A stretch of 64,000 nucleotides of DNA from Gemmatimonadaceae bacterium (GTDB lineage Bacteria; Gemmatimonadota; Gemmatimonadetes; Gemmatimonadales; Gemmatimonadaceae): positions 186,001-250,000 of the forward strand of contig JADLCY010000011.1 of assembly GCA_020846935.1 (NCBI GenBank), in the 5' to 3' direction. The position numbers and the translations under genes were made by a program. Under the pieces are notes generated by a model. That model worked only from the letters and a program-made list of their open reading frames with translations. It was not told where the DNA came from and did not search any database. Below are positions 1-64,000 of the stretch, piece after piece; position 1 is the first letter of the stretch; each line of letters starts with the position of its first letter.

Positions 1-408
1 GTCGCCGGGGAGCCCTACGAGGCGCTTCACGAAGTTCTTGGACGGATCGGGCGGCCACTTGAAGACGATCACGTCCCCGCGCTGCGGCTGCCGGATGGCT
101 GGGAGACGCTTGCCGCCGACTGGCAGCTCGGCGCCGTACACAAGCTTGTTCACGAGGAGAAAATCGCCAACGCGCAGCGTGCTTTCCATGGAACCGCTCG
201 GGATCTTGAACGCCTCCATGATGAACACGTGGAGGAACAGGAACAGGAAGAGCGCCACGCTCAGCGAACGGGCCCACTCCCACAGGAACGCCGCCGGCTG
301 GATGCGTGGCTGGTTGACGCGAGCCAGCGCGTCGGCACGCTGCTCGGCGGTGATATCGATCGCCGGCCCTTCGGCCGTGGGTTTGACGGGGCTCACGACC
401 TCGCTCAT
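1..408 (-). CDS. lepB: Signal peptidase I (N-terminal part; runs off the window)
   Basis: Leader peptidase that cleaves signal peptides from exported proteins at the outer face of the inner membrane. About 136 N-terminal residues are visible. A cytoplasmic lead of about 45 residues precedes one membrane segment (about residues 46-65). The serine motif IPSGSM follows, with the expected nucleophile at Ser73. The box-D motif FVKRLVGLPGD, carrying the general-base lysine, lies at the very edge of the window. The C-terminal part is missing only because the window ends. The ATG at 408-406 overlaps the TGA of the upstream 121-residue gene (ATGA), so the two are probably translationally coupled. Confidence 0.93.
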   Translation of the reverse strand, partial: MSEVVSPVKPTAEGPAIDITAEQRADALARVNQPRIQPAAFLWEWARSLSVALFLFLFLHVFIMEAFKIPSGSMESTLRVGDFLLVNKLVYGAELPVGGKRLPAIRQPQRGDVIVFKWPPDPSKNFVKRLVGLPGD

Positions 409-770
409 GCGCGGGCTCCGAGCACGATGCGCGCGCCGATCGCCTCGGCGGCCGCACGGATCGCGTCCAGGGTCGCGCCGCTGGCTCGCGCCACGAGAAC
501 ATGGTGTCGACCTTCGCTCGCGACGGCGACGTCCTCGAGCGTCACGCCAGGCATGGCCGCCTTGAGACGGGAGGCGACGTCGGGCATGCTCTCGGCGCTG
601 ACCACGACCGTCTGGTCCGTGGCGGGTGCGGGCGGGATGTCGCGTTCCGCCAGCGCCCCGACCACGCGGTCCACCACCGAGGCAATGAGCGCATCGCGAC
701 CGTGCCGGTGCGCGACCCTCTCGGTCACGCGCCGGATCAACTCGTCACGCTCGGCGGAAGACAGCACCAT
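405..770 (-). CDS. Unknown 121-residue protein, possible ferredoxin-like fold
   Basis: I do not recognise this protein. The first ~45 residues look helical and charged (an SSAERDELIRRVTERV-type start). Residues ~50-121 alternate strand-helix-strand-strand-helix-strand (TVVVSAE, a helix, VTLEDVAVASEG, HHVLVARASG, a helix, ARIVLGA), a pattern typical of ferredoxin-like or ACT-like small domains. No metal-binding cysteines, signal peptide or membrane segment are visible. It lies between an aldehyde dehydrogenase (83 bases upstream) and lepB (4-base ATGA overlap), so the three may form one transcript. The domain suggestion rests on pattern only and no function is proposed. Confidence 0.7.
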   Translation of the reverse strand: MVLSSAERDELIRRVTERVAHRHGRDALIASVVDRVVGALAERDIPPAPATDQTVVVSAESMPDVASRLKAAMPGVTLEDVAVASEGRHHVLVARASGATLDAIRAAAEAIGARIVLGARA

Positions 771-852
771 CGTCGTCGGAATTAATGCGCCCTCCGAGAG
801 GGACGGTAGGGAGTCTCAACCGGCGCGGCGTGCCGTGCGCGGCGACCGTCGA

Positions 853-2340
853 TCATGCGTCGTACGTGTCGATCTGTGCCCGCTGCAGACTGCCGGAGTA
901 GTCCACGTAACACACCTTGGTTTCCGAGTAGAACTCGTACACCTCCCAGCCCCCTTCGCGGTGCCCATTGCCCGTCTGCTTCACGCCGCCGAACGGCAGG
1001 TGCGCCTCGGCACCGATCGTCGGTGCGTTGACGTATGTGATCCCGTTGTCCAGCTCCGCGAGCGCGCGGAAGGAGTGCAGGACACTCGTCGTGTACACCG
1101 ATGACGACAATCCGTAGCGCACCCCGTTGTTGACGGTAAACGCCTCCTCGGCGTTGGACACCCGAACCACGGAAAGCAGGGGTCCGAAGATTTCTTCCTG
1201 CTCCAGGCGCGACCCGGCCTTGACGTCGGTGAAGATCGTCGGCTCGAAGAACCATCCGTGAGCGAGGTCACCCGCGGTCGCCCGTGCACCACCTGTCACC
1301 AGCCGCGCGCCTTCCCCGCGGCCGATCTCCACATATCGCTCCACCTTGCGTAGCGCCTCCTCGTGAATGAGGGGCCCCACATCGGTCCCCGTCCGTCGCC
1401 CGTCACCGAGGCGCAATCCCTTCACCCTGTCGACGAGCAGCCCGAGGAACTGGTCATGCACCGCGTCTTCCACGATCAGTCGACTCGTGGCCGTACAGCG
1501 CTGGCCCGTGGTCCCGAAGGCGCCCCACAACACGCCTTCCAGCGCCAGGCCGATGTCGGCGTCCCTCAACACGATCTGCGCGTTCTTGCCGCCCATTTCG
1601 AGGGACAACCGCTTGTGGAGCCTCCCGCAGGTCTCCCCGACCTTCGACCCCGTTTCGGTCGAACCTGTGAACGAGATCACAGGAATCGCGGGATGCGCAA
1701 CCATCGCGGCGCCGACGGGATCCCCAAAGCCGTGCACCAGCTGGATCACCTTGGGCGGCAGCCCCGCCTCCAGCATGATCTCCACCAGCACGTGTCCGGT
1801 GTGCGGCACGTCTTCGGCCGGCTTGAAGACGCATGCGTTCCCGCAGACCAGCGCCGGGAACATCTTCCACGTGGGGATGGCCATCGGGAAGTTGAACGGC
1901 GTGATGATGCCGCAGACGCCGATCGGGCGGCGATAGGACATCGCCCACTTGTTGCGCAGCTCGCTCGGGACGGTGTAACCAAAGAGGCGACGCCCTTCCA
2001 CCGCGGCGTAGTACGCGGTGTCGATGCCTTCCTGCACATCGCCGCGCGTTTCGGCAAGCGGCTTGCCCATTTCGCGGGTCATAAGGTTCGCCAACTCTTC
2101 CTTGCGGGCCGACATCAGGTCGCCGACGCGCCGCAGCACGTCACCGCGCAACGGGGCGGGTGTGCGGCGCCACAGGTCGAACCCGCGGGTGGCGCTCGCA
2201 ACGGCGCGCTCCACGTCGGCGACGCCGGAGCGCGGAAACTCGCCGATGAGGTCGCGATGATCGGCTGGGTTGCGATTCTCGAAGTACGCACCCGTCGAGG
2301 GGGCGACCCATTGTCCGGCGATGAAGTTCTGATATGGCAT
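853..2340 (-). CDS. NAD(P)-dependent aldehyde dehydrogenase
   Basis: Oxidises an aldehyde to the acid with NAD(P)+; the substrate cannot be read from the sequence. At 495 residues it is full length for the family. The Rossmann-side motif TPFNFP places the oxyanion Asn at 150, the general-base Glu is at 248 in LSLEMGGKN, and the nucleophilic Cys is at 282 in GQRCTATSR. FTGSTETG (about 224-231) is the cofactor-loop signature. The C-terminal end (VCYVDYSGSLQRAQ) resembles semialdehyde dehydrogenases acting on amino-acid or sugar catabolites, which is only a hint. The ATG at 2340 is the natural start. A second, unrelated-looking paralogue lies at 26122-27504. Confidence 0.93.
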   Translation of the reverse strand: MPYQNFIAGQWVAPSTGAYFENRNPADHRDLIGEFPRSGVADVERAVASATRGFDLWRRTPAPLRGDVLRRVGDLMSARKEELANLMTREMGKPLAETRGDVQEGIDTAYYAAVEGRRLFGYTVPSELRNKWAMSYRRPIGVCGIITPFNFPMAIPTWKMFPALVCGNACVFKPAEDVPHTGHVLVEIMLEAGLPPKVIQLVHGFGDPVGAAMVAHPAIPVISFTGSTETGSKVGETCGRLHKRLSLEMGGKNAQIVLRDADIGLALEGVLWGAFGTTGQRCTATSRLIVEDAVHDQFLGLLVDRVKGLRLGDGRRTGTDVGPLIHEEALRKVERYVEIGRGEGARLVTGGARATAGDLAHGWFFEPTIFTDVKAGSRLEQEEIFGPLLSVVRVSNAEEAFTVNNGVRYGLSSSVYTTSVLHSFRALAELDNGITYVNAPTIGAEAHLPFGGVKQTGNGHREGGWEVYEFYSETKVCYVDYSGSLQRAQIDTYDA

Positions 2341-2436
2341 GACGTATGGGACCAGGAAGGCAATGAACCCGGGCGAGTGCCACGGGACCGGTGAGGAGTC
2401 TATCCGGCCGCGCGGCTTACCGCGCCGTGGGGGCCG

Positions 2437-2877
2437 CTACTCACACAGCCATGCGGCGGGATGATCGGCGCTGGGAATCGCGTACCCAATGCGCGGCAGC
2501 ACCTGGTTGGCGGCGAGCAGGGCGCCCCACAACACGAGCGCCAGCGACAGGAGGTGGCCGCGCCCCGATCGGTGTCGCCAGGTCCACACGGCGCTCCACG
2601 CGCCCGCGATGCTGATGAGGCCGGCCGAGGCGAGGTACCCCGCCAGCGGGAGCCCGCAGCGCGCTCCATACGGCCAGAACATGATTCCGACCCCAAGGGC
2701 CGAAGCGATCACCAGCCGCAACATGACGCCGAGCGTCGACGTGCCGGCCTGCTTCTGCTCGGCGACCGCTTTGGCCGCCGGCGTCGGGGCGCCCTTGGCC
2801 GGCAGGAGCGCTTCGTCGGAGATCGACTCCAGTTGGCGGTCGATCTTCTTCAGTTCGTCTTCCCAGTTCTTGCTCAC
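2437..2877 (-). CDS. Small membrane protein of unknown function
   Basis: This 146-residue protein is not recognised. A charged N-terminal ~45 residues (MSKNWEDELKKIDRQLESI) is followed by about three hydrophobic segments: roughly residues 48-70, 76-98 and 108-127. It has no signal peptide and should sit in the inner membrane with the charged head in the cytoplasm. Its ATG overlaps the TGA of the upstream sigma-54 regulator (ATGA at 2877-2874), so it is the last gene of the long minus-strand run. Co-translation with the regulator suggests a linked role, but nothing in the sequence shows what. Confidence 0.75.
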   Translation of the reverse strand: MSKNWEDELKKIDRQLESISDEALLPAKGAPTPAAKAVAEQKQAGTSTLGVMLRLVIASALGVGIMFWPYGARCGLPLAGYLASAGLISIAGAWSAVWTWRHRSGRGHLLSLALVLWGALLAANQVLPRIGYAIPSADHPAAWLCE

Positions 2878-4238
2878 GATTCCCGCTCCAGGCCGTGGCG
2901 CTCGATCTTCTTGTAGAGGTTCGATCGGGGCATGTCGATGCCGCGCGCGGTTTCGGACACGTTCCAGCTGTACGCCCGCAGTTTGTGCAGCAGGTAGGCG
3001 CGTTCCGCTGCGTCCTTGAACTCCTCGTATGTCGGGAGGTCGAGGAGTGCCCCCAGCGGTGATCCGTCAGCGGGCCGCGTGCCGGAGAGGCGACCGATGT
3101 CGGCCGCAGTGATGCGGGGGCCGGGCGCGAGGATGAGCGCCCGCTCGATCGCGTTGCGCAATTCGCGCACGTTGCCGGCCCATTCCATCTGTGAGAGGGC
3201 TTCCAGCGCCGACGCGTCCAGCGCGCGTGGCGAGGCGCCATCACGCGCAGCCAAAACGTTCACAAAGTGCTGGGCAAGCAGCGGGATGTCTTCCCGACGC
3301 TCGCGCAGCGGCGGCACATGCAGCGGAACGACGTTGAGTCGGTAGAAGAGATCCTCGCGAAACCGCCCGGCAGCAATCTCCGATTCGAGATTCTTGTTCG
3401 TCGCCGCGAGCACGCGCACATCCACCTGCACCCGCTTGCTCCCGCCGATGCGCGTGACTTCGCCGTCCTGCAGCACGCGCAATACCTTGGCCTGCGCGGC
3501 CAGGCTCATGTCGCCGATCTCATCGAGAAAGAGCGTGCCCCGATCCGCCTGTTCGAACTTCCCCGCACGGTCGGCCACCGCACCGGTGAACGAGCCCTTC
3601 ATGTGGCCAAACAGTTCGCTCTCGATCAGTTCCGAAGGGATCGCGGCGCAGTTCACCTCGATGAATGGCCGATTGGCGCGTGGTGACTCGCGATGAATGG
3701 CGCGCGCGACCAGTTCCTTGCCGGTGCCATTCTCTCCGGTGATCAGCACTCGCGCCGGTGTACCCGCCACTTTCTCGATGCGATCCAACAGCGCGCGGAT
3801 CGCGAACGAGCGGCCAACGATCTCGTAGCGCGACTCGATGGACGCCCGCAGCCGTGCGTTCTCCTCCTGGAGCGACAGGTGCTGCCCCAGGTTGCGCAGC
3901 AGCACGAGAATGCGATCGGTGTCGAGCGGCTTCTCCAGAATGTCGTAGGCGCCGAGCTGCGTGGCCTCGACCGCGGTCTGCAGCGTGGCGTGCCCGCTGA
4001 TCATCACGACCGTGGCGGCCGGATCCAGTTCCCGAAGCCGACGGAGTGCCTCGAGTCCGTCCATGCCCGCCATCTTCACGTCCATGAAGACGAGCTGCGG
4101 ACGCCACTTTTCGTAGGTGGCGATTCCGTCGGCGGCGGACGTGGCACTGCGGACCTCGTAGCCCTCGTATTCGAGCAGCTGCCCCAGGGCCGCGCGTACA
4201 CCCTGCTCGTCGTCAACGATGAGAATCCGCCGGCTCAT
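2874..4238 (-). CDS. NtrC-family sigma-54-dependent response regulator
   Basis: Phosphorylation-controlled activator of sigma-54 promoters, 454 residues, with all three classic domains. The receiver (1-120) has the acidic pocket at D9/D10, the phospho-acceptor D53 and K103. The AAA+ domain (about 138-370) has Walker A GENGTGKE (168-175), Walker B TLFLDEIGD, and the sigma-54 contact loop at 215-220 reading GSFTGA rather than the usual GAFTGA. The C-terminal Fis-type helix-turn-helix ends NLYKKIERHGLERES. No cognate histidine kinase is adjacent; the NtrY-like kinase at 29301-33263 is a candidate partner by type only. Start and stop overlap both neighbours by 4 bases. Confidence 0.95.
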   Translation of the reverse strand: MSRRILIVDDEQGVRAALGQLLEYEGYEVRSATSAADGIATYEKWRPQLVFMDVKMAGMDGLEALRRLRELDPAATVVMISGHATLQTAVEATQLGAYDILEKPLDTDRILVLLRNLGQHLSLQEENARLRASIESRYEIVGRSFAIRALLDRIEKVAGTPARVLITGENGTGKELVARAIHRESPRANRPFIEVNCAAIPSELIESELFGHMKGSFTGAVADRAGKFEQADRGTLFLDEIGDMSLAAQAKVLRVLQDGEVTRIGGSKRVQVDVRVLAATNKNLESEIAAGRFREDLFYRLNVVPLHVPPLRERREDIPLLAQHFVNVLAARDGASPRALDASALEALSQMEWAGNVRELRNAIERALILAPGPRITAADIGRLSGTRPADGSPLGALLDLPTYEEFKDAAERAYLLHKLRAYSWNVSETARGIDMPRSNLYKKIERHGLERES

Positions 4239-4882
4239 GGCGTGGACTTGTAGAGGATGACCCGACCTCGGGCGACGCGAATGTCGCCCACGTACGGGGG
4301 CAGTTCAAACGTAATCGTCCGCGTCGGGTCACCTGGAACGTCGCGCGAACCGCGATCGAGCTGTGCAATGAGCGCGCCGAGGAGTGGCCGCGGCACCTCG
4401 ATCCCGCCAACCGTCGCCGCGTCGACTACGAACGCTCCACGCCCGCGCGCCACCCCGCGCGGCCTGCCGGTGATGGTCACGGTCTGCCTGGCGGTGAGGA
4501 GCGCCTGGAGTGGCCCGAGCCCATCGACCGCACGCAGCGAACTGAGGTCGAGCGACGCGCGGATGCCCAGGGCGTCGCCAACCACCGACGCCTCGACATC
4601 CTGCACGCCAGGCGGTACGCGGCCACCCGTTGCGCCGAGGATCAGCGCGGCCACCTCACCCGGCGTGAGGGACGTGAACACCTCGCCCTCTCGCTGTTGC
4701 AGCGCTTCCACGCGGCGTCGGGCCGCCGGGGCCTCGTCAGGCGTGATCGGTACCCATGTCACCGGCGTACGAAGCGGTTTGCCCGTCACGCGCTCCCACC
4801 ACAGCTCGCGCGAGAGCCAGGCGCCGACGCCGAGGGCGAGCAGGACGACGAGACAGCCTATTTGCCGCAAGCAGCCTGACAT
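4235..4882 (-). CDS. Membrane-anchored or secreted protein of unknown function
   Basis: This 215-residue protein is not recognised. Residues ~8-24 (GCLVVLLALGVGAWL) form an uncleaved signal anchor or signal peptide. The remainder is soluble and probably faces the periplasm. It carries a segment of the type LTPGEVAALIL followed by alternating strands (ITGRPRGVARGRGAFVVD, TITFELPPYVGDIRVARGRVILY), giving the impression of a small beta-rich domain. It starts immediately after the thpR stop (4883) and its TGA overlaps the ATG of the NtrC-type regulator, so it belongs to the same transcript. Confidence 0.75.
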   Translation of the reverse strand: MSGCLRQIGCLVVLLALGVGAWLSRELWWERVTGKPLRTPVTWVPITPDEAPAARRRVEALQQREGEVFTSLTPGEVAALILGATGGRVPPGVQDVEASVVGDALGIRASLDLSSLRAVDGLGPLQALLTARQTVTITGRPRGVARGRGAFVVDAATVGGIEVPRPLLGALIAQLDRGSRDVPGDPTRTITFELPPYVGDIRVARGRVILYKSTP

Positions 4883-5449
4883 TCAGCGATCGATGAGTGG
4901 AATCGTGGACAGCACGTCGTAGTGTGACCCTGCGGCGCCGGGTCGACTGCGTACGAGCGCGACGTCCCGAACGCGCATGCGGAAGCGTACCCCCACCTCC
5001 GCCGCGCGTTGCACGAGCCTCGCACCCGCGCTGGGAGTCAGCGGTGCCTTCGCGCGAGCCAGCGTCACATGAGGTCGGAACGGGCGCGACTCGAGCGGCA
5101 CGCCAACGAGTGCCCCAACGCCATCGAGGTTCCCGGCCAGCCTTGCGAGCGACGGCGAAGCGTCCATGCCCAGCCATACGACGCGGGGTCGGCGGAGATT
5201 CGGGAACCCGCCAACGCCCTCGAACGACACGTCATGCGAGGCCACCGCTCGAACGGCGGCGGTCGCGGCCTCCACGAGTGCTGGCAGACGATCCTCCGGA
5301 ATCTCGCCGAGAAACTTGAGGGTCACGTGCAGCCGTTCCGCGGGAACCCACGCCAGTTCCGGCACGGACTCGCGCAACGCTGCGGTAGCGGACGCGATCT
5401 CCGCCTGGAGCGGCGGACCAGGCGTCAAACCAAAGAAGAGTCGCACCAC
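4883..5449 (-). CDS. thpR: RNA 2',3'-cyclic phosphodiesterase (2H superfamily)
   Basis: Two-histidine phosphoesterase of the LigT/ThpR family, which opens 2',3'-cyclic phosphates on RNA ends; the physiological substrate is usually unclear. At 188 residues the length is typical. The two catalytic motifs are visible as HVTLKFLGE (His41) and HVTLARAK (His127). The N-terminal MVRLFFGLTP is the family's usual first strand. The start at 5449 overlaps the end of the upstream small gene by 25 bases and the stop abuts the next gene, consistent with an operon. Confidence 0.93.
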   Translation of the reverse strand: MVRLFFGLTPGPPLQAEIASATAALRESVPELAWVPAERLHVTLKFLGEIPEDRLPALVEAATAAVRAVASHDVSFEGVGGFPNLRRPRVVWLGMDASPSLARLAGNLDGVGALVGVPLESRPFRPHVTLARAKAPLTPSAGARLVQRAAEVGVRFRMRVRDVALVRSRPGAAGSHYDVLSTIPLIDR

Positions 5450-5661
5450 GCTGCGCCGGCCGATGGGATCTCGACGGCCGCGTGCGTGAAGCCGTGCTGC
5501 CTGGCCAGCTCGATCAGGTGTCGTCGCGCAACGGCGTCGAGCGGAACGTAGCGTCCGGTCGGCAGGAGAACGGCCAGTGTGTCTCTCGCCTCCACGGACC
5601 AGGGCAAGCCGCGCGTCGCGAGGGCGACCTCGAGCGCCTTTGCGTGCTCAGGCATCGGCAT
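5425..5661 (-). CDS. Unknown 78-residue protein
   Basis: Small protein not recognised. The start is taken at the ATG at 5661-5659 (MPMPEHAKALEVAL), preceded by a GAAGGG-like ribosome site about 7 bases upstream; an ATG at 5655 is the alternative. The frame remains open further upstream, but that part overlaps larE. It overlaps the larE stop by about 14 bases and the thpR start by 25 bases, an arrangement hard to explain unless it is translated. The sequence is compact and mixed alpha/beta (ARDTLAVLLPTGRYVPLDAVARRHLIELARQHGF) and has no membrane segment. Confidence 0.6.
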   Translation of the reverse strand: MPMPEHAKALEVALATRGLPWSVEARDTLAVLLPTGRYVPLDAVARRHLIELARQHGFTHAAVEIPSAGAAWCDSSLV

Positions 5662-6502
5662 TGACCAGCCCTTCGAGCACGTTGAGGGATCCGGATCGGA
5701 ACCCGCGCACGTCGAGTGCCACACGCGCGAAGCCGGCGCCGGTGACCGCGGCGCGGACGCGCTCTGCGGCTGAAGGCCTCAGCCATCGATCCAGTTCGCT
5801 CGCCGACAGTTCAACCCGAGCGAGGTCACCGTGGTGCCGGACCCGAAGGTCACCCGTGACACCGATCTGACGCAGCGCATGTTCGGCGGCCTCGACCTGT
5901 CGCAGTCGCTCAGGCGTGACGGCCGTGTGGTACGGAATGCGCGACGACAGGCATGGCGAGGAGGGTTGCGACCACGTGGGCAGTCCGAGCGCGCGCGATC
6001 GCACGCGGATTTCGTGCTTGGTGAGCCCGACCTCGGCCAGCGGCGACCGCACGCCATGCGCGACGGCCGCGGCGGCACCGGGTCGGTAGTCGGCGCGGTC
6101 GTCGGCGTTGGTGCCATCGATCACCACCGCCAGCCCGCGCGCCCGCGCGATCGGGACGAGGACGCTCCAGAGTTCACCCTTGCAGAAGAAGCAGCGGTTC
6201 ACGGGATTGGCCGCGTACCGCGGGTCGTTCATCTCGTGCGTGTCGACCTCCAGCAATGGCAGCGCGATGGCGCGCGCGACGTCGCGCGCCGCGGCCCACT
6301 GCGCCTCGGGATACGACGCCGAGCGACCGACGACGGCCAGAACCCGTGCGCTGCCTAACGTTTCCACTGCCACGGCCGCGAGGTACGCCGAGTCAACGCC
6401 GCCACTGAACCCGACCAGTACCGACCCGGCGTCGCGCAGCCAAGCGCGCAGGGCCGCTTCCCGTGGCGTGACATCCGCGTCGACGGTGGATAGTGGGCTC
6501 AT
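5648..6502 (-). CDS. larE: ATP-dependent sacrificial sulfur transferase LarE
   Basis: PP-loop enzyme that builds the thioamides of the nickel-pincer nucleotide cofactor of lactate racemase-type enzymes. It adenylates a precursor and donates sulfur from its own cysteine or an iron-sulfur cluster. The protein has 284 residues. The PP-loop GFSGGVDS is at 31-38, CFFC at 104-107, and Cys184 in PCLSSR aligns with the sacrificial cysteine of the Lactobacillus enzyme. The start is the ATG at 6502, 8 bases after the comM stop; the frame is open further upstream, but that overlaps comM. No larB, larC or larA is present in this window. A CGTTAGGC octamer lies at 6353-6360, giving a rare TTA codon. Confidence 0.92.
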   Translation of the reverse strand: MSPLSTVDADVTPREAALRAWLRDAGSVLVGFSGGVDSAYLAAVAVETLGSARVLAVVGRSASYPEAQWAAARDVARAIALPLLEVDTHEMNDPRYAANPVNRCFFCKGELWSVLVPIARARGLAVVIDGTNADDRADYRPGAAAAVAHGVRSPLAEVGLTKHEIRVRSRALGLPTWSQPSSPCLSSRIPYHTAVTPERLRQVEAAEHALRQIGVTGDLRVRHHGDLARVELSASELDRWLRPSAAERVRAAVTGAGFARVALDVRGFRSGSLNVLEGLVNADA

Positions 6503-6510
6503 GCCGCAAG

Positions 6511-8052
6511 CTAGGCGCGCTCCGCGGGCGGCGGCACCCGCGCGGGCGCCCGAAAGAAGATCGCCTCGGCCACGTGCGCCCGGGTGAGGCCATCGGCGCT
6601 CTCGAGGTCGGCGATCGTGCGGGCGACGCGGAGTACGCGGTGGTACCCCCGCGCCGAGTACCCTGCGCGCTCCGCTGCCTGCACGAGGAACGTCCGCGCG
6701 GCTGGCTCGATCGGTGTATGTACGTCGAGCCAGCGCCCGCTCGCCTGCGCGTTGCAGCGTACGCCGCGCTGCGTCGCGAAGCGTTGGCGCTGACGCTCGC
6801 GCGCGCAAACCACACGCGCGCGCACCTCAGCCGAGCCGGCGCCGGCCGGCTGCGAGGGGAGGTCCTGCAGCGCGACGGCGGGTACGTGGACCGTCATGTC
6901 GATGCGATCGGCAAGTGGCCCGGAGACGCGCGCGCGGTGCTTTTCAACGTCGGCCGCCGAACACGCGCAGGCGCGCCGTGCATCGCCGGCAAAGCCGCAG
7001 GGGCACGGGTTCATCGCTCCGATCAGCGCGAACTGCGCCGGGAACTCCACGGACTGCTGCGCACGTGAGATCACCACCTTGCCGTCTTCCATCGGTTGGC
7101 GGAGCGCATCGAGCCGAGCGCGCGGCATTTCCTGCAGCTCATCGAGGAAGAGGACGCCGTGGTGAGCGAGTGATACTTCGCCAGGCCGTGGCGTGCTGCC
7201 TCCGCCGATGAGCGCGGCGACAGAAAGCGAGTGGTGGGGTGCGCGAAAGGGGCGCAGCACGTCGCGCAGCGAACTCGAAGCGATGAGGCCGGCCACCGAG
7301 TGCACGGCAAGCACTTCCAGCGCCTCGGGGTCGGCGAGTGGAGGGAGTATTGATGGCAGGCGACGGGCGAGCATGGTCTTTCCCGCCCCGGGCGGCCCCA
7401 CCAGCAGCAGCGCGTGCCCTCCGGCGGCGGCGACTTCGAGGGCGCGCTTGGCGGTCTCCTGACCGGCGACATCGGCCAGGTCTGCGTGCGACGGCGGCGC
7501 GTCGTCCAGAACCTCGGGGACCGCGACCTCGCATGGAACGCCGGCGCGCAGACAGCGCACGAGGTCACGCAACGTCGGCGGCGTCCACAGGTCGAGGCCC
7601 TCGACGAGGCGCGCCTCGCGCGCGTTCGCCGGTGGCACGACGAGTGGACGCGCGGGGAGCTCACGGGCCGCGCGCATCGCCACCGGCAGGACGCCGCGCA
7701 CCGGTCGCAAGGCGCCGTCGAGCCCGAGTTCGCCTAACGCGATCACCCGGCGCAGCGGCTCGGGGTTGACCTGGCCGGTGGCCGCAAGCACGGCGAGCGC
7801 GATCGGCAGGTCGAATGCCGTACCGTCCTTGCGGATGTCGGCGGGCGCCAGGTTGATGGTGTAGCGTCGCGGCGGCAGCTCGAACCCCGAGTTGCCCAGG
7901 GCGGCGGAGACGCGCTCCCGCGCCTCCTTGATGGCGTTCGCGGCGAGGCCCACGATCGTCCACGAGGGAAGCCCCCGGGTCGCGTCGACCTCGACCATCA
8001 CCTCGTAGGCGTGCACGCCGAGGACGGCGGCGGATCGCACGGCGGCCAGCAT
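6511..8052 (-). CDS. comM: YifB/ComM family Mg-chelatase-like AAA+ ATPase
   Basis: Hexameric helicase-like AAA+ protein. In naturally transformable bacteria ComM promotes branch migration of incoming single-stranded DNA. It has 513 residues, full length. The N-terminal Lon-protease-like fold (1-170) shows the YTINLAPADIRKDG signature. Walker A GPPGAGKT is at 219-226, Walker B LFLDELQE at about 301-308, and the MNPCPCG motif is followed by CACSAADVEKHRARVSGPLADRID. The ATG at 8052 starts the usual MLAAVRSAAVLGV. larE follows after 8 bases. It contains one CGTTAGGC octamer (7732-7739), in frame as Ala-Leu(TTA)-Gly. Confidence 0.95.
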   Translation of the reverse strand: MLAAVRSAAVLGVHAYEVMVEVDATRGLPSWTIVGLAANAIKEARERVSAALGNSGFELPPRRYTINLAPADIRKDGTAFDLPIALAVLAATGQVNPEPLRRVIALGELGLDGALRPVRGVLPVAMRAARELPARPLVVPPANAREARLVEGLDLWTPPTLRDLVRCLRAGVPCEVAVPEVLDDAPPSHADLADVAGQETAKRALEVAAAGGHALLLVGPPGAGKTMLARRLPSILPPLADPEALEVLAVHSVAGLIASSSLRDVLRPFRAPHHSLSVAALIGGGSTPRPGEVSLAHHGVLFLDELQEMPRARLDALRQPMEDGKVVISRAQQSVEFPAQFALIGAMNPCPCGFAGDARRACACSAADVEKHRARVSGPLADRIDMTVHVPAVALQDLPSQPAGAGSAEVRARVVCARERQRQRFATQRGVRCNAQASGRWLDVHTPIEPAARTFLVQAAERAGYSARGYHRVLRVARTIADLESADGLTRAHVAEAIFFRAPARVPPPAERA

Positions 8053-8136
8053 GTCCCCACATTCGCCGGGGGCGTGCCGAGCGGCGGCATCGTTCCGTCC
8101 CCGCTCGCATCGAAATCCTGCCCAGCGGCCGGTGGG

Positions 8137-9321
8137 TCAGTCGACCGCGAACGCTCCGTCAATCACGTCGGCATGCGCGGCGCGCAATTCGTGGGTCTGC
8201 ATCATGTCGAGGAACGCCGCGGTGATGGTCGGCTCGAACTCCGTACCGATGCGCTGGCCGATGTACTGCAGGATGTCCTGCGTCTCCCACGCCACGCGGT
8301 AGGGCCGGTTGGTCCGCAACGCATCGAACACGTCGCACACATGCACGAGCATGCTCGCGTGATGGCAGTCGCACCGCCGCTGGCGCGTGGGGTATCCGCC
8401 GCCGTCGATCATGATGTGATGCTCAAAAGCGACCACGGCGCAGAGATCCAGCCGGTGATCGTGTTCGAGGATCATGCGCGCGCCGTCCGCCGGGTGGCGC
8501 CGCATCAGCGCCAGTTCATCGGGCGAGAGCTTCCCGGGCTTCCGCAGTACGTCGAGCGGAACCTTCACCTTGCCCAGGTCATGCAGCAGGCCGGTCATGC
8601 CGTACTGCCGCACCTCGCGTCCGGACAGGCCCAGGTACTCGGCGAGCGCCATGCTGAGGACGGAGACGTTGAGCGCGTGCGTCGTGGTGTACTGGTCAAA
8701 CTCCTTGAGTGTGAGGAGCGGCAGGAGCACGCGCTGACCGGCGTGCATGGCCGTTGCGAGCGTGTGCACCACGGTCTCGGCTTCGGCCAGCGGGAGGTCG
8801 TTGCGCGTCGTGACTTCGTCATGGACCCACTGGACGGTCTCCGCCTCCTCACTCAGGTCGTATGACTCGTAGTCGCCATCGTCGGAGCCCTCGGCCACCG
8901 GTTCGTTGCCGCGAACGCCCACGGCGCCGTAGCGGATCGCTTCGGTCCCGCCCACGGGCGTGCGTGCGTCCAGCACCAGTTCCCGCGTCACCTGCGCGCC
9001 GAGCCGGACGACCAGTCCGTCGAGGAACGCGCGGTACTCCTCGCGCGAGACGCTTCGCTCGAACTCCATGCGCTGGACTCCAGCGGAGGAAAGCCGGCGT
9101 GCCCAGTCCCAGCCCTGGAGGTCGCGCAGGGGTCGGTTCGCGTACACCACCTCCGCGCCGAGGAACGAAAACGTCGGTCTCGGATCGGACTCGAGCATGA
9201 CCCGAAGCAGATCAAACGACACCGACGCGGCACGATCGCGCGCCGGGTGACCTTCGGCGTAGAGGGACATCTGCGCGAGCGCCTGCGCGAGCGATGTCAG
9301 GTAGCGCACCACGTCGTTCAT
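8137..9321 (-). CDS. HD-GYP domain protein (probable cyclic-di-GMP phosphodiesterase)
   Basis: This 394-residue protein has two parts. Residues ~1-110 form an unrecognised N-terminal module (LAQMSLYAEGHPARDRA ... FERSVSREEYRAFLDGL). Residues ~190-390 are an HD-GYP domain, a family that usually hydrolyses cyclic-di-GMP. The HD pair is H247-D248 in LLHDLGKVKVP, a second His pair is at 301-302, and GYP is at 309-311. The usual HHExxDGxGYP reads HHIMIDGGGYP here, so the Glu is replaced. The ATG at 9321 overlaps the stop of the upstream HEAT-like gene (ATGA). The upstream protein has a similar N-terminal module, suggesting a functional pair. Confidence 0.9.
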   Translation of the reverse strand: MNDVVRYLTSLAQALAQMSLYAEGHPARDRAASVSFDLLRVMLESDPRPTFSFLGAEVVYANRPLRDLQGWDWARRLSSAGVQRMEFERSVSREEYRAFLDGLVVRLGAQVTRELVLDARTPVGGTEAIRYGAVGVRGNEPVAEGSDDGDYESYDLSEEAETVQWVHDEVTTRNDLPLAEAETVVHTLATAMHAGQRVLLPLLTLKEFDQYTTTHALNVSVLSMALAEYLGLSGREVRQYGMTGLLHDLGKVKVPLDVLRKPGKLSPDELALMRRHPADGARMILEHDHRLDLCAVVAFEHHIMIDGGGYPTRQRRCDCHHASMLVHVCDVFDALRTNRPYRVAWETQDILQYIGQRIGTEFEPTITAAFLDMMQTHELRAAHADVIDGAFAVD

Positions 9322-11348
9322 GCGGCCCCCCGCACCGAGGGATGGACCGCTCGGCGGTACTCTGCGACCCGACCCCGGTCCACGAGGGAAATCACCCGGG
9401 CGGCGACAGGCGACTCCGGATAGTTTGCGACCAGGGCAGCGGCCGCTGCGATGCATTCCGGGGTTGGCTTCCGCAGGCGCGGCGGGCCCACCATCCATCG
9501 CCGCGTCAGCAACAGGTTCCCGAGCCACGCCTCGGCCTCCGGCGTGGCCGAGCTCCCGACGGCGCGAATGAGCCGCACGCGCAGGTCCGGCGTCAGCTCC
9601 GGCTCCTGGTAGCGCGCGATCAGCGACTGGGCGACGTCCCGCGGGCATGCGCCCGCCAGATGCACGAGCCCGATCGCCACAATGCTCATCTCGCGATCCT
9701 TCAGCGCGGTCACCACCGCGGAGTCGTGCGACTCGTCGACGCGAATCAGGTACCGGATCGCCTCGCGACGGATCGCGACGTCCGGATGCGTCGCATAGTA
9801 CGACGGGTCGACCTGCGCCGGCCATTCGTCGAGCTGATCGAATACGGCCAGGAAATGGCGGAGCAGTCGCGGCGGCGCGCCCGACACATACGCGCCGACC
9901 GGCGCCAACACGTCACGGCCGATGCGCACCAGCAGGTCGACGAGAAGTGCTGCGTCGTCGGACGCTCGGCCTTCGAGCGCGGCGATCAGGGCGCCGACGG
10001 CCCGCACTTTCATGCGATCCACCGCCTGCCTGAGCAGCGCGACGTCCAGTCTGGACTGCGCCAGGTATTCGCGCAGTGACGCCTCGTTGAGCACCCGATC
10101 GACCAGGGCCTCACGCACGCGCGACGGCGGATACTCCTCGAGGCGTGCGATCACCCCGGCGAGCCCGTCGCGGAGGGCCAGGCGTGCCAGGGCGGCCTCG
10201 GGCGCGGGACCCAGATGCTGGGTGTGCAGGCAAATATCGACGACGCGTTCCGGTTCGGCCATGTCGCGACGCCGGTCCGCATTCACGCGCGCGTCCGGCG
10301 TGGACGCGCGTTCGAGCAGGCGCTCGTACATCTCCGGGTTCGGGTTGTCGAGCGTCCACCCATCGAGCAGCCGCCGGATCGAATGACGGAGCACGCGCTC
10401 GGCTTCGGCGCCGCGACCACCGGATTGCTGGGCACGCGTCGTCAGCTTCTGGAGCAGGCGCAGCATCGCCCCGGACACCGACACGGCGTCGTTGCGCGAT
10501 GCCGCACGCACGAGTTCGAGCACCGCGCGCGAGGCCAGCGTCTCGTTGGCCGTACGCACGACCTGCGCGCCACGCACGGCCCCACCGGCCCGCAGGAGTC
10601 GCGCGAGCGCCGGTTCTCCGATCGACGCGATGAGGTCGGACACCCGTTGCCGCTGGGCCGCCGTGACGCCGTGGGCGCGCTCTCCCAGTTCCTCGAGCAG
10701 CGCGGCGAGCCGTTCGATCACCGCCGTGTCGAACGCGGCGTCTCCCGATCCGGCCCCGATGGCGGCGGCCATGATCCGGGGGTCCATGGTGTCGCCCTCG
10801 ACAGCATCTCCGCGCATGGCCGCCGACGACAGCGCGCGCCACGTCGCGTTCTCGTGTTCGGCGGGCGCGGCACTCACCTCGTGTCCGAGCAGCCCGAGGC
10901 GCTCGAAAGCGACCGGATGAACGGCGACGTGTTCGCTGCCGTTGTCACGGCGCGCCCCGAACGGTTCGCCCATCTCGTCGACGGGCTGTGCCGCTTCGTC
11001 GAGGAAGCGATCGAGTTCCTCCCGCGTGACGCCGCGCTCGAAGCGGAACGCTCCAACGAGATGGTTCCCGAGCCGCGCAGCAAACTCGGAAAGCAGCGGA
11101 TGCGCGTCGTCCGAGGCAGCGCCATCGATGATCAGCCGGTGGTCAGCAACGCCAATGGGCACGTCGGTGCGATCTGCGAGGATCGAGGCCAACCGCATGT
11201 ACACCGCCTCGACCGACCCCTGCAGAATCGGGTGCCCCTTGGGGTAGATGGAGCGCTTGTGCACGGCGATCGCCATCTCCACGACGAAGTCGTGGAGTTC
11301 GCGCGGCAGAGCGACGCGTGGGCTGGACGGCGGCGTGTGGGTGGGCAT
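9318..11348 (-). CDS. Large helical repeat (HEAT-like) protein paired with HD-GYP
   Basis: This 676-residue protein has no firm family assignment. Its first ~130 residues resemble the N-terminal module of the following HD-GYP gene (a YPKGHP motif, then FERGVTREELDRFLDE). The remainder is almost entirely alpha-helical. From about residue 330 it shows ~30-40-residue helical repeats, for example DVAIRREAIRYLIRV, DSAVVTALKDREMSIVAIGLVHLAG and DLRVRLIRAVGSSATPEAEAWLGNLL, which is HEAT/PBS-lyase-like. No signal peptide or membrane segment is seen. It probably acts as a cytoplasmic scaffold or sensor for the coupled HD-GYP enzyme; that role is inference from the 4-base overlap and the shared module. 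Confidence 0.78.
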   Translation of the reverse strand: MPTHTPPSSPRVALPRELHDFVVEMAIAVHKRSIYPKGHPILQGSVEAVYMRLASILADRTDVPIGVADHRLIIDGAASDDAHPLLSEFAARLGNHLVGAFRFERGVTREELDRFLDEAAQPVDEMGEPFGARRDNGSEHVAVHPVAFERLGLLGHEVSAAPAEHENATWRALSSAAMRGDAVEGDTMDPRIMAAAIGAGSGDAAFDTAVIERLAALLEELGERAHGVTAAQRQRVSDLIASIGEPALARLLRAGGAVRGAQVVRTANETLASRAVLELVRAASRNDAVSVSGAMLRLLQKLTTRAQQSGGRGAEAERVLRHSIRRLLDGWTLDNPNPEMYERLLERASTPDARVNADRRRDMAEPERVVDICLHTQHLGPAPEAALARLALRDGLAGVIARLEEYPPSRVREALVDRVLNEASLREYLAQSRLDVALLRQAVDRMKVRAVGALIAALEGRASDDAALLVDLLVRIGRDVLAPVGAYVSGAPPRLLRHFLAVFDQLDEWPAQVDPSYYATHPDVAIRREAIRYLIRVDESHDSAVVTALKDREMSIVAIGLVHLAGACPRDVAQSLIARYQEPELTPDLRVRLIRAVGSSATPEAEAWLGNLLLTRRWMVGPPRLRKPTPECIAAAAALVANYPESPVAARVISLVDRGRVAEYRRAVHPSVRGAA

Positions 11349-11643
11349 GCCAGGACTCGCCTCTATAGACGAGACGGGCGAACCCTAGTCACGGGAAGCC
11401 AGAGCCCGGGTCGGGTGTGCGAGCGGCGCCCAGGCTCAACGGGGCGTCCCGCCGGTCGTGGGGCGGCGCGTCGGCGCGCCACGACCCATTCAATTGCGAC
11501 GCCGGCTAACTCACTGTGTCACAACTGCTTGAGTCAGCAGGCTCTCTCGGTCGGCTCCTGCCCGCCGGCCGCAGCCCTGGGGGCCGCATGAGGTCTCGTG
11601 CGCGTATAGCTGGCAGACATCGACGCCAACGTCACCGGGACGG
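11349..11643 (-). other. Intergenic region of 295 bases
   Basis: Lies downstream of the ABC exporter and upstream of the HEAT-like gene, both on the minus strand. No open frame has gene-like character. It holds one imperfect hairpin: a 7-base inverted repeat (GTCGTGG at 11455-11461, CCACGAC at 11479-11485) with a G+C-only loop and no T-run on either side. The promoter of the HEAT-like/HD-GYP/comM transcript is expected here, but no convincing -35/-10 pair can be read. Confidence 0.5.
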
Positions 11644-13467
11644 TCAATTCGCCGGTTCGGCCTCCAACGGAGCGTAGTCTTCGCCCGGATTCACGTAGCG
11701 GTCGCGCTCGACGCCATACTGCGTGTCGTGCAGCTCCCGATAGCGTCCCCCCTGCGCCATCAACTCTGCGTGGGATCCGCGCTCGACGATCTCCCCCCCC
11801 TCGACCACCAGGATCTGGTCCGCGCTTTCGATCGTCGACAGGCGGTGCGCAATCACGAACGTCGTGCGCCCTTCGCGCAGACGCCCCAGCCCGTCACGGA
11901 TCATGGCCTCGCTCTCGCTGTCCAGGCTCGACGTCGCCTCGTCGAGGATGAGGATGCGCGGGTCGGCAAGGATCGCACGGGCGATCGCGACGCGCTGACG
12001 CTGGCCTCCTGACAGCTTCACGCCGCGTTCGCCGACGATCGTGTCGTACTGCTTCTCCCACTTCTCCACGAACTCGTCGACGTGTGCGATGCGGGCCACC
12101 GCACGCACCTGCTCGGTGGTCGCCTTCGGGCGCGCATACGCGAGGTTGTCGCGGACACTCCCGTCGAACAGGAAGTTGTCCTGCATGACGACGCCGAGGT
12201 GGCTCCGGTATTCGCGCAGCCGGAGACCGGAGAGCGGCTGTCCGTCGACAAAGATCTCCCCGCTGTTGGGCCGGTTGAACGCCATGACGAGCCCGATCAG
12301 CGTGCTCTTCCCCGCCCCGCTGGAGCCGACCAGTGCGGTGGTCGATCCGGCCGGCGCCGAAAACGAAACGCGACGAAGCACCGGCACGCCTTCGACATAT
12401 TCGAAGCTCACGTCGCGGAACTCGATCGCGCCATTCACGTGCGGCACCGGCAGTTTCTCGGCATCGCGCGCGTCTTCGGTTTCCATGTCGCGGATCTCGC
12501 GAATGCGATCGAGCCCAGCGAAGGCCTCCGTGATCTGCGTGCCGATCGACGCAATGCCCACGAGCGGTGCCGCCACCATGCCGATGAAGAAGACGTACAT
12601 GAACAGATCGCCGAGTGTCATCTGTCCGCTGCCGATCGCCTGGCCACCCATGACGATGAGCAGCACGCCGATCACGCCGACGATCACCGTCGTGCCCGCG
12701 CCAACCGCCGAGGTGCCGGTGATCGTCGACCGCACGTTCTCGAACAGGCGCTCCGCCCCCTCGATGAACGTCTGCTCCTCCCGCTCCTCCGCCGTGTACA
12801 CCTTGACGGTGCGTACGCCACCGACGCTTTCGGTGAGGCGGCCCGTTACCTCCGCGTTGATCTCGCCGCGCTTGCGGAAGATCGGCCGCAGCTGTTTGAA
12901 GGCCACCGCCATCATGCCGCCAAATGCAGCGAGGAGCACAATGGTGAGCGCCGTGATATGCCAGTTGAGGTAGAACAGGACCCCGAGCGCGATTACGGCC
13001 GTGAACAGTCCGCCAACGAGCTGCACGATTCCGGTGCCGACGAGGTTTCGCACACCTTCGGCGTCGGTCATGATCCGCGAGATCAGCACGCCGGTCTTGG
13101 TGCCATCGAAATACGAAACCGGGAGCCGCATCACGTGTCGCTGCACCGCGATCCGCATGTCCGTGATCGCGCGCTGCGCCGCAATGCTCACGACCTGCGA
13201 GAGTGAATACGAGGTGATCGCCTGGACGATCGTCGCAGCCCCGGCGGCCAGCGCCAGCGGCCAGAGCAGGTCAAATCTTCGCTGGCCGATCACGGTATCG
13301 ATCAGGTACTTGGAGCTCGCCGGAAGCACGAACCCGGTGAGCCGGTTGACCAGCATCAGCACCGAACCGATCCCAAGCGAGCGGCGGTGTGCCCAGATGA
13401 GCGAGCGGGCCTCGGCCCAGGCCCGGGACACATTGATCTTTTTCTTCGGCTTGTCTGACGGTGGCAT
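11644..13467 (-). CDS. ABC exporter, fused permease and ATPase (MsbA-like)
   Basis: Homodimer-type ABC transporter of 607 residues: an N-terminal six-helix membrane domain (about 30-320) and a C-terminal ATPase. Walker A reads GSSGAGKST, the signature is LSGGQRQR, Walker B is ILILDEATSSLDSESE and the switch His is in VIAHRLS. The family exports lipids or drugs and the substrate is not readable. The start is the ATG at 13467 (MPPSDKPKKKINVSRAWAEARSLI); the frame stays open for another 1.5 kb upstream, but that stretch is antisense to other genes and not protein-like. It is transcribed alone and diverges from the small membrane gene at 13597. Confidence 0.94.
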   Translation of the reverse strand: MPPSDKPKKKINVSRAWAEARSLIWAHRRSLGIGSVLMLVNRLTGFVLPASSKYLIDTVIGQRRFDLLWPLALAAGAATIVQAITSYSLSQVVSIAAQRAITDMRIAVQRHVMRLPVSYFDGTKTGVLISRIMTDAEGVRNLVGTGIVQLVGGLFTAVIALGVLFYLNWHITALTIVLLAAFGGMMAVAFKQLRPIFRKRGEINAEVTGRLTESVGGVRTVKVYTAEEREEQTFIEGAERLFENVRSTITGTSAVGAGTTVIVGVIGVLLIVMGGQAIGSGQMTLGDLFMYVFFIGMVAAPLVGIASIGTQITEAFAGLDRIREIRDMETEDARDAEKLPVPHVNGAIEFRDVSFEYVEGVPVLRRVSFSAPAGSTTALVGSSGAGKSTLIGLVMAFNRPNSGEIFVDGQPLSGLRLREYRSHLGVVMQDNFLFDGSVRDNLAYARPKATTEQVRAVARIAHVDEFVEKWEKQYDTIVGERGVKLSGGQRQRVAIARAILADPRILILDEATSSLDSESEAMIRDGLGRLREGRTTFVIAHRLSTIESADQILVVEGGEIVERGSHAELMAQGGRYRELHDTQYGVERDRYVNPGEDYAPLEAEPAN

Positions 13468-13596
13468 ACCGGAAGCGGGTCGAGGCGTCGCGAAAGCTAG
13501 CCGGACTCCGCGCTGGACGCGCATTCGCCGCCCCCGTGAAACCGCGCGAATCGCGCGGCGTACGGTGGTCACACCCGTGCACGGCGGAGGCACACC

Positions 13597-13965
13597 ATGT
13601 GGGCGCTGATCAAGGCAATCCTCGTGAAACTGGCGCTCATCAAGACCTTGCTCCGCATCCTCGCGAGCCTGGGCTGGCTGCTGCCGCTCGCCCTGCTCCT
13701 CAAGGCCATCGGGATCCCGCTGCTGATCCTGTTTGCGCTGCTCGCACTGCCCGTGATCATCGTGCTCGCGGTGATCGGCCTGCCGCTGCTCCTGGTCGTC
13801 GTGGTCGGTGGAGGCTTGGTCACGTTTGCGATCTGGGTCGCGAGCATGGGCCTGCTGGCTCTCAAGCTCGCGCTCCCCATCCTTGCGGTGGTCTGGCTGA
13901 TCTCGTGGCTGAGGCGTCGCAACGACGACGGCCCCGCGACGGCGGCGGACACCGGCACGGCCTGA
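13597..13965 (+). CDS. Very hydrophobic small membrane protein
   Basis: This 122-residue protein is not recognised. It is composed almost entirely of Leu, Ile, Val and Ala, with about four membrane segments (roughly residues 5-25, 28-55, 58-82 and 85-108) and a short cytoplasmic tail RRRNDDGPATAADTG. A GGAGG ribosome site stands 6 bases before the ATG, which supports real translation. It stands alone, divergent from the ABC exporter and 111 bases before the histidine kinase. No charged residues occur within the membrane segments, so a transport role is unlikely. Confidence 0.72.
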   Translation: MWALIKAILVKLALIKTLLRILASLGWLLPLALLLKAIGIPLLILFALLALPVIIVLAVIGLPLLLVVVVGGGLVTFAIWVASMGLLALKLALPILAVVWLISWLRRRNDDGPATAADTGTA

Positions 13966-14076
13966 GCGTACGGGGCGCCGAGCGGTCGATGTGACGCTCG
14001 ACTTTGGCTGGCTGGCGTAGCAGAGTGACGAACTGGGGTTTGCCCGAGTGTTTGGCGCGTGGTCCAGGGCCGACAC

Positions 14077-16311
14077 ATGGAGGCGACCTCCGCCGTTCCA
14101 CTTCGCGCTGCCTCCATGCCCGTCCGCCCCAAGCCGAGTTCGCCTGGCGCCGCCGATTCCCCATCGGCCGCTCTCCTGCGTCGGCTGGCGGGTGCGCTCG
14201 CACCGCTCGTCGACACCACCGACGTACTGCGCGTCGCGGTCGACACCACGGTCGAGTTGCTTGAGGCGGTGGCCGGTGCGGTACTGGTGCCGGCCAGCGA
14301 CGGGACTCATGTACGCGTCGCCTACTCGCGCAACTATCCCGCCGCGCTGAGCGAGGGCTTTCCACAACCGATCAGCGCGTACCCGCTCGCTGATCGGCTC
14401 CTGCGCGAGCGCTCGCCGGTGTTCCTCGAGAGTCTGAGCGACCTGCACGAGCTGGCACCCGGGGTTCCCCTGCGCGCCGATGCCGGCGCGCGCGCGGCGC
14501 TGCCGCTGGTCGTGGGCGAGCAACTGCATGGTGCGCTGGTCATCAGCTTCCCCGCCGGCCGCGCACTGACCCCTGCCGATCGGGAACTGCTGCTCGCCGT
14601 TGGGCAGCAGGTTTCGATCGCCCTGCACCGGGCCACGCTGTTCGAGCAGGAGCGGCGCACGCGGCGCGAGGCCGAAGACGCCGCACAGATGCTCAGCGAG
14701 GCGCTCGACCACATGACGGACATGCATTTCGTTGCGGACGACGAATGGCGCTATGTCCGCATGAACACCGCCATGCGCACATTCCTCCAGAGCCTGGGCC
14801 TCGAGCCGGATGCGCTGCTCGGTCGGTCCATGTGGGAGTGTTTCCCACGCCTCAAGGGCGGCGCGATGCACGAAGCCATGGCGGAGTCCCGGCGCACCGG
14901 AAAGGCGGTGCGATTCGTCGCAGTTGGTGTCTATGCCAACACGCGCTACACGGGTTCGGCGTATCCGGTGACCGGCGGAACGGCGGTAATCGTGGAGGAC
15001 ACCACCGAGCAGGAACGCGTGCGTCACGGCGAGCGCCTGCTGGCCGAGTCAGGCGCGGCGTTTGGTGCGACGCCCGACGTCCAGGCCACCATCGCGCAAC
15101 TCGTCGCGCGCGTCGTGCCGCACCTCGCCGACGTCGCCGTGGTGTTCGTGAAGCGCGACACCGGCAGCATCGGCGTCATGGCGCTCGAGTCGGTCGAGGG
15201 GAGCGCGCGCGACGCGCTCACCCGCTTCGATGCGCGCTTTCCGATCGATCAGACGCCGTGGCATCCGATATGGACGCCGATCAACGAAGGGCGTTCGGTC
15301 CTCGTCGCGGATGCGGCGGCGCTGGTTGGCACGGGCGTCGACCAGGCGTCGCGCGAGGTGGCACAGCTCGTGCACGATACGTCGACGACCAGCCTGCTCA
15401 TGGTTCCCCTGCAGGCGCGCGGCAACGTGCTCGGCGCCCTCGCGATGGGTACGCAGGGCAAGCGCCACCGATTCGACGACACCGACCTCGCACTCGCCGA
15501 ACGTGTGGGCCACCTGGCCGCGCTGGCGCTGGACAACGCGCGTCTGCTCGCCGGCGAGTACCGATCGCGTGAAGAGGCGGAGCGCGCGCGTCACGCGGCC
15601 GAGCGTGCGAGTCAGGCCAAGAGCGACTTTCTCGCGATGATGAGCCACGAGTTGCGCACGCCGCTCAATGCGATCGCCGGGTACGCGGAACTGCTCGAGC
15701 TTGGGCTGCGGGGCTCGGTGACACCCGAACAGGTGAGCGACCTGCAGAAGATCCGGCGAAACCAGCAGCACCTGCTGGGGCTGATCAATTCGGTGCTCAA
15801 CTTCGTGCGGCTGGACGCCGGCCGCGTGGTGTACGACGTCACCACCGTGCCGCTGGCCGCGTGCATGGGATCGATCGAGTCGCTCGTGGAGCCGCAGCTC
15901 AACGCTCGTCGGCTCCGCTACCGCTGCGACCTTGCCGACGCGGCGCACACGGTGCGCGCCGACAGCGAGAAGGTGCAACAGATCCTCCTCAACCTGCTCG
16001 ATAACGCGATCAAGCACACGCCCGTCGAGGGTACGATCGTCATGCGCGCCGAGGTCACGGGTGCACACGTGCACGTGGTGGTCACCGACTCGGGCCCCGG
16101 GATCCCTTCCGAACGCCTGGACGACATCTTCGAGCCGTTCGTGCAGGCAGGCACCGAGCCCGCGCGCCAGCAAGGCATGGGGCTCGGCCTCGCGATCAGC
16201 CGCGAACTCTCCCGCGGCATGGGCGGCGACCTCGTCGCGCGGTCAGCCGACGGCGAGGGGGCGTCCTTCGTGCTGACGCTGCCGCGGGGCCCCGATCGAC
16301 CGACGGGTTAG
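14077..16311 (+). CDS. Multi-domain GAF/PAS sensor histidine kinase
   Basis: Cytoplasmic sensor kinase of about 744 residues with no membrane segments. Order: GAF-like domain (about 30-185), PAS-like domain (about 205-320, with FVADDEWRYVRMN and GRSMWECFPRLKG), second GAF (about 330-485), dimerisation/phospho-acceptor domain with SHELRTPLNAIAGYAELLE, and a HATPase_c domain with NLLDNAIKHT, DSGPGIP and MGLGLAISREL. The phospho-acceptor is the His of SHELRTP. The start is uncertain: the ATG at 14077 is used, with a GTG at 14059 or an ATG at 14116 possible. No response regulator is adjacent, so it is an orphan kinase. Its TAG overlaps the TAA of the convergent ACT-domain gene. Confidence 0.92.
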   Translation: MEATSAVPLRAASMPVRPKPSSPGAADSPSAALLRRLAGALAPLVDTTDVLRVAVDTTVELLEAVAGAVLVPASDGTHVRVAYSRNYPAALSEGFPQPISAYPLADRLLRERSPVFLESLSDLHELAPGVPLRADAGARAALPLVVGEQLHGALVISFPAGRALTPADRELLLAVGQQVSIALHRATLFEQERRTRREAEDAAQMLSEALDHMTDMHFVADDEWRYVRMNTAMRTFLQSLGLEPDALLGRSMWECFPRLKGGAMHEAMAESRRTGKAVRFVAVGVYANTRYTGSAYPVTGGTAVIVEDTTEQERVRHGERLLAESGAAFGATPDVQATIAQLVARVVPHLADVAVVFVKRDTGSIGVMALESVEGSARDALTRFDARFPIDQTPWHPIWTPINEGRSVLVADAAALVGTGVDQASREVAQLVHDTSTTSLLMVPLQARGNVLGALAMGTQGKRHRFDDTDLALAERVGHLAALALDNARLLAGEYRSREEAERARHAAERASQAKSDFLAMMSHELRTPLNAIAGYAELLELGLRGSVTPEQVSDLQKIRRNQQHLLGLINSVLNFVRLDAGRVVYDVTTVPLAACMGSIESLVEPQLNARRLRYRCDLADAAHTVRADSEKVQQILLNLLDNAIKHTPVEGTIVMRAEVTGAHVHVVVTDSGPGIPSERLDDIFEPFVQAGTEPARQQGMGLGLAISRELSRGMGGDLVARSADGEGASFVLTLPRGPDRPTG

Positions 16312-16691
16312 CGCTCCCGCACTTCGTGTCCTGCCAGGCGCCACGCCTCGTGCGCGCGGGACAGGTCGGGTTCAGGGACCAGCAGGTAGTCCGTGTCGAA
16401 CGTGGAGACCGAGAGAATGCTGATGCCCGCGGCCGCCAGCGGCGCCACGAGGGACGCCAGGACCCCCACCGCGTCGAACGGGAGCGGGCCGTCGACCACG
16501 TAGAGCGCGAAACCGCGCTCGGCGCGCACGGTCGTCGGGACGAGCGTGGCGTCACACACCACGGATGTCTCGTCCGGCGTGCGCGTGACGCTCGCGAACG
16601 CCGAGCGCGTCGCCCACCACGGCCACCCCTCGCTCGGCGCGAGGCGCGCCACCGCAAAGGTGTCCCCAACGCGCCGCAGCGGGTATGTCAC
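16308..16691 (-). CDS. ACT-domain protein
   Basis: This 127-residue protein is close to a family of small stand-alone proteins with an aspartokinase-like ACT domain. The second half carries the ACT pattern: FALYVVDGPLPFDAVGVLASLVAPLAAAGISILSVSTFDTDYLLVPE. Such domains bind amino acids, but the ligand here is unknown. The start is placed at the GTG at 16691 (VTYPLRRVGDTF), which forms a GTGA overlap with the DinB gene's stop. The frame is open to 16778, but that would overlap the DinB gene. Its stop overlaps the histidine kinase stop by 4 bases on the opposite strand. Confidence 0.82.
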   Translation of the reverse strand: MTYPLRRVGDTFAVARLAPSEGWPWWATRSAFASVTRTPDETSVVCDATLVPTTVRAERGFALYVVDGPLPFDAVGVLASLVAPLAAAGISILSVSTFDTDYLLVPEPDLSRAHEAWRLAGHEVRER

Positions 16692-17773
16692 GCGTCGAGC
16701 CCGAGCGCGCGCTTGATTCGCCGGATCTGGTTCCGGTGCAGCAGGTCGTGCGCGGCCAGCAGTCTGATAATGTGCCACACACTCTCGGGCCCACGTTCGT
16801 TATGCAGGCCAACGCGCGCCCGTTCCGTTGCCGACAGGCCGCGCGCAAACCGCAGGTTGCGGCCGCGCAGGACGCGGAGCTCGTTGCGCAGGGTCTCGAG
16901 CGGATCGTCGGTGTAGTGCAGACGCGTGGCCCACAGGTCCTGGTCGTACCCCTGGATCGGTGGGGTGTCCTCTGCCACGATCAACCGCACCCGGTAGCCG
17001 TAGACGATCTCGGTATCGACGAGGTGCGAAAGCACCTGGGCGATGCACCACTTGCCGGGCGCTTCGGGGCGCCGCGCGTCGGCCTCGCTGAGCCCGGCCG
17101 TGAGCGCATCGATCGCGTCCGCGGATTCCGCCCACACCGCGAGCGGGTCGCGATCGCCAAGCAGTTCGAGGAGTGATGCCGTGTACTTCGCTCCTTCCTC
17201 GAGCGTGCTCCCCGCCCGATTGGTGAACGGCGTGTCGGCCGCCGCCTCTTCGAGAATGCGCTGGATCTGCGCCAGGTGCCGGCGCTCGTGCTGTCCGATC
17301 ATCAGCACCCATTGGTACAACGTGATGTTGCCCAGCGCGGGATGCGGGAACCGCACCTCGTCGAGCGCGAATCCGTTCGCCTCGGCGGCCCAGGTGTGCA
17401 GGCCCTGACGACTCTTCGACAGGCGTTCGAACAGGCCTGCCGGGTCGGGGCGATCCATTGGCGTGGTGAACGACGGCGCCTGGACCGGATTCACCACCAC
17501 CGGAAGGCGGGACCAATCGAGCGAGTCGAGCAGGCTGGTCTCCGCCGTCTCCGGTCCCAACCCCGCCTCGCGCGCACGCCGGAAGGCTTTGAACAGCGCC
17601 CGCACGGTGGAGTCTTCGACGAGGTGCAGATGGCCGACGATGTCGCGCACCGTCCAGCCACCGGCGTGGGATCGTGCATCCCACTCGCGCGGGCCCAGCG
17701 GCTCGAGGAGACGCTGCAGGTCACGGCGGGCCTCATCCGTGTAGTCGAGGAGTTCGCGGAGTCGCGTGTGCAT
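16688..17773 (-). CDS. Tandem DinB-family protein (two four-helix domains)
   Basis: DinB/YfiT-like metal-binding four-helix-bundle protein of 361 residues, about twice the usual ~160-180. Two domains are visible. The first has WTVRDIVGHLHLVED (His near 45) and GQHERRHLAQIQRIL. The second has WCIAQVLSHLVDTEIV and LLAAHDLLHRNQIRRIKR. Each domain supplies a His in its second helix plus an HxxxH-like pair in its last helix, the family's three-His metal site. Members include thiol transferases and damage-induced proteins of unknown role; the substrate here is not evident, although a bacillithiol gene is present in the window. The ATG at 17773 is used; the frame opens further upstream. Confidence 0.85.
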   Translation of the reverse strand: MHTRLRELLDYTDEARRDLQRLLEPLGPREWDARSHAGGWTVRDIVGHLHLVEDSTVRALFKAFRRAREAGLGPETAETSLLDSLDWSRLPVVVNPVQAPSFTTPMDRPDPAGLFERLSKSRQGLHTWAAEANGFALDEVRFPHPALGNITLYQWVLMIGQHERRHLAQIQRILEEAAADTPFTNRAGSTLEEGAKYTASLLELLGDRDPLAVWAESADAIDALTAGLSEADARRPEAPGKWCIAQVLSHLVDTEIVYGYRVRLIVAEDTPPIQGYDQDLWATRLHYTDDPLETLRNELRVLRGRNLRFARGLSATERARVGLHNERGPESVWHIIRLLAAHDLLHRNQIRRIKRALGLDA

Positions 17774-17877
17774 GGCGGCGCAATCTAGTGAGGGAATCCC
17801 GAACCGTCCCCGGAGCAAACCCGGCAAGTCGGTGAGTAGTGGTCGTCACGTCGCGATGCAACTACTTTCCCGCTGCC

Positions 17878-19578
17878 ATGCGCGATCTCGTTCCCAAGCT
17901 GTTCACTACGCTGCAGCACTACGATCGCGCGCAGTTCGCCCGCGACGTCATGGCCGGGACCATCGTGGGCATCGTCGCCCTTCCCCTGGCGATCGCCTTC
18001 GGGATCGCGAGCGGCGTCACGCCGGAGCGCGGGCTCTACACCGCCATCGTCGCCGGATTCATCATCTCCGCGCTTGGTGGCTCACGCGTGCAGATCGGCG
18101 GGCCCACCGGCGCCTTCGTGGTGATCGTCTACGGCATCGTCACGGAATACGGGCTCGAGGGTCTCACCATCGCGACGCTGCTGGCCGGCGTGATGCTGGT
18201 GGCGATGGGTGTGGCGCGCATGGGAGTGATCATCAAGTTCATTCCGCAGCCGCTGATCACCGGCTTCACGAGCGGCATCGCCGTGATCATCGCGTTGGGG
18301 CAGGTGAAGGATCTGCTCGGCCTTCGAATGGGCGCGGTGCCGGCCGACCTGGCGGGCAAGCTGTCGGCGTACTCAACCAACCTGGGCCTGGCGACACCGT
18401 GGGCCATCGCGATCTCCGCCGGATCGCTCGTGCTGCTCGTGCTGTGGCCCCGCGTGAGCACCCGCATCCCCGGACCGTTGGTGGCCCTCGTGCTCACCAC
18501 GCTCCTGGTGCAGACGTTGGACCTCCCGGTTGAAACGATCGGTTCGCGCTTTGGTGCCTTGAGCGTGACATTGCCCGTGCCGGTCGTCCCGCACCTCACG
18601 TTCACCGAAGCGACGCGCCTGGTGTCCCCGGCGTTCACCATTGCGTTGCTCGGAGCGATTGAATCGCTGCTTTCGGCGGTGGTGTCGGACGGCATGATCG
18701 GCGCACGTCACCGCTCGAACATGGAACTCGTGGCGCAGGGCGTGGCCAACATCGCGTCACCGCTCTTCGGCGGGATTCCGGCCACCGGCGCGATCGCGCG
18801 AACCGCGACCAATGTGAAGAACGGCGGCCGCACGCCGGTGGCTGGCATGGTGCACGCGGTCGTTCTGCTGCTCCTCACGGTGCTGTTCGGTCAGTGGGCA
18901 TCGCGCATTCCCATGGCGACCCTGGCGGCGATCCTCATGGTGGTCGCCTACCACATGAGCGAGTGGCGCACCTTTGTCGATGAGTTGCGCGGACCGCGCG
19001 CCGACATCGCGATCATGCTCGTGGCGTTCGTGCTCACGGTGGTGGTCGACCTGACCGTGGCGATCGAGGTGGGCATGGTACTCGCGGCGTTCCTGTTCAT
19101 GCATCGTATGGCCGAGGCCACCACGGTCTCGGTGGTGACACAGGAACTCTCAAGGGCCCGTGATGGCCGCGAAGAACTGACGCGGGCATCGGATGTGCCG
19201 CCGGGGGTCGAAGTGTTCGAGATCAGCGGAGCGTTCTTCTTTGGTGCGGCCGAGGCGTTCAAGGAAACGCTGTTGACCGTTGGCAGTCGGCCCAGGGTTC
19301 TGATCATTCGCATGCGCGACGTGTCGATGCTCGACGCCACCGGCCTGCGCGCCCTGCGCGATGTGGTGCGGCGGAGCCAGGCCACCCGAACCCTGGTGCT
19401 GGTAAGCGAGATCCACTCGCAGCCGCTCCTGGTGCTGGAGCGTTCGGCGCTGGGCGAAGAGCTGGGTTCCGACGCTATCTTCCTCACCCTCGACGATGCC
19501 CTTGACCGGGCCCGGGCGTTCCTGGCGGATCGAACCCCGACACCGATCGCGACGCCGGTGTCCGGCCCTGATCGTTAG
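17878..19578 (+). CDS. SulP-family anion transporter with STAS domain
   Basis: Inner-membrane anion carrier (sulfate, bicarbonate or dicarboxylate class) of 566 residues. The membrane part (about 20-410) begins with the family signature DVMAGTIVGIVALPLAIAFGIASGV and GGPTGAFVVIV. The cytoplasmic STAS domain occupies about 430-550 (VEVFEISGAFFFGAAEAF ... VLIIRMRDVSMLDATGLRAL). Substrate cannot be assigned. The ATG at 17878 (MRDLVPKLF) is preferred over a GTG 39 bases upstream. Its TAG stop lies inside a CGTTAGGC octamer and overlaps the TAA of the convergent gene. Confidence 0.94.
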   Translation: MRDLVPKLFTTLQHYDRAQFARDVMAGTIVGIVALPLAIAFGIASGVTPERGLYTAIVAGFIISALGGSRVQIGGPTGAFVVIVYGIVTEYGLEGLTIATLLAGVMLVAMGVARMGVIIKFIPQPLITGFTSGIAVIIALGQVKDLLGLRMGAVPADLAGKLSAYSTNLGLATPWAIAISAGSLVLLVLWPRVSTRIPGPLVALVLTTLLVQTLDLPVETIGSRFGALSVTLPVPVVPHLTFTEATRLVSPAFTIALLGAIESLLSAVVSDGMIGARHRSNMELVAQGVANIASPLFGGIPATGAIARTATNVKNGGRTPVAGMVHAVVLLLLTVLFGQWASRIPMATLAAILMVVAYHMSEWRTFVDELRGPRADIAIMLVAFVLTVVVDLTVAIEVGMVLAAFLFMHRMAEATTVSVVTQELSRARDGREELTRASDVPPGVEVFEISGAFFFGAAEAFKETLLTVGSRPRVLIIRMRDVSMLDATGLRALRDVVRRSQATRTLVLVSEIHSQPLLVLERSALGEELGSDAIFLTLDDALDRARAFLADRTPTPIATPVSGPDR

Positions 19579-19580
19579 GC
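19573..19580 (+). repeat. CGTTAGGC octamer carrying two opposed stop codons
   Basis: One of 15 exact copies. Here it supplies TAG for the SulP gene on the plus strand and TAA for the small membrane gene on the minus strand, so the two convergent genes overlap by 4 bases. Confidence 0.85.
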
Positions 19581-19856
19581 GCCGGGCGGGAGGGCCCGTC
19601 GAATGTCGCGCTGGCCGTTGGCCACGCCGAGGCCCACGCTCACCCCGAACGCGATCGCCGTGCCCCCACCGATGATTGGGAGCAGCGCCGCAGCGAGCCC
19701 CCCCACCGCCAGCGCCCCAGCACCCGCGAGGATGGGAGCGAACCCTGACTGCGCACCGTCAACGTAGCGCAGCCGGTCCCGAACGAAGGCACGCGCCTGG
19801 GTGTATCCGATGAGGGCGGCCGCGGCCGAAATGGCGAAGGCAATGAGACCAATCAT
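19575..19856 (-). CDS. Small glycine-rich membrane protein, unknown
   Basis: This 93-residue protein is not recognised. It has a membrane segment at about 2-18 (IGLIAFAISAAAALIGYTQ), a charged stretch AFVRDRLRYVDGAQ, and a second, longer glycine-rich hydrophobic region (about 43-80, ILAGAGALAVGGLAAALLPIIGGGTAIAFGVSVGLG) of the kind found in small two-helix membrane proteins. The ATG at 19856 is the most likely start; an open frame continues upstream but would run into the divergent quinone oxidoreductase. Confidence 0.6.
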   Translation of the reverse strand: MIGLIAFAISAAAALIGYTQARAFVRDRLRYVDGAQSGFAPILAGAGALAVGGLAAALLPIIGGGTAIAFGVSVGLGVANGQRDIRRALPPGA

Positions 19857-19976
19857 GAGTCGGCTGGTGAAGTCTTGCGCCGTCACTACGCAGCGTGTGG
19901 TGGCTGTGTTTCGCGGCGTGCTGCCCCTCGCCGCGACGTCCCGGTAGCTTGGCACCTTCCCAGGCCGGAGCGACCC

Positions 19977-20966
19977 ATGCGCGCGGCGATCATTACCAGC
20001 TTTGGTGGCCCTGAAGTCCTCGCGGTGCGCGAAGTGTCCGACCCCGTGGCCGGCGAGGCGCAGGTGCTCGTGCGCGTTCGGGCGAGCGCGCTCAACCGTG
20101 CAGACATCCTCCAGCGTCTTGGCCGCTATCCCGCCCCACCGGGTGCACCCACCGACGTCGCAGGCATCGAGTTCGCCGGCGAGGTCGCTGCCTGTGGCCC
20201 CGGCGTCACCAGATGGCAGCCCGGCGATCGCGTGTACGGCATCACCGGCGGCGGGGGCCACGCCCAGTTGCTGGTCGCGCACGAGCGTACCATCGTGCGC
20301 ATCCCCGATCGGTGGTCGTTCATCGAGGCAGCGGCGATTCCCGAAGCGTTCATCACGGCGCACGACGCGCTGGTCTCGCAGGCCGGGCTCGAGGCCGGTG
20401 AATCGGTCCTGATTCATGCGATCGGCAGTGGCGTCGGCCTGGCCGCCTCGCAGCTCGCGCACGCACTCGGCGCCCGGGTCTTCGGCACGACGCGCAGCCG
20501 TGCCAAGCTCGATCGTGCGCGCGAGTTCGGCATGGACGACGGGCTCGTCGTCGGCGACACGCTCGACACGTTAGGCAGCGCCGTCGACGCGTTCACCGCA
20601 GGCGCCGGTATCCACGTCACGCTCGACCTGCTCGGCGGGCCCTACCTCGGCGCCAGTCTGCGCGTGGCCGCACTGCGGGGCCGTGTCATGCTGGTCGGCA
20701 CGATCGCTGGCGCCACCAGCACCCTCGATCATCGCATTGTGCTGGCCAGGCAGCTCACGTTGCGCGGCACGGTGCTCCGCCCCCGATCGCTCGCCGAAAA
20801 GGTCGCGGCGTCGGAAGCATTCGACCGCGACGTGACGCCGCTGTTGGCCGCCGGCTCCGTGCGGCCCGTCGTGGACTGCGTATTCCCGCTCGGCGAAATC
20901 GCCGCCGCGCACGCGGCGATGGAATCGAACACCACGTTCGGAAAGGTGGTGGTCGACCTGGGCTGA
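19977..20966 (+). CDS. Zinc-independent quinone oxidoreductase-like NADPH dehydrogenase
   Basis: Medium-chain dehydrogenase/reductase of the quinone oxidoreductase (QOR/TP53I3) branch, 329 residues. It would reduce quinones or enones with NADPH. The GroES-like N-terminal half has ASALNRADILQRLGRYP and AGIEFAGEVAACGPGV. The Rossmann half has the nucleotide loop HAIGSGVGLAASQLAHALGA and the NADPH-type TTRSRAKLDRA. Cysteines of the structural zinc loop are absent, as expected for this branch. The ATG at 19977 follows a GGAG-type site. It carries a CGTTAGGC octamer (20569-20576), read as Leu(TTA)-Gly. Confidence 0.92.
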   Translation: MRAAIITSFGGPEVLAVREVSDPVAGEAQVLVRVRASALNRADILQRLGRYPAPPGAPTDVAGIEFAGEVAACGPGVTRWQPGDRVYGITGGGGHAQLLVAHERTIVRIPDRWSFIEAAAIPEAFITAHDALVSQAGLEAGESVLIHAIGSGVGLAASQLAHALGARVFGTTRSRAKLDRAREFGMDDGLVVGDTLDTLGSAVDAFTAGAGIHVTLDLLGGPYLGASLRVAALRGRVMLVGTIAGATSTLDHRIVLARQLTLRGTVLRPRSLAEKVAASEAFDRDVTPLLAAGSVRPVVDCVFPLGEIAAAHAAMESNTTFGKVVVDLG

Positions 20967-20993
20967 GCCGGAATTTGAAATTGGTTCGGTTTG

Positions 20994-21581
20994 ATGAACC
21001 AGCTCCTGGAACTTGCACGGCGGGTTCGGCGTATTTATGCATATACCGTGCATAACCTCGCATCTCGCCGCCGTCCGGCCCACCCGCGAACACCCACCCG
21101 CGCGCACCTCAGTGCAACGCACGCGGCGCGCGCGGCACGTCCCGGTGACGCCGCCGACATCCACGCGCTCATTGCCACGTTCGTGGACGATGGTCGCCTG
21201 CTCCCGCGCGCGTTGCACGAGGTGGAGTCCGCCCTCGACGACTTCGTCGTGATCGTGGATCGCCACGATCGCGTGCAGGCCTGCGCCGCGCTGGCCGAGT
21301 ATTCCCCGTCGCTCGCCGAGGTGTCGTCGGTGGCGGTGGCGCCGCAGGCCCAGGGCATGGGCCTGGGCTCGCTCGCCGTGCGGAGCGTCGAGGCCGTGGC
21401 GCGTCGCCGAGGCGTGGTCGAGCTGTTCGCGCTGTCGCTCGCCGAGCCCTTCTTTGTGTCGCTCGGGTATGCCCGCACCCACCTCGCGGCCTTCCCCGAG
21501 AAGGTTGCCCGCTACGAGGCACTCGTCGACCGCGGGGTATCGGTGACCCCGAAGGCCTGCTTCCACAAGACGATCGCCTAA
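20994..21581 (+). CDS. ArgA-like GNAT acetyltransferase (probable N-acetylglutamate synthase)
   Basis: GNAT-fold acyltransferase of about 195 residues. The conserved part begins near residue 48 (AARPGDAADIHALIATFVDDGRLLPR) and has the acetyl-CoA loop VAPQAQGMGLGSLAV. Together with ELFALSLAEPFFVSLGY and the C-terminal CFHKTI this closely matches stand-alone ArgA-like synthases that make N-acetylglutamate, the first step of arginine synthesis. The lead of ~45 residues is not family-like. The ATG at 20994 is used, but a GTG at 21048 inside the palindrome is possible and would shorten it to 177 residues. The gene ends with TAA inside a CGTTAGGC octamer. The upstream palindrome suggests arginine control. 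Confidence 0.8.
   Translation: MNQLLELARRVRRIYAYTVHNLASRRRPAHPRTPTRAHLSATHAARAARPGDAADIHALIATFVDDGRLLPRALHEVESALDDFVVIVDRHDRVQACAALAEYSPSLAEVSSVAVAPQAQGMGLGSLAVRSVEAVARRRGVVELFALSLAEPFFVSLGYARTHLAAFPEKVARYEALVDRGVSVTPKACFHKTIA
21035..21055 (+). promoter_or_regulatory. ARG-box-like inverted repeat
   Basis: A perfect 7-base inverted repeat, TTATGCA, a 7-base spacer, then TGCATAA, in strikingly A+T-rich sequence for this genome. The TGCATA core resembles arginine-repressor operators described in other bacteria, and the gene here is ArgA-like. Assignment as an ArgR site is inference. It overlaps the possible start codons of the gene, where a repressor could block transcription. Confidence 0.5.
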
Positions 21582-21583
21582 CG
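21576..21583 (-). repeat. CGTTAGGC octamer at the end of the ArgA-like gene
   Basis: Exact copy read on the minus strand (GCCTAACG on the plus strand). It supplies the TAA stop of the acetyltransferase. Confidence 0.8.
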
Positions 21584-21709
21584 ATCGCCCGGCGCTCCCA
21601 GGCGCCGCTGAGGCACGACCCCACTCGACGCTGTCGGTTGTGCCGACGGACGGCCGGCAGCAGTTTCCCGTGCCCGGCTCTCCGGGCGTTCCCCTGCGAG
21701 GAGACAGCG

Positions 21710-23344
21710 ATGCACGGCCTGATGATGGACATGCCCCTGTCCGTCCCGATGATGATCCGCCGCGCCCTGACCTCGTTCAGTGGGCGACCGGTCGTGCACC
21801 GACGACCGGACCGCGCCGTGGCTCGGACCACGTATGGCGACCTGATCCCGCGCGCCGGTCGGCTCGCGCAGGCGCTGCGGCGGCTCGGGGTGCGTCCGGG
21901 CGATCGTGTGGCCACGCTCGCGTGGAACCACGCGCGCCACGTCGAGGCGTACTTTGCGATCCCGTGCCTGGGTGCGGTGCTCCACACCCTGAATCTGCGG
22001 CTGCACCCGGACGACATCGCGTTCATCGCCAACCACGCCGCGGATCGCGTCATCCTCGTGGACAAGGTGCTGTGGCCGCTGTGGGAGAAAGTGGCCGGCC
22101 GGGTGAAGCCCGAGCACGTCATCGTGATGTCGGACGACGGCGACGCACCGCCGGGAACCCTGGACTACGAGGCACTCATCAGCGGCGAGTCTGACGCGTG
22201 GTCGTGGGACGACGTCGCCGAGCATGAAGCCGCGGCCATGTGTTACACCTCCGGCACGACGGGCGCCCCCAAGGGCGTGCTGTATTCGCACCGCTCGATC
22301 ACCTTGCATGCGCTGGGTCTCGGCCTCGTGCAGGCCTTCGGGCTGAGCGACCGCGACGTGGTGCTCCCCGTCGTGCCGATGTTCCACGTGAACGCGTGGG
22401 GGCTGCCGTTCGCATGCGCCTTTCTGGGCAGCGGCCAGGTGCATCCCGGCCCACACCTCGATCCGGCGTCGCTCCTCGGCCTGCTTCAGGACGAACGCGT
22501 CACCCTGACCGCGGGCGTCCCCACGATCTGGCTCGGGATCCTGCAGGCCCTCGACGCCGCGCCCGGCACCTACAAGCTCGATGCCTTGCACACCATGGTG
22601 GTGGGAGGCGCCGCGGTGCCCGAGTCTGTCATCCGCGCGTTTCGCGAGCGTCACGGTCTCAACGTCGTTCATGCCTGGGGCATGACGGAGACCTCGCCCC
22701 TCGGGACCGTGAGTCGGCTGACCCCGGAGCTCGACACGGCCAGCGACGACGTGAAGTACGCGTATCGCGCCAGACAGGGTCGACCGATGGCATGTGTCGA
22801 GGTGCGCGCCCGGAACGAGGAGGGACTGGTCGCGTGGGATGGCGCGACGATGGGCGAGCTCGAGGTGCGTGGCCCCTGGGTCGCACGCGGCTACTACCAG
22901 TTGTATGGCACGAGTGATCGCTTTACCAGCGACGGCTGGTTCCGCACGGGCGATGTGGTGACCATCGACGCGCTGGGCTACGTCACGATCCAGGATCGGG
23001 CCAAGGACCTGGTGAAGTCCGGCGGCGAATGGATCAGTTCCGTCGCGCTGGAGGGCGCGCTGATGGGGCACCCCGACGTCGCCGAGGCCGCGGTGGTCGC
23101 GATCGCGCACCCACGATGGGATGAACGTCCACTCGCTCTCGTCGTCGTGAAGGAGGGGCGCAGTGTCGACGAGGCGGCCCTGCGGGCCTTCCTTGCCGAG
23201 CGTTTTGCCAAGTGGTGGGTCCCGGACGCGATCGTCCGGGTCGACGCCATCCCGAAAACGAGCGCAGGAAAGTTCCACAAGAGCGTCATGCGCGAGCAGT
23301 TCCGGGAGCACTATGGCAGCGGGCGACCCGCCGCCGGCGGGTGA
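21710..23344 (+). CDS. Fatty acyl-CoA synthetase (AMP-forming)
   Basis: Activates a carboxylic acid to its CoA thioester through an acyl-AMP intermediate. It has 544 residues, in the range of AlkK/FadD-type ligases for medium or long chains. Motifs: the P-loop YTSGTTGAPKGVLYSHRS (about 182-199), the ANL signature GWFRTGDVVTIDALGY, the hinge QDRAKDLVKSGGEWI, and the C-terminal catalytic Lys region PKTSAGKFHKSVM. The start is fixed by AGGAG seven bases before the ATG at 21710; the frame is open upstream to 21638 but without such a site. The gene overlaps the Pol IV gene by 32 bases. Confidence 0.93.
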   Translation: MHGLMMDMPLSVPMMIRRALTSFSGRPVVHRRPDRAVARTTYGDLIPRAGRLAQALRRLGVRPGDRVATLAWNHARHVEAYFAIPCLGAVLHTLNLRLHPDDIAFIANHAADRVILVDKVLWPLWEKVAGRVKPEHVIVMSDDGDAPPGTLDYEALISGESDAWSWDDVAEHEAAAMCYTSGTTGAPKGVLYSHRSITLHALGLGLVQAFGLSDRDVVLPVVPMFHVNAWGLPFACAFLGSGQVHPGPHLDPASLLGLLQDERVTLTAGVPTIWLGILQALDAAPGTYKLDALHTMVVGGAAVPESVIRAFRERHGLNVVHAWGMTETSPLGTVSRLTPELDTASDDVKYAYRARQGRPMACVEVRARNEEGLVAWDGATMGELEVRGPWVARGYYQLYGTSDRFTSDGWFRTGDVVTIDALGYVTIQDRAKDLVKSGGEWISSVALEGALMGHPDVAEAAVVAIAHPRWDERPLALVVVKEGRSVDEAALRAFLAERFAKWWVPDAIVRVDAIPKTSAGKFHKSVMREQFREHYGSGRPAAGG

Positions 23345-24581
23345 TCCGCCCGCGCGGCGGATCATCCTCGTCGACGCCGACGCGTTCTTCGTCGCCGTGG
23401 CCCGGCTCGTTGATCCCGCCGGGGCTGGCCGCGCTCGGCTGCTGATCGTTGGCGGTGGCGGCACGCGAGGCGTGGTCTGTTCCGCGTCCTACGAAACGCG
23501 CGAGTTTGGCGTGCGCTCGGCCATGCCAACGGCGCGCGCGCTGCGATTGTGCCCCGGCGCGATGGTCGTCCCGGTGCCGCACAGCGTCTGTGGGCAGAAG
23601 AGTCGCGAGATCCGTGCGGCGCTCGAGCGGTTCTCGCCCGTGGTCCAGGGGGCGAGCATCGACGAGTGGTATGTGGACCTGAGCGGCACCGAGGCTCTGT
23701 ACGCTCACGCCTCGCTGCGCGACGTGGCGCACCGGATCCGCGCCGCAGTGCAGGCGGAGACCGGGCTCACGGTGTCCATCGGTGGCGCCACGAATCGTTT
23801 GGTGGCCAAGATCGCCGTGGAGCGCGCCAAGCCCAAACCGGGAACGCACGCCGACGGCGTGTTCGTCGTTGCGCCGGGCCAGGAGTCGGCGTTCCTGGAG
23901 ACCGTCGCGCTCGCCGACATCCCCCTGGTCGGGCCGCGATTTCGCGAATCGCTTGCGTCCAGGGGGCTGCGCACCGTCAGCGACGTGCTCGCCGTGGACC
24001 TCGCGTCGCTCACGAGGATGCTGGGTGCGCGCGCGGCCCGGTGGCTCCACGATCGCGTGCGCGGGATCGACGATTCGGCGGTTCGCTCGCGCGACATGGC
24101 GCGCAGCCTGAGTCACGAGGAGACGTTCGGCCACGATCTGTCGAGCGACGAGGACCTCGACCGCGAACTCGTGCACCTGGTCACGCGGGTCGCCCACGAC
24201 CTGCGCCACGACGGGCTGATGGCCCGCACCGTGACACTCAAGCTGCGCGACGGCGACTTCACCACGCGGAGCGCAGGGCGAACGCTCCCGGCCGCCGTGC
24301 TCTCCGACCGCGTGATCCTGACCACGGCGCGCGCGCTCCTCGCCAGGCTGCGGCGTGCCAGGCGCGTGCCCGCGCGCCTCCTCGGCGTCGCCCTCACCGG
24401 ACTCGAGGACGCGGACGTCGACACCCAGCTCTCGCTCTTTGCCGGCGACGTGACGAGCCCGGTGGAATCGCAGAAGGACCGGGCGCTGTCACAGGCCATC
24501 GACGCGGTGCGGCAGCGCTTTGGCCGCGACGCGGTCGTGCCCGGGCGCCTCGCCGACGGGAAGCGGCGCCTGCGGCGTTAG
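23313..24581 (+). CDS. dinB: Y-family DNA polymerase IV
   Basis: Translesion DNA polymerase of 422 residues. Palm motifs IILVDADAFFVAVA (first metal Asp; steric-gate Phe region) and SIDEWYVDLSGTEAL (the catalytic Asp-Glu pair of the family) are intact, and VSIGGATNRLVAKIAVERAKP marks the fingers/palm. A helix-hairpin-helix region (ADIPLVGPRFRESLASRGLRTVSDVL) and the little-finger domain follow. The C-terminus has the beta-clamp-like tail LSLFAGD. The ATG at 23313 lies inside the end of the acyl-CoA synthetase gene, a 32-base overlap that suggests co-translation. The TAG stop lies in a CGTTAGGC octamer (24576-24583). Confidence 0.93.
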   Translation: MAAGDPPPAGDPPARRIILVDADAFFVAVARLVDPAGAGRARLLIVGGGGTRGVVCSASYETREFGVRSAMPTARALRLCPGAMVVPVPHSVCGQKSREIRAALERFSPVVQGASIDEWYVDLSGTEALYAHASLRDVAHRIRAAVQAETGLTVSIGGATNRLVAKIAVERAKPKPGTHADGVFVVAPGQESAFLETVALADIPLVGPRFRESLASRGLRTVSDVLAVDLASLTRMLGARAARWLHDRVRGIDDSAVRSRDMARSLSHEETFGHDLSSDEDLDRELVHLVTRVAHDLRHDGLMARTVTLKLRDGDFTTRSAGRTLPAAVLSDRVILTTARALLARLRRARRVPARLLGVALTGLEDADVDTQLSLFAGDVTSPVESQKDRALSQAIDAVRQRFGRDAVVPGRLADGKRRLRR

Positions 24582-24583
24582 GC
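24576..24583 (+). repeat. CGTTAGGC octamer at the dinB stop
   Basis: Exact copy; TAG within it terminates the Pol IV gene. The neighbouring minus-strand lipoprotein gene ends 11 bases further on and does not use it. Confidence 0.8.
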
Positions 24584-24591
24584 GTGCGCGA

Positions 24592-25107
24592 TCACGGCCG
24601 CGGTTGCGGCAACCCCGCCGAAAGCGCGTTGGCGATGCGCTCCTGGCTCCGCTCATTCCGGGTGAAAACGAGCGCCGCGAGGTTGTTCGACGTCACGAGC
24701 AGCGGCAGGACGGGATAGCTCCGTCGCTGCCCCCGGAGCGAGACGCTCAGGCTGTCGAGGCGATCCGTGTCTGCGCGCCTGGCCTCGGCGGTGCCGTAGA
24801 GAAACACCTGAACTTCGTCACCAGGTACGCCCACGTCGTACCCGATGCCAGGGACAGAAAACAGGTCCAGTGTCACCGCCTCCGGGCGGCGGGTGGCCAC
24901 GAGGCCGGCGTGCAGCATCCGGTCCTCGACGGAGCAGCGCGCCCAAAGCCCGGACAGCCGGCAGGCGGTGTCGCCAGGCGCGGCCGCCGGCGGCGTCACG
25001 ACCACCCTGGGTGAATCGACGGCGGCATCGCGCGACTCGCGCGGCCCGGCGCAGCCGGCAAGCAGGACGACGGCGGACCTAACGAGACCACGCGGCGGAC
25101 GCAGCAT
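24592..25107 (-). CDS. Predicted lipoprotein, unknown
   Basis: This 171-residue protein has a short basic lead (MLRPPRGLVRSAVVLLAGC), the lipobox LLAGC placing the lipidated Cys at about 19, and then a Ser/Pro-rich linker. The mature part resembles no family I know. It contains LWARCSVEDRMLHAGLVATRRPEAVTLDLF and two further Cys (in TACRL and ARCSV) that could form a disulfide in the periplasm. It is transcribed alone toward dinB, with 10 bases separating the two stop codons. Confidence 0.72.
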   Translation of the reverse strand: MLRPPRGLVRSAVVLLAGCAGPRESRDAAVDSPRVVVTPPAAAPGDTACRLSGLWARCSVEDRMLHAGLVATRRPEAVTLDLFSVPGIGYDVGVPGDEVQVFLYGTAEARRADTDRLDSLSVSLRGQRRSYPVLPLLVTSNNLAALVFTRNERSQERIANALSAGLPQPRP

Positions 25108-25318
25108 GAGTCCAAGATACGTCGCGACGGCGGACGCCGGAACCGCCGCCTCCGGCCGACCGCGGTCGCGAGCCGCCGCGCTCCGTCAACGGTCGATCGA
25201 GCAGCACGAGGAGATCGCGCCGGTGTTCGCGCAGTGAAGGTTCAGCCTTTCCGGTCGCGCACGACCGGCATTACTTGAAGGCGCGCTGCTCCCGCTCCCA
25301 CCCCCCGATCCATCCCCC

Positions 25319-26110
25319 ATGCCTGCTGACGACATCGAATACCGACTCATCGGAGATGACCTTCAGGGCGTGATCATCACGCTCGACCCCGGCGAGGCGG
25401 TGGTCGCCGAGGCCGGGGCGATGATGTACATGCAAGACGGCATCGCGATGGCCACCACGCTCGACCAGACGGGACGTGGCGGCACCATGTGGGACAAGCT
25501 CAAGTCCGCGGGCAAGCGCGTGCTCTCGGGCGACTCGTTCTTCGTGACGTTCTTCATGAACGAGACGACCGTGCGCCGGGACGTGGCGTTCGCGTCGCCG
25601 TACCCGGGCAAGATCCAGCCGATCGACCTCCGCTCATGGGGTGGCGATCTCATTGCCCAGAAGGACTCGTTCCTCTGCGGGGCGCGCGGCGTGGATGTGA
25701 CCCTCGCGTTTTCGCGGCGCATCGGCGCGGGATTCTTTGGCGGCGAGGGATTCATCCTGCAGCGCCTGCTTGGGGACGGCCTGGTGTTCCTGCATGCATC
25801 CGGCACCCTGCTCGAACTCACGCTGAACGCCGGCGAGCGGCTGCGCGTCGACACGGGGTGCCTCGTCGCGATGCAGCCCACCGTGGACTACGACATTCAG
25901 ATGGTGCCGGGGGTGAAGACCGCGCTCTTTGGCGGCGAGGGGCTGTTCTTCGTTCAGTTGACGGGCCCCGGAAAGGTCATCCTGCAGACGCTGCCCTTTT
26001 CACGCCTCGCCGATCGGATCATCGCCGCGGCACCACGGGCCGGCGGCGCGCGCCGCGAGGAAGGAAGCGTGCTCGGCGCGCTCGGCGGCATGCTCGACGG
26101 CGATCGCTGA
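25319..26110 (+). CDS. AIM24-family (TIGR00266-type) protein
   Basis: This 263-residue protein of the AIM24 beta-roll family, widespread in bacteria, has no established biochemical role. Visible features are the repeated glycine-rich strands: LDPGEAVVAEAGAMMYMQDGI near the N-terminus, GFFGGEGFILQRLLGDGLVFLHASGTLLELTL in the middle and TALFGGEGLFFVQLTGPGKVILQTLPF near the end, which reflect the trimer-like internal symmetry. There is no signal peptide. The ATG at 25319 is the start. The aldehyde dehydrogenase begins 11 bases after the stop, so the two are probably co-transcribed. Confidence 0.9.
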   Translation: MPADDIEYRLIGDDLQGVIITLDPGEAVVAEAGAMMYMQDGIAMATTLDQTGRGGTMWDKLKSAGKRVLSGDSFFVTFFMNETTVRRDVAFASPYPGKIQPIDLRSWGGDLIAQKDSFLCGARGVDVTLAFSRRIGAGFFGGEGFILQRLLGDGLVFLHASGTLLELTLNAGERLRVDTGCLVAMQPTVDYDIQMVPGVKTALFGGEGLFFVQLTGPGKVILQTLPFSRLADRIIAAAPRAGGARREEGSVLGALGGMLDGDR

Positions 26111-26121
26111 TCGCGCGCATC

Positions 26122-27504
26122 ATGGCGAAGCAGCAATCGATCGATCCCGCGACGGGGAACGTCGCCTTCGAAATCGAAGAGCACTCGCCGGCGGAGGTGG
26201 AGGGCCGCGTGGCGCTCGCCGCGTCCGCAGCGGTGGCATGGGCGGCGAGCGCCGTCAACGACCGCGCCGAGCTGCTGTTCCGTGCCGCCGACCTGCTCGA
26301 GGCGGAACGCGAGGACTTCGGGCGCCTCATGACCCAGGAGATGGGCAAGACGCTCGCGTCGGCGATCGCCGAGGCGGAGAAGTGCGCCGCCGCCTGTCGC
26401 TACTATGCTGACAACGCCGCGCGCTTCCTTGATCCGGAGCTGGTCGTCGATCACGGATCGGAGCATGGGGAGGTGTGCTACCAGCCGTTAGGCACCGTGC
26501 TCGCCGTGATGCCCTGGAACTTTCCGTTCTGGCAGGTGATCCGCTTCGCGGCGCCGGCAATCGCCGCCGGCAACACGGCGCTGCTCAAGCACGCCTCCAA
26601 CGTTCCGCGCTCGGCGATCGCGCTCGAAGACCTCTTTCGGCGCGCGGGGGCGCCGCCTGGTGTGTTCCAGTCCTTGCTGATCCCCGCGCGCCGCGTCGCC
26701 GACCTCATCGCCGACCCACGGGTCCACGCCGTGACGCTCACGGGCAGCGAACCGGCGGGTCGTTCGGTGGCCGAGGCCGCGGGGCGACATCTCAAGAAGG
26801 CGGTGCTCGAACTCGGTGGCAGCGATCCGTTCATCGTCTGCGAGAGTGCCGACCTCGATCGCGCGGCCGCGGTCGCCGTGACGGCGCGATGCATCAACAA
26901 CGGGCAGTCGTGCATCGCGGCCAAACGCTTCATCGTCGTTGCGCCCGTGTTTGATCGCTTCCTCGATCGCTTCACCGCCCTGATGAGCACCCTCAGGGTC
27001 GGCGATCCCATGGACCCGGACACGGACCTCGGGCCGCTGGCCACACCCGCCATCCGCGATGAGCTCGACGCGCAGGTCACGGCCAGCCTCGACGCGGGCG
27101 CCCGGCGGACGCTGGGATCAGGCCCGATACCGGGGCGCGGCAACTACTACTCGCCGACGATCCTCGTGGACGTTCCGCGGAGCGCGCCGGCGTGGAGCGA
27201 AGAGCTGTTCGGTCCGGTGGCACTCTTCCATCGTGTGGCGTCGCTCGACGCGGCGATCGAGCTGGCCAACGCGACGCGGTTCGGACTCGGCGCCAGCGTC
27301 TGGACCGCAAAGATCGCCGATGCCCGGCGCGCGGAGCTCGGACTCGATTGCGGGACCGTGTTCGTGAACGGCATGGTCGCGTCGGACCCGCGCTTCCCGT
27401 TTGGGGGCGTCAAGGCGTCGGGGTTTGGCCGCGAGCTCGGGGTGTGGGGCCTGCGGGAGTTCGTCAACGTGAAGACGGTGCGCCGCTTCGGCCTGGAGCG
27501 TTAG
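26122..27504 (+). CDS. Succinate-semialdehyde-type aldehyde dehydrogenase
   Basis: NAD(P)-dependent aldehyde dehydrogenase of 460 residues, the shorter length typical of the Sad/GabD1 subgroup of succinate-semialdehyde dehydrogenases. Motifs: PWNFPFWQ (Asn of the oxyanion hole), TGSEPAGRSV, LELGGSDPFI (general-base Glu) and NNGQSCIAAKRFI (nucleophilic Cys). Substrate is inferred from length and motif style only. The ATG at 26122 is chosen over an upstream continuation that overlaps the AIM24 gene. It contains one in-frame octamer (26486-26493, Leu TTA) and ends in another (27499-27506), where its TAG overlaps the kinase gene's TAA. Confidence 0.9.
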   Translation: MAKQQSIDPATGNVAFEIEEHSPAEVEGRVALAASAAVAWAASAVNDRAELLFRAADLLEAEREDFGRLMTQEMGKTLASAIAEAEKCAAACRYYADNAARFLDPELVVDHGSEHGEVCYQPLGTVLAVMPWNFPFWQVIRFAAPAIAAGNTALLKHASNVPRSAIALEDLFRRAGAPPGVFQSLLIPARRVADLIADPRVHAVTLTGSEPAGRSVAEAAGRHLKKAVLELGGSDPFIVCESADLDRAAAVAVTARCINNGQSCIAAKRFIVVAPVFDRFLDRFTALMSTLRVGDPMDPDTDLGPLATPAIRDELDAQVTASLDAGARRTLGSGPIPGRGNYYSPTILVDVPRSAPAWSEELFGPVALFHRVASLDAAIELANATRFGLGASVWTAKIADARRAELGLDCGTVFVNGMVASDPRFPFGGVKASGFGRELGVWGLREFVNVKTVRRFGLER

Positions 27505-27506
27505 GC
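27499..27506 (+). repeat. CGTTAGGC octamer carrying two opposed stop codons
   Basis: Second case where one octamer ends two convergent genes: TAG of the aldehyde dehydrogenase on the plus strand and TAA of the kinase on the minus strand. Confidence 0.85.
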
Positions 27507-29288
27507 AGGCTCGTCCCTGGCCGGCGTGTCGCCGCGCCCGAGGACGCGACCCCACCACGTGTCCTGGCGGCGCGCCTCGCGCTCGCGCTCGGCCACCAGC
27601 TCGCGCCACGCGTTGCGCATCGCGTCGCCGTCCGCGAAGCGCGTGGCCGGGTCCGGTGCGAGCCCCTTCTGCAGGAACGCAGCGATCGGCTCGGGCAGCA
27701 TCGACGTGTCGGTGCGGGCGCCCAGCTGCTGCGCCAGCAGGCCCTGCGGATCCGGCGCCTCGAACGGCGGGCGACCGGTGAGCGCGTAGTAGATGATTGC
27801 CGCCGCTGCGAAACAATCGACCGCTGGCCCCTGGGCTTCTCCCAGGATCTGCTCCGGCGCGGCAAACGCAGGCGTTCCCGTGACGCCGGCCCGCTCGCCC
27901 TCGGCCCGAGCGATACCGAAATCGGCGATCCGCCACCGCCGGTAGCGATCGATCAGGATGTTCTCCGGCTTGAGGTCGCGGTGTATGATGCCGACCGCGT
28001 GCGCGGCGGCGAGCGCGTCGAGCACCCGATCGATCTGGCTCACGATGCTCTCGAACGGCCGCGCCCCGGCGCGCGCGATGAGGTCGGCGACGGAACCACC
28101 CTCGGCAAGTTCCATCGTGTACCACGATACTTCGCCGCGCGCATCCCAGTCGAAGATGGGAATGATCGCCGGGTGCGCGAGTTGCGCCGCCAATCGCGCT
28201 TCGCGTCGGAACCGCGCCACCGCGTGTTCGTCTTCGGCCACCGCGGGGTGCAACATCTTGAGCGCCACTTCACGCTCCAGGGACAGATCGCGCACGCGCC
28301 AGACGCTCCCGAACGTGCCGCGGCCCAGGAAGCCCAGCACATCGTAATCATCACCGACGGCCCAGCGCAGGCGACCCTCTTCAGTGAGCGCCGTTGGAAT
28401 CGACGGCATCGAGCTGAACCCGGCGCGCGAGCCGGAGACGCGCTCGAGGGCGCGCAGCATGAACGACAACGAGCGATGCCGCTGGTCCGGGTCGCGCCGC
28501 AGCGCGACATCGAGGATCGCCGCGATCGACTGCGGCACCTCGGGGCGCAGCAACTGGAGCGGGGGGATCTCGCCACGCGGCGGCAGCTCGCCGGTGATCG
28601 CGAAGAACAGCGACGCCGCCAGCTGCCACTGGTCAGACGCCAGCGTCGGTCGCCACTCGCCGGCACTCCACTCCGGCGCCATCGGCGTCCAGCGCGAGTC
28701 CGGCGCGAGCCCTTCCGGGATCTCGCCACACGGGAGTGCCCACTGCCATCCGAGCAACCAGATCCGGCCCGACGGCGCCGACCAGATCACCTCGGGCGAC
28801 ACCGCGCCGTGCGCCGAGCCCTGGTCATGGACGTACACCAGCAGCGAACCAACGACGCGCAGCAGCCTGACCGTCTCGGGAATGTCCATCGCCCCCGTGC
28901 GACGAACACGGGCCCCCGCCGCTTCTGCCGCCAACCATCGTCGCAGGTATCCGGGCCCACGCTGACTATGGGGATGTGGCGCCCAGTAGTGATACGTGGT
29001 GGGGATCGATGGATGGTTGCGATGGGCCAGCGCCCGGGCCTCGGCGGCGAGCCAGTTCAGGTGTGTCGGATCCGGGGCCGACACCAGCGAGAGCGAACGC
29101 CCCAGGGCGTCGCGGACTTCCTGGTAGTGTCGGTGCTCCATCGACACGCCTTCGGTGCCCCACGCCCAGTCCGGTGGGAGCTGCCAGCTCCGCAGGTGCT
29201 CCGGCAACTCGTGCGACACGCGGTTGGGCGCGTCACCCAGGGTCTCGGAAGGCACGGAGCGTACGTGATCTGCGGGTGTGGGCGGCAT
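27501..29288 (-). CDS. Pseudokinase-Ser/Thr kinase fusion
   Basis: This 595-residue cytoplasmic protein has two kinase-like halves. The C-terminal half (about 315-575) is an intact Hanks-type kinase: glycine loop LGRGTFGSV (321-329), K344 in VALK, HRDLKPEN (436-443), DFG (456-458) and APE (477-479). The N-terminal half (about 45-285) follows the same layout with catalytic residues lost. LSLVS stands where VALK should be, AHGAVSPEVI (159-168) replaces HRDLKPEN, LLG (178-180) replaces DFG, yet MAPEW (203-207) and SDQWQLAASLFFAITGELPP survive. This is a pseudokinase coupled to an active kinase. No membrane segment or PASTA domain is present. Targets are unknown. Confidence 0.9.
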   Translation of the reverse strand: MPPTPADHVRSVPSETLGDAPNRVSHELPEHLRSWQLPPDWAWGTEGVSMEHRHYQEVRDALGRSLSLVSAPDPTHLNWLAAEARALAHRNHPSIPTTYHYWAPHPHSQRGPGYLRRWLAAEAAGARVRRTGAMDIPETVRLLRVVGSLLVYVHDQGSAHGAVSPEVIWSAPSGRIWLLGWQWALPCGEIPEGLAPDSRWTPMAPEWSAGEWRPTLASDQWQLAASLFFAITGELPPRGEIPPLQLLRPEVPQSIAAILDVALRRDPDQRHRSLSFMLRALERVSGSRAGFSSMPSIPTALTEEGRLRWAVGDDYDVLGFLGRGTFGSVWRVRDLSLEREVALKMLHPAVAEDEHAVARFRREARLAAQLAHPAIIPIFDWDARGEVSWYTMELAEGGSVADLIARAGARPFESIVSQIDRVLDALAAAHAVGIIHRDLKPENILIDRYRRWRIADFGIARAEGERAGVTGTPAFAAPEQILGEAQGPAVDCFAAAAIIYYALTGRPPFEAPDPQGLLAQQLGARTDTSMLPEPIAAFLQKGLAPDPATRFADGDAMRNAWRELVAEREREARRQDTWWGRVLGRGDTPARDEPA

Positions 29289-29300
29289 GCGTGAAAGCTG

Positions 29301-32300
29301 CTATGTCGGCGTCGCCGCAACCAGCGCGAGCGACGCCGTCGCTCCGCGCGGATCTCGTCGCTCGAGCCGGATACGGCCACCCCACGATTCGACCAGTCGT
29401 TTGCTGATCGCGAGGCCGAGTCCACTTCCGCTGGTGCGCGTGGAGAACTGCGGCTCGAACAATCGCGCCACGACGTCATCCGCGATACCGTCACCATCGT
29501 CCTCGACGGTCACGTGCACCTGGTCATTCTCGCCTCGCGCACGCACGGTCACCTGGCGTGCGTGCGCGAGGCGTGCGTTCTCCAGCAGGTTGAGGAGCAC
29601 TTCGCGCAGTTCGCCCTCGCGGGACAGCGCGTGAAGCGAGCCAGGCACGTCGGCGGACCACGTGATCGCACTGTCCCCCATCCGCTCGAGATCCACGACA
29701 TCGCGCACCACGCGTGCGACGTCGACCGGCTCGGCGGTCGCCGCATCATCGGGGCGCAGCCCAAAACGCGCAAATGATCGTGCGATCTCGTCGAGCCGGT
29801 CGATTTCCTCCAGGATGCGGGCGACGTTGCGGCCAAGAATGGTGCTGAAGTCGCTGCGCCCATCGGCGTGGGCGCGTTTGACGTGCTGCACGCCAAGACG
29901 GATGGGCGTGAGCGGATTCTTGATCTCGTGCGCGACCTGTCGCGCCATCTCGCCCCACGCAAACACGCGCTGCGCCCGCGCGAGGTCGGTCACGTCGTCG
30001 AGCGTGAGGACGGCGCCCCCGTCGCCTCGGGACAGTCGCGTGAGGCGACCCCGGAGCTGGCGGCCGCGCCACCGCAGCTCAAATGCGTCGTCTTCGAGGT
30101 CACCGGCGAGGAAGGCCGCACAGCGTTCGGCGATGCCGGGGAGGCGTTCGACGCGGTCCCGGGGATGCAGCGTCCCAAGCAGTCGTTCGGCCTGCGGGTT
30201 GGCCAGGAGCACCGCGCCGTGTCGATCCAGCGCCACCACACCACTGGCGACGTCCCGGAGCACCGCTTCGGTTCGGCGGCGCGCGGTATCGAGTGCCTGG
30301 CGCGAGTCGCTCAGGTCAACGGCCATGCGCCGAAACGTCTCGAACACGTGTGTGAACTCGCTTGGTGGCCGCGGGCCTAACGCGGGCAGCTCGCGGGCGC
30401 CGGCCGCAACGTCGCCCGCCGCGCGTCGCAGCGCCGCGACGGGCCGCGCAAAGGCACGCGCGGCGAGCCCGCTCAGCCAGAGCGCCACCAGGGTACCGAT
30501 CGCCATGGACACGGCGAGCAGCGCCACGAGATCGCGCTGCTGCCGCTCCAAAGTCAGTTCGCTCCGACGCGCCGGAGCCGCCAGGACGGAGCCATCGGCG
30601 AGCACGCGGTAGCCGAGCAGCGTCGGCTCCCTCCCCACGGTGATGCGGCGGTTCGCCGTCTCCTCCGCGCCCCACAACACCTCCTGCGCCGCGACCGGAT
30701 CGAGCAGGAGGCCGAGCGGCGCCAGTCGCGCAAAGAGCACGTCGCTCGTGGCCACCAGCTCGCCCTGCCGGTACTGGAAGAGCGGCGCGTCGAGCCGCCC
30801 GGCTTCGGTGCCCAGGTCGAGCGCGCCGCGCGCGCTCACGGCGCGCAGCGTCTCCTGCACCAGGAGCGACCGGGAGAGCGCGTCCTCGGCACCAAGACGG
30901 TTGTACGTCCAGATGGCGAAGGCGATCGACGGGAGGGCAAAGGCACCAAAGATCGCAACCGTCAGTCGAGCGCGGTACGAACGCCGGTATCGCGCGGCAC
31001 GCGCACGCAGCCAACGCGTCAGTGCGCGATCGGACAGCGCGACGAGCATCCAGAGCAGGCCGAACGCCGCGACGTCGAGGATGACCAGGAGCGTCCCGCG
31101 GACCAGGAGCGCATCGAGCGAGCGCAGTTCGACCTCGGCGTGTGCATGCAGGTTGCCAAGCACGGCCTGCATCTGCCAGTCGCCGCGCAGGGCGTCATCG
31201 CGGCGGATCCAGCGCTCCACGTGCGCGGCCGGGGGCGCAGTGGCCGGACCGAGTGTGAGTCGATACGGCGGCTCCGTCGCTGTCGGCGACTCCACGCCGA
31301 GGAGCGCAGCAAAGGGGTCGTCAGCAATGAGCCGCGTGCGCGGCGCAACGGCGATCGTGATTGCATGGGCCGAGTCGAGCGGCGCCCCGACCACGAGCTG
31401 CACACCCTGCGTCGACCCGAACTCCCGCGAGATCACGGTGCCCGTGGAGTCGGCGTAACGCGCGAGTTCACGCTCACCCTCGGCACGGCGTTCGAGGCGC
31501 GCGAGGTTGAGCACCGCATCGGGCACGATCGATGCCCGCGGTGACCACACCGCCAGCTGAACGGGATTGGCGGCGGCAGCGAGCCCGGAACCCACGTACA
31601 ACTTCAACAGGTCCGCCGACGTCCGCGGCGGCGGACGCTTCTGCACGTCGTCGAGCAGTCGCGTCAGGAGCACACGTACCTCGGGATCCGCCGCGCCAAG
31701 GCCAGCGGCGTCTCGCTCCGCCAGGTCCACCCGCTTGCGCGTGATGGACCCCCACACGAGTGTCGTCGCCCCGCAGGCCGCCAGGAACGCCACGTGCAAC
31801 GGGAGCGTGCGTGAGCGTCGCGTGATCACGAGCGCGCTCATCGCCGCGATCCAGAGCACGGGGTACCATGACGGAAATCGACCCGGCGCCTCCAGCACGA
31901 CCGGCGCGAGCACCGCCGCGGCGGCACCGAGCAGCGATCCCCAGGCCGCGCCGTTAGGCAGGCCGCGGCGACGCCACGCGCTGGTTGCCCACACGCCGAG
32001 CAGCAAGGTGCCGGCCGCAACGAGGAAGAGCGCCACTTCCCACGCCACCCACAGGGTCGCCGGTGCACCGCGTGGAGGCAGTTCGATCCCGCGCGCGAGG
32101 TAGCGCAGGAGGTATGGAGCGCCCACGACGCAGGAGGCCGCGAGCGGCAGCGCCACCCACACCGGAGGACGCCAGCGGCGGTCGCGGGCGAAGGCGATCA
32201 CGACCAGGCAGGCGAGCGCGCCCGTCATCGCCAGCGCGCCGATGCTTGCCGTCCAGGGGCCGCCGGACGCGGAGAAGTAGTAGCCCGAGTTGAACGCAGC

Positions 32301-33263
32301 GGTGACGTTCGACAAGCTGCTCAGAGGCGCCGCCCCGATCGTGGCCCCAACGCACAGCAGCGCCACGAGACGTCCGACGAGCCCAGACGCGCCCCGCCAG
32401 ACAATCCCCAGGCCAACGACGAGGATCGCAAGCGCCAGGGTCAGCACGATCACGCGATACCGCTCCTCGAGCGCGAGCCGCCGCTCCGGCTCCGGCGTGG
32501 GAACCGGGCGCAGCCAGAGGTCGGGGCGTCCGTCGACGCTGAGCGTGGCCGCGCTGTCGAGTGGCGTCCGGGACGCGTCGATGCGCTCGAGGCCGAGCCG
32601 ATCGGCCATGACGCGGAGCCAGGGCCGCGCCAGCTGATCGGCCGGCGCGAGTGCGTAAAGAGTGCGCATCGCGATCGCCTCGCGACCGTCCTGCGAGGCC
32701 CGGGCGTACACCACACCGTAGAACTCGTTATGTGCGATGCCGACCGGGAGTGCCATGTCGGCCAGCGGCAGTCGCACCAGGCCGGCCCACGCTTCGGGCA
32801 CCCCGGCGCGCAGAATCACGCCCGCAGCCTCACCACCCGCAGCCGAAGGCAGGACCGGCTCCAGCAACGTCACGGACGTCCCCTGCCCCGTTACCGGGAG
32901 CCCCGCCAGGGCGCGGGCGGCGCGCTGAAGTTCATCCGTCAGCTCAGCGCCGCTCCGTTGAAGGACCTCGAGCGCAACGCCTGGCACGCTCGCCCCCTCG
33001 CTCGAAGATGGCCGACCGAGCGCGCGCCACGCCGCCACACAGGTCAGGATCATCGCAGCCTGGCTCGCGATGAGCGCCAGCCAGGCCGCGCGCCGCGAAC
33101 GGACCAGCGCCACGGTGGCGATCGTGGCGGCGGTCGTCGTGACGAGATAAGGTACGCTCCACGTGCGCAGGAACAGCGCACTCGTCACGCACGCGACACC
33201 GGCGAGCAGGAGGCCGGCACCCTCGCGACGCCCCACGCCGCCCGAAAGAGATGGCTGAATCAC
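29301..33263 (-). CDS. Very large NtrY-like membrane sensor histidine kinase
   Basis: This 1,320-residue sensor is about twice the length of a typical NtrY. The N-terminal ~500 residues hold many membrane segments (about ten or more, such as LLLAGVACVTSALFL and IVLTLALAILVVGLGIVW) with an extracytoplasmic stretch near 100-270. A second membrane pair around 770-830 brackets another external region. Then come a HAMP segment, a PAS-like domain (VLRDVASGVVALDRHGAVLLANPQAERLLG), the phospho-acceptor AHEIKNPLTPIRLGVQHV and a HATPase_c domain (NLLENARLAHA, DDGDGIADD, GSGLGLAISKRLVESWGG). The start is taken as the GTG at 33263 with AGGGG eight bases upstream. It overlaps the divergent creatininase start. 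An NtrC-type regulator exists at 2874-4238. It holds octamers at 30375 and 31952. Confidence 0.9.
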   Translation of the reverse strand: MIQPSLSGGVGRREGAGLLLAGVACVTSALFLRTWSVPYLVTTTAATIATVALVRSRRAAWLALIASQAAMILTCVAAWRALGRPSSSEGASVPGVALEVLQRSGAELTDELQRAARALAGLPVTGQGTSVTLLEPVLPSAAGGEAAGVILRAGVPEAWAGLVRLPLADMALPVGIAHNEFYGVVYARASQDGREAIAMRTLYALAPADQLARPWLRVMADRLGLERIDASRTPLDSAATLSVDGRPDLWLRPVPTPEPERRLALEERYRVIVLTLALAILVVGLGIVWRGASGLVGRLVALLCVGATIGAAPLSSLSNVTAAFNSGYYFSASGGPWTASIGALAMTGALACLVVIAFARDRRWRPPVWVALPLAASCVVGAPYLLRYLARGIELPPRGAPATLWVAWEVALFLVAAGTLLLGVWATSAWRRRGLPNGAAWGSLLGAAAAVLAPVVLEAPGRFPSWYPVLWIAAMSALVITRRSRTLPLHVAFLAACGATTLVWGSITRKRVDLAERDAAGLGAADPEVRVLLTRLLDDVQKRPPPRTSADLLKLYVGSGLAAAANPVQLAVWSPRASIVPDAVLNLARLERRAEGERELARYADSTGTVISREFGSTQGVQLVVGAPLDSAHAITIAVAPRTRLIADDPFAALLGVESPTATEPPYRLTLGPATAPPAAHVERWIRRDDALRGDWQMQAVLGNLHAHAEVELRSLDALLVRGTLLVILDVAAFGLLWMLVALSDRALTRWLRARAARYRRSYRARLTVAIFGAFALPSIAFAIWTYNRLGAEDALSRSLLVQETLRAVSARGALDLGTEAGRLDAPLFQYRQGELVATSDVLFARLAPLGLLLDPVAAQEVLWGAEETANRRITVGREPTLLGYRVLADGSVLAAPARRSELTLERQQRDLVALLAVSMAIGTLVALWLSGLAARAFARPVAALRRAAGDVAAGARELPALGPRPPSEFTHVFETFRRMAVDLSDSRQALDTARRRTEAVLRDVASGVVALDRHGAVLLANPQAERLLGTLHPRDRVERLPGIAERCAAFLAGDLEDDAFELRWRGRQLRGRLTRLSRGDGGAVLTLDDVTDLARAQRVFAWGEMARQVAHEIKNPLTPIRLGVQHVKRAHADGRSDFSTILGRNVARILEEIDRLDEIARSFARFGLRPDDAATAEPVDVARVVRDVVDLERMGDSAITWSADVPGSLHALSREGELREVLLNLLENARLAHARQVTVRARGENDQVHVTVEDDGDGIADDVVARLFEPQFSTRTSGSGLGLAISKRLVESWGGRIRLERRDPRGATASLALVAATPT

Positions 33264-33991
33264 GACCGCAGCCCCTGCGCCTGAAGGAGCTGTCGCCGCC
33301 CGCAATCGCCGATGCGCTGGCGCGCGACCCCCGACTCCTGCTGCCCGTCGGAACGTGCGAGTCGCATGGCCCTCACCTGCCGATCGGCTGCGATACGATC
33401 ATCATCGACCGGCTCGTCGACGACCTCTCGGCGGAACTCCAGATCCTTCGGGCACCGACCCTGGAGTACGGGGTCAACGTGCCGCACGAGCGGCCGGCGC
33501 CGGGCGGAGCCGGACTGCGCCGGAAGTCGCTGCTGCGGACCCTCAACGACCTCATCGATGCGTGGGAAGCCGGGGGCGTGAAGGAGTTCGTGCTCGTGAC
33601 CGCCAACGGCCATGACGCACACGTCGAAGCCCTCTCGACGGTAATCACCACCGCCGCTCGCGTGCAGGTCATCGACGTCCTCGGAATCGTCATGCCCGAG
33701 GCGACCGACAGCCCGTACGGCGCGTTGCATGGAGACGAAATCGACACCTCGCTGATGCTGTTCCTGCATCCCGATCTGGTGGACATGGGTCGCGCCGAGG
33801 ACTTCCCGCTGCCGTCACGCCGGGGGCTCCGTAGACTTGGACGGGCGAACCTGAGGGTGATGCGAGCCTCCGCGGGATCGATGGGCAATCCGTCGGCGGC
33901 GTCGGCGGCGAAAGGTGAGGCTATGTACAAGCGTATCAAGAGGTTGATTCGCGACAAGGTGCTGCTTGCGCCCCAGGACGACGAGGACTAG
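33251..33991 (+). CDS. Creatininase-family amidohydrolase
   Basis: This 246-residue member of the creatininase/MftE-like metal-dependent family hydrolyses cyclic or linear amides; the true substrate of most members is unknown. The metal-site motifs are present: LLPVGTCESHGPHLPIGCDTII (Glu and His ligands), LVTANGHDAHVEAL (the NGHD/NGHG region) and HGDEIDTSLMLFL. The ATG at 33251 starts MAESRPQPLRLKELSPPAIADAL, family-like in content although the ribosome site is poor. The start region overlaps that of the divergent sensor kinase by 13 bases. Confidence 0.88.
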   Translation: MAESRPQPLRLKELSPPAIADALARDPRLLLPVGTCESHGPHLPIGCDTIIIDRLVDDLSAELQILRAPTLEYGVNVPHERPAPGGAGLRRKSLLRTLNDLIDAWEAGGVKEFVLVTANGHDAHVEALSTVITTAARVQVIDVLGIVMPEATDSPYGALHGDEIDTSLMLFLHPDLVDMGRAEDFPLPSRRGLRRLGRANLRVMRASAGSMGNPSAASAAKGEAMYKRIKRLIRDKVLLAPQDDED

Positions 33992-34046
33992 GGTGACATA
34001 TCGGGTTCAGAACGGGTCCCTTCCACTGGTGTACCATCCCGGTGCC

Positions 34047-34727
34047 ATGACGCGACTATCCCTGCTCCTCCTCGGTACGGTCCTGGCCGCTCCACTCTCA
34101 GCCCAAGGCGTGCGTTCGCTGGACCGAGGATCGTTCACGATCACGGTGAACGGCCAACGTGTGGGTCGCGAAGACTTCACGATCAGTGGGACGCCCGGTC
34201 CGAACGGAATGGAGTACCTCTCTCGGGCGACGGTGGTCTACGGCGATCGCCGCATGAACCCGTCGCTGTGGTCTGACTCCACCGGAGCGCCGTCGCGCTA
34301 CACCGTGGAGGTCAAGGGCACGAGCGGGGCTCATGAGCGCTGGATGGGCCGGATCGCTCGGGGGCGAGTCAGCGCGCAGATCGACAACGCCCGCGGCCCC
34401 TCCGAGCGCGAGTACGTGGTGGCGGACGGTGCGGTGCTTCTCGATGACGACGTGTTTCACCAGTATTTCTTCCTTGCCCAGCGCAGCGGGGCGAGTACTT
34501 CGATCGTGATCCCGCGTCGCAACGCCCAGCTCGTCCTGCGGGCCACGGATGGAGGAAGCGACCGGGTAACAATCGGCGCCACGGCGCTCGACGCCCGCCA
34601 CATCGTCTTCACTGAACCGACCGGCGCGACGCGCGACGTGTGGGTGGACGCCAAGGGACGCGTGCTGAAGGTGGCAATTCCATCGCGGAATCTCGTCGCG
34701 CTGCGCGACGACCCGCCCTCGGCATAA
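34047..34727 (+). CDS. Exported protein of unknown function
   Basis: This 226-residue protein has a clear signal peptide (MTRLSLLLLGTVLAAPLSAQG, cleavage after SAQ). The mature part is beta-strand-rich: FTITVNGQRVGREDFTISG, YLSRATVVYGD, YTVEVKGTSGAHERWMGRIARGRVSAQID and a late DARHIVFTEPTGATRDVWVDAKGRVLKVAIPSR that resembles lipid-binding LolA-type or DUF3108-type barrels; the resemblance is by eye. It begins 55 bases after the creatininase gene and is followed by a strong terminator, so it ends a transcript. Confidence 0.75.
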   Translation: MTRLSLLLLGTVLAAPLSAQGVRSLDRGSFTITVNGQRVGREDFTISGTPGPNGMEYLSRATVVYGDRRMNPSLWSDSTGAPSRYTVEVKGTSGAHERWMGRIARGRVSAQIDNARGPSEREYVVADGAVLLDDDVFHQYFFLAQRSGASTSIVIPRRNAQLVLRATDGGSDRVTIGATALDARHIVFTEPTGATRDVWVDAKGRVLKVAIPSRNLVALRDDPPSA

Positions 34728-34743
34728 CGCGCTCGGTCCCACA

Positions 34744-34769
34744 CGCCCCGCGCACGGACGGGGCGTTTT
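34744..34769 (+). terminator. Intrinsic terminator after the exported protein gene
   Basis: Perfect 7-base stem CGCCCCG (34744-34750) with CGGGGCG (34759-34765), an 8-base loop, then TTTT. It separates the exported-protein gene from the TolC operon. Confidence 0.85.
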
Positions 34770-34797
34770 GGGTCTTTCGGTCGTGAAACCGACCCAG

Positions 34798-34816
34798 CGG
34801 ACGTCCCGTACGTCCG
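34798..34816 (+). promoter_or_regulatory. Inverted repeat upstream of the TolC gene
   Basis: CGGACGT (34798-34804), a 5-base spacer, then ACGTCCG (34810-34816), lying 29 bases before the TolC start codon. It is not followed by T residues, so it looks more like a protein-binding site or a leader hairpin than a terminator. No regulator gene is adjacent. Confidence 0.35.
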
Positions 34817-34844
34817 GCAGCCTTCATCTTCGCCATATCACGTC

Positions 34845-36308
34845 ATGCGACGACTCGTCCTCCTGTCCCTTGCCGCGCTTCCTTCGCTCCTTGGCGCCCA
34901 GGCTGCGGGACCGGTGCTCACCCTCGAAGAAGCGGTGCAGCTCGCCATCAAGAACAACCCGACCTACCTGCAGAGCACGTCCGGACGCTCGCGGGCCGGC
35001 GCGGCAGTGCGTAGCGCGTACGGCAACCTGCTCCCAAGCGTTCGCACGTCATTCGGATCCTCGTATCGCGAGGGGCGTGCGCAGTTCTTCGCCGGGCAGG
35101 CGTTCGGCTCCACGTCCGACGTGTTGTCTTCGAGTGGCGACGTCTCGATCGACGCGCAATACAGCCGGGCCTCGTTCCTTGGCGTCAGGCAGCAGCGCGC
35201 CAACCTCGATGCCGCCGAGGCCGAGGTCACCAGCGCGGCCGCCACACTCCGCACCAACGTCATCACCCAGTACCTCAACGCACTGCAGGCCGAGGCACGG
35301 GCCGCCTTTCAGGACACGCTCCTGGTGAGCACCCAGGCGCAACTCGAGCTGGCCCGCGCCCGACAAGCCGTGGGAGCAGCCACCACGCTCGATGTTCGGC
35401 GGGCCGAAGTGCAGGTCGGCCAGCAACAGGTTGCCAGACTGCGGGAGCAGAACACCGCCGAGCTGGAAAAGTTGCGGCTCTTCCAGCAGATGGGCGTGGA
35501 GCAGCCCGCCGACGTGCGGTTGACGACGGCCTTCGGCGTCGAGGAGCCTACGGTGCAGCTGCAGCAGGTGCTCGACCTCGCCCGCCGCGCGAACCCGGCC
35601 CTGGTCGCGCTCCAGTCGCGCCAGCGCTCGGCCGACGTACAGGTCTCATCGGCGCGTTCGGCGTACCTCCCGACGCTTTCGCTCTCCACGGGCCTCAGTG
35701 GCTTCTCGCAGCAGCTCATGGACATCGACGGGCAGATCAACGATCGCAAGGCCGGCATTCTGGGCAGTCGCGCCTCGTGCTTCTCGCAGGACTCGCTGCG
35801 GCGCGGGGCCGGGCTGTCGAGCATCGCCGCCCAGTGCAACGGCATCGCCTTCACCCCGGCCATCGAGGACGCGATCCGCAGTGGCAACTCCCAGTGGCCG
35901 CTCAAGTTCACGCGCAGCCCGTTGAACTTTGCGGTGCAGGTCTCGCTGCCTCTCTTTGACGGTTTCCAGCGCGAGCAGCGCGTGCAGGAGGCCCAGGCGT
36001 CGAGCAACGACGCCCGGTATCGCCTGCGCGAGCAGGAACTGCGCCTCACGGCCGACGTCACATCGGCCTATCGGACACTCACGACGGCGTATCGGACCGT
36101 TCGCCTGCAGGAACAGAACTCGGTGACGGCGCGCGAAGCGCTGGCCCTGGCGCAGGAGCGCTTTCGCGTCGGCGCCAACACGTTCGTTGATGTGACCCAG
36201 GCACGCAGCGATTACGAGCGCGCCGAGACCGATCGCATCAACGCGATCTACGACTTTCACAAGGCCTTCGCCGCCCTCGAGGGCGCGGTCGGCCGTCCAC
36301 TTCGCTGA
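34845..36308 (+). CDS. TolC-family outer-membrane efflux channel
   Basis: Outer-membrane factor of a tripartite exporter, 487 residues. A signal peptide (MRRLVLLSLAALPSLLGAQ) is followed by two structural repeats of the OEP type. The first starts LTLEEAVQLAIKNNPTYLQS, and the second around 225-245 starts VLDLARRANPALVALQSRQR. Long coiled helices rich in Ala, Gln and Arg (DAAEAEVTSAAATLRTNVITQYLNAL) form the periplasmic tunnel. The adaptor gene begins 11 bases after the stop, and the MacB-like ATPase and two permeases follow, so the four proteins should build one envelope-spanning pump. Confidence 0.93.
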   Translation: MRRLVLLSLAALPSLLGAQAAGPVLTLEEAVQLAIKNNPTYLQSTSGRSRAGAAVRSAYGNLLPSVRTSFGSSYREGRAQFFAGQAFGSTSDVLSSSGDVSIDAQYSRASFLGVRQQRANLDAAEAEVTSAAATLRTNVITQYLNALQAEARAAFQDTLLVSTQAQLELARARQAVGAATTLDVRRAEVQVGQQQVARLREQNTAELEKLRLFQQMGVEQPADVRLTTAFGVEEPTVQLQQVLDLARRANPALVALQSRQRSADVQVSSARSAYLPTLSLSTGLSGFSQQLMDIDGQINDRKAGILGSRASCFSQDSLRRGAGLSSIAAQCNGIAFTPAIEDAIRSGNSQWPLKFTRSPLNFAVQVSLPLFDGFQREQRVQEAQASSNDARYRLREQELRLTADVTSAYRTLTTAYRTVRLQEQNSVTAREALALAQERFRVGANTFVDVTQARSDYERAETDRINAIYDFHKAFAALEGAVGRPLR

Positions 36309-36319
36309 GCGAGGAATCC

Positions 36320-37600
36320 ATGAGCAAGGGTATGCGTTGGTCCCTGATCGGCCTGGGCGTCGTGGCCGTGGCCGCGGTGGCAGCCACGACGGCGGCCAAG
36401 CGAGGGGCCAAGGGAACCGAGGTTCGGATGGAGACCGTCGAGCCTCGCGATCTCGTCGCAGCCGTGACGGCCTCGGGCCAGGTCCAGCCGCGCACCAAAG
36501 TGGACGTCGCTGCCGACATTTCCGGGCGCATCGTCCGCCTGTCCGTCAAAGAAGGACAGCTGGTGAAAAAAGGCCAGTTCCTGCTCGAGATCGACCCGCA
36601 GGAATACGTGGCGGCCGTTCAGCGCAGTGAGGCCGCACTCTCCTCGTCACGCGCACAGGCGGCGCAGGCCAGGGCCAATCACCTCCAGGCGCAGCGGAAC
36701 TACGACCGCAGCATGGAGATCCGCAAGACAAACGCGCAGCTCGTCGCCGAAGAACAGATCGAACAGCTCAAGACCACGCTGGAGGTGAACCTCGCCCTGT
36801 ACGAGTCCGCGCAGCACAACGTCGATCAGTCCGTGGCCGCCCTGCGCGACGCCAGGAGCAAGCTGTCGAAGACCACGATCCTCGCCCCGATGAGTGGCCG
36901 CATCACGCGCCTCGTCGTCGAAGAGGGTGAAACGGCGGTGCCCGGCACATTCAACAAGGACGCCGCCACGCTGCTCACCATCTCCGACATGAGCGTGCTC
37001 GAGACCAAGGTGAAGGTCGACGAGACCGACGTGTCGCGGATCAGCGTGGGCGACTCGGCCGTCGTGCAGATCGACGCCTTCCCGGACACCACGTTCCTGG
37101 GCAAGGTGGTCCAGATCTCCAACAGCTCGGTCAAGGCGGCGGCAGCGGGCGCACAGACGGACCAGGCCATCGACTACGAAGTCACCATCCAGCTGCTCAA
37201 TCCGCCGCCTGATACCCGACCGGACTTCTCGACCACCGCCAAGGTGGTCACGGACGTTCGCGACAAGGTGCTCTCGATTCCGATCATCGCCCTTACCGTG
37301 AGGGAAAACGAAAGCGTCGGGAGCGGAGATTCCGCAGTCACCGTGGGCCGCGCCCCCCAGAAGGAAGTGGGCAAGCGGGACGTCGAAGGCGTGTTTGTCG
37401 TCGCGGCGGACAACAAGGTGACCTTCCGGCCCGTAAAGGTAGGGATTGCCGGAGATCGGTATTTCGAGGTGATTTCCGGTCTCAGCCAGGGCGACAAGAT
37501 CGTGGGTGGCACCTATCAGGCCATCCGCGAGCTGAAGGACGGCGACCTGGTCCGCCAGATGAAGGAAGAAAAGAAGCCCACACCCGGATCGAAATCGTGA
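36320..37600 (+). CDS. MacA-like periplasmic adaptor protein
   Basis: Membrane-fusion protein of 426 residues linking the inner-membrane MacB-type transporter to TolC. The N-terminal anchor is at about 6-26 ([20 protein letters not shown]). Then come the lipoyl-like half-motif ([46 protein letters not shown]), a coiled-coil hairpin (about 100-180), the returning half-motif [27 protein letters not shown], and a beta-barrel/membrane-proximal part ending [23 protein letters not shown]. The GTG of the ATPase gene overlaps its stop (GTGA), indicating coupled translation. Confidence 0.93.
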
Positions 37601-38421
37601 GCGAACACTTCGGAACAGGGAACCCGCTGACCACCACTGGCGAGCACGCCATGAGCACCACGGCCGAACGAAAGGCCGTGGTCGCGCAACCCGGGGCGAC
37701 GCCCGACAGGAACTGGGTCATCGTCACCCGCGGTCTCAAGCGCGAGTACGACATGGGCGGCGAAATCGTGCGCGCGCTCCGCGGCGTGGACCTCGCGATC
37801 CGACGCAACGAATACGTCGCCATCATGGGCCCCTCGGGCTCCGGAAAGTCCACGCTGATGAACCTCGTGGGTTGCCTCGACACACCGACCGCTGGTGAGT
37901 ACTGGCTCAACGGCATGCTCGTGTCGAAAATGAGCGACGACGAGCTGGCACGCGTCCGGAACAAGGAAATCGGGTTCGTTTTCCAGACGTTCAACCTGCT
38001 GCCGCGTGCCACCGCCCTGCACAACGTGGAGCTTCCGCTGGTCTACGCTGGCATCTCGGCCGACGAGCGCAAGCGCAAGGCGAAGCACGCGCTGGAAAAG
38101 GTGCAGCTGGAGCACCGGATGACGCACAAGCCCAACGAGTTGTCCGGTGGACAGCGCCAGCGCGTGGCGATCGCTCGCGCGCTGGTCAATGACCCATCGA
38201 TCCTCCTTGCCGACGAACCGACCGGCAACCTTGATTCGCAGACTTCGACGGAGATCATGAAGGTGTTCGAGGGGCTCGCGAGCGGCGGGCAGACGGTGAT
38301 CATGGTGACCCACGAGCCCGACATCGCGTCGCATGCGCGACGCATCGTCGTGCTGCGCGACGGCCTCATCGCCAGCGACGACCGTCGTCAGGCATTCAAG
38401 GAGCAGCACGGTATCGGTTGA
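37597..38421 (+). CDS. MacB/LolD-type ABC transporter ATPase
   Basis: Cytoplasmic ATPase of 274 residues. Walker A is GPSGSGKST, the Q-loop region is [21 protein letters not shown], the signature is [15 protein letters not shown], Walker B is [15 protein letters not shown] and the switch His is in MVTHEPD. The GTG at 37597 overlaps the adaptor stop; an ATG at 37651 ([10 protein letters not shown]) would give the conserved core and is an alternative. A strong hairpin terminator follows 36 bases after its stop and before the permease genes, an unusual position. Confidence 0.93.
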
Positions 38422-38457
38422 CCGGACGTTGGGCGAGACCGTCAGCGTCGCGGCACC

Positions 38458-38489
38458 GGGGGGACAGTTCAGGCGACTGTCCCCCCTTT
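38458..38489 (+). terminator. Perfect hairpin terminator inside the efflux operon
   Basis: An 11-base perfect stem, GGGGGGACAGT (38458-38468) with ACTGTCCCCCC (38476-38486), a 7-base loop and TTT at 38487-38489. It stands between the ATPase and the first permease, so it either ends transcription with read-through, or the permeases have their own promoter downstream (38490-38581). Confidence 0.82.
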
Positions 38490-38581
38490 CTGCTCTCTCA
38501 GGCTATTTTTCGGATGACCTAAATCAAGCTTCGGCGTTCTCTTCCCCACTCGCCTCGCGCTCACCGCTCATTCGCTGAAAA

Positions 38582-39823
38582 GTGCTTCCCCTCGACGTCG
38601 TCGCCACCGCGTTCGCGCAGATCCGGTCCGCCAAGTTGCGGTCGTTCTTCACGCTGCTCGGGATCATCGTATCGGTGACGTTTCTGGTGGCCGTGCTCGC
38701 GATCATCCAGGGCCTCAACGCGTACGTGAAGGAGAACGTCGCGGACGCCATGATCGGCGCAAATGCGTTCCAGGTCCGCCGCAGCCCGATCAACGTCTCG
38801 GGTTTTGTCGACGAAGAGGTCGAGCGGATGGCACGGCGCCCCCTGATCACCCGCACGGATGCCGAGGCCGTGCGCGCCGCCTTCCCCGACGCGGAGGCCG
38901 TGGCAATCCAGTCGGGCTGGCCGACGCCGTCAGCAGACGTCACCTGGCGCAATCGCACGGTCGGTGATGCCCTCGTCTTCGGGGTCACGGCGCCGTTCCA
39001 GGTGGTGCAGGACTATCGGCTCGAGCAGGGGCGCGCGCTGTCGGACATCGACGTCACGCAGCGTCGGACCGTGGTCGTCCTGGGCGCCGAACTTGCGGAG
39101 AAGCTGTTCGAGACCGTCGATCCGGTGGGGCAACAGGTGCGACTCCGCGGCGAGCTGTTCACGGTGATCGGCGTGAACGCGCGCAAGGGTCGCGTCCTTG
39201 GTCAGTCGTTCGACGGATACGTGCTCCTGCCGTTCACGCGCTTCGAGATGATGTACGGCAAGCGGGCCTCGACCACGGTGTCGATCAAGATGCGCGCACC
39301 CGAGGATGTGGCGACGGCCATGGGCCGCGCCGAGGAGGCGATGCGTGTCGCTCGCGGCCTCCGCCCCGGGCAACCGAACAACTTCTCGATCGAGACGTCC
39401 GACGCGCTGGTGAACTTCTGGAAGACGCTCACGCAACTGCTGTTCGCGATCGTGCCGGCCATTGTATCCATCGGCATCGTGGTGGGCGGGATCGTGATCA
39501 TGAACATCATGCTGATGTCGGTCACGGAGCGGACGCACGAGATCGGGATCCGGAAGGCGCTTGGCGCCCGGGCGCGCGACATCGAACGGCAGTTCCTGGC
39601 CGAGGCGGTGGCGCTGGCCTCGCTTGGGGGGTTGCTGGGCGTGATGGTCGGGTGGCTGCTCGCCGCGACGGTGGCGGCGGCGTCGCCGCTCCCGACGCGC
39701 GTCACGTGGTGGTCGGTGGCGATCGCGCTTTCCCTTGGCGCCGGAGTCGGCATCGTGTTCGGCGTGTATCCCGCGCGACGGGCCGCGCGCCTCGATCCGA
39801 TCGCCGCGATGCGGGCCGAATAG
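38582..39823 (+). CDS. MacB-like ABC permease 1
   Basis: Inner-membrane permease of 413 residues with the MacB topology. One N-terminal membrane helix (SFFTLLGIIVSVTFLVAVLAIIQG) precedes a large periplasmic domain (about 50-280), and three C-terminal helices form the FtsX core, including IVVGGIVIMNIMLMSVTERTHEIGIRKALGARARDI. The ATPase is encoded separately upstream. The start is a GTG at 38582 (LPLDVVATAFAQIRSAKLRSFF) with a weak ribosome site. It is followed directly by the second permease (TAG then ATG, no gap), so the pair likely works as a heterodimer. Confidence 0.9.
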   Translation: MLPLDVVATAFAQIRSAKLRSFFTLLGIIVSVTFLVAVLAIIQGLNAYVKENVADAMIGANAFQVRRSPINVSGFVDEEVERMARRPLITRTDAEAVRAAFPDAEAVAIQSGWPTPSADVTWRNRTVGDALVFGVTAPFQVVQDYRLEQGRALSDIDVTQRRTVVVLGAELAEKLFETVDPVGQQVRLRGELFTVIGVNARKGRVLGQSFDGYVLLPFTRFEMMYGKRASTTVSIKMRAPEDVATAMGRAEEAMRVARGLRPGQPNNFSIETSDALVNFWKTLTQLLFAIVPAIVSIGIVVGGIVIMNIMLMSVTERTHEIGIRKALGARARDIERQFLAEAVALASLGGLLGVMVGWLLAATVAAASPLPTRVTWWSVAIALSLGAGVGIVFGVYPARRAARLDPIAAMRAE

Positions 39824-41068
39824 ATGCGACTCGCCGATCAGATTCGCGAAAACGTGGGCATCGCGATCGACACGCTGCGCACGTCCAAGCTGCGCTCGGC
39901 GCTCACGGTACTGGGGGTCGTCATCGGCATCAGCACCGTGATGGCGATCGCGACACTGATCAACGGCGTGCAGCAGCAGATCGTCACCACGATCCAGACC
40001 GCGGGCCCGACGACGTTCTACGTGATGAAGGTCTACTCCGAAACGCCGCTGAACCCCGACAACCTGCCGGCGTGGGTTCGCATTCGGCCCGACCTGCATG
40101 GCGACGAAGCCGAGCGCTTTTCCCAGCTGCCGGAGATCGGCTATTCGTCACTGTGGGGCATCAAGGTGGCGCGCGTGGAGTACAACGGGCTGCGCGTGCA
40201 GCCCAACCGCATCTACGGCGCGGACTCGCGATTCACGGAGATCATCGGTGGCGAGCTGGCGAGTGGCCGGTGGTTCACGCGACAGGAGGTGGCCGGCGGG
40301 CGCAACGTCTGCGTACTCGCCGAGTCCGTGGTGCAGACGCTCTTTGGCCGCGAGAACCCGATTGGCAGAACCGTGCAGCTCGGCGGTCGCCCGGCGACCG
40401 TGATCGGGGTGTACGCCCCGCTCACCAACATCTTCGATCCGCCGGGTGTCGAGACCGCGGCGATCGTCCCGTTCCGCTGGCTCGATCAGCGCTTCGACAT
40501 CAACCGCACGCAGGAACAGTTCATCGTGATCAAGCCGCGGGCGGGGGTCACGGTCGACGCGGCACAGGACGCCGTGCGGATCGCCCTGCGGGAGATGCGC
40601 GGCCTGCGCCCCTCGGCGCGCGACAACTTCGACTTCATGACGCAGGGGCAGATCCTGCAGGTGTTCAACAACCTCACCGGGGCCTTCTTTCTGGTGATGG
40701 TCGCCCTGTCGTCGGTCGGTCTGCTGGTCGGCGGCATCGGGGTGATGGCGATCATGATGGTGTCGGTGACGAGCCGGACGCGCGAGATCGGCGTGCGCAA
40801 GGCGTTAGGCGCCTCGCGTCGCGACATCATGATGCAGTTCCTCATCGAGGCGGCGACGCTCACCGGCATTGGTGGCATCCTGGGCATCATCACCGGCCTG
40901 CTGATCGGCAAGGGCATCTCGATGGCCGTCAGCGTCTCGGCGTCGACGCCGCTCAGCTACACGGTGGTGGCGGTGCTCCTCTCCCTCGGGATCGGCGTGA
41001 CGTTTGGCCTGGTGCCGGCGCGGCGCGCGGCCCGCATGGATCCCGTGGAAGCGCTGCGCTACGAGTGA
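39824..41068 (+). CDS. MacB-like ABC permease 2
   Basis: Second permease, 414 residues, with the same architecture as the preceding gene: N-terminal helix SALTVLGVVIGISTVMAIATLIN, a periplasmic domain of ~230 residues, then the FtsX core with VGGIGVMAIMMVSVTSRTREIGVRKALGASRRDI. Two different permeases served by one ATPase suggests a heterodimeric MacB-type pump; the cargo is unknown. The gene starts on the base after the first permease's stop. It carries a CGTTAGGC octamer (40803-40810) inside the conserved KALGA motif, coded with a TTA. Confidence 0.92.
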   Translation: MRLADQIRENVGIAIDTLRTSKLRSALTVLGVVIGISTVMAIATLINGVQQQIVTTIQTAGPTTFYVMKVYSETPLNPDNLPAWVRIRPDLHGDEAERFSQLPEIGYSSLWGIKVARVEYNGLRVQPNRIYGADSRFTEIIGGELASGRWFTRQEVAGGRNVCVLAESVVQTLFGRENPIGRTVQLGGRPATVIGVYAPLTNIFDPPGVETAAIVPFRWLDQRFDINRTQEQFIVIKPRAGVTVDAAQDAVRIALREMRGLRPSARDNFDFMTQGQILQVFNNLTGAFFLVMVALSSVGLLVGGIGVMAIMMVSVTSRTREIGVRKALGASRRDIMMQFLIEAATLTGIGGILGIITGLLIGKGISMAVSVSASTPLSYTVVAVLLSLGIGVTFGLVPARRAARMDPVEALRYE

Positions 41069-41115
41069 CCTCCGCCTGACTTCGCGGGTGCGATGCCGGG
41101 CGGCTACCTTCCAGC

Positions 41116-41841
41116 ATGTTCGACCTCCATATCGTGGCCATTGCGCCGCACCCGGACGACGCCGAGCTGATTTGCGGGGGCACCCTCGCGCTCGCGGCCC
41201 GGCGGGGGCAGCGCGTCGGCATCATCGACCTGACGCGGGGCGAGACGGCAAGTCGCGGCACCCCGGAGCGCCGTGCCGAGGAGGCGGCGATTGCGGCGGC
41301 GATCCTGGGCGTTGCGGAGCGCCGCACGCTCGGCCTGCCTGACGCGGGCATCACGAACACGCCGGAGACCCGCGTGCAGCTCGCGCGACTCCTGCGCGAA
41401 CTGCGGCCGCGCGTCGTCATCGCCCCGGCTCCGGCTCCCTTTGGCCGGCATCCCGATCACCGCGTCGCGGCAGAACTCATTCGTGACGCGGTGTTCGTTG
41501 CCGGATTGCGCAAGGTCGCCCCGGAGGTTCCCGCGTTTCGGCCTCACAAGGTCGTCCACGCGATCACCTACCGCGAAGACTTTGTACGCCCCACCTTCGT
41601 CGTCGACATCACCAGTACGTTCGACGCCAAGCTCGCCGCCATTGCCGCCTTCCAGTCGCAGTTTGATGGCGCCATCCAAGCCGGAGAAGTCTATCCCAAC
41701 GGCGAACCGCTCGCCGACATCATCCGCCACCACTCGGCGCACTACGGATCGCTCATCCGGGTGAAGTACGGGGAACCGTTCTTCACCACCGAGACGATGC
41801 GCGTCGACGATCTCACCGCACTGGAGGTATCCACGTTTTGA
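41116..41841 (+). CDS. bshB1: Bacillithiol biosynthesis deacetylase BshB1
   Basis: Zinc-dependent PIG-L/LmbE-fold enzyme that deacetylates GlcNAc-malate to GlcN-malate, the second step of bacillithiol synthesis. It has 241 residues, typical of BshB1. Zinc-site motifs: APHPDDAELICGG (His, Asp) and FGRHPDHRVAAELI. The C-terminal YGEPFFTTETMRVDDL is characteristic of the BshB1 subgroup. The start is the ATG at 41116 with a weak ribosome site. It is the first gene of an overlapping five-gene run (41116-44908); the glycosyltransferase and ligase of the pathway are not in this window. Confidence 0.93.
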   Translation: MFDLHIVAIAPHPDDAELICGGTLALAARRGQRVGIIDLTRGETASRGTPERRAEEAAIAAAILGVAERRTLGLPDAGITNTPETRVQLARLLRELRPRVVIAPAPAPFGRHPDHRVAAELIRDAVFVAGLRKVAPEVPAFRPHKVVHAITYREDFVRPTFVVDITSTFDAKLAAIAAFQSQFDGAIQAGEVYPNGEPLADIIRHHSAHYGSLIRVKYGEPFFTTETMRVDDLTALEVSTF

Positions 41842-42599
41842 CGACCACGGCGCACTCCGACGTCACCTACGGCTCCTACCTGTACGTCGACGAACTGCTG
41901 ACCCTGCAGCAGCCCCGCTCCACACCCGAACACCCCGACGAGTTGCTGTTCATCGTGGTGCACCAGGCGAGCGAACTGTGGTTCAAGGTCATGCTCCATG
42001 AACTGCGTGCCCTGACCACGCATCTCGGGAATGCCGACACGCTCGCGTCCCTGACCGCGATGCGGCGACTCAACGCGCTCATGCGCATCGTCGCGTCGCA
42101 GCTCTCGGCGCTGGACACGCTGCCGCCGCAACGCTTCGCGGAGTTCCGCGGGTACCTCGGATCCGCGAGCGGCGGACAGAGCTATCAGTTCCGTGCGATC
42201 GAAGCCGCCTCGGGACTGCGCGACGAACACTTCATGCACGTGCTTCAGGAACACGGGCCCATCCCGGCGGTAGTCGCTGACGTGCTCACGCGCCCTACGC
42301 TGCAGGATCTGTTTCTTGGCCTGCTCGCCAAACACGGAACGACGCTGGAACAGGTCTACGCCGCGCCCGACAAGACCGCGCACTTTTTGCTCGCGGAGAG
42401 CCTGATCGAGTACGAACAGGGCTTTGGCCTCTGGCGATTCCTGCACGTGCAGCTGGTCGAACGTATCATCGGGCCGCAGACAGGTGGCACCGGCGGCACG
42501 CTGGGCGCCAAGTACCTGCAACGCACGCTGCAGCAGCGGTTCTTCCCCCGTCTCTGGGAGGTGCGGTCGACGGTGTTCGGGACGCGAAGCAGTGCCTGA
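41838..42599 (+). CDS. kynA: Tryptophan 2,3-dioxygenase
   Basis: Haem dioxygenase that opens the indole ring of tryptophan to N-formylkynurenine. At 253 residues it is slightly short of the usual ~260-290. Signature stretches: GSYLYVDELLTLQ, HPDELLFIVVHQASELWFKVMLHEL, the haem-ligand His in WRFLHVQLVERIIG, and TGGTGGTLGAKYL. The start is a TTG at 41838, supported by GGAGGT nine bases upstream; it overlaps the bshB1 stop (TTGA). The kynurenine formamidase follows with an 8-base overlap. Kynureninase is not in view. Confidence 0.94.
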   Translation: MTTTAHSDVTYGSYLYVDELLTLQQPRSTPEHPDELLFIVVHQASELWFKVMLHELRALTTHLGNADTLASLTAMRRLNALMRIVASQLSALDTLPPQRFAEFRGYLGSASGGQSYQFRAIEAASGLRDEHFMHVLQEHGPIPAVVADVLTRPTLQDLFLGLLAKHGTTLEQVYAAPDKTAHFLLAESLIEYEQGFGLWRFLHVQLVERIIGPQTGGTGGTLGAKYLQRTLQQRFFPRLWEVRSTVFGTRSSA

Positions 42600-43230
42600 G
42601 GAGCGCTGGTACGACGCCAGCGTCCTGCTGCGCCCCGGCACGCCGGAATGGCCGGGGGACAGCCCATTCGATTGCCGCTGGACCTGGCGTCTCGCCGAGG
42701 GCGCAAGCGTGAATCTCTCCACGGTTTCGGGGAGCCCACACGTGGGAACACACGCCGACGCACCGCTGCATGTGCGGGACGGCGCGCCGGCGTCGCACGA
42801 CCTGCCGGTCGAGGCCTTCATCGGTGAGGCCTGGGTCGCGGACGTCCGGCACGTGACGGGCGAGATCACGCTCGCCGCGCTGCGGCTGCCCGACGAGCGC
42901 CGCATTCCGCGATTGCTGCTCCGCACGGGTCGCGACATCACCGGTGGACGTTTTCCCGACGCGTGGCCGTCGCTCTCGGTTGACGCAATCGACGCGCTGC
43001 ACGCGCGCGGGCTGCGACTCGTTGGCACCGATGCACCGTCGGTGGACGACCGCGAGAGCAAGGACCTGCGCAACCATCACCGGATCTTCGACGGTGGCGC
43101 ATACGTGCTCGAGAATCTCGACCTGCGCGGGGTCGAGTCGGGCGCCTGGCACCTGATGGCGCCCCCGCTGCGCATCGAGGGACTCGACGCGGCGCCGGTC
43201 CGCGCGTTGCTCAAAGCACCGCCGCGATGA
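42592..43230 (+). CDS. kynB: Kynurenine formamidase (cyclase family)
   Basis: Metal-dependent hydrolase that removes formate from N-formylkynurenine, the step after tryptophan dioxygenase. It has 212 residues, the usual length. The zinc motif HVGTHADAPLHV is at about 50-61, and LVGTDAPSVDDRESKDLRNHH and the C-terminal LMAPPLRIEGLDAAPVRALL are typical of KynB. The start is a GTG at 42592 overlapping kynA by 8 bases; the frame is open further upstream only within kynA. The ATG of the ABC ATPase overlaps its stop. Confidence 0.93.
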   Translation: MPEERWYDASVLLRPGTPEWPGDSPFDCRWTWRLAEGASVNLSTVSGSPHVGTHADAPLHVRDGAPASHDLPVEAFIGEAWVADVRHVTGEITLAALRLPDERRIPRLLLRTGRDITGGRFPDAWPSLSVDAIDALHARGLRLVGTDAPSVDDRESKDLRNHHRIFDGGAYVLENLDLRGVESGAWHLMAPPLRIEGLDAAPVRALLKAPPR

Positions 43231-44177
43231 GCGCGTGGGCGATCCGCGTCCACGAACTGGTGAGGGACTTTCGCAGCGTGCGGGCGCTGGACCACGTCAC
43301 CCTGGACGTCCCGGCCGGCATCGTGTTCGGGTTCCTCGGGCCGAACGGCGCGGGCAAGACCACGCTGATCCGGGTGCTGCTTGGCCTGGCCCACCCCACC
43401 GCCGGCCGCGTCGAGGTGCTCGGTCGCGACCCGGTGCGCGATGGGGAGGGCGTGCGCACCGCCTGCGGCGCCCTGCTGGAACACACCGGGCTCTATGAAC
43501 GACTGAGCGCGCGGCAGAACCTCGACTTCTTTGCTCGCGTGTGGCGACTGTCGCCGTCCGATCGCAGCGCCCGCATCCGCGAGCTGCTTTCGCGATTTGG
43601 CCTCTGGGAGCGGCGCGACGAAGTGGTGGGTACCTGGAGCCGCGGCATGAAGCAGAGGCTCGCCGTCGCCAGGGCGGTGCTCCACCGTCCACCGCTGGTG
43701 TTCCTCGATGAACCGACGGCCGGCCTCGACCCGGTGGCCAGCGCGTCACTCCGGGATGACCTGGCTCGCCTCTCGGGCGATGAAGGGGTCACCGTGTTCC
43801 TCACGACGCACAACCTCGCGGAAGCAGAGCGCCTCTGCGCACTGGTCGGGATCGTACGGCGAGGAGCGCTCATGGGCTTCGGCACGCCGTCGCAACTGCG
43901 CGAACGTCGCACCCGCGACCGGATCATCATCGCCACCAGCAACGCACCCACGGATGACATCGTGAACCGCCTCGCGCTGGTCGAGGGCGTGGCGTCGGTC
44001 GAGCGCGTCGATGGCGGACTTCGCATCCAGTTCACGCCCAGCGGCCGTACGCCGGCCCTGGTCCACTGGCTCTCGGCGCATGGCGTGGACATCGAGCAGG
44101 TGCGACCGGACCGCGCCACGTTCGAAGATGCGTTCCTCGACCTTGTCGACGCCCCGGGCGCCGGAGCGCGCGCATGA
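43227..44177 (+). CDS. ABC transporter ATPase (ABC-2 exporter type)
   Basis: ATPase of 316 residues. Walker A is GPNGAGKTT, the signature motif reads WSRGMKQRLAVARAV (a common LSGGQ variant in this class), Walker B is LVFLDEPTAGLDP and the switch His is in TTHNLAEAE. The ~90-residue C-terminal extension (about 225-316) carries a small alpha/beta domain seen in CcmA-like and drug-export ATPases. ATGA overlaps occur at both ends (kynB upstream, permease downstream). Cargo is unknown; the link to bacillithiol or kynurenine genes is positional only. Confidence 0.92.
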   Translation: MSAWAIRVHELVRDFRSVRALDHVTLDVPAGIVFGFLGPNGAGKTTLIRVLLGLAHPTAGRVEVLGRDPVRDGEGVRTACGALLEHTGLYERLSARQNLDFFARVWRLSPSDRSARIRELLSRFGLWERRDEVVGTWSRGMKQRLAVARAVLHRPPLVFLDEPTAGLDPVASASLRDDLARLSGDEGVTVFLTTHNLAEAERLCALVGIVRRGALMGFGTPSQLRERRTRDRIIIATSNAPTDDIVNRLALVEGVASVERVDGGLRIQFTPSGRTPALVHWLSAHGVDIEQVRPDRATFEDAFLDLVDAPGAGARA

Positions 44178-44908
44178 TCCGCGACACGTGGACCGTGACG
44201 CACAAGGAGTGGATGGAGATCATGGACCAGTTCGCGCACGTGCGACGCGGCGGATGGTCCATCCTGCTCGTGGTCGCCTTTCTCGGGATCTTCGTCCCGC
44301 TCCAGCTGGGGCCCGGCTGGGCGAATCTCACGATCATGTTCTTCTATTGGCCGTTCATCACTTCCAGCATGACGTCAACCATCGTGTCGGACTCGGTGGC
44401 GGGTGAGCGCGAACGGCACACGCTGGAAACGCTGCTGTCCACACGACTCAGCGATGCGTCGATCCTGCTCGGCAAGGTGATCGCGGCGGTGCTCTACGGG
44501 TACGCGTTCGCGCTCAGCAACCTGGCGATCGGGCTCATCACCGTGCGTGTCGCGTTCGGCGAACGTGCCGAGTGGATGTCGGCCCATCGATTGGTTTCGC
44601 TCCTCGTGCTGCTCGGCACCTCCGCCACATTCGTGTCCGGGCTCGGGGTGCTGGTGTCCCTGCGCGCGGCGACCGTGCGGCAGGCGCAGCAGCTGTTCGG
44701 CGTGATCCTCCTCGTGGCAACGATGATTCCGGTCGCGGCCGTCCAGTTTGTTCCCGAGGCGTCGCGGGCACGAATCTCGGCCCGACTGGGCGACCTGGGC
44801 GTGGAGGGCGTGGCCTGGTGGATCAGTGGGACGTGTGCGGTGCTCGCCGCGATACTGCTCCTGATTGCCGTTGGGCGCTTCAGGCGCGGTGAGGTGGACC
44901 TGGGCTGA
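44174..44908 (+). CDS. ABC-2 type permease
   Basis: Integral membrane partner of the preceding ATPase, 244 residues with about six hydrophobic segments (WSILLVVAFLGIFVPLQL, MFFYWPFITSSMTSTIV, VLYGYAFALSNLAIGLITV, LVSLLVLLGTSATFVSGLGVLV, LFGVILLVATMIPVAAV and GTCAVLAAILLLIAVG). The cytoplasmic loop DSVAGERERHTLETLLSTRLSDASILLGK is the ABC-2 coupling signature. It is the last gene of the overlapping run that begins with bshB1; 58 bases separate it from the cysteine desulfurase. Confidence 0.92.
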   Translation: MIRDTWTVTHKEWMEIMDQFAHVRRGGWSILLVVAFLGIFVPLQLGPGWANLTIMFFYWPFITSSMTSTIVSDSVAGERERHTLETLLSTRLSDASILLGKVIAAVLYGYAFALSNLAIGLITVRVAFGERAEWMSAHRLVSLLVLLGTSATFVSGLGVLVSLRAATVRQAQQLFGVILLVATMIPVAAVQFVPEASRARISARLGDLGVEGVAWWISGTCAVLAAILLLIAVGRFRRGEVDLG

Positions 44909-44966
44909 GCGGGCCAGGATGGCCGAGGCCCTACCACGACCCTGGGTAACCGGGCATTTTTTCTTC

Positions 44967-46124
44967 ATGAGCAGCCCGATCTACCTGGACTACGCGGCCA
45001 CGACTCCGGTGCGAACGGAAGTGCTGGAGGCGATGCTGCCGTTCTTCGGGCCGCGGTTCGGCAACCCCTCGAGCATGCACCGCTGGGGTCGTGAAGCCCG
45101 CACGGCCCTCGACGAGGCGCGTGAACGCGTGGCGCACTGCCTGGGCGCACATCCCGACGAGGTGTGTTTCACCTCCGGGGGAACCGAGGGCGATAACCTC
45201 GCCCTGCTCGGCAGCTGGCGGGCGGTGCGGCACGTGCGGCCCGCCATCGTCACCACGCCGATCGAGCACAAGGCGGTGCTCGCCGCCGCACATCAGGTGC
45301 AGAAGGAAGGCGGCGAAGAGCGCATTCTGGAGGTATCGCCGGACGGGCTGGTGCGACGCGAGAGCTACGAGGCGCTCGTCGACGAGCGTGTGGCGTGCGT
45401 CAGCATCATGTGGGTGAACAACGAAGTGGGCGTCCTGCAGGACATCCCGGCACTCGTCCCGCTCGCCAAGTCGCGCGGAGCCCTGTTCCACACCGATGCC
45501 GTGCAGGCGTTCGGAAAGGTGGTCATCGACCTGCAGGCGCTACCGGTGGACTACCTCACGATCTCGGGTCACAAGATCGGCGCTCCCAAGGGAATCGGCG
45601 CGATGTTCCTGCGTCGAGGCACGCCGCTCGAGCCCCTCATGCACGGCGGCTCGCAGGATCGCGGCCGTCGACCGGGCACCGAAAACGTGGCCATGGCAGT
45701 GGGCTTTGCCGTCGCGGCCGAGCTGACCCTGGCGGAGCGTGAGTCCGAGGTGGCGCGTTTGCGGCAGTTGCGCGATGCGCTCGAGGCCGCGCTGCTCGCG
45801 CAGATCCCGGACGCCGTCGTGCACGGACGAGGCGCGCCGCGCGCGCCGCACATCCTGAATATCTCCGTACCGGGGACCGACAGCGAGGCGATGCTGATGG
45901 CCCTGGACCTGCGCGGCGTCGCGTGTTCGGCGGGGTCGGCGTGTCAGAGCGGAAGCGTCACGCCATCGCATGTGCTGTCGGCGATGGGCGTGTCTCCCGG
46001 TACGGCGGCCGCGGCCATCCGCATGTCGCTGGGAGGCCTAACGAGTGATGTCGACGTTCAGCGCGTTGCCGAGGTGTTCCCTGCCCTCGTCACCAAGGCC
46101 AGGCGGCTCAGCGGAGTGAGCTGA
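44967..46124 (+). CDS. iscS: Cysteine desulfurase (IscS/NifS type)
   Basis: PLP enzyme that takes sulfur from cysteine for tRNA thiolation and iron-sulfur clusters. It has 385 residues. Motifs: YLDYAATTPV at the N-terminus, TSGGTEGDNLALLG, HTDAVQAFGK, the PLP lysine in TISGHKIGAPKG, and the persulfide Cys in the loop ACSAGSACQSGSVTPSHVL. The start is the ATG at 44967 (MSSPIYLDYAA). mnmA starts one base after the stop, so sulfur delivery to MnmA is the likely main task. An octamer at 46036-46043 is read as Gly-Leu(CTA)-Thr. Confidence 0.94.
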   Translation: MSSPIYLDYAATTPVRTEVLEAMLPFFGPRFGNPSSMHRWGREARTALDEARERVAHCLGAHPDEVCFTSGGTEGDNLALLGSWRAVRHVRPAIVTTPIEHKAVLAAAHQVQKEGGEERILEVSPDGLVRRESYEALVDERVACVSIMWVNNEVGVLQDIPALVPLAKSRGALFHTDAVQAFGKVVIDLQALPVDYLTISGHKIGAPKGIGAMFLRRGTPLEPLMHGGSQDRGRRPGTENVAMAVGFAVAAELTLAERESEVARLRQLRDALEAALLAQIPDAVVHGRGAPRAPHILNISVPGTDSEAMLMALDLRGVACSAGSACQSGSVTPSHVLSAMGVSPGTAAAAIRMSLGGLTSDVDVQRVAEVFPALVTKARRLSGVS

Positions 46125-46125
46125 G

Positions 46126-47226
46126 ATGCCGGCGCGGGTGCTGGTCGCCATGTCAGGGGGGGTCGACTCCTCGGTCGCGGCCGCGCTGCTCGTCGAGCAG
46201 GGGTACGACGTGGTCGGCGCCACGATGAAGCTGTTCTGCCACGGCGACGAGGTGCCCGACCGGCCGTGCTGTTCGCTCGATTCGGTGAACGACGCGCGCC
46301 GCGTGTGCCAGGGGCTTGGCATTCCGCACTACGTCCTCAACCTCGAGACGCGGTTTGGCGAGGACGTCGTCGACAACTTCGTGCAGGAGTACGAGGCGGG
46401 CCGTACCCCGATTCCCTGCGTGCGCTGCAACACGTTCACCAAATTCCGCGACCTGCTGCGCAAGGCCGACGCGATCGACGCACCGTACATCGCGACGGGG
46501 CACTACGCGCGGATGGCCAACGGCGAGCTGCATCGCGGCGTCGACCCGGACAAGGATCAGACGTATTTCCTCTGGGGCATCGATCGCGCGGTGCTCGCCC
46601 GCATGCTGCTCCCGGTTGGGCACCTCACCAAGGTCGAGACGCGGCGAATGGCCCACGCCCACGGGCTCGAGGTGGTGGCGGAAAAGGTGGAGAGCCAGGA
46701 CATCTGTTTCGTGCCCGATGGCGATCACACGCGCATCATCGCCCAGCGGCTCGGTGCTGACACGCCCTCGCTGTCGCCCGGCCCGGTGCTGCACATCGAC
46801 GGGCGAGTGCTCGGCGAGCATCACGGGTACGCCCGCTTCACGATCGGCCAGCGGCGCGGACTGCCGGGCGGCTTCCCGGAGCCGCTGTACGTGGTGGCGA
46901 TCCGACCGGAGACGCGGGCGGTCGTGGTGGGGCCGCGGGCGGCGCTGCTCGGGAGTGGCGTGGTTGCGCAGGAGGTGAACTGGCTCGTCGACCCGCTGCC
47001 CGTTGGCGCACACGTGCAGGTTCGCGTGCGCCATCGCTCGGCGGTCGCGCCCGCCGAGATCGTTCGGGTGGAGGCCGACACGGTGGAGTTTGCGCTGGAC
47101 GAGCCCGTGGCCGCGATCGCGCCAGGTCAGTCGCTCGTGATGTACGACGGGGACCGCGTCCTGGGTGGCGGGTTCATCGCGCGCGCATCAGGTGTGCGCG
47201 GCGCCCTCCCGATCCTGGCTGCCTGA
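46126..47226 (+). CDS. mnmA: tRNA-specific 2-thiouridylase MnmA
   Basis: Adds the 2-thio group to uridine-34 of tRNA(Lys/Glu/Gln). It has 366 residues. The PP-loop AMSGGVDSSVAAALL (about 8-22) adenylates the uridine. The active Cys pair is in TPIPCVRCNTFTKF (about 100) and SQDICFVPDG (about 200). RFTIGQRRGL and the C-terminal beta domain (PGQSLVMYDGDRVLGGGFI) are intact. It follows the cysteine desulfurase by one base and is the last gene before a strong palindrome. Confidence 0.96.
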   Translation: MPARVLVAMSGGVDSSVAAALLVEQGYDVVGATMKLFCHGDEVPDRPCCSLDSVNDARRVCQGLGIPHYVLNLETRFGEDVVDNFVQEYEAGRTPIPCVRCNTFTKFRDLLRKADAIDAPYIATGHYARMANGELHRGVDPDKDQTYFLWGIDRAVLARMLLPVGHLTKVETRRMAHAHGLEVVAEKVESQDICFVPDGDHTRIIAQRLGADTPSLSPGPVLHIDGRVLGEHHGYARFTIGQRRGLPGGFPEPLYVVAIRPETRAVVVGPRAALLGSGVVAQEVNWLVDPLPVGAHVQVRVRHRSAVAPAEIVRVEADTVEFALDEPVAAIAPGQSLVMYDGDRVLGGGFIARASGVRGALPILAA

Positions 47227-47259
47227 CGAGGGTCGTCGGCGCACGGCCACCCTCATGGC

Positions 47260-47296
47260 AACGGGTGGACGAGTCGCCTTCACTCGTCCACCCGTT
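47260..47296. terminator. Perfect 15-base palindrome between convergent genes
   Basis: AACGGGTGGACGAGT (47260-47274), a 7-base loop, then its exact complement (47282-47296). On the plus strand it is followed by only two T residues of its own stem, so it is a strong hairpin with a weak U-tract. It stands between mnmA (plus) and the SusD-like gene (minus) and could stop transcription from both sides. Confidence 0.75.
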
Positions 47297-47314
47297 CTGC
47301 TGCCAGGCTGTCGG

Positions 47315-48637
47315 TTACGCGTTCCGATCAGCGCACCCAGTGTACCCCGAGTTGTTCCGCTCGGCGTTCGAGGGGATGAGGTTGACGTCGGTCCCGTAGG
47401 TGCCGCCCTTGAAGTACGCCCCCGACGGAAACACGGTCTCGGCGCCGCGAGAATACTGGCGAATGAGCCTTCGCAGGTCACCAACGCGGTGTGCCGTCAG
47501 CCAGAACCAGAAGGCGCGCTCGCGAAACAGCGTGTTGACGCGATCGGTCTGCGTGCCCGGATCGGTGAGCGGCGCAAGGCCGGTGAGCGTGGCGCGCGCT
47601 GCATTGAGGTAGCCCAGGTACCCTGGCAGGTCGCCGGCGGCGAGCGCGGCCTCGGCCTGGATCATCCGGGCCTCGATGCCGCTCGCCAGTTCCACTGGTG
47701 AGTCGCCCGCCGGGAACTTCGTGGGCATGACGGCTGGCGAGCCGTCCTGACCAGGGCGGGTCGCACCGAACTTGATACGCGGGTCGCCCGACGAGAGGTA
47801 ATCCAACCCGTTGCCGCCCTCACGATTGACCACGCCGAAGTTCGGTGTCGCGACCATCCAGTCGTACACGTCGTTGACGATCGTGGTGCGGGAGTGCTGC
47901 ACCATGTAGGTATACGACGTTGGCACGTTGGCCACGAGAGCGGCGGCCGCGGCGTATTGCGTGGTGCCCTGGTTGAGCAGCGTGCGTGCCTTGCCCAGGG
48001 CAATCAGGTTGCGCGTTGCGGCATCGGTGGCCGGTGCGAGCGCGAGCGCCGAATCGAACGATGCAATCGCCCGTGAATAGAGCTGGGCATTGGTGAGGTT
48101 CACCGTCTGCGGGTTGGCGTCGTCGGCGTTGCCGATCGGCACACCGTTGCAATAGTGCTCGGCCGTCAGTGTGTACACGTAGGCCTCGAGCGCCTGCAGG
48201 TTGGCCATCTGCGTGCTGTTGGTGGCCCCGGGCGCTCCGTACTGGGCCAGCGCCTTTCGGGCCCGGATCAGCTGGGTCTGGGCGCCACCGACCAGCGTCC
48301 ACACGGTCGACGGAAACGTGTTCTCGTTGACCGCGCGGCTATCGGCGTGTTCGGTGCCACCGCGGTGCGTCGTCATTTCGTCGGTGAGCAGGCCGCCGAG
48401 AATGTTGAGGCCGACGCCGCTGCCGGCGTTGTCACCGGAATAGAGGTTGGCAAAGTTGCCGAGCGCAGAGACACGGAGGGCGGCCGCACCCGTTGGGCTG
48501 GCGGCGGCTTCTGGCGTGATCTGATCGGGCGTGTTCACCGCCAGCAGCTCGTCGCGGCTGCAAGCGGCGCTCAGCGTGGACAAGCCAAGGGCGAGCAACG
48601 TCCGCCCGTGTCGCGTCCAAAGATGCATGCGAGTCAT
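47315..48637 (-). CDS. SusD/RagB-like outer-membrane lipoprotein
   Basis: Surface nutrient-binding lid that pairs with a SusC-type TonB receptor. It has 440 residues. An export signal with lipobox (STLSAACSRDEL, lipidated Cys at about 26) is followed by a mostly helical body with TPR-like stretches such as LQALEAYVYTLTAEHYCNGVPIG and SRAIASFDSALALAP, and the C-terminal SusD signature RERAFWFWLTAHRVGDLRRLIRQYSR. The start is the ATG at 48637 (MTRMHLWTRHGRTLL); the frame is open upstream but there overlaps the receptor gene. It lies 34 bases downstream of that receptor. The ligand is unknown. Confidence 0.92.
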   Translation of the reverse strand: MTRMHLWTRHGRTLLALGLSTLSAACSRDELLAVNTPDQITPEAAASPTGAAALRVSALGNFANLYSGDNAGSGVGLNILGGLLTDEMTTHRGGTEHADSRAVNENTFPSTVWTLVGGAQTQLIRARKALAQYGAPGATNSTQMANLQALEAYVYTLTAEHYCNGVPIGNADDANPQTVNLTNAQLYSRAIASFDSALALAPATDAATRNLIALGKARTLLNQGTTQYAAAAALVANVPTSYTYMVQHSRTTIVNDVYDWMVATPNFGVVNREGGNGLDYLSSGDPRIKFGATRPGQDGSPAVMPTKFPAGDSPVELASGIEARMIQAEAALAAGDLPGYLGYLNAARATLTGLAPLTDPGTQTDRVNTLFRERAFWFWLTAHRVGDLRRLIRQYSRGAETVFPSGAYFKGGTYGTDVNLIPSNAERNNSGYTGCADRNA

Positions 48638-48671
48638 GCGTGTGTCCTCGTTGGGTGCGTGGGAGACGCGG

Positions 48672-51600
48672 TTAGAAGCCGATGTTGACGCGCGTGATCC
48701 AGTAGCGCAGGAGCGGAGTCGAGAAGAAGTCGTTGTTGCCACCGCCCGTATTCTGGACCGAGCTGTTGGTCTCGGGGTCGATGCCCGGGTACTTGGTCCA
48801 CGGCACCCCGAGGTTTCGACCGCTGAAGACGATGCTGACATTGCGGCTCTTGAGGTATTGCTGCGTGAGGCGCTCCGGCACCTGGTAGGCGACGGACAGC
48901 TCGCGGAAGCGGATGAAGTCGTTCTCCACGAATGTGCCCCAGACCGTGCGCTTGGACGGCGAGTTGGCCGCCACCGCCCGCGCCTGCCATTCGAGCGGCG
49001 TCTTCGGGTCGTTGACCTCGCGACAGTTGCCGGTGCCCACGCAGCGCTGGTTGAAGTAGCCCCACTGGTTCCAGAACTGCCCGCGATAGTCGAACAGGGC
49101 ATTCACGCGCAACCGATTGTTGAAGAAGCCGAACGTGTTGTTCATGCCGGCTTCGCGCTGCGGCAAGGTGGATCCGCGGTACTTGTCGGCGCCCACCGTG
49201 ATCTCGGCGTCGGTGAGGATGCCGTCCCCATTGGCGTCGTTCCAGCCCGTGAGTTCGCGGTCCCAGAGACCGAACAGCGGATAACCCTCCACGTTGCGAG
49301 CACCGACCGGGCTGCCCAGCGCCACGTCACCGTCGTCCAGCAGCTTGTTCTTGATCTGCGAGCCACCCAGTCGGAGGTTCCAGCTGAATACCCGCTCCTG
49401 AACGATGTTCGCGTCGATCGTGAGCTCGAAGCCCTTGTTCTCGACGGCGGCGAGGTTTACCCACTGCGTAGTGCCGGCGCCGTAGGACGGCGGCAGTGGC
49501 TTGGCAAAGAGTGCGTCTTTGGAGCGCTTGCGGAAGTAGGTGGCTTCGACGTTGATCCGATCCGAGAAGAGGCCGAGATCGAACCCGCCCTCGAGTTCCG
49601 TGGTGACCTCAGGCTTGAGCAGCGCATTGCCGATCGAGGTCAACCTCAGGCCGGGCAGTTCGCCGTTGTCGGCCGGGAAGGTCGAGGCATTGAGGAACTG
49701 GATGGCCGCCGTGGTTCCCGGCTGTACGCCGGCCTTTCCGTAGGCGACGCGGACCCTCGCGCGCGAGATCCCGAGCACCGGCTTGTACCACGGCTCTTCG
49801 CTCAGCACGTACGAGCCTGCGGCTCGCGGGTAGATCGTGTTGCCAACGCTGCGGCCGAACGCCGAGTTCTGGTCGGTACGCAGTCCAAAGGTGAGAAACA
49901 GGCGGTCCCGGAGGCCAAGCTGCTCCTCCACGAACGCACCGTATGTCGCGTTCTCCGTCGTGAACTCGAAGGATCGCACCAGCCCGGCTGAGTTTGTCGT
50001 GGTGGCGCCCGGCGGGAGGTTGTACCCCTGCCCCTGACCCTGATACTGCTCGTCCTTGAACCACTGCAGTCCGACGGTGGTTCGCGAGTTCAGCGTGGGT
50101 GTGACGTCGAGCGTCGCCGTACTGCCGAGGTCCACGGTGAAGCGTGACGTGTTCGATCGATCGTAGAACTTTCCGCCTTCCAGCGGGTTGGGCCCCCATG
50201 CCTGGGCGGCTCGTGGACCCTCGCCGCGCAGATTCTGGCGATGGTTGTACGAGTGGTCCTGATCGAGCCCGGTCGTCGCACGGAACTGCAGCCAGGAGCG
50301 CGGCGTGTAGTTCCACGCCGCCGAACCGACCAGGCGGTTGTCGGTGAGCTTTTGCTCGATGGAGAAGATGTCGCCGACAAACTCGCGCTGATATCCGTTG
50401 GTGGCATTCTTCCAGCCCGGCCCCGTCATGCCCTGGAACGTCAGGCCGGCAAAGAAGCCGCCATCGAACGGAGTATACAGTTCGCGATACGTGTAGCCGG
50501 TCGACACGTCGAGCGTCATGTTCTGCGCGAGCGCGAGCTGCATGTTCGCCCGAAGCGTGTTCTGTTCCAGGTGGTTCGGATTGATCTGGCGTTCGGTCGG
50601 CGCCTTGCCGCGTTCCGTCGTCAGACGCCGCACCTCGCTCGAGGGCATTTCGTAAGGACCCGTCTCGATCTCACGTTCGCCGGCCACGAAGAAGCGAAGG
50701 AGGTCGGTCCCGCCCGAGGCCTGCAGGCCGCCCACGTAGCGAGGTTTTTGCGTATACGGTGAGGTGCCGGCGTCTCCCAGCGGATTGTTCCTGGAGAGCG
50801 AGTCGATCACGCACGTCCTGGCCGCGAAGTTCGCGATGCGACACTGGATGTTGGGCGCGCCGATGCGCTGGCCCGCGGCGTTGATGCTCTGGCCCCAGCT
50901 GCGCCAGTTGTCATCGAAGGTCGCGGGCTGATCGACGAGTCCGTATTCACCCTGCGCGGTCCACTGCGTGCGCCCGGCGCGGCCACGACGCGTGCGAATG
51001 ACTACGACGCCGTTCGCAGCGGCCGTGCCGTAAAGCGCCGCCGCCGATGGACCCTTGATCACGTCCATGGATTCGATCTCCTCGGGATTGATGCCCGAGA
51101 AGCGATTGATGCGCTGCGTCGACGTGTTGCCTGGCGCCGCACCGTTGTCGAATCGGACGCCATCGACCACGATCAATGGCTCGTTGGTGAGACTGAGCGA
51201 ACTCGTGCCGCGGATGCGAATCGAGGAGGACGTGCCGGTCTGGCCGGAGCCCTGGATCACCTGGACACCCGGCGTACGGGCCTGGAGCAGCTCGTTCACC
51301 GTCGTGACCGGTGCAACTGCCGCGATCGAATCCGTTTTGATCGTGGCCACCACGTTCCCGAACGACTTTCGCTCCATCTGTCCCGTTGCTGTCGTCACGA
51401 CCTCCTGGAGCCGCGTCGCCGCCTTCGTCATCGTGAAGTCGAGCGTTACCGACCCATCGGCCGTCACGGTCACCTGCTGCTGCACCGGCGTGTACCCGAT
51501 GCGCACCACGCGCACCTCGTGTGCCCCCGCGGGCACTCCCGTGATGCGATACTCACCATTGAGCGACGTCGCCGCACCGAGTCGCGTGCCGACGACGACG

Positions 51601-51758
51601 ACCTGCGCCGCGTTTACCGGGCCGGACCCATCGGAATCGGTGACGCGACCGGTGATCGATCCAATGGCCTGCGCCCGGAGTGCCGATGTCACCCCGAGCA
51701 GAACTGTGGTCGCCACCGCGGCGCGGCAGGACCATCGACGTAGGACAGACGTGGACAC
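48672..51758 (-). CDS. SusC/RagA-like TonB-dependent receptor
   Basis: Outer-membrane import barrel of 1,028 residues. Signal peptide (about 1-30, ending ALRAQA), carboxypeptidase-regulatory-like domain (about 31-115, GSITGRVTDSDGSGPVNAAQVVVVG), plug domain (about 125-245, with TTVNELLQARTPGVQVIQGSG and LTNEPLIVVDGVRFD), then a 22-strand-type barrel ending in the aromatic TRVNIGF. The start is the GTG at 51758, fixed by GGAGG four bases upstream; an in-frame GTG at 51803 has no such site. It forms a pair with the SusD-like gene. Energy should come from TonB-ExbBD encoded elsewhere. No glycosidase is nearby, so the substrate is open. Confidence 0.94.
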   Translation of the reverse strand: MSTSVLRRWSCRAAVATTVLLGVTSALRAQAIGSITGRVTDSDGSGPVNAAQVVVVGTRLGAATSLNGEYRITGVPAGAHEVRVVRIGYTPVQQQVTVTADGSVTLDFTMTKAATRLQEVVTTATGQMERKSFGNVVATIKTDSIAAVAPVTTVNELLQARTPGVQVIQGSGQTGTSSSIRIRGTSSLSLTNEPLIVVDGVRFDNGAAPGNTSTQRINRFSGINPEEIESMDVIKGPSAAALYGTAAANGVVVIRTRRGRAGRTQWTAQGEYGLVDQPATFDDNWRSWGQSINAAGQRIGAPNIQCRIANFAARTCVIDSLSRNNPLGDAGTSPYTQKPRYVGGLQASGGTDLLRFFVAGEREIETGPYEMPSSEVRRLTTERGKAPTERQINPNHLEQNTLRANMQLALAQNMTLDVSTGYTYRELYTPFDGGFFAGLTFQGMTGPGWKNATNGYQREFVGDIFSIEQKLTDNRLVGSAAWNYTPRSWLQFRATTGLDQDHSYNHRQNLRGEGPRAAQAWGPNPLEGGKFYDRSNTSRFTVDLGSTATLDVTPTLNSRTTVGLQWFKDEQYQGQGQGYNLPPGATTTNSAGLVRSFEFTTENATYGAFVEEQLGLRDRLFLTFGLRTDQNSAFGRSVGNTIYPRAAGSYVLSEEPWYKPVLGISRARVRVAYGKAGVQPGTTAAIQFLNASTFPADNGELPGLRLTSIGNALLKPEVTTELEGGFDLGLFSDRINVEATYFRKRSKDALFAKPLPPSYGAGTTQWVNLAAVENKGFELTIDANIVQERVFSWNLRLGGSQIKNKLLDDGDVALGSPVGARNVEGYPLFGLWDRELTGWNDANGDGILTDAEITVGADKYRGSTLPQREAGMNNTFGFFNNRLRVNALFDYRGQFWNQWGYFNQRCVGTGNCREVNDPKTPLEWQARAVAANSPSKRTVWGTFVENDFIRFRELSVAYQVPERLTQQYLKSRNVSIVFSGRNLGVPWTKYPGIDPETNSSVQNTGGGNNDFFSTPLLRYWITRVNIGF

Positions 51759-52037
51759 TGTGCCTCCATGTGAAGGTCGTGCGAATCCATGTGCTGCGTG
51801 CACATGCCGGGACCACGACCATGCGTGCTGTCGTGCCTGACGAGTGCATAACGCGTTGCGCAGGCGTTCTGCTGCGGCGTGCGCATCACGTGCGGAGCAC
51901 CTCGGATCCGCTCATCACGGTGCAACGCGTGGCGACGCGCCGCCACGATCCGTGAGGGGTAAACGCTGACGAGCTCTGGAGTGGTGGAATGCCTCACGCG
52001 CAGCCGAACTCGTCCTTGCCGACGCGTGGAACCGCAA
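51759..52037. other. Intergenic region of 279 bases between SusC and GDPD genes
   Basis: Both flanking genes are on the minus strand. The region holds the GGAGG ribosome site of the receptor gene next to its start, and short A+T-richer stretches (GCATAACGCG near 51846, GGGTAAACG near 51958) where a promoter for the SusC-SusD pair could lie. No hairpin with a T-run and no small gene can be supported. Confidence 0.45.
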
Positions 52038-53126
52038 TCAACGGCGGCGCGCTGTCACTCCCTCGATCGGGAAGTCGCCGAACATGCCATCGACGCCCAG
52101 CGCCATGAAGCGCCGCCATTCCGCGGACGCATCGCCTGCGTACGCCGCAGGAAGGAACGGCGCGTCGGAGCGCAGCGTCCACACGTGCACGGCGAGGCCA
52201 GCCGCGTGCGCATCCTGCACGAGCGTGGTGGGCGCGGCGAGTGCGCCGCGATCGTCCACGGGCTGCACGAGTTCCTTGTGTACGCCAACGCCAAACGCAT
52301 AGCCAGCGATCTCGCGCAGCGATGCCGCCGAGACGAACTCGGCGACGGTGCGCCCGTCGCCCGCCGCCACACGATCGGCCGGCAGGCCACCCTTGTCGAT
52401 CAACTGGATCAGGCGAATCGATGTACGCGCACGCAGCGCGCGAAGGTTGCCGCTCTCGAACGACTGGATGAACACCTCGTGGTCGCGTTCGTGGAATCCG
52501 TGGCGGGCCAGATCCTCCAGCAGGCGCTCTTCGAGCGGCAGCCCGATCGATCGGAAGTAGGTCGGGTGCTTGGTCTCGGGATAGACGCCAATCGTGCGGC
52601 CGGTCTCGCGCTCGCGCCGGCGCAGGAGTGCCAGCACGTCGTCGAACGTCGGCACGCTGAAGCGTCCGTCATTCGCGTGCGATCGCGTGGCGAGTCGCTC
52701 CCGTGCCCGCAGGGTCCGGAGTTCGTCGAGCGTGAGATCCTCGACAAACCATCCGGTGACGGCGTCGCCGTCGACCATGATCGTGCGTCGCCGCTCGGGG
52801 AAGCGCGTGGCCACGTCGGTCGTGCCGGAGATCTCGTTCTCGTGACGCGCCACGAGCACGCCGTCCTTCGTGCTCACGAGGTCGGGCTCGATGTAGTCGG
52901 CGCCCTGCGAGATGGCGAGATCGTAGGCCTCGAGGGTGTGCTCGGGCAGGTGGCCACTCGCCCCACGGTGCGCAATCACAAGTGGTCCGCGCATCACCGA
53001 GGTCACCCGGGCGACCTCCGACGCGGGACGCGCACACGCGGCCAGCAGGAGGAGCATCGCGCCGCATCGCACGGCGAATCGCGGAGCGCGGTGGCGTCGC
53101 CGGATGCAATCATCAGGGAGATGCAC
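52038..53126 (-). CDS. Glycerophosphodiester phosphodiesterase, lipoprotein-like
   Basis: GDPD-family enzyme that splits glycerophosphodiesters into glycerol-3-phosphate and an alcohol. It has 362 residues. The TIM-barrel motifs are plain: IAHRGASGHLPEHTLEAYDLAISQGADYIEPDLVSTKDGVLVARHE (catalytic His pair, Glu and Asp metal ligands) and YPETKHPTYF. An export signal ends LLLLAACARP, a lipobox with Cys at about 31, so it is likely anchored outside the cytoplasm. The start is a GTG at 53126; an ATG at 53057 (MLLLLAACARP) is the alternative. It resembles periplasmic GlpQ. dnaJ ends 143 bases upstream. Confidence 0.92.
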   Translation of the reverse strand: MHLPDDCIRRRHRAPRFAVRCGAMLLLLAACARPASEVARVTSVMRGPLVIAHRGASGHLPEHTLEAYDLAISQGADYIEPDLVSTKDGVLVARHENEISGTTDVATRFPERRRTIMVDGDAVTGWFVEDLTLDELRTLRARERLATRSHANDGRFSVPTFDDVLALLRRRERETGRTIGVYPETKHPTYFRSIGLPLEERLLEDLARHGFHERDHEVFIQSFESGNLRALRARTSIRLIQLIDKGGLPADRVAAGDGRTVAEFVSAASLREIAGYAFGVGVHKELVQPVDDRGALAAPTTLVQDAHAAGLAVHVWTLRSDAPFLPAAYAGDASAEWRRFMALGVDGMFGDFPIEGVTARRR

Positions 53127-53269
53127 GTGCCTCGAGACACTGGGTCCATATCGTGACCACGGCCACGTCCTCGTCAGAGCGGCTGCGCCCAGCGACCGCC
53201 AATACCCGTGGAGAACGCTGGTACTCCGACCGCGGCCAGCACGAAAACCGTTCCGGCCACGGCACCTCG

Positions 53270-54409
53270 CTACGACTTCATGCCCACCGATTCGGCAAAT
53301 GCGCGGAACAGCTTCTCCTGCTCCTCGGTCAACTCGTCAGGCACCGTGATCGTCGCCTCGACGATGAGGTCGCCTTTCTGGCCATCCTTTTCGATCCCCT
53401 GCCCACGCACGCGAAAACGGCGTCCGCTGTCAGTGCCGGCGGGAATCTTCAGCGTCACCTTCTTGCCATCGAGCGTGCGCACCGTGATGCGCGTCCCGAG
53501 CGTGGCCTGCGCAAGGTTGAGCGGAACCTCGGCCACCAGGTCGTTGCCGTCGCGGCGATAGAACCGATCGGCCTGCACCAACAGCGTGATGTCGAGGTCG
53601 CCCGCCGGGCCACCGTTCGAACCCTTGGCGCCCTGCCCCTTGAGTCGGATCTTCGTACCGGTGTCCGCACCCGCCGGAATCGTCACGAGCACGCCCTTGC
53701 GACGGCGCACCTCGCCGGAGCCACTGCACGTGGTGCAACGCTCGGTGGGCACCTGGCCACGGCCGGCGCACATGGGGCACGGGCGATTGACGGCAAAGCC
53801 ACCCTGACCAAACGACACGACGCCGCGGCCATTGCATTCAGGACACATCTTGATCGTCGCGCCAGGCGCGGCGCCGGTGCCCTTGCACGTATCGCAGTCT
53901 TCGTTGACGTCGATCTCGATCGGCACCTTGCCCCCGGCGGCCGCGGTACGGAACGGGATCTCGAGCGTGGTTTCGATGGTCTGGCCCTGTTCGGCGGCGC
54001 GACCTCTCGGGCCCCCCTTGCCGCCACCGAACATCGAGCTGAACAGATCGCCGAGTCCCCCGAGGCCGCCGATGTCGAAGTCCTGGTAGCGCGTCGAACC
54101 CGACGTCGCCCCACCGGCGCCGCTCGTCGCGCCCGGGCGAGGACGTGGTCCGGCGCTGCCGCCCGCTCCCGGGAAACCACTGAAAGCACCGAGGCGCCGC
54201 ATGTCGTCGTACTGCTTCCGCTTCTCCGCATCGCCGACCACCTGATACGCCTCGGAGATCTCCTTGAAACGCTCCGCCGCCTTTGGATCGTTGGGGTTCG
54301 CGTCAGGATGATACTTCTTGGCCAGCCGGCGATATTGCTTCTTGATGTCGTCGGCTGCCGCCGTCGACGACACGCCGAGGACGGCGTAGTAGTCCTTGCT
54401 CTGCGCCAT
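53270..54409 (-). CDS. dnaJ: Chaperone DnaJ
   Basis: Co-chaperone that stimulates DnaK ATPase and delivers substrates. It has 379 residues. J domain 1-70 with HPD in KKYHPDANPND. A Gly/Phe-rich linker follows (FSGFPGAGGSAGPRPRPG ... GGLGGLGDLFSSMFGGGKGG). The zinc region has four CxxCxGxG repeats (CDTCKGTG, CPECNGRG, CPMCAGRG, CTTCSGSG), then the C-terminal substrate domains. It follows grpE by 17 bases, and that gap holds a CGTTAGGC octamer. dnaK and hrcA are not in the window, so the heat-shock genes are split. Confidence 0.97.
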   Translation of the reverse strand: MAQSKDYYAVLGVSSTAAADDIKKQYRRLAKKYHPDANPNDPKAAERFKEISEAYQVVGDAEKRKQYDDMRRLGAFSGFPGAGGSAGPRPRPGATSGAGGATSGSTRYQDFDIGGLGGLGDLFSSMFGGGKGGPRGRAAEQGQTIETTLEIPFRTAAAGGKVPIEIDVNEDCDTCKGTGAAPGATIKMCPECNGRGVVSFGQGGFAVNRPCPMCAGRGQVPTERCTTCSGSGEVRRRKGVLVTIPAGADTGTKIRLKGQGAKGSNGGPAGDLDITLLVQADRFYRRDGNDLVAEVPLNLAQATLGTRITVRTLDGKKVTLKIPAGTDSGRRFRVRGQGIEKDGQKGDLIVEATITVPDELTEEQEKLFRAFAESVGMKS

Positions 54410-54413
54410 CGCT

Positions 54414-54421
54414 GCCTAACG
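54414..54421 (-). repeat. CGTTAGGC octamer between grpE and dnaJ
   Basis: Exact copy read in the gene direction, filling almost half of the 17-base gap between the grpE stop and the dnaJ start. Confidence 0.8.
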
Positions 54422-54426
54422 GCCCC

Positions 54427-54960
54427 TCACTCGGCCCACTGACGGACGGCGACGCGCGCGGGCCGCAGCAGCTGGCCACGAAAGACGTAGCCCGGCTGGA
54501 ACACGCGTGAAACGACGTGGTCCATCTCCGGCGATTCCGCGGGCTCCGTGCTCACGGCCTCATGATGATTGGGGTCGAAAGGGTGATCCACCGGATTCAC
54601 CACTTCGAGCCCGTGCCCGCCCAGGGCCTTGAGCAGCTTCTTCTCAACCATGGCCACCCCTTCGACCACGGTGCGTGCGTCGGTGGAGTCGGGGTCCACG
54701 TGGGCAAACCGAGCGACGTCGTCGATCATCTCGAGAAGCCCGCTCACCAGGTCGCCTTGCGCGCGCCAGCCGGCCTCCTGCCGCTCGCGCACGGCGCGCT
54801 TGCGGAAATTGTCGTACTCGGCGGCGAGCCGCAGATGCTTGTCGCGCTGCTCGTCCAGGGCTCGCTGCCAGTCTTCACGGGACGTCTCGACGCCTGGGGC
54901 GCCGTCGGCCGGCGCCCCCCCCGAAGTGTCGGGCTCTTGGATAGGATCGTGTTCAGGCAT
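54427..54960 (-). CDS. grpE: Nucleotide exchange factor GrpE
   Basis: Releases ADP from DnaK. It has 177 residues. An acidic, disordered start (PEHDPIQEPDTSGGAPADG) precedes the long coiled-coil helix (about 25-85, LDEQRDKHLRLAAEYDNFRKRAVRERQEA), the four-helix part (GLLEMIDDVARFAHVD) and the beta-wing with VNPVDHPFDPNHHEAVS and VSRVFQPGYVFRGQLLRPARVAV. It is the first gene of the grpE-dnaJ pair. The 119 bases upstream hold an inverted repeat CTCAA (55028-55032) and TTGAG (55047-55051), but no CIRCE-type heat-shock operator is visible. Confidence 0.95.
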   Translation of the reverse strand: MPEHDPIQEPDTSGGAPADGAPGVETSREDWQRALDEQRDKHLRLAAEYDNFRKRAVRERQEAGWRAQGDLVSGLLEMIDDVARFAHVDPDSTDARTVVEGVAMVEKKLLKALGGHGLEVVNPVDHPFDPNHHEAVSTEPAESPEMDHVVSRVFQPGYVFRGQLLRPARVAVRQWAE

Positions 54961-55079
54961 GTCTCAGGATTACTCACGTGAGCGCGCGAGGGTTTCGACC
55001 CCGTGTCGGGCTGGCCCAAAGGCGCAACTCAAATCTCCACTGTGACTTGAGCGGAAACAACGGCCCGTCGAGAGGCTGG

Positions 55080-56420
55080 CTACGCGGGGCTCCCTTCCTC
55101 CGCGGCTGGCGCCAGGCGCCTCCGGATCATGTCCAACGCAGTCTGCGTGGCCCGAAACCGAATCTCCTGCCGGTCGCCGATCATCTGGCCCCCGAGGGAG
55201 AGGGGGGCGCCGTCATCGACCAGGGCGATCCAGACGAGGCCCACCGGCTTGGCAGGCGTCCCTCCGCCCGGGCCGGCGATGCCGGTGATGCCGATGCCGA
55301 TGGACGCTCCCAACCGTTCGCGAGCGGCACGCGCCATCGCCTCAGCCACCTCCCGTGACACGGCGCCCACGTTCTCCAGCATTTCGGGCGTGACGCCGGC
55401 CAGTGTCTCCTTCGCCTGATTGGCATAGGTGATCAAGCCGCCCAGGAACACATCGCTCGATCCGGGAATCGCCGTGAGCCGAGCGCCAAGCAGGCCCCCC
55501 GTGCAGCTCTCGGCGACGGCGAGCGTTCGGCCGAGGGCACGGCAGCGCTCGAGCACCACCTCGGCGAGATCGGTGGCGCCTTCTGCATACACGGGGGAAC
55601 CAATGCGACGCCTGAGCAGGTCGGCTCCGGCCCGAAGCGCGACCTCAGCGACGGCCGCCGACCGGTGACGACTCGTCAGGCGGAGGTCGACGCCCTCCTG
55701 ACCGGGCAGGTACGCCAGCGCGAGCCCGTCGATCCCCTGGGCCGCGTCGCCCAAACGGGCCGGAAGGGCGGACTCGGCGATCCCGGTCGTGCGCACCACA
55801 AGCGAGCGGATCGGTTCCGCGTTGGGCGGAAGTCGCCGCCTCACGAGTGGCTCGAGCTCATCGACCCACAGCCCTCGCATCTCCCGGGGCACACCAGGCA
55901 GCATGGCGACCCATCGACCGTCCGCATCCTCGAGGAAGATGCCCGGCGCGCTTCCATGCCGATTGACGAGCACGGTGCAGCCTCGGGGCAGCATCATCTG
56001 TTGCTTGTTTGCCTCGGGTGGCTCGCCGGCCCGACCGCGCGACCGCCAGATCTCGCGAAGGCGTTCCCACTGCACCTCGTCGAAATAGAGGTCGCGCCCG
56101 AAGATCGCAGCGATGGCCGGCTTGGTGAGATCGTCGGCGGTGGGCCCCAGCCCTCCCGTGGTGATGACGGCCCCGGAGCGCGCCAGCGCTTCACCGACGG
56201 CGCTTGTGATGTCGTCGGCGTTGTCGCCCACTGATCCACGGCGTGCCACGGAGACCCCGAGGTGCGCGAGTTCGCGCGCGAGCCACGCGCCGTTGGTGTC
56301 GACGGTCAGGCCTAACAACAGCTCGTCGCCGATGGTGACGATTTCCACGTTCGGATCGGGCGGAGGGCCGGGCGACGTGGCGACCACAAGGTCACCTCGC
56401 ACGCCGTAAGGCGTGGACAT
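55080..56420 (-). CDS. cinA: CinA family protein (nicotinamide-nucleotide amidase / pyrophosphatase)
   Basis: Two-domain protein of 446 residues. The N-terminal MoCF-like domain (about 20-190: VEIVTIGDELLLGLTVDTN, TGGLGPTADDLTKPAIA, LPGVPREMRGLWVDEL) is the COG1058 ADP-ribose pyrophosphatase class. The C-terminal PncC domain (about 285-440: LAVAESCTGGLLGARLT, VFLGGLITYANQAKE, GIGITGIAGPGGGTPAKPVGLVWIAL) deamidates nicotinamide mononucleotide in pyridine-nucleotide salvage. The name reflects competence-induced expression in some species. It carries one TTA codon in GTTAGGC (56310-56316). It starts just after the terminator following pgsA. Confidence 0.94.
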   Translation of the reverse strand: MSTPYGVRGDLVVATSPGPPPDPNVEIVTIGDELLLGLTVDTNGAWLARELAHLGVSVARRGSVGDNADDITSAVGEALARSGAVITTGGLGPTADDLTKPAIAAIFGRDLYFDEVQWERLREIWRSRGRAGEPPEANKQQMMLPRGCTVLVNRHGSAPGIFLEDADGRWVAMLPGVPREMRGLWVDELEPLVRRRLPPNAEPIRSLVVRTTGIAESALPARLGDAAQGIDGLALAYLPGQEGVDLRLTSRHRSAAVAEVALRAGADLLRRRIGSPVYAEGATDLAEVVLERCRALGRTLAVAESCTGGLLGARLTAIPGSSDVFLGGLITYANQAKETLAGVTPEMLENVGAVSREVAEAMARAARERLGASIGIGITGIAGPGGGTPAKPVGLVWIALVDDGAPLSLGGQMIGDRQEIRFRATQTALDMIRRRLAPAAEEGSPA

Positions 56421-56428
56421 AAAGCAAT

Positions 56429-56457
56429 AGGGCGAAGCGCTTCAAGCGCTCCGCCCT
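56429..56457 (-). terminator. Hairpin terminator after pgsA
   Basis: AGGGCG and AGCGC arms pair with GCGCT and CGCCCT arms around a 5-base loop, 22 bases after the pgsA stop on the minus strand, followed by an A+T-richer ATTGCTTTATG. The U-tract is modest, so read-through into cinA is possible. Confidence 0.7.
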
Positions 56458-56478
56458 GATCTCGTCGTGACCGACCCT

Positions 56479-57201
56479 TCAGCTTCGTGCGCTCCGATCT
56501 CCCAGGAAGAGGTTCCCGTAGCGCTGCAGATAGAGCCAGAGGGAGTAGAGGGTCAGGCCCACGGCGATGAGCATGGAGACGGTGCCCACGATGCCGTTGA
56601 AGTAAGCAAAGGCGTGCCACGCGTCGTTGTTCCAGCGGTGTTCTGCTGCGGCGGAGGCCGCAAAGAACCAGAAGAACGCCGCGCCCACCCAGATCAGCTG
56701 GAAGGCGGTCTTCCACTTGGCGGGGCCGATTGCCGCGATGATCACACCGCGCCGCTTGGCGTATTCGCGGAAGACGGTCATGAAGACCTCGCGGCCGAGC
56801 ACGATGGCGACGATCCAGAACGGCAGGCCAATCAGGCCCAGCGGGGTGACGAACGGCCAGGAAATGCGGGCGCCGTGCATGACCGGGCCCACGGTGCCCG
56901 CGGCGGCCCAGCTGGCGACCGGCGCGGTAGTCACGAAATCGACGTCGCGCGTGAGCCAGTACATCGGGAGAAGCGTGGCGACGAGCAGGAGCTTGTCGGC
57001 CAGCGGGTCGAGGATCTTCCCGAGGTTGGTGACGAGGTTTCGGTCCCGTGCCAGCTTGCCGTCGAAGTAGTCGGTGACGGCAGCGGCAACGAACAGGAGC
57101 CAGGCCGAGAGGCGCGGCATCCATCCGGCGTTGACGATCAGTGCCGCGATCAGTGGCGTCGCGGCGATTCGACTCATCGTAATGGCGTTCGGCAGATTCA
57201 T
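56479..57201 (-). CDS. pgsA: CDP-diacylglycerol-glycerol-3-phosphate 3-phosphatidyltransferase
   Basis: Inner-membrane enzyme of phosphatidylglycerol synthesis. It has 240 residues, longer than the usual ~180-200. The CDP-alcohol phosphotransferase motif is complete: DYFDGKLARDRNLVTNLGKILDPLADKLL, with the DxxDGxxAR...GxxxDxxxD acidic residues at about 44-69. About six membrane segments follow. The extra length lies in loops around residues 85-120 and the C-terminal end. The ATG at 57201 (MNLPNAITMSRI) gives the family-typical start. Confidence 0.93.
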   Translation of the reverse strand: MNLPNAITMSRIAATPLIAALIVNAGWMPRLSAWLLFVAAAVTDYFDGKLARDRNLVTNLGKILDPLADKLLLVATLLPMYWLTRDVDFVTTAPVASWAAAGTVGPVMHGARISWPFVTPLGLIGLPFWIVAIVLGREVFMTVFREYAKRRGVIIAAIGPAKWKTAFQLIWVGAAFFWFFAASAAAEHRWNNDAWHAFAYFNGIVGTVSMLIAVGLTLYSLWLYLQRYGNLFLGDRSARS

Positions 57202-57218
57202 GGCCGGACGGTAAGGCG

Positions 57219-57896
<678 letters not shown>

Positions 57897-57917
57897 CGTC
57901 GTCCCCTCGCGTCCCGA

Positions 57918-58409
57918 CTACTGGAAGAGACGATCGATCTCGTCATCCACATCGCCGAGCAGCGCGGGCGCGTGCCCCGCGTGGCGGGTGGCCGAGCCCG
58001 CGAACATCCGCTCGAACAGGCGATTCAGTTCCTCGACGACGCCTCGCATCTTCAGTCGGACCATCCCCAGGGTAGTGCGGTTGTCGAAGAGTACCACCAG
58101 GATCGCGCGGCGCGCGACGTCGGCCAGGAGCATCGACTCGCGCTCCCCCTGGTGAAACAGTGTGTTGAAGTCGCGCTCACCGATCAGGCGCGCCAACTGG
58201 TCATTGGCCGAGAAATCAGCGGCCGCGAGCGTGGCGAACGCGGTCACGTCAAAGGCCGGCCGGTCGCCGCCGGTGGTGATCAGCTGGCCGCTTCGATCCA
58301 CAACCAGCGCGCAGCGCGCGTTGCAGTCGAGGAGGAACCGCTGCAACTGCTGTCCGATGGCCGCGTTGTCGGCTTCGCTCAGGGACCAGCTCGTCGCTCC
58401 AGGATGCAT
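57918..58409 (-). CDS. mglB: Roadblock/LC7-domain protein (MglB-like GTPase activator)
   Basis: This 163-residue protein is of the roadblock/LC7 family, which in this position acts as GTPase-activating partner of MglA. The core is at about 20-130: ALVVDRSGQLITTGGDRPAFDVTAFATLAAADFSANDQLARLIG, then ESMLLADVARRAILVVLFDNRTTLGMVRLKMRGVVEELNRLFE. A C-terminal tail of ~25 residues ends EIDRLFQ. The start is the ATG at 58409, just after a CGTTAGGC octamer. The symbol is given by position and family, not by alignment. Confidence 0.86.
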   Translation of the reverse strand: MHPGATSWSLSEADNAAIGQQLQRFLLDCNARCALVVDRSGQLITTGGDRPAFDVTAFATLAAADFSANDQLARLIGERDFNTLFHQGERESMLLADVARRAILVVLFDNRTTLGMVRLKMRGVVEELNRLFERMFAGSATRHAGHAPALLGDVDDEIDRLFQ

Positions 58410-58418
58410 TCGTCAATT

Positions 58419-58426
58419 CGTTAGGC
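58419..58426 (+). repeat. CGTTAGGC octamer between recR and the mglB-like gene
   Basis: Exact copy in the 37-base gap upstream of the roadblock gene, where it is not part of any codon. Two of the 15 exact copies (this and 54414) lie in short intergenic gaps. Confidence 0.8.
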
Positions 58427-58446
58427 TCCCGGCACCGGGAGCGCCA

Positions 58447-59037
58447 TCACCGCATGTCGCGCCGCGCTGCCAGGGCCTGCGCGATCGTGACTCCGTCTGC
58501 GTACTCGAGGTCGCCGCCCATCGGCAACCCGCGCGCGATCCGACTCACCCTCACCGGCAGCGGCGCCAGCAGCTGCTGCAGGTACAGCGCCGTGGCCTCC
58601 CCTTCCACGCTCGGGTTGGTCGCCACGATCACTTCCACCACGCCCCCGGCAGTGATCCGCCGTTCGAGATCCCGAAACGAGAGATGTTCGGGACCCACCC
58701 CGTCCAGCGGCGAGATCCGCCCGCCGAGAACGTGATACAGGCCACGAAACTCCCCCGCCCGCTCGATTGCGCCGATATCTGCCGCTTCTTCGACGGCGCA
58801 AATCATGGTTCGGTCACGTCTTGGGTCCCGGCAGATCGCACATTCGGGATCTTCGGTGAGATTGTGGCACGCCCGGCAGGGGTGGACGCGCTCCGTCAGC
58901 ACTTCCAGGGCATGCGCCAGCCGCCGACTGCGTTCGGGTGGCTGCTTGAGCAGGTGGTAGGTGAGGCGAAGCGCGGTCTTGCGTCCCACGCCGGGGAGCT
59001 TTGCCAGTTCGTTGGCCAGGTCGTCGATGGCCGACAT
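58447..59037 (-). CDS. recR: Recombination mediator RecR
   Basis: RecFOR-pathway protein that clamps DNA and helps load RecA at gaps. It has 196 residues. The helix-hairpin-helix region is LAKLPGVGRKTALRLTYHLL. The four-Cys zinc finger is CRACHNLTEDPECAIC. The Toprim domain is seen as MICAVEEAADIGAIERAGEFRGLYHVLGGRISPLDGVGPEHL, and the Walker-like VIVATNPSVEGEATALYL follows. It starts 4 bases after the ybaB stop, the usual dnaX-ybaB-recR order. Confidence 0.96.
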   Translation of the reverse strand: MSAIDDLANELAKLPGVGRKTALRLTYHLLKQPPERSRRLAHALEVLTERVHPCRACHNLTEDPECAICRDPRRDRTMICAVEEAADIGAIERAGEFRGLYHVLGGRISPLDGVGPEHLSFRDLERRITAGGVVEVIVATNPSVEGEATALYLQQLLAPLPVRVSRIARGLPMGGDLEYADGVTIAQALAARRDMR

Positions 59038-59041
59038 ACGT

Positions 59042-59371
59042 TCAGAACGGCAGCTTGAACGGCAGGTTCATCCCGCCGGTCAACTTGCCCATCTCGGCTT
59101 GCGCCGTCTCCTTCGCGATCTCGGCGGCCTTCTTCTGAGCCTCGGTCATCGCCACCACGATCAGGTCCTCGAGCATCTCAACGTCCGCCGGATTCACCGT
59201 TGATGGGTCGAGCTTGACCTTCCTGACGTTCCCCTTGCCATCGCATTCGACGCTCACCATGCCGCCCCCCGCCGATCCGGTGACCGTGAGCTTCGCAAGT
59301 TCTTCCTGCATCTGCTCCATGCGGCTCTGCACCTGTTGCGCCTGCTGGAGGATCTTGAAGATGTCGGCCAT
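59042..59371 (-). CDS. ybaB: YbaB/EbfC nucleoid-associated protein
   Basis: Small DNA-binding dimer of 109 residues. The sequence follows the family closely: MADIFKILQQAQQVQSRMEQMQEELAKLTVTGSAGGGMVSVECDGKGNVRKVKLDP, then a C-terminal helix pair ending LTGGMNLPF. The start is the ATG at 59371; the frame stays open to 59434, but that lead is not family-like. It lies between dnaX (105 bases away) and recR, the standard cluster. Confidence 0.94.
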   Translation of the reverse strand: MADIFKILQQAQQVQSRMEQMQEELAKLTVTGSAGGGMVSVECDGKGNVRKVKLDPSTVNPADVEMLEDLIVVAMTEAQKKAAEIAKETAQAEMGKLTGGMNLPFKLPF

Positions 59372-59476
59372 GGGGACGGATGATCGAAATGGGGACGCAG
59401 GGAGGCGGGAAGCGCGTACGCACGGCGCCGTCATCGAACGGTCGGCGCGCGGGTTCGGACCCGCTGGTGCGCCTTC

Positions 59477-61543
59477 CTAAAGTAGCTCGAGGTCCAGCGC
59501 GTCGATCGCGTCGGCGAGCATCGGACTCTTCTTGCGCAACGACTGCAACGTATCCGCCTTGACGCTTTCTGCGGTCATGCGCTTTGGGGACGGTCGCGCG
59601 TCACTGGCTGGGGGCTTGATCGCGACCCTCGTGATTCCGGCGATGCCCGGAACGAGCGCGCCGGTCAGGTCGGCGATGCGCGACGCCGCGCCCTCGTGAA
59701 GTCCGGGCTGGTCGAGCTGCAGGGTGAGCAGCCCTCCGGCCGTCACCGCCACTGGAACCGCATGTTCGAGCAACGAAGCGACAAGCGGACGGTCTCGCCG
59801 CAAGCCGGCGACGATGTCGTCCCACGCCTCCACGATGGCGTTGATGTCCAGCGGCGCGGCGGCCCTGCCGGAGGGATGGGATGCAGGTTGCGTGGCCTGG
59901 GACTGGACCGGCGCCACCCGCCGCGGCACCGGCTCGGCTACCGCCATCCGTCCGCCGGCGGACCCTCGGGCGTCCGTGGCCCCGGGCTGGGAATCGGAGA
60001 GCGCCCGCGGAACCGGTTCGGTTACACGCGGCATGGGGGCGGCAGCGTCACGACTACCCGGGCCCTCGGCGCGCACCGGTCGCTCCGGGGGAGTCGACGG
60101 CCGCCCGGGCGGAATCGAGAGGCGCTCGCTGGCAGCCGTCGGTCGCTCGGGTGCGGACGAGAGTCGCTCGGCGCCAGCCGTCGGTCGCTCGGGTGCGGAC
60201 GAGAGTCGCTCGGCGCCAGCCGTCGGTCGCTCGGGTGCGGACGAGAGTCGCTCGGCGCCAGCCGTCGGTCGCTCGGGTGCGGACGAGAGTCGCGCGGGTG
60301 GGGTCGTTGGTCGCTCGGGCGGAGCCGAGGGTCGGTCGGGGGGAGCGGACGGTCGCGGTGAAGGCGCTGGATTGCGGCTCGCCGTCGCACCACCGCCACC
60401 ACCGCCGCCACCGGGACCCATCTCGCGCAGCACGGCTTCGAGGTCCACCGTGCGATCAAGCAGCGCAAAGCGCACGAGCAACGCCTCGAGCAGGATCTGT
60501 TGCTGACCGCTCTTTCGGAACTTGGGTTCGAGCTCGGCAACCGCCGTGAGCATGCGCAGGAGGTCGCCCGACGGGTATCGGGACTTGCGGTCTTCGAGCG
60601 CCTTCAGCGCCTCTTCACTCACCTCGACCGTGCGCGAGCCGAGGCTGACGGCGAGCTGTGCCCGGAGCATGTCGCTGAGCCCGGTGAGGAACTGGCCGAG
60701 ATCGATTCCCATCTCCACGAGGCGCGACACGACGTCGAAGACGTCGCCGGCCCGCCGCTCGGCGATGAGGTCGAGGAGACCGATATACTCGTCTTCGGGC
60801 ACCAGACCAAGGGCCTCGCGCACACGCGCCGAGGTGACTTCGCCATCGCCTAACGCGAGCACCTGGTCGGTCAACGAAAGGCCGTCCCGCATCGAGCCGT
60901 CCGCCGCGCGTGCGATGATGGACAACGCATCTTCGCTGGCCGTGATGCCCTCATCAGCGAGCACCAGGCGCAGGCGATCCCGGACATCGCCGGCGCTCAT
61001 GCGCCGGAAGTCAAAGCGCTGGAGCCTCGACAGCACGGGGGCGGCGAGCTGGGTGATCTTCTGCGGCTCGGTCGTGGCGAAGACAAACACGACGCGCGGC
61101 GGCGGCTCCTCGAGGATCTTGAGCAACGCGTTCCACGCCTCGCGTGTGAGCATGTGCGCCTCGTCGACGATGTAGACCTTGTAGCGGTCGTCGCCGGATG
61201 GGGCGTACATCGCGCGTTCGCGCAACTCGCGTGCGTCGTCGACGCCGCGGTTGGAGGCGGCGTCGATTTCCACGACGTCGAGACTCGCCGAGCCGGTCCA
61301 GATGCGCTCGCAGGACTGGCACGTGCCACACGGTTCGCCGTCGGCGCGCTTGTTCTCGCAGTTGAGGGCCATCGCAAGGACGCGCGCCAGCGTGGTCTTG
61401 CCGACGCCGCGCGGGCCGCAGAGCAGGTAGCCGTGCGCCACGCGCCCCCGGGCAATGGCTCCCTTGAGCGTGGCCGCGACGTGGGACTGCACGGCCACGG
61501 TATCGAAGCTCTTTGGACGGTACTTGCGGGCGAGGGCGATCAA
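59477..61543 (-). CDS. dnaX: DNA polymerase III subunit gamma/tau
   Basis: Clamp-loader ATPase of 688 residues. Walker A is GPRGVGKT (43-50), the zinc Cys are 62, 72, 75 and 78 (NCENKRADGEPCGTCQSC), Walker B and sensor motifs are VYIVDEAHMLTREAWNALLKILEEPP, and the SRC-like LSRLQRFDFRRM follows. A Pro-rich linker from about 395 contains 42-base repeats, then a tau-type C-terminal domain. The start is placed at a TTG at 61543, giving MIALARKYRPKSFD as in the family. The frame opens to 61651, but those codons lie in the terminator of the SRP RNA gene. No obvious slippery site was seen. An octamer lies at 60848-60855. Confidence 0.93.
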   Translation of the reverse strand: MIALARKYRPKSFDTVAVQSHVAATLKGAIARGRVAHGYLLCGPRGVGKTTLARVLAMALNCENKRADGEPCGTCQSCERIWTGSASLDVVEIDAASNRGVDDARELRERAMYAPSGDDRYKVYIVDEAHMLTREAWNALLKILEEPPPRVVFVFATTEPQKITQLAAPVLSRLQRFDFRRMSAGDVRDRLRLVLADEGITASEDALSIIARAADGSMRDGLSLTDQVLALGDGEVTSARVREALGLVPEDEYIGLLDLIAERRAGDVFDVVSRLVEMGIDLGQFLTGLSDMLRAQLAVSLGSRTVEVSEEALKALEDRKSRYPSGDLLRMLTAVAELEPKFRKSGQQQILLEALLVRFALLDRTVDLEAVLREMGPGGGGGGGGATASRNPAPSPRPSAPPDRPSAPPERPTTPPARLSSAPERPTAGAERLSSAPERPTAGAERLSSAPERPTAGAERLSSAPERPTAASERLSIPPGRPSTPPERPVRAEGPGSRDAAAPMPRVTEPVPRALSDSQPGATDARGSAGGRMAVAEPVPRRVAPVQSQATQPASHPSGRAAAPLDINAIVEAWDDIVAGLRRDRPLVASLLEHAVPVAVTAGGLLTLQLDQPGLHEGAASRIADLTGALVPGIAGITRVAIKPPASDARPSPKRMTAESVKADTLQSLRKKSPMLADAIDALDLELL
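60135..60294 (-). repeat. 42-base tandem repeat in the dnaX linker
   Basis: About 3.8 near-identical copies of a 42-base unit beginning at 60135, 60177, 60219 and 60261. In the protein it gives the 14-residue unit RLSSAPERPTAGAE. Less regular relatives (PSAPPERPTTPPAR) flank it. The copies are nearly identical at DNA level, pointing to recent expansion; copy number may vary between strains. Confidence 0.92.
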
Positions 61544-61643
61544 GGTCGAGGCAGGGGCTGGAAGAACAGTGGCGGGACCGATACCGCTCGACCTCGCATG
61601 CTGGGGGCCGCAGCCGCGCACAGCAAGGGGGCCGGCGTCGTAA

Positions 61644-61694
61644 GGAAACAAAACGCGCGGGGGCGATGCCGTCGTCGGCGATCAACCCCCGCGC
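61644..61694 (-). terminator. Intrinsic terminator of the SRP RNA gene
   Basis: Stem GCGCGGGGG (61655-61663) and CCCCCGCGC (61686-61694) with inner pairing of GATGCCG and CGGCGATC. On the minus strand it is followed by a T-rich run GTTTTGTTT (61644-61654). It directly follows the predicted 3' end of the SRP RNA and precedes dnaX. Confidence 0.88.
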
Positions 61695-61695
61695 A

Positions 61696-61798
61696 ATACT
61701 CCAGGTCTGACGAAGCAACGCGAGACATCGCGTACCGCTGCTACCTTCGGGGTCCTCACGGGGTTGGCGCGCTTACGCCCTCCGGGACCTGGAGCACC
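61696..61798 (-). ncRNA. ffs: Signal recognition particle RNA (small bacterial type)
   Basis: About 100 nucleotides. The ends form a perfect 9-base helix: CTCCAGGTC at the 5' side (61786-61794) and GACCTGGAG at the 3' side (61699-61707). The apical helix-8 region reads GAGGACCCCGAAGGTAGCAGCGGTACGCG, matching the conserved Ffh-binding loop (asymmetric AGCAGC strand next to a CCGAAGG apical loop). It is the standard neighbour upstream of dnaX and is followed by its own terminator. It binds Ffh and FtsY for co-translational membrane targeting. The exact 5' and 3' ends are estimates. Confidence 0.92.
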
Positions 61799-61802
61799 GG
61801 GA

Positions 61803-61808
61803 AGTGTA
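61803..61808 (-). promoter_or_regulatory. Probable -10 element of ffs
   Basis: TACACT on the minus strand, 4-7 bases before the predicted 5' end of the SRP RNA, a normal distance. No good -35 hexamer is seen 16-18 bases upstream. The remaining bases to 61996 hold no gene. Confidence 0.5.
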
Positions 61809-61996
61809 GCGCACCGCGCCGGATGGGGCTACCCGCACGCGCCGGTGCTGAGCACGTGATCGCCCGCGTGCGCCCGTCGGCAGTGCACCCCGACCCACTC
61901 CTTCGGCGCGGCCGTTTTCCACGGCGACGTCGCCAGTCGACTCGCTGGAGCACCCACTGCGGTACCCGGCGCTCACCCTCGCCCCCACGGCCGAGT

Positions 61997-63073
61997 TTAC
62001 GCCCGCCCGCTGGACTGGGCGGGCCATTCCGACGTGTCGCCGAGCGCACGCCAGGACTCGTCGAGCGCCGACAGCACCACCTCGCCCGCGCGATCGACAT
62101 CTTCACCGCGTGCATCGAGGTGCAGCACGGCACGCACGCGCGATGGGGTCCACGCCCCGACCAGCACGCCGTCCTCCCGGGCGCGCCGTGCCACGTCGTG
62201 TGCACTGAGTCCTGGCGCGAGGTCGATCATCACGATGTTCGTTTCCGGCGGAACCACCGTGGCCGCAATGGCGTGGTCGACCTTTTCGGCGAAGCGCGCG
62301 GCGTTGGCGTGATCTTCGGAGAGGCGGCCGACGTTGTGCTCGAGGCCGTAGAGCGCACCGGCGGCGAGGATTCCGCTCTGTCGCATCACACCGCCCAGTC
62401 GCTTGCGGTGTTCGTTGGCGCGGTCGATCAGCTCTTCGTCGCCAACCAGTGCAGCACCGGCTGGAGCGCCCAGGCCCTTCGCAAACGAGACCATGACGAG
62501 GTCCGCGTAGCGCGCGAAGTCGCGCAGCGACGTTCCGGTCGCGGCCGACGCATTCCAGAGCCGGGCGCCGTCAAGAAACACGGCGCATCCCTTGGCCCGC
62601 GCCACATCGTGCATCGCCTTGATGCCTGCGAGCGGCGTGACCAGACCACCGGCGCCGTTGTGGGTGTTCTCGAGGCAAACCAGCGATGCGCGGGGCGAGA
62701 ACGGCGAGGCCGGCCGAAAGACACGCTCGAGGGATCCGGAGTCCATCATGGGTCCCTCGCCCTGCACCGTCCGCATCTGCACGCCAGCGATCACGGCCGC
62801 GGCCACCATCTCGCGATCTACGAGATGTGCGTTGAGATCCGCGTAGACCTCCGTGCCCGGTTCGCTCAGCGTCCACACGGCGGTCTGGTTGGCCATGGTG
62901 CCGCTGGGGAAGAACAACCCCTTTTCCTTACCGAGCAGCTCGGCGACGCGTACCTCGAGGCGCCGGGTCGTTGGATCGCCGTCGAGATAGTCATCGCCGA
63001 CCTCGGCGGTCGCGATCGCCTGACGCATGCCGGGCGAGGGCCGAGTGACGGTATCGGAACGAATATCGATCAC
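61997..63073 (-). CDS. ltaE: Low-specificity L-threonine aldolase
   Basis: PLP enzyme that splits threonine or allo-threonine to glycine and acetaldehyde. It has 358 residues. Motifs: MIDIRSDTVTRPSPGMRQAIA, VGDDYLDGDPTTRRLE, FFPSGTMANQTAV, LENTHNGAGGLVTPLAGI, the Asp of VFLDGARLWNAS, and the PLP lysine in VSFAKGLGAPAGA. The ATG at 63073 is the natural start. It stands upstream of ffs and downstream of the YihY gene on the same strand; 129 bases without features separate it from the latter. Confidence 0.94.
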   Translation of the reverse strand: MIDIRSDTVTRPSPGMRQAIATAEVGDDYLDGDPTTRRLEVRVAELLGKEKGLFFPSGTMANQTAVWTLSEPGTEVYADLNAHLVDREMVAAAVIAGVQMRTVQGEGPMMDSGSLERVFRPASPFSPRASLVCLENTHNGAGGLVTPLAGIKAMHDVARAKGCAVFLDGARLWNASAATGTSLRDFARYADLVMVSFAKGLGAPAGAALVGDEELIDRANEHRKRLGGVMRQSGILAAGALYGLEHNVGRLSEDHANAARFAEKVDHAIAATVVPPETNIVMIDLAPGLSAHDVARRAREDGVLVGAWTPSRVRAVLHLDARGEDVDRAGEVVLSALDESWRALGDTSEWPAQSSGRA

Positions 63074-63202
63074 GGCGGGGGGAGCGGAGGCATCATGGCG
63101 GCCTGAACCGGCCGATTCGTGCCCTCCAATCTAGGATCGTGCGGCGGTTCCGTCACGAAGAATTCCACCATCCCACGGTCTCGAACGCGGACCGTGCGCG
63201 CG

Positions 63203-64000
63203 TCAGACGTCGAAACGTGCGCGCTGGAGCCGCCTGACCCGCCGGAGTTCCTGCGCCTGCGCCACCTCGCCCCCAAGCACAAAGATCATCGACGCGTAGT
63301 AGACCCAGAACACGACCGAGATGAGCGCGTACAGCGTGCCCGTGTACACCGAACCCGGGTCAAAGGATCGTGTGACCGCGGTCCAGGCATTCCGGGCAAG
63401 TTCGAGCAGAACCGCCGAGGATAGCGCGCCCACCATCGCCTGACGCCAGCGAATCTTGCGGTTGGGCAACACCTTGTAGAGCGAGAAGAAGATCAGCACG
63501 ACGAAGGCGAATGCGATCGCGCGCCCGATCGCGTACTCCACGGCGCCCATTACGTCCTGCCGCAGGCCCACCGCCATCAACGCGTTGAGCCCCCGCGTGC
63601 GGGCCACGGCGAGGTAGAGGCTGAGCGCGATCCAGACGAGCAACAGGATCGACGAATACACGGTGATGCGCACGTCGAACCACTTGCCAATGAGGACGCC
63701 ACGCTCGGTCTCGATGTCGAAGATGTCGGCGAGCACCGTGCGGAGCGACCCGAACAACCGGGTCGACGCCCAGATGTAAACCACGAGCCCCCAGGCGCCA
63801 ATCGAGCGTCGCGACGCGACCACGTCGGTGATGAACCGATGCAGCGGCGCGTTGGCGGATTCCAGGTGCGGCGGCAGAAAGCGGTCGGCCAGTGCGATCA
63901 CCTCGGAGACCGAGGCATCGGTCGACAGGCCGAGCACGACCGTGAGTCCCGCGATGAGCAGCAGAACGAACGGCACGGCAGCGAGCATGAGGTTGAACGC
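63203..64000 (-). CDS. YihY/BrkB-family membrane protein (N-terminus beyond the window)
   Basis: At least 265 residues visible, with about six membrane segments (for example VPFVLLLIAGLTVVLGL, GAWGLVVYIWASTRLFGSL, ITVYSSILLLVWIALSLYLAVA, RAIAFAFVVLIFFSLYKVLPN and LYALISVVFWVYYASMIFVLGGEVAQA). The motifs WASTRLFGSLRTVLADIFD and VFWVYYASMIFVLGGEVAQAQE are typical of the YihY (formerly RNase BN) family, whose function is unknown. An ATG at 63988 lies in frame, but the reading frame continues to the window edge as AFNLMLAAVPF, which is family-like, so the true start is outside. Confidence 0.9.
   Translation of the reverse strand, partial: AFNLMLAAVPFVLLLIAGLTVVLGLSTDASVSEVIALADRFLPPHLESANAPLHRFITDVVASRRSIGAWGLVVYIWASTRLFGSLRTVLADIFDIETERGVLIGKWFDVRITVYSSILLLVWIALSLYLAVARTRGLNALMAVGLRQDVMGAVEYAIGRAIAFAFVVLIFFSLYKVLPNRKIRWRQAMVGALSSAVLLELARNAWTAVTRSFDPGSVYTGTLYALISVVFWVYYASMIFVLGGEVAQAQELRRVRRLQRARFDV

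Follow-up and report, generated by a model that had tools for sequence, protein, structure and literature searches.

A pseudokinase-kinase tandem conserved across the Gemmatimonadales, apparently undescribed in bacteria

Pseudokinase-kinase tandems, in which a dead kinase domain controls a live one, are best known from eukaryotes (JAKs and GCN2). A gene from a member of the Gemmatimonadaceae raises the question of whether bacteria use the same design. It lies in a 64,000-nt stretch of one contig, here called the window, and a preliminary description of the sequence took its product for a JAK-like protein with a catalytically dead kinase domain ahead of a full kinase. We ask below whether the first domain is a kinase at all, how dead it is, how widely and under what selection it is kept, and what it might do for its neighbour. 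The source is a soil bacterium.

Two kinase domains in one soluble protein

The features of the gene are as follows.

27501..29288, minus strand: pseudokinase-kinase tandem gene, soluble product of 595 aa
29157..29204, minus strand: pre-domain motif LPxHLxxWQLPPDWxWG, residues 29-44, near-invariant in Gemmatimonadaceae orthologues
28434..29171, minus strand: domain 1, pseudokinase, residues ~40-285 (AlphaFold2, VIA to PknB, profile to PknA)
29109..29114, minus strand: site of a 13-residue deletion between residues ~59 and 60, glycine-loop hairpin gone (alignment with the sister-family type)
29082..29084, minus strand: beta3 Lys position, Val69 (59 orthologues)
28803..28811, minus strand: HRD position, H160-G161-A162 (orthologue alignment)
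28743..28751, minus strand: DFG position, G180-W181-Q182 (orthologue alignment)
27609..28355, minus strand: domain 2, Ser/Thr kinase, residues 312-560 (Pfam PF00069, 1.2e-43; VIA Z 31.6 to PknB)
27975..27983, minus strand: HRD of domain 2, residues 436-438 (translation and orthologue alignment)
27915..27923, minus strand: DFG of domain 2, residues 456-458 (translation and orthologue alignment)

The reading frame opens with an ATG at 29288. No transmembrane (TM) helix is predicted anywhere in the 595 residues, and the Pfam search recognises no domain other than kinase. Ahead of domain 1 there are only about 40 residues; the N-terminal ~21 have a pLDDT under 50 in the full-length structure prediction, and the motif at residues 29-44 is not a feature of generic kinases. 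The full-length prediction has a pTM of 0.69, with the arrangement of the two domains only moderately confident.

The second domain is straightforward. It keeps GxGxxG (as GRGTFG), K344, E363, HRDLKPEN and DFG, its catalytic residues are invariant in 59/59 Gemmatimonadaceae orthologues, and by these residues it is an intact bacterial Ser/Thr kinase, much as had been proposed for residues ~315-575.

Domain 1 is left unmatched by the Pfam search of the window's protein. The motifs on which the preliminary description based its kinase assignment are all present in the translation: VHDQGSAHGAVSPEVI (153-168), IWLLGW (176-181), MAPEW (203-207) and ASDQWQLAASLFFAITG (217-233). Structure prediction of the N-terminal part had been set beforehand as the test, and an unrelated fold would have spoken against a kinase. 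The AlphaFold2 model, built with an orthologue alignment as input, has strands and helices in kinase order (pLDDT 90.5, pTM 0.88); Foldseek ranks PknB first (E 2.7e-13), and VIA-align superposes 242 residues on PknB at 2.4 A (Z 26.7), so the prediction gives a kinase fold and leaves the assignment standing. Searches of PDB chains match PknA, both with the single domain-1 sequence (E 1.2e-11) and with a profile of 63 orthologous relatives (E 7e-30), and in relatives from the sister families Pfam Pkinase matches twice, once per half. We reject the Pfam miss as a sign of non-homology, since a kinase is indicated alike by the profile, the fold and the sister-family sequences. Domain 1 is homologous to kinases, far beyond chance.

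It is also heavily degraded. As described beforehand, the VALK lysine and the HRD and DFG aspartates are absent, replaced here by V69, A162 and G180. Among 59 full-length Gemmatimonadaceae sequences, the window's protein included, the beta3 Lys position holds Val in 57 and Ile in two; the HRD-Asp position holds Ala in 48, Gly in seven and Asp in four; and the DFG-Asp position holds Gly in 50 and Glu in six, the remainder being Asn, Ala or Gln. The DFG-Phe position is Trp in 59/59 (W181 here). Each domain 1 of this set has at most one of the three catalytic residues, while residues that keep the fold are invariant (alphaC Glu83, APE Glu206, alphaF Asp219, alphaI Arg270; n=59). Judged by these residues, domain 1 is catalytically dead.

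An unconventional catalytic activity, as in SelO or SidJ, would be a way for it to be alive after all. Such cases are known among bacterial pseudokinases (PMC12599244), and His160, E83 and several Arg are invariant in the Gemmatimonadaceae. The Gemmatimonadaceae domain 1 has, however, neither the metal-binding Asp nor the ATP-binding loop, and we consider such an activity very improbable.

A kinase fold with loss of the VAIK Lys, HRD Asp and DFG Asp places domain 1 among the Hanks-type bacterial pseudokinases. Like it, the described families MviN (ActPs3), GLW, CP1, DYD, DLHK and ActPs1/2 have lost all or most catalytic motifs, but their motifs differ from those of domain 1, and the review that treats them (PMC12599244) reports no tandem with an active kinase for any of them. 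That review does not contain the word 'tandem' and does not name Gemmatimonadota. ActPs3 is primarily actinobacterial, and the member that has been characterised is a domain within MviN, a transmembrane protein (PMC12599244); the tandem, in Gemmatimonadota and with neither an MviN domain nor a TM helix, does not belong there. Nor is it a GLW pseudokinase: those have GLW in place of HRD and a TM region after the domain, whereas domain 1 has HGA at the HRD site and GW at the DFG site, with no TM helix.

Distribution and evolution within the order

We scanned 249 genomes of the phylum, each at least 85% complete, with a domain-1 profile, and counted presence by hand from the resulting table. Complete tandem-type matches score 176-451 bits and partial ones at contig ends go down to 148, against about 136 bits reached by other kinds of kinase. 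A tandem-type domain 1 is present in 81/88 Gemmatimonadaceae genomes and in 49/57 from two sister families within its order, as a rule with one tandem per genome in all three families, and in 0/104 genomes of the phylum outside the order. A pattern-based contig scan of limited sensitivity found none beyond Gemmatimonadota. Within these two scans, then, the tandem is found only in Gemmatimonadales.

The sister families carry a dead domain of another kind. Their domain 1 still has the glycine-loop region and is degraded differently, with VALR or VSLR for VAIK, xRR for HRD and DLR for DFG. Since these families too carry a pseudokinase, differently degraded, the dead domain appears to be ancestral to the order. 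In a tree of kinase domains, domain 1 of both types falls on one side of a branch with support 97 (starred), domain 2 of both types likewise on one side of another (82), with other kinases apart. As each domain thus unites both types, the tandem is most simply one ancestral unit. This separation of domain 1, domain 2 and other kinases is compatible with two origins: an internal duplication may have produced domain 1, or it may derive from a different kinase that was fused.

The Gemmatimonadaceae domain 1 sits on a long branch (1.54) and diverges faster than domain 2 (mean identity 59.6% vs 67.9%), as might be expected of a functionless duplicate in decay. Yet purifying selection on the dead domain is strong: in close pairs dN/dS is 0.028-0.065 for it and 0.031-0.058 for domain 2 of those pairs. 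Its frame is open in all orthologues, its fold residues are invariant and it has been kept across an order; these data refute decay, to which we give almost no credence. We came across no domain 1 standing alone: both domains are always fused and retained together. The central observation of the preliminary description, a dead kinase domain immediately followed by a live one, is borne out, in a soluble protein under strong purifying selection and conserved order-wide.

Neighbouring genes and possible inputs

The genes around the tandem in the window are as follows.

29301..33305, minus strand: NtrY-like sensor histidine kinase with ~12 TM helices, PAS and an intact H-box HEIKNP, the putative membrane partner; ends 12 bp ahead of the tandem
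33251..41065, plus strand (divergent): creatininase, DUF6134, TolC-like, MacA-like, MacB ATPase and two MacB-like permeases; order beside the histidine kinase kept across the class
26122..27504, plus strand (convergent): aldehyde dehydrogenase that overlaps the tandem gene at its stop region; linkage to the tandem inconsistent

The histidine kinase has 1334 aa, and its PAS match is weak. Linkage was counted by hand in the 55 Gemmatimonadaceae loci whose upstream sequence extends for 1 kb or more. The histidine kinase lies directly upstream of the tandem, abutting or overlapping it, in 46/55; it is convergent, adjoining the tandem or beyond the aldehyde dehydrogenase, in five, and missing from the locus in four. 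It is divergent to the creatininase/TolC/MacA/MacB group across the class, persists in some Gemmatimonadaceae that have no tandem, and is present in the sister families as well, where tandems persist with no histidine kinase beside them. By this gene distribution the histidine kinase is older than its pairing with the tandem. Because each persists without the other in some genomes, we reject an obligate pair; operon evidence nevertheless makes the 12-TM histidine kinase most likely the input to the tandem in Gemmatimonadaceae.

Other partners appear in the sister families: one group has a GAF-GGDEF diguanylate cyclase beside the tandem, another a divergent FHA-FHA-trypsin-like protease. FHA domains read phosphothreonine, which makes the FHA-protease a natural candidate effector in those families. 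No close relative of this protease was found in the window's own genome. Eight FHA domains are encoded elsewhere in that genome.

No defence genes occur among the neighbours of the tandem that were examined. Among profiles of anti-phage kinases, MAD6 gives 169 bits and PglW 86, far short of their curated thresholds of 460 and 990; the best PADLOC match, PD-T4-6 at 276 bits, falls on the generic kinase domain. We rejected all three assignments.

It had also been suggested that, with no extracellular sensor, the pseudokinase may itself be the sensor. The protein indeed has neither a TM helix nor another sensor domain, but a 12-TM sensor kinase adjoins the gene and the nucleotide pocket of domain 1 is destroyed. 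On such a reading domain 1 would bind a small molecule or nucleotide in a remodelled pocket and signal to domain 2. In the sister families, domain 1 retains the Asp of DFG, and Arg stands in for the Lys (VALR); in pseudokinase families reviewed in PMC12599244 such a combination is compatible with predicted ATP binding. The Gemmatimonadaceae, on the other hand, have deleted the glycine-loop hairpin, mostly have Val for the beta3 Lys, have lost the DFG Asp and bear an invariant Trp at the DFG-Phe position; in MviN, bulky pocket aromatics are thought to block ATP (PMC12599244). With the glycine loop and every nucleotide-binding residue lost, nucleotide sensing is unlikely, and small-molecule or nucleotide sensing as the main role of domain 1 seems to us improbable. 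It may sense a protein.

A proposed intramolecular switch and its relatives

We propose that the tandem is a cytosolic kinase for signalling, whose live Ser/Thr domain would be regulated from within the chain by the ancient dead kinase domain in front of it. The N-lobe of domain 1 and its hydrophobic, Trp-bearing pocket would hold a fixed conformation with no need of nucleotide, so that within the one chain domain 1 would act on domain 2 allosterically and also offer it a docking platform, standing in for the kinase-kinase dimer that activates bacterial PknB-type kinases. The contact between the domains would be altered by an upstream sensor protein: in Gemmatimonadaceae this would most likely be the multi-TM histidine kinase of the gene just upstream, and in the sister families the other signalling partners found nearby (GAF-GGDEF, FHA-protease). 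To this reading as a whole, with the dead domain as allosteric controller or dock of the kinase beside it, we give a probability of roughly 0.6. Allosteric control as such is plausible.

The crippled N-lobe is most conserved at D60-A-L62-G-R64, which adjoins the deleted glycine loop and in which R64 is invariant. By a hand count, and with PknB numbering as we take it to be, this segment aligns with the LxR segment of PknB (L33/R35). At the position of PknB Asp76 domain 1 has His100, which leaves the match to the PknB interface incomplete. PknB L33D and D76A mutants are, by their titles, among the solved structures matched in the VIA comparison; these mutants probe the back-to-back dimer. The alignment of the N-lobe segment with the Leu33 region is why domain 1 could replace the second subunit of that dimer. 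The PknB-type back-to-back dimer is described in PMC6333020.

We infer that domain 1 regulates domain 2 with the histidine kinase as input, and the direction of control could be activating or restraining: the Gcn2 pseudokinase binds and activates the kinase domain that follows it (PMC4014428), and that of JAK2 mainly restrains its kinase domain (PMC5770812).

The chief competitor is a domain 1 that acts mainly as dock or scaffold, as in MviN or EssB/YukC, recruiting a substrate or tethering the protein to the histidine kinase or another partner and leaving the activity of domain 2 unaltered. Bacterial pseudokinases studied by experiment act as scaffolds (PMC12599244); domain 1 conserves W43, G63, R110-G-P, R144, Q220, E234 and R279, positions variable in domain 2, as well as the pre-domain motif, and partner genes differ from lineage to lineage. 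A pure scaffold, though, needs no fusion to a kinase, and the two domains are always fused and kept together. We regard this as a real but minority possibility, about one chance in four by our reckoning, and keep allosteric control or docking as the preferred reading.

The closest solved relatives of both domains are PknB and PknA, the mycobacterial Hanks-type kinases, but each of these has a single kinase domain with a TM helix, to which PknB adds extracellular PASTA domains, whereas the tandem has two kinase domains and no TM helix. Assignment as a PASTA kinase (NF033483) was rejected: the score is 221 bits against a curated 450, with neither TM helix nor PASTA.

Janus kinases (JAK1-3, TYK2) share the order, their JH2-JH1 also being a dead and then a live domain in a cytosolic protein, and they too have a membrane sensor as partner, which in the tandem is likely, and a histidine kinase. 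JH1 is, however, a tyrosine kinase preceded by FERM and SH2, while the live domain of the tandem has HRDLKPEN and its best structural matches are PknB/PknA, and Pfam finds neither FERM nor SH2. Of 'JAK-like', what holds is the dead domain directly ahead of the live one; the Ser/Thr type, the lack of FERM/SH2 and the occurrence, in our scans, only in Gemmatimonadales do not fit. In the full-length structure comparison TYK2 JH2-JH1 is not among the matches listed, which were single kinase domains.

As the live kinase is of Ser/Thr type and has no FERM/SH2, GCN2 is the nearer analogue: it likewise has a pseudokinase and then a Ser/Thr kinase in a soluble protein, and the tandem shares that order. 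GCN2 differs in lineage and in its RWD, HisRS-like, ribosome-binding and C-terminal domains, none of which Pfam finds in the 595-aa tandem; its pseudokinase contacts and activates its kinase (PMC4014428), whereas for the tandem regulation is what we infer. Plant tandem kinase proteins such as Pm24 also join kinase and pseudokinase in one chain (PMC6997164), but these immune proteins have the order kinase-pseudokinase, the reverse of the bacterial one.

In the literature covered, outside which lie most subscription journals and preprints, we found no bacterial pseudokinase-kinase tandem; this strongly conserved one is apparently undescribed. It is a candidate bacterial counterpart of the eukaryotic kinases with a controlling dead twin. 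A wider and more tentative proposal, to which we give somewhat less than even odds, is an order-wide switch of origin independent of JAK and GCN2, whose dead domain would control the live kinase allosterically and couple it to exchangeable inputs (multi-TM histidine kinase in Gemmatimonadaceae; GAF-GGDEF or FHA-protease in the sister families) and so link two-component and Ser/Thr signalling in one operon. The shared operon also hints that signalling by the histidine kinase and by the Ser/Thr kinase is physically connected. If the preferred reading is true, a conserved bacterial example would mean that the dead-controls-live design evolved at least once more, and a small soluble protein would offer a test of how a dead domain controls its neighbour, the sister lineages supplying two different forms of dead domain and operon partners that have been exchanged naturally.

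Kinase complement and a second tandem copy

Among the ~30 Ser/Thr kinase domains encoded in the window's own genome, only that of the window's tandem kinase has a dead domain-1 partner. An extra, diverged tandem copy (700 aa, about 46% identical), not adjoining the histidine kinase, occurs in one genus (g27):

Loci L088 4882-6981 and L089 5028-7118: second tandem copy

Neighbours of the sister-family tandems

One sister-family group carries, divergent to the tandem kinase, a protease gene whose product is possibly a phosphothreonine-reading effector in that group; in another, a diguanylate cyclase gene directly precedes the tandem.

Locus L091 2635-4719; also L073, L074, L097, L098, L101, L104: FHA-FHA-trypsin-like protease
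Loci L075, L092, L093, L094, L105, L106: GAF-GGDEF diguanylate cyclase, directly upstream of tandem

The histidine kinase, with and without the tandem

The giant multi-TM NtrY-like histidine kinase, which has no response regulator beside it, adjoins a divergent export operon, a pairing retained class-wide.

Window 29301-41065; also loci L110-L113, L115-L118: histidine kinase and divergent creatininase/TolC/MacA/MacB-type operon

The tandem was not found in six Gemmatimonadaceae genomes (81-100% complete) that retain the histidine kinase (genus g7: G006, G039, G061, G080; genus g34: G034, G057), and these may represent natural deletion strains.
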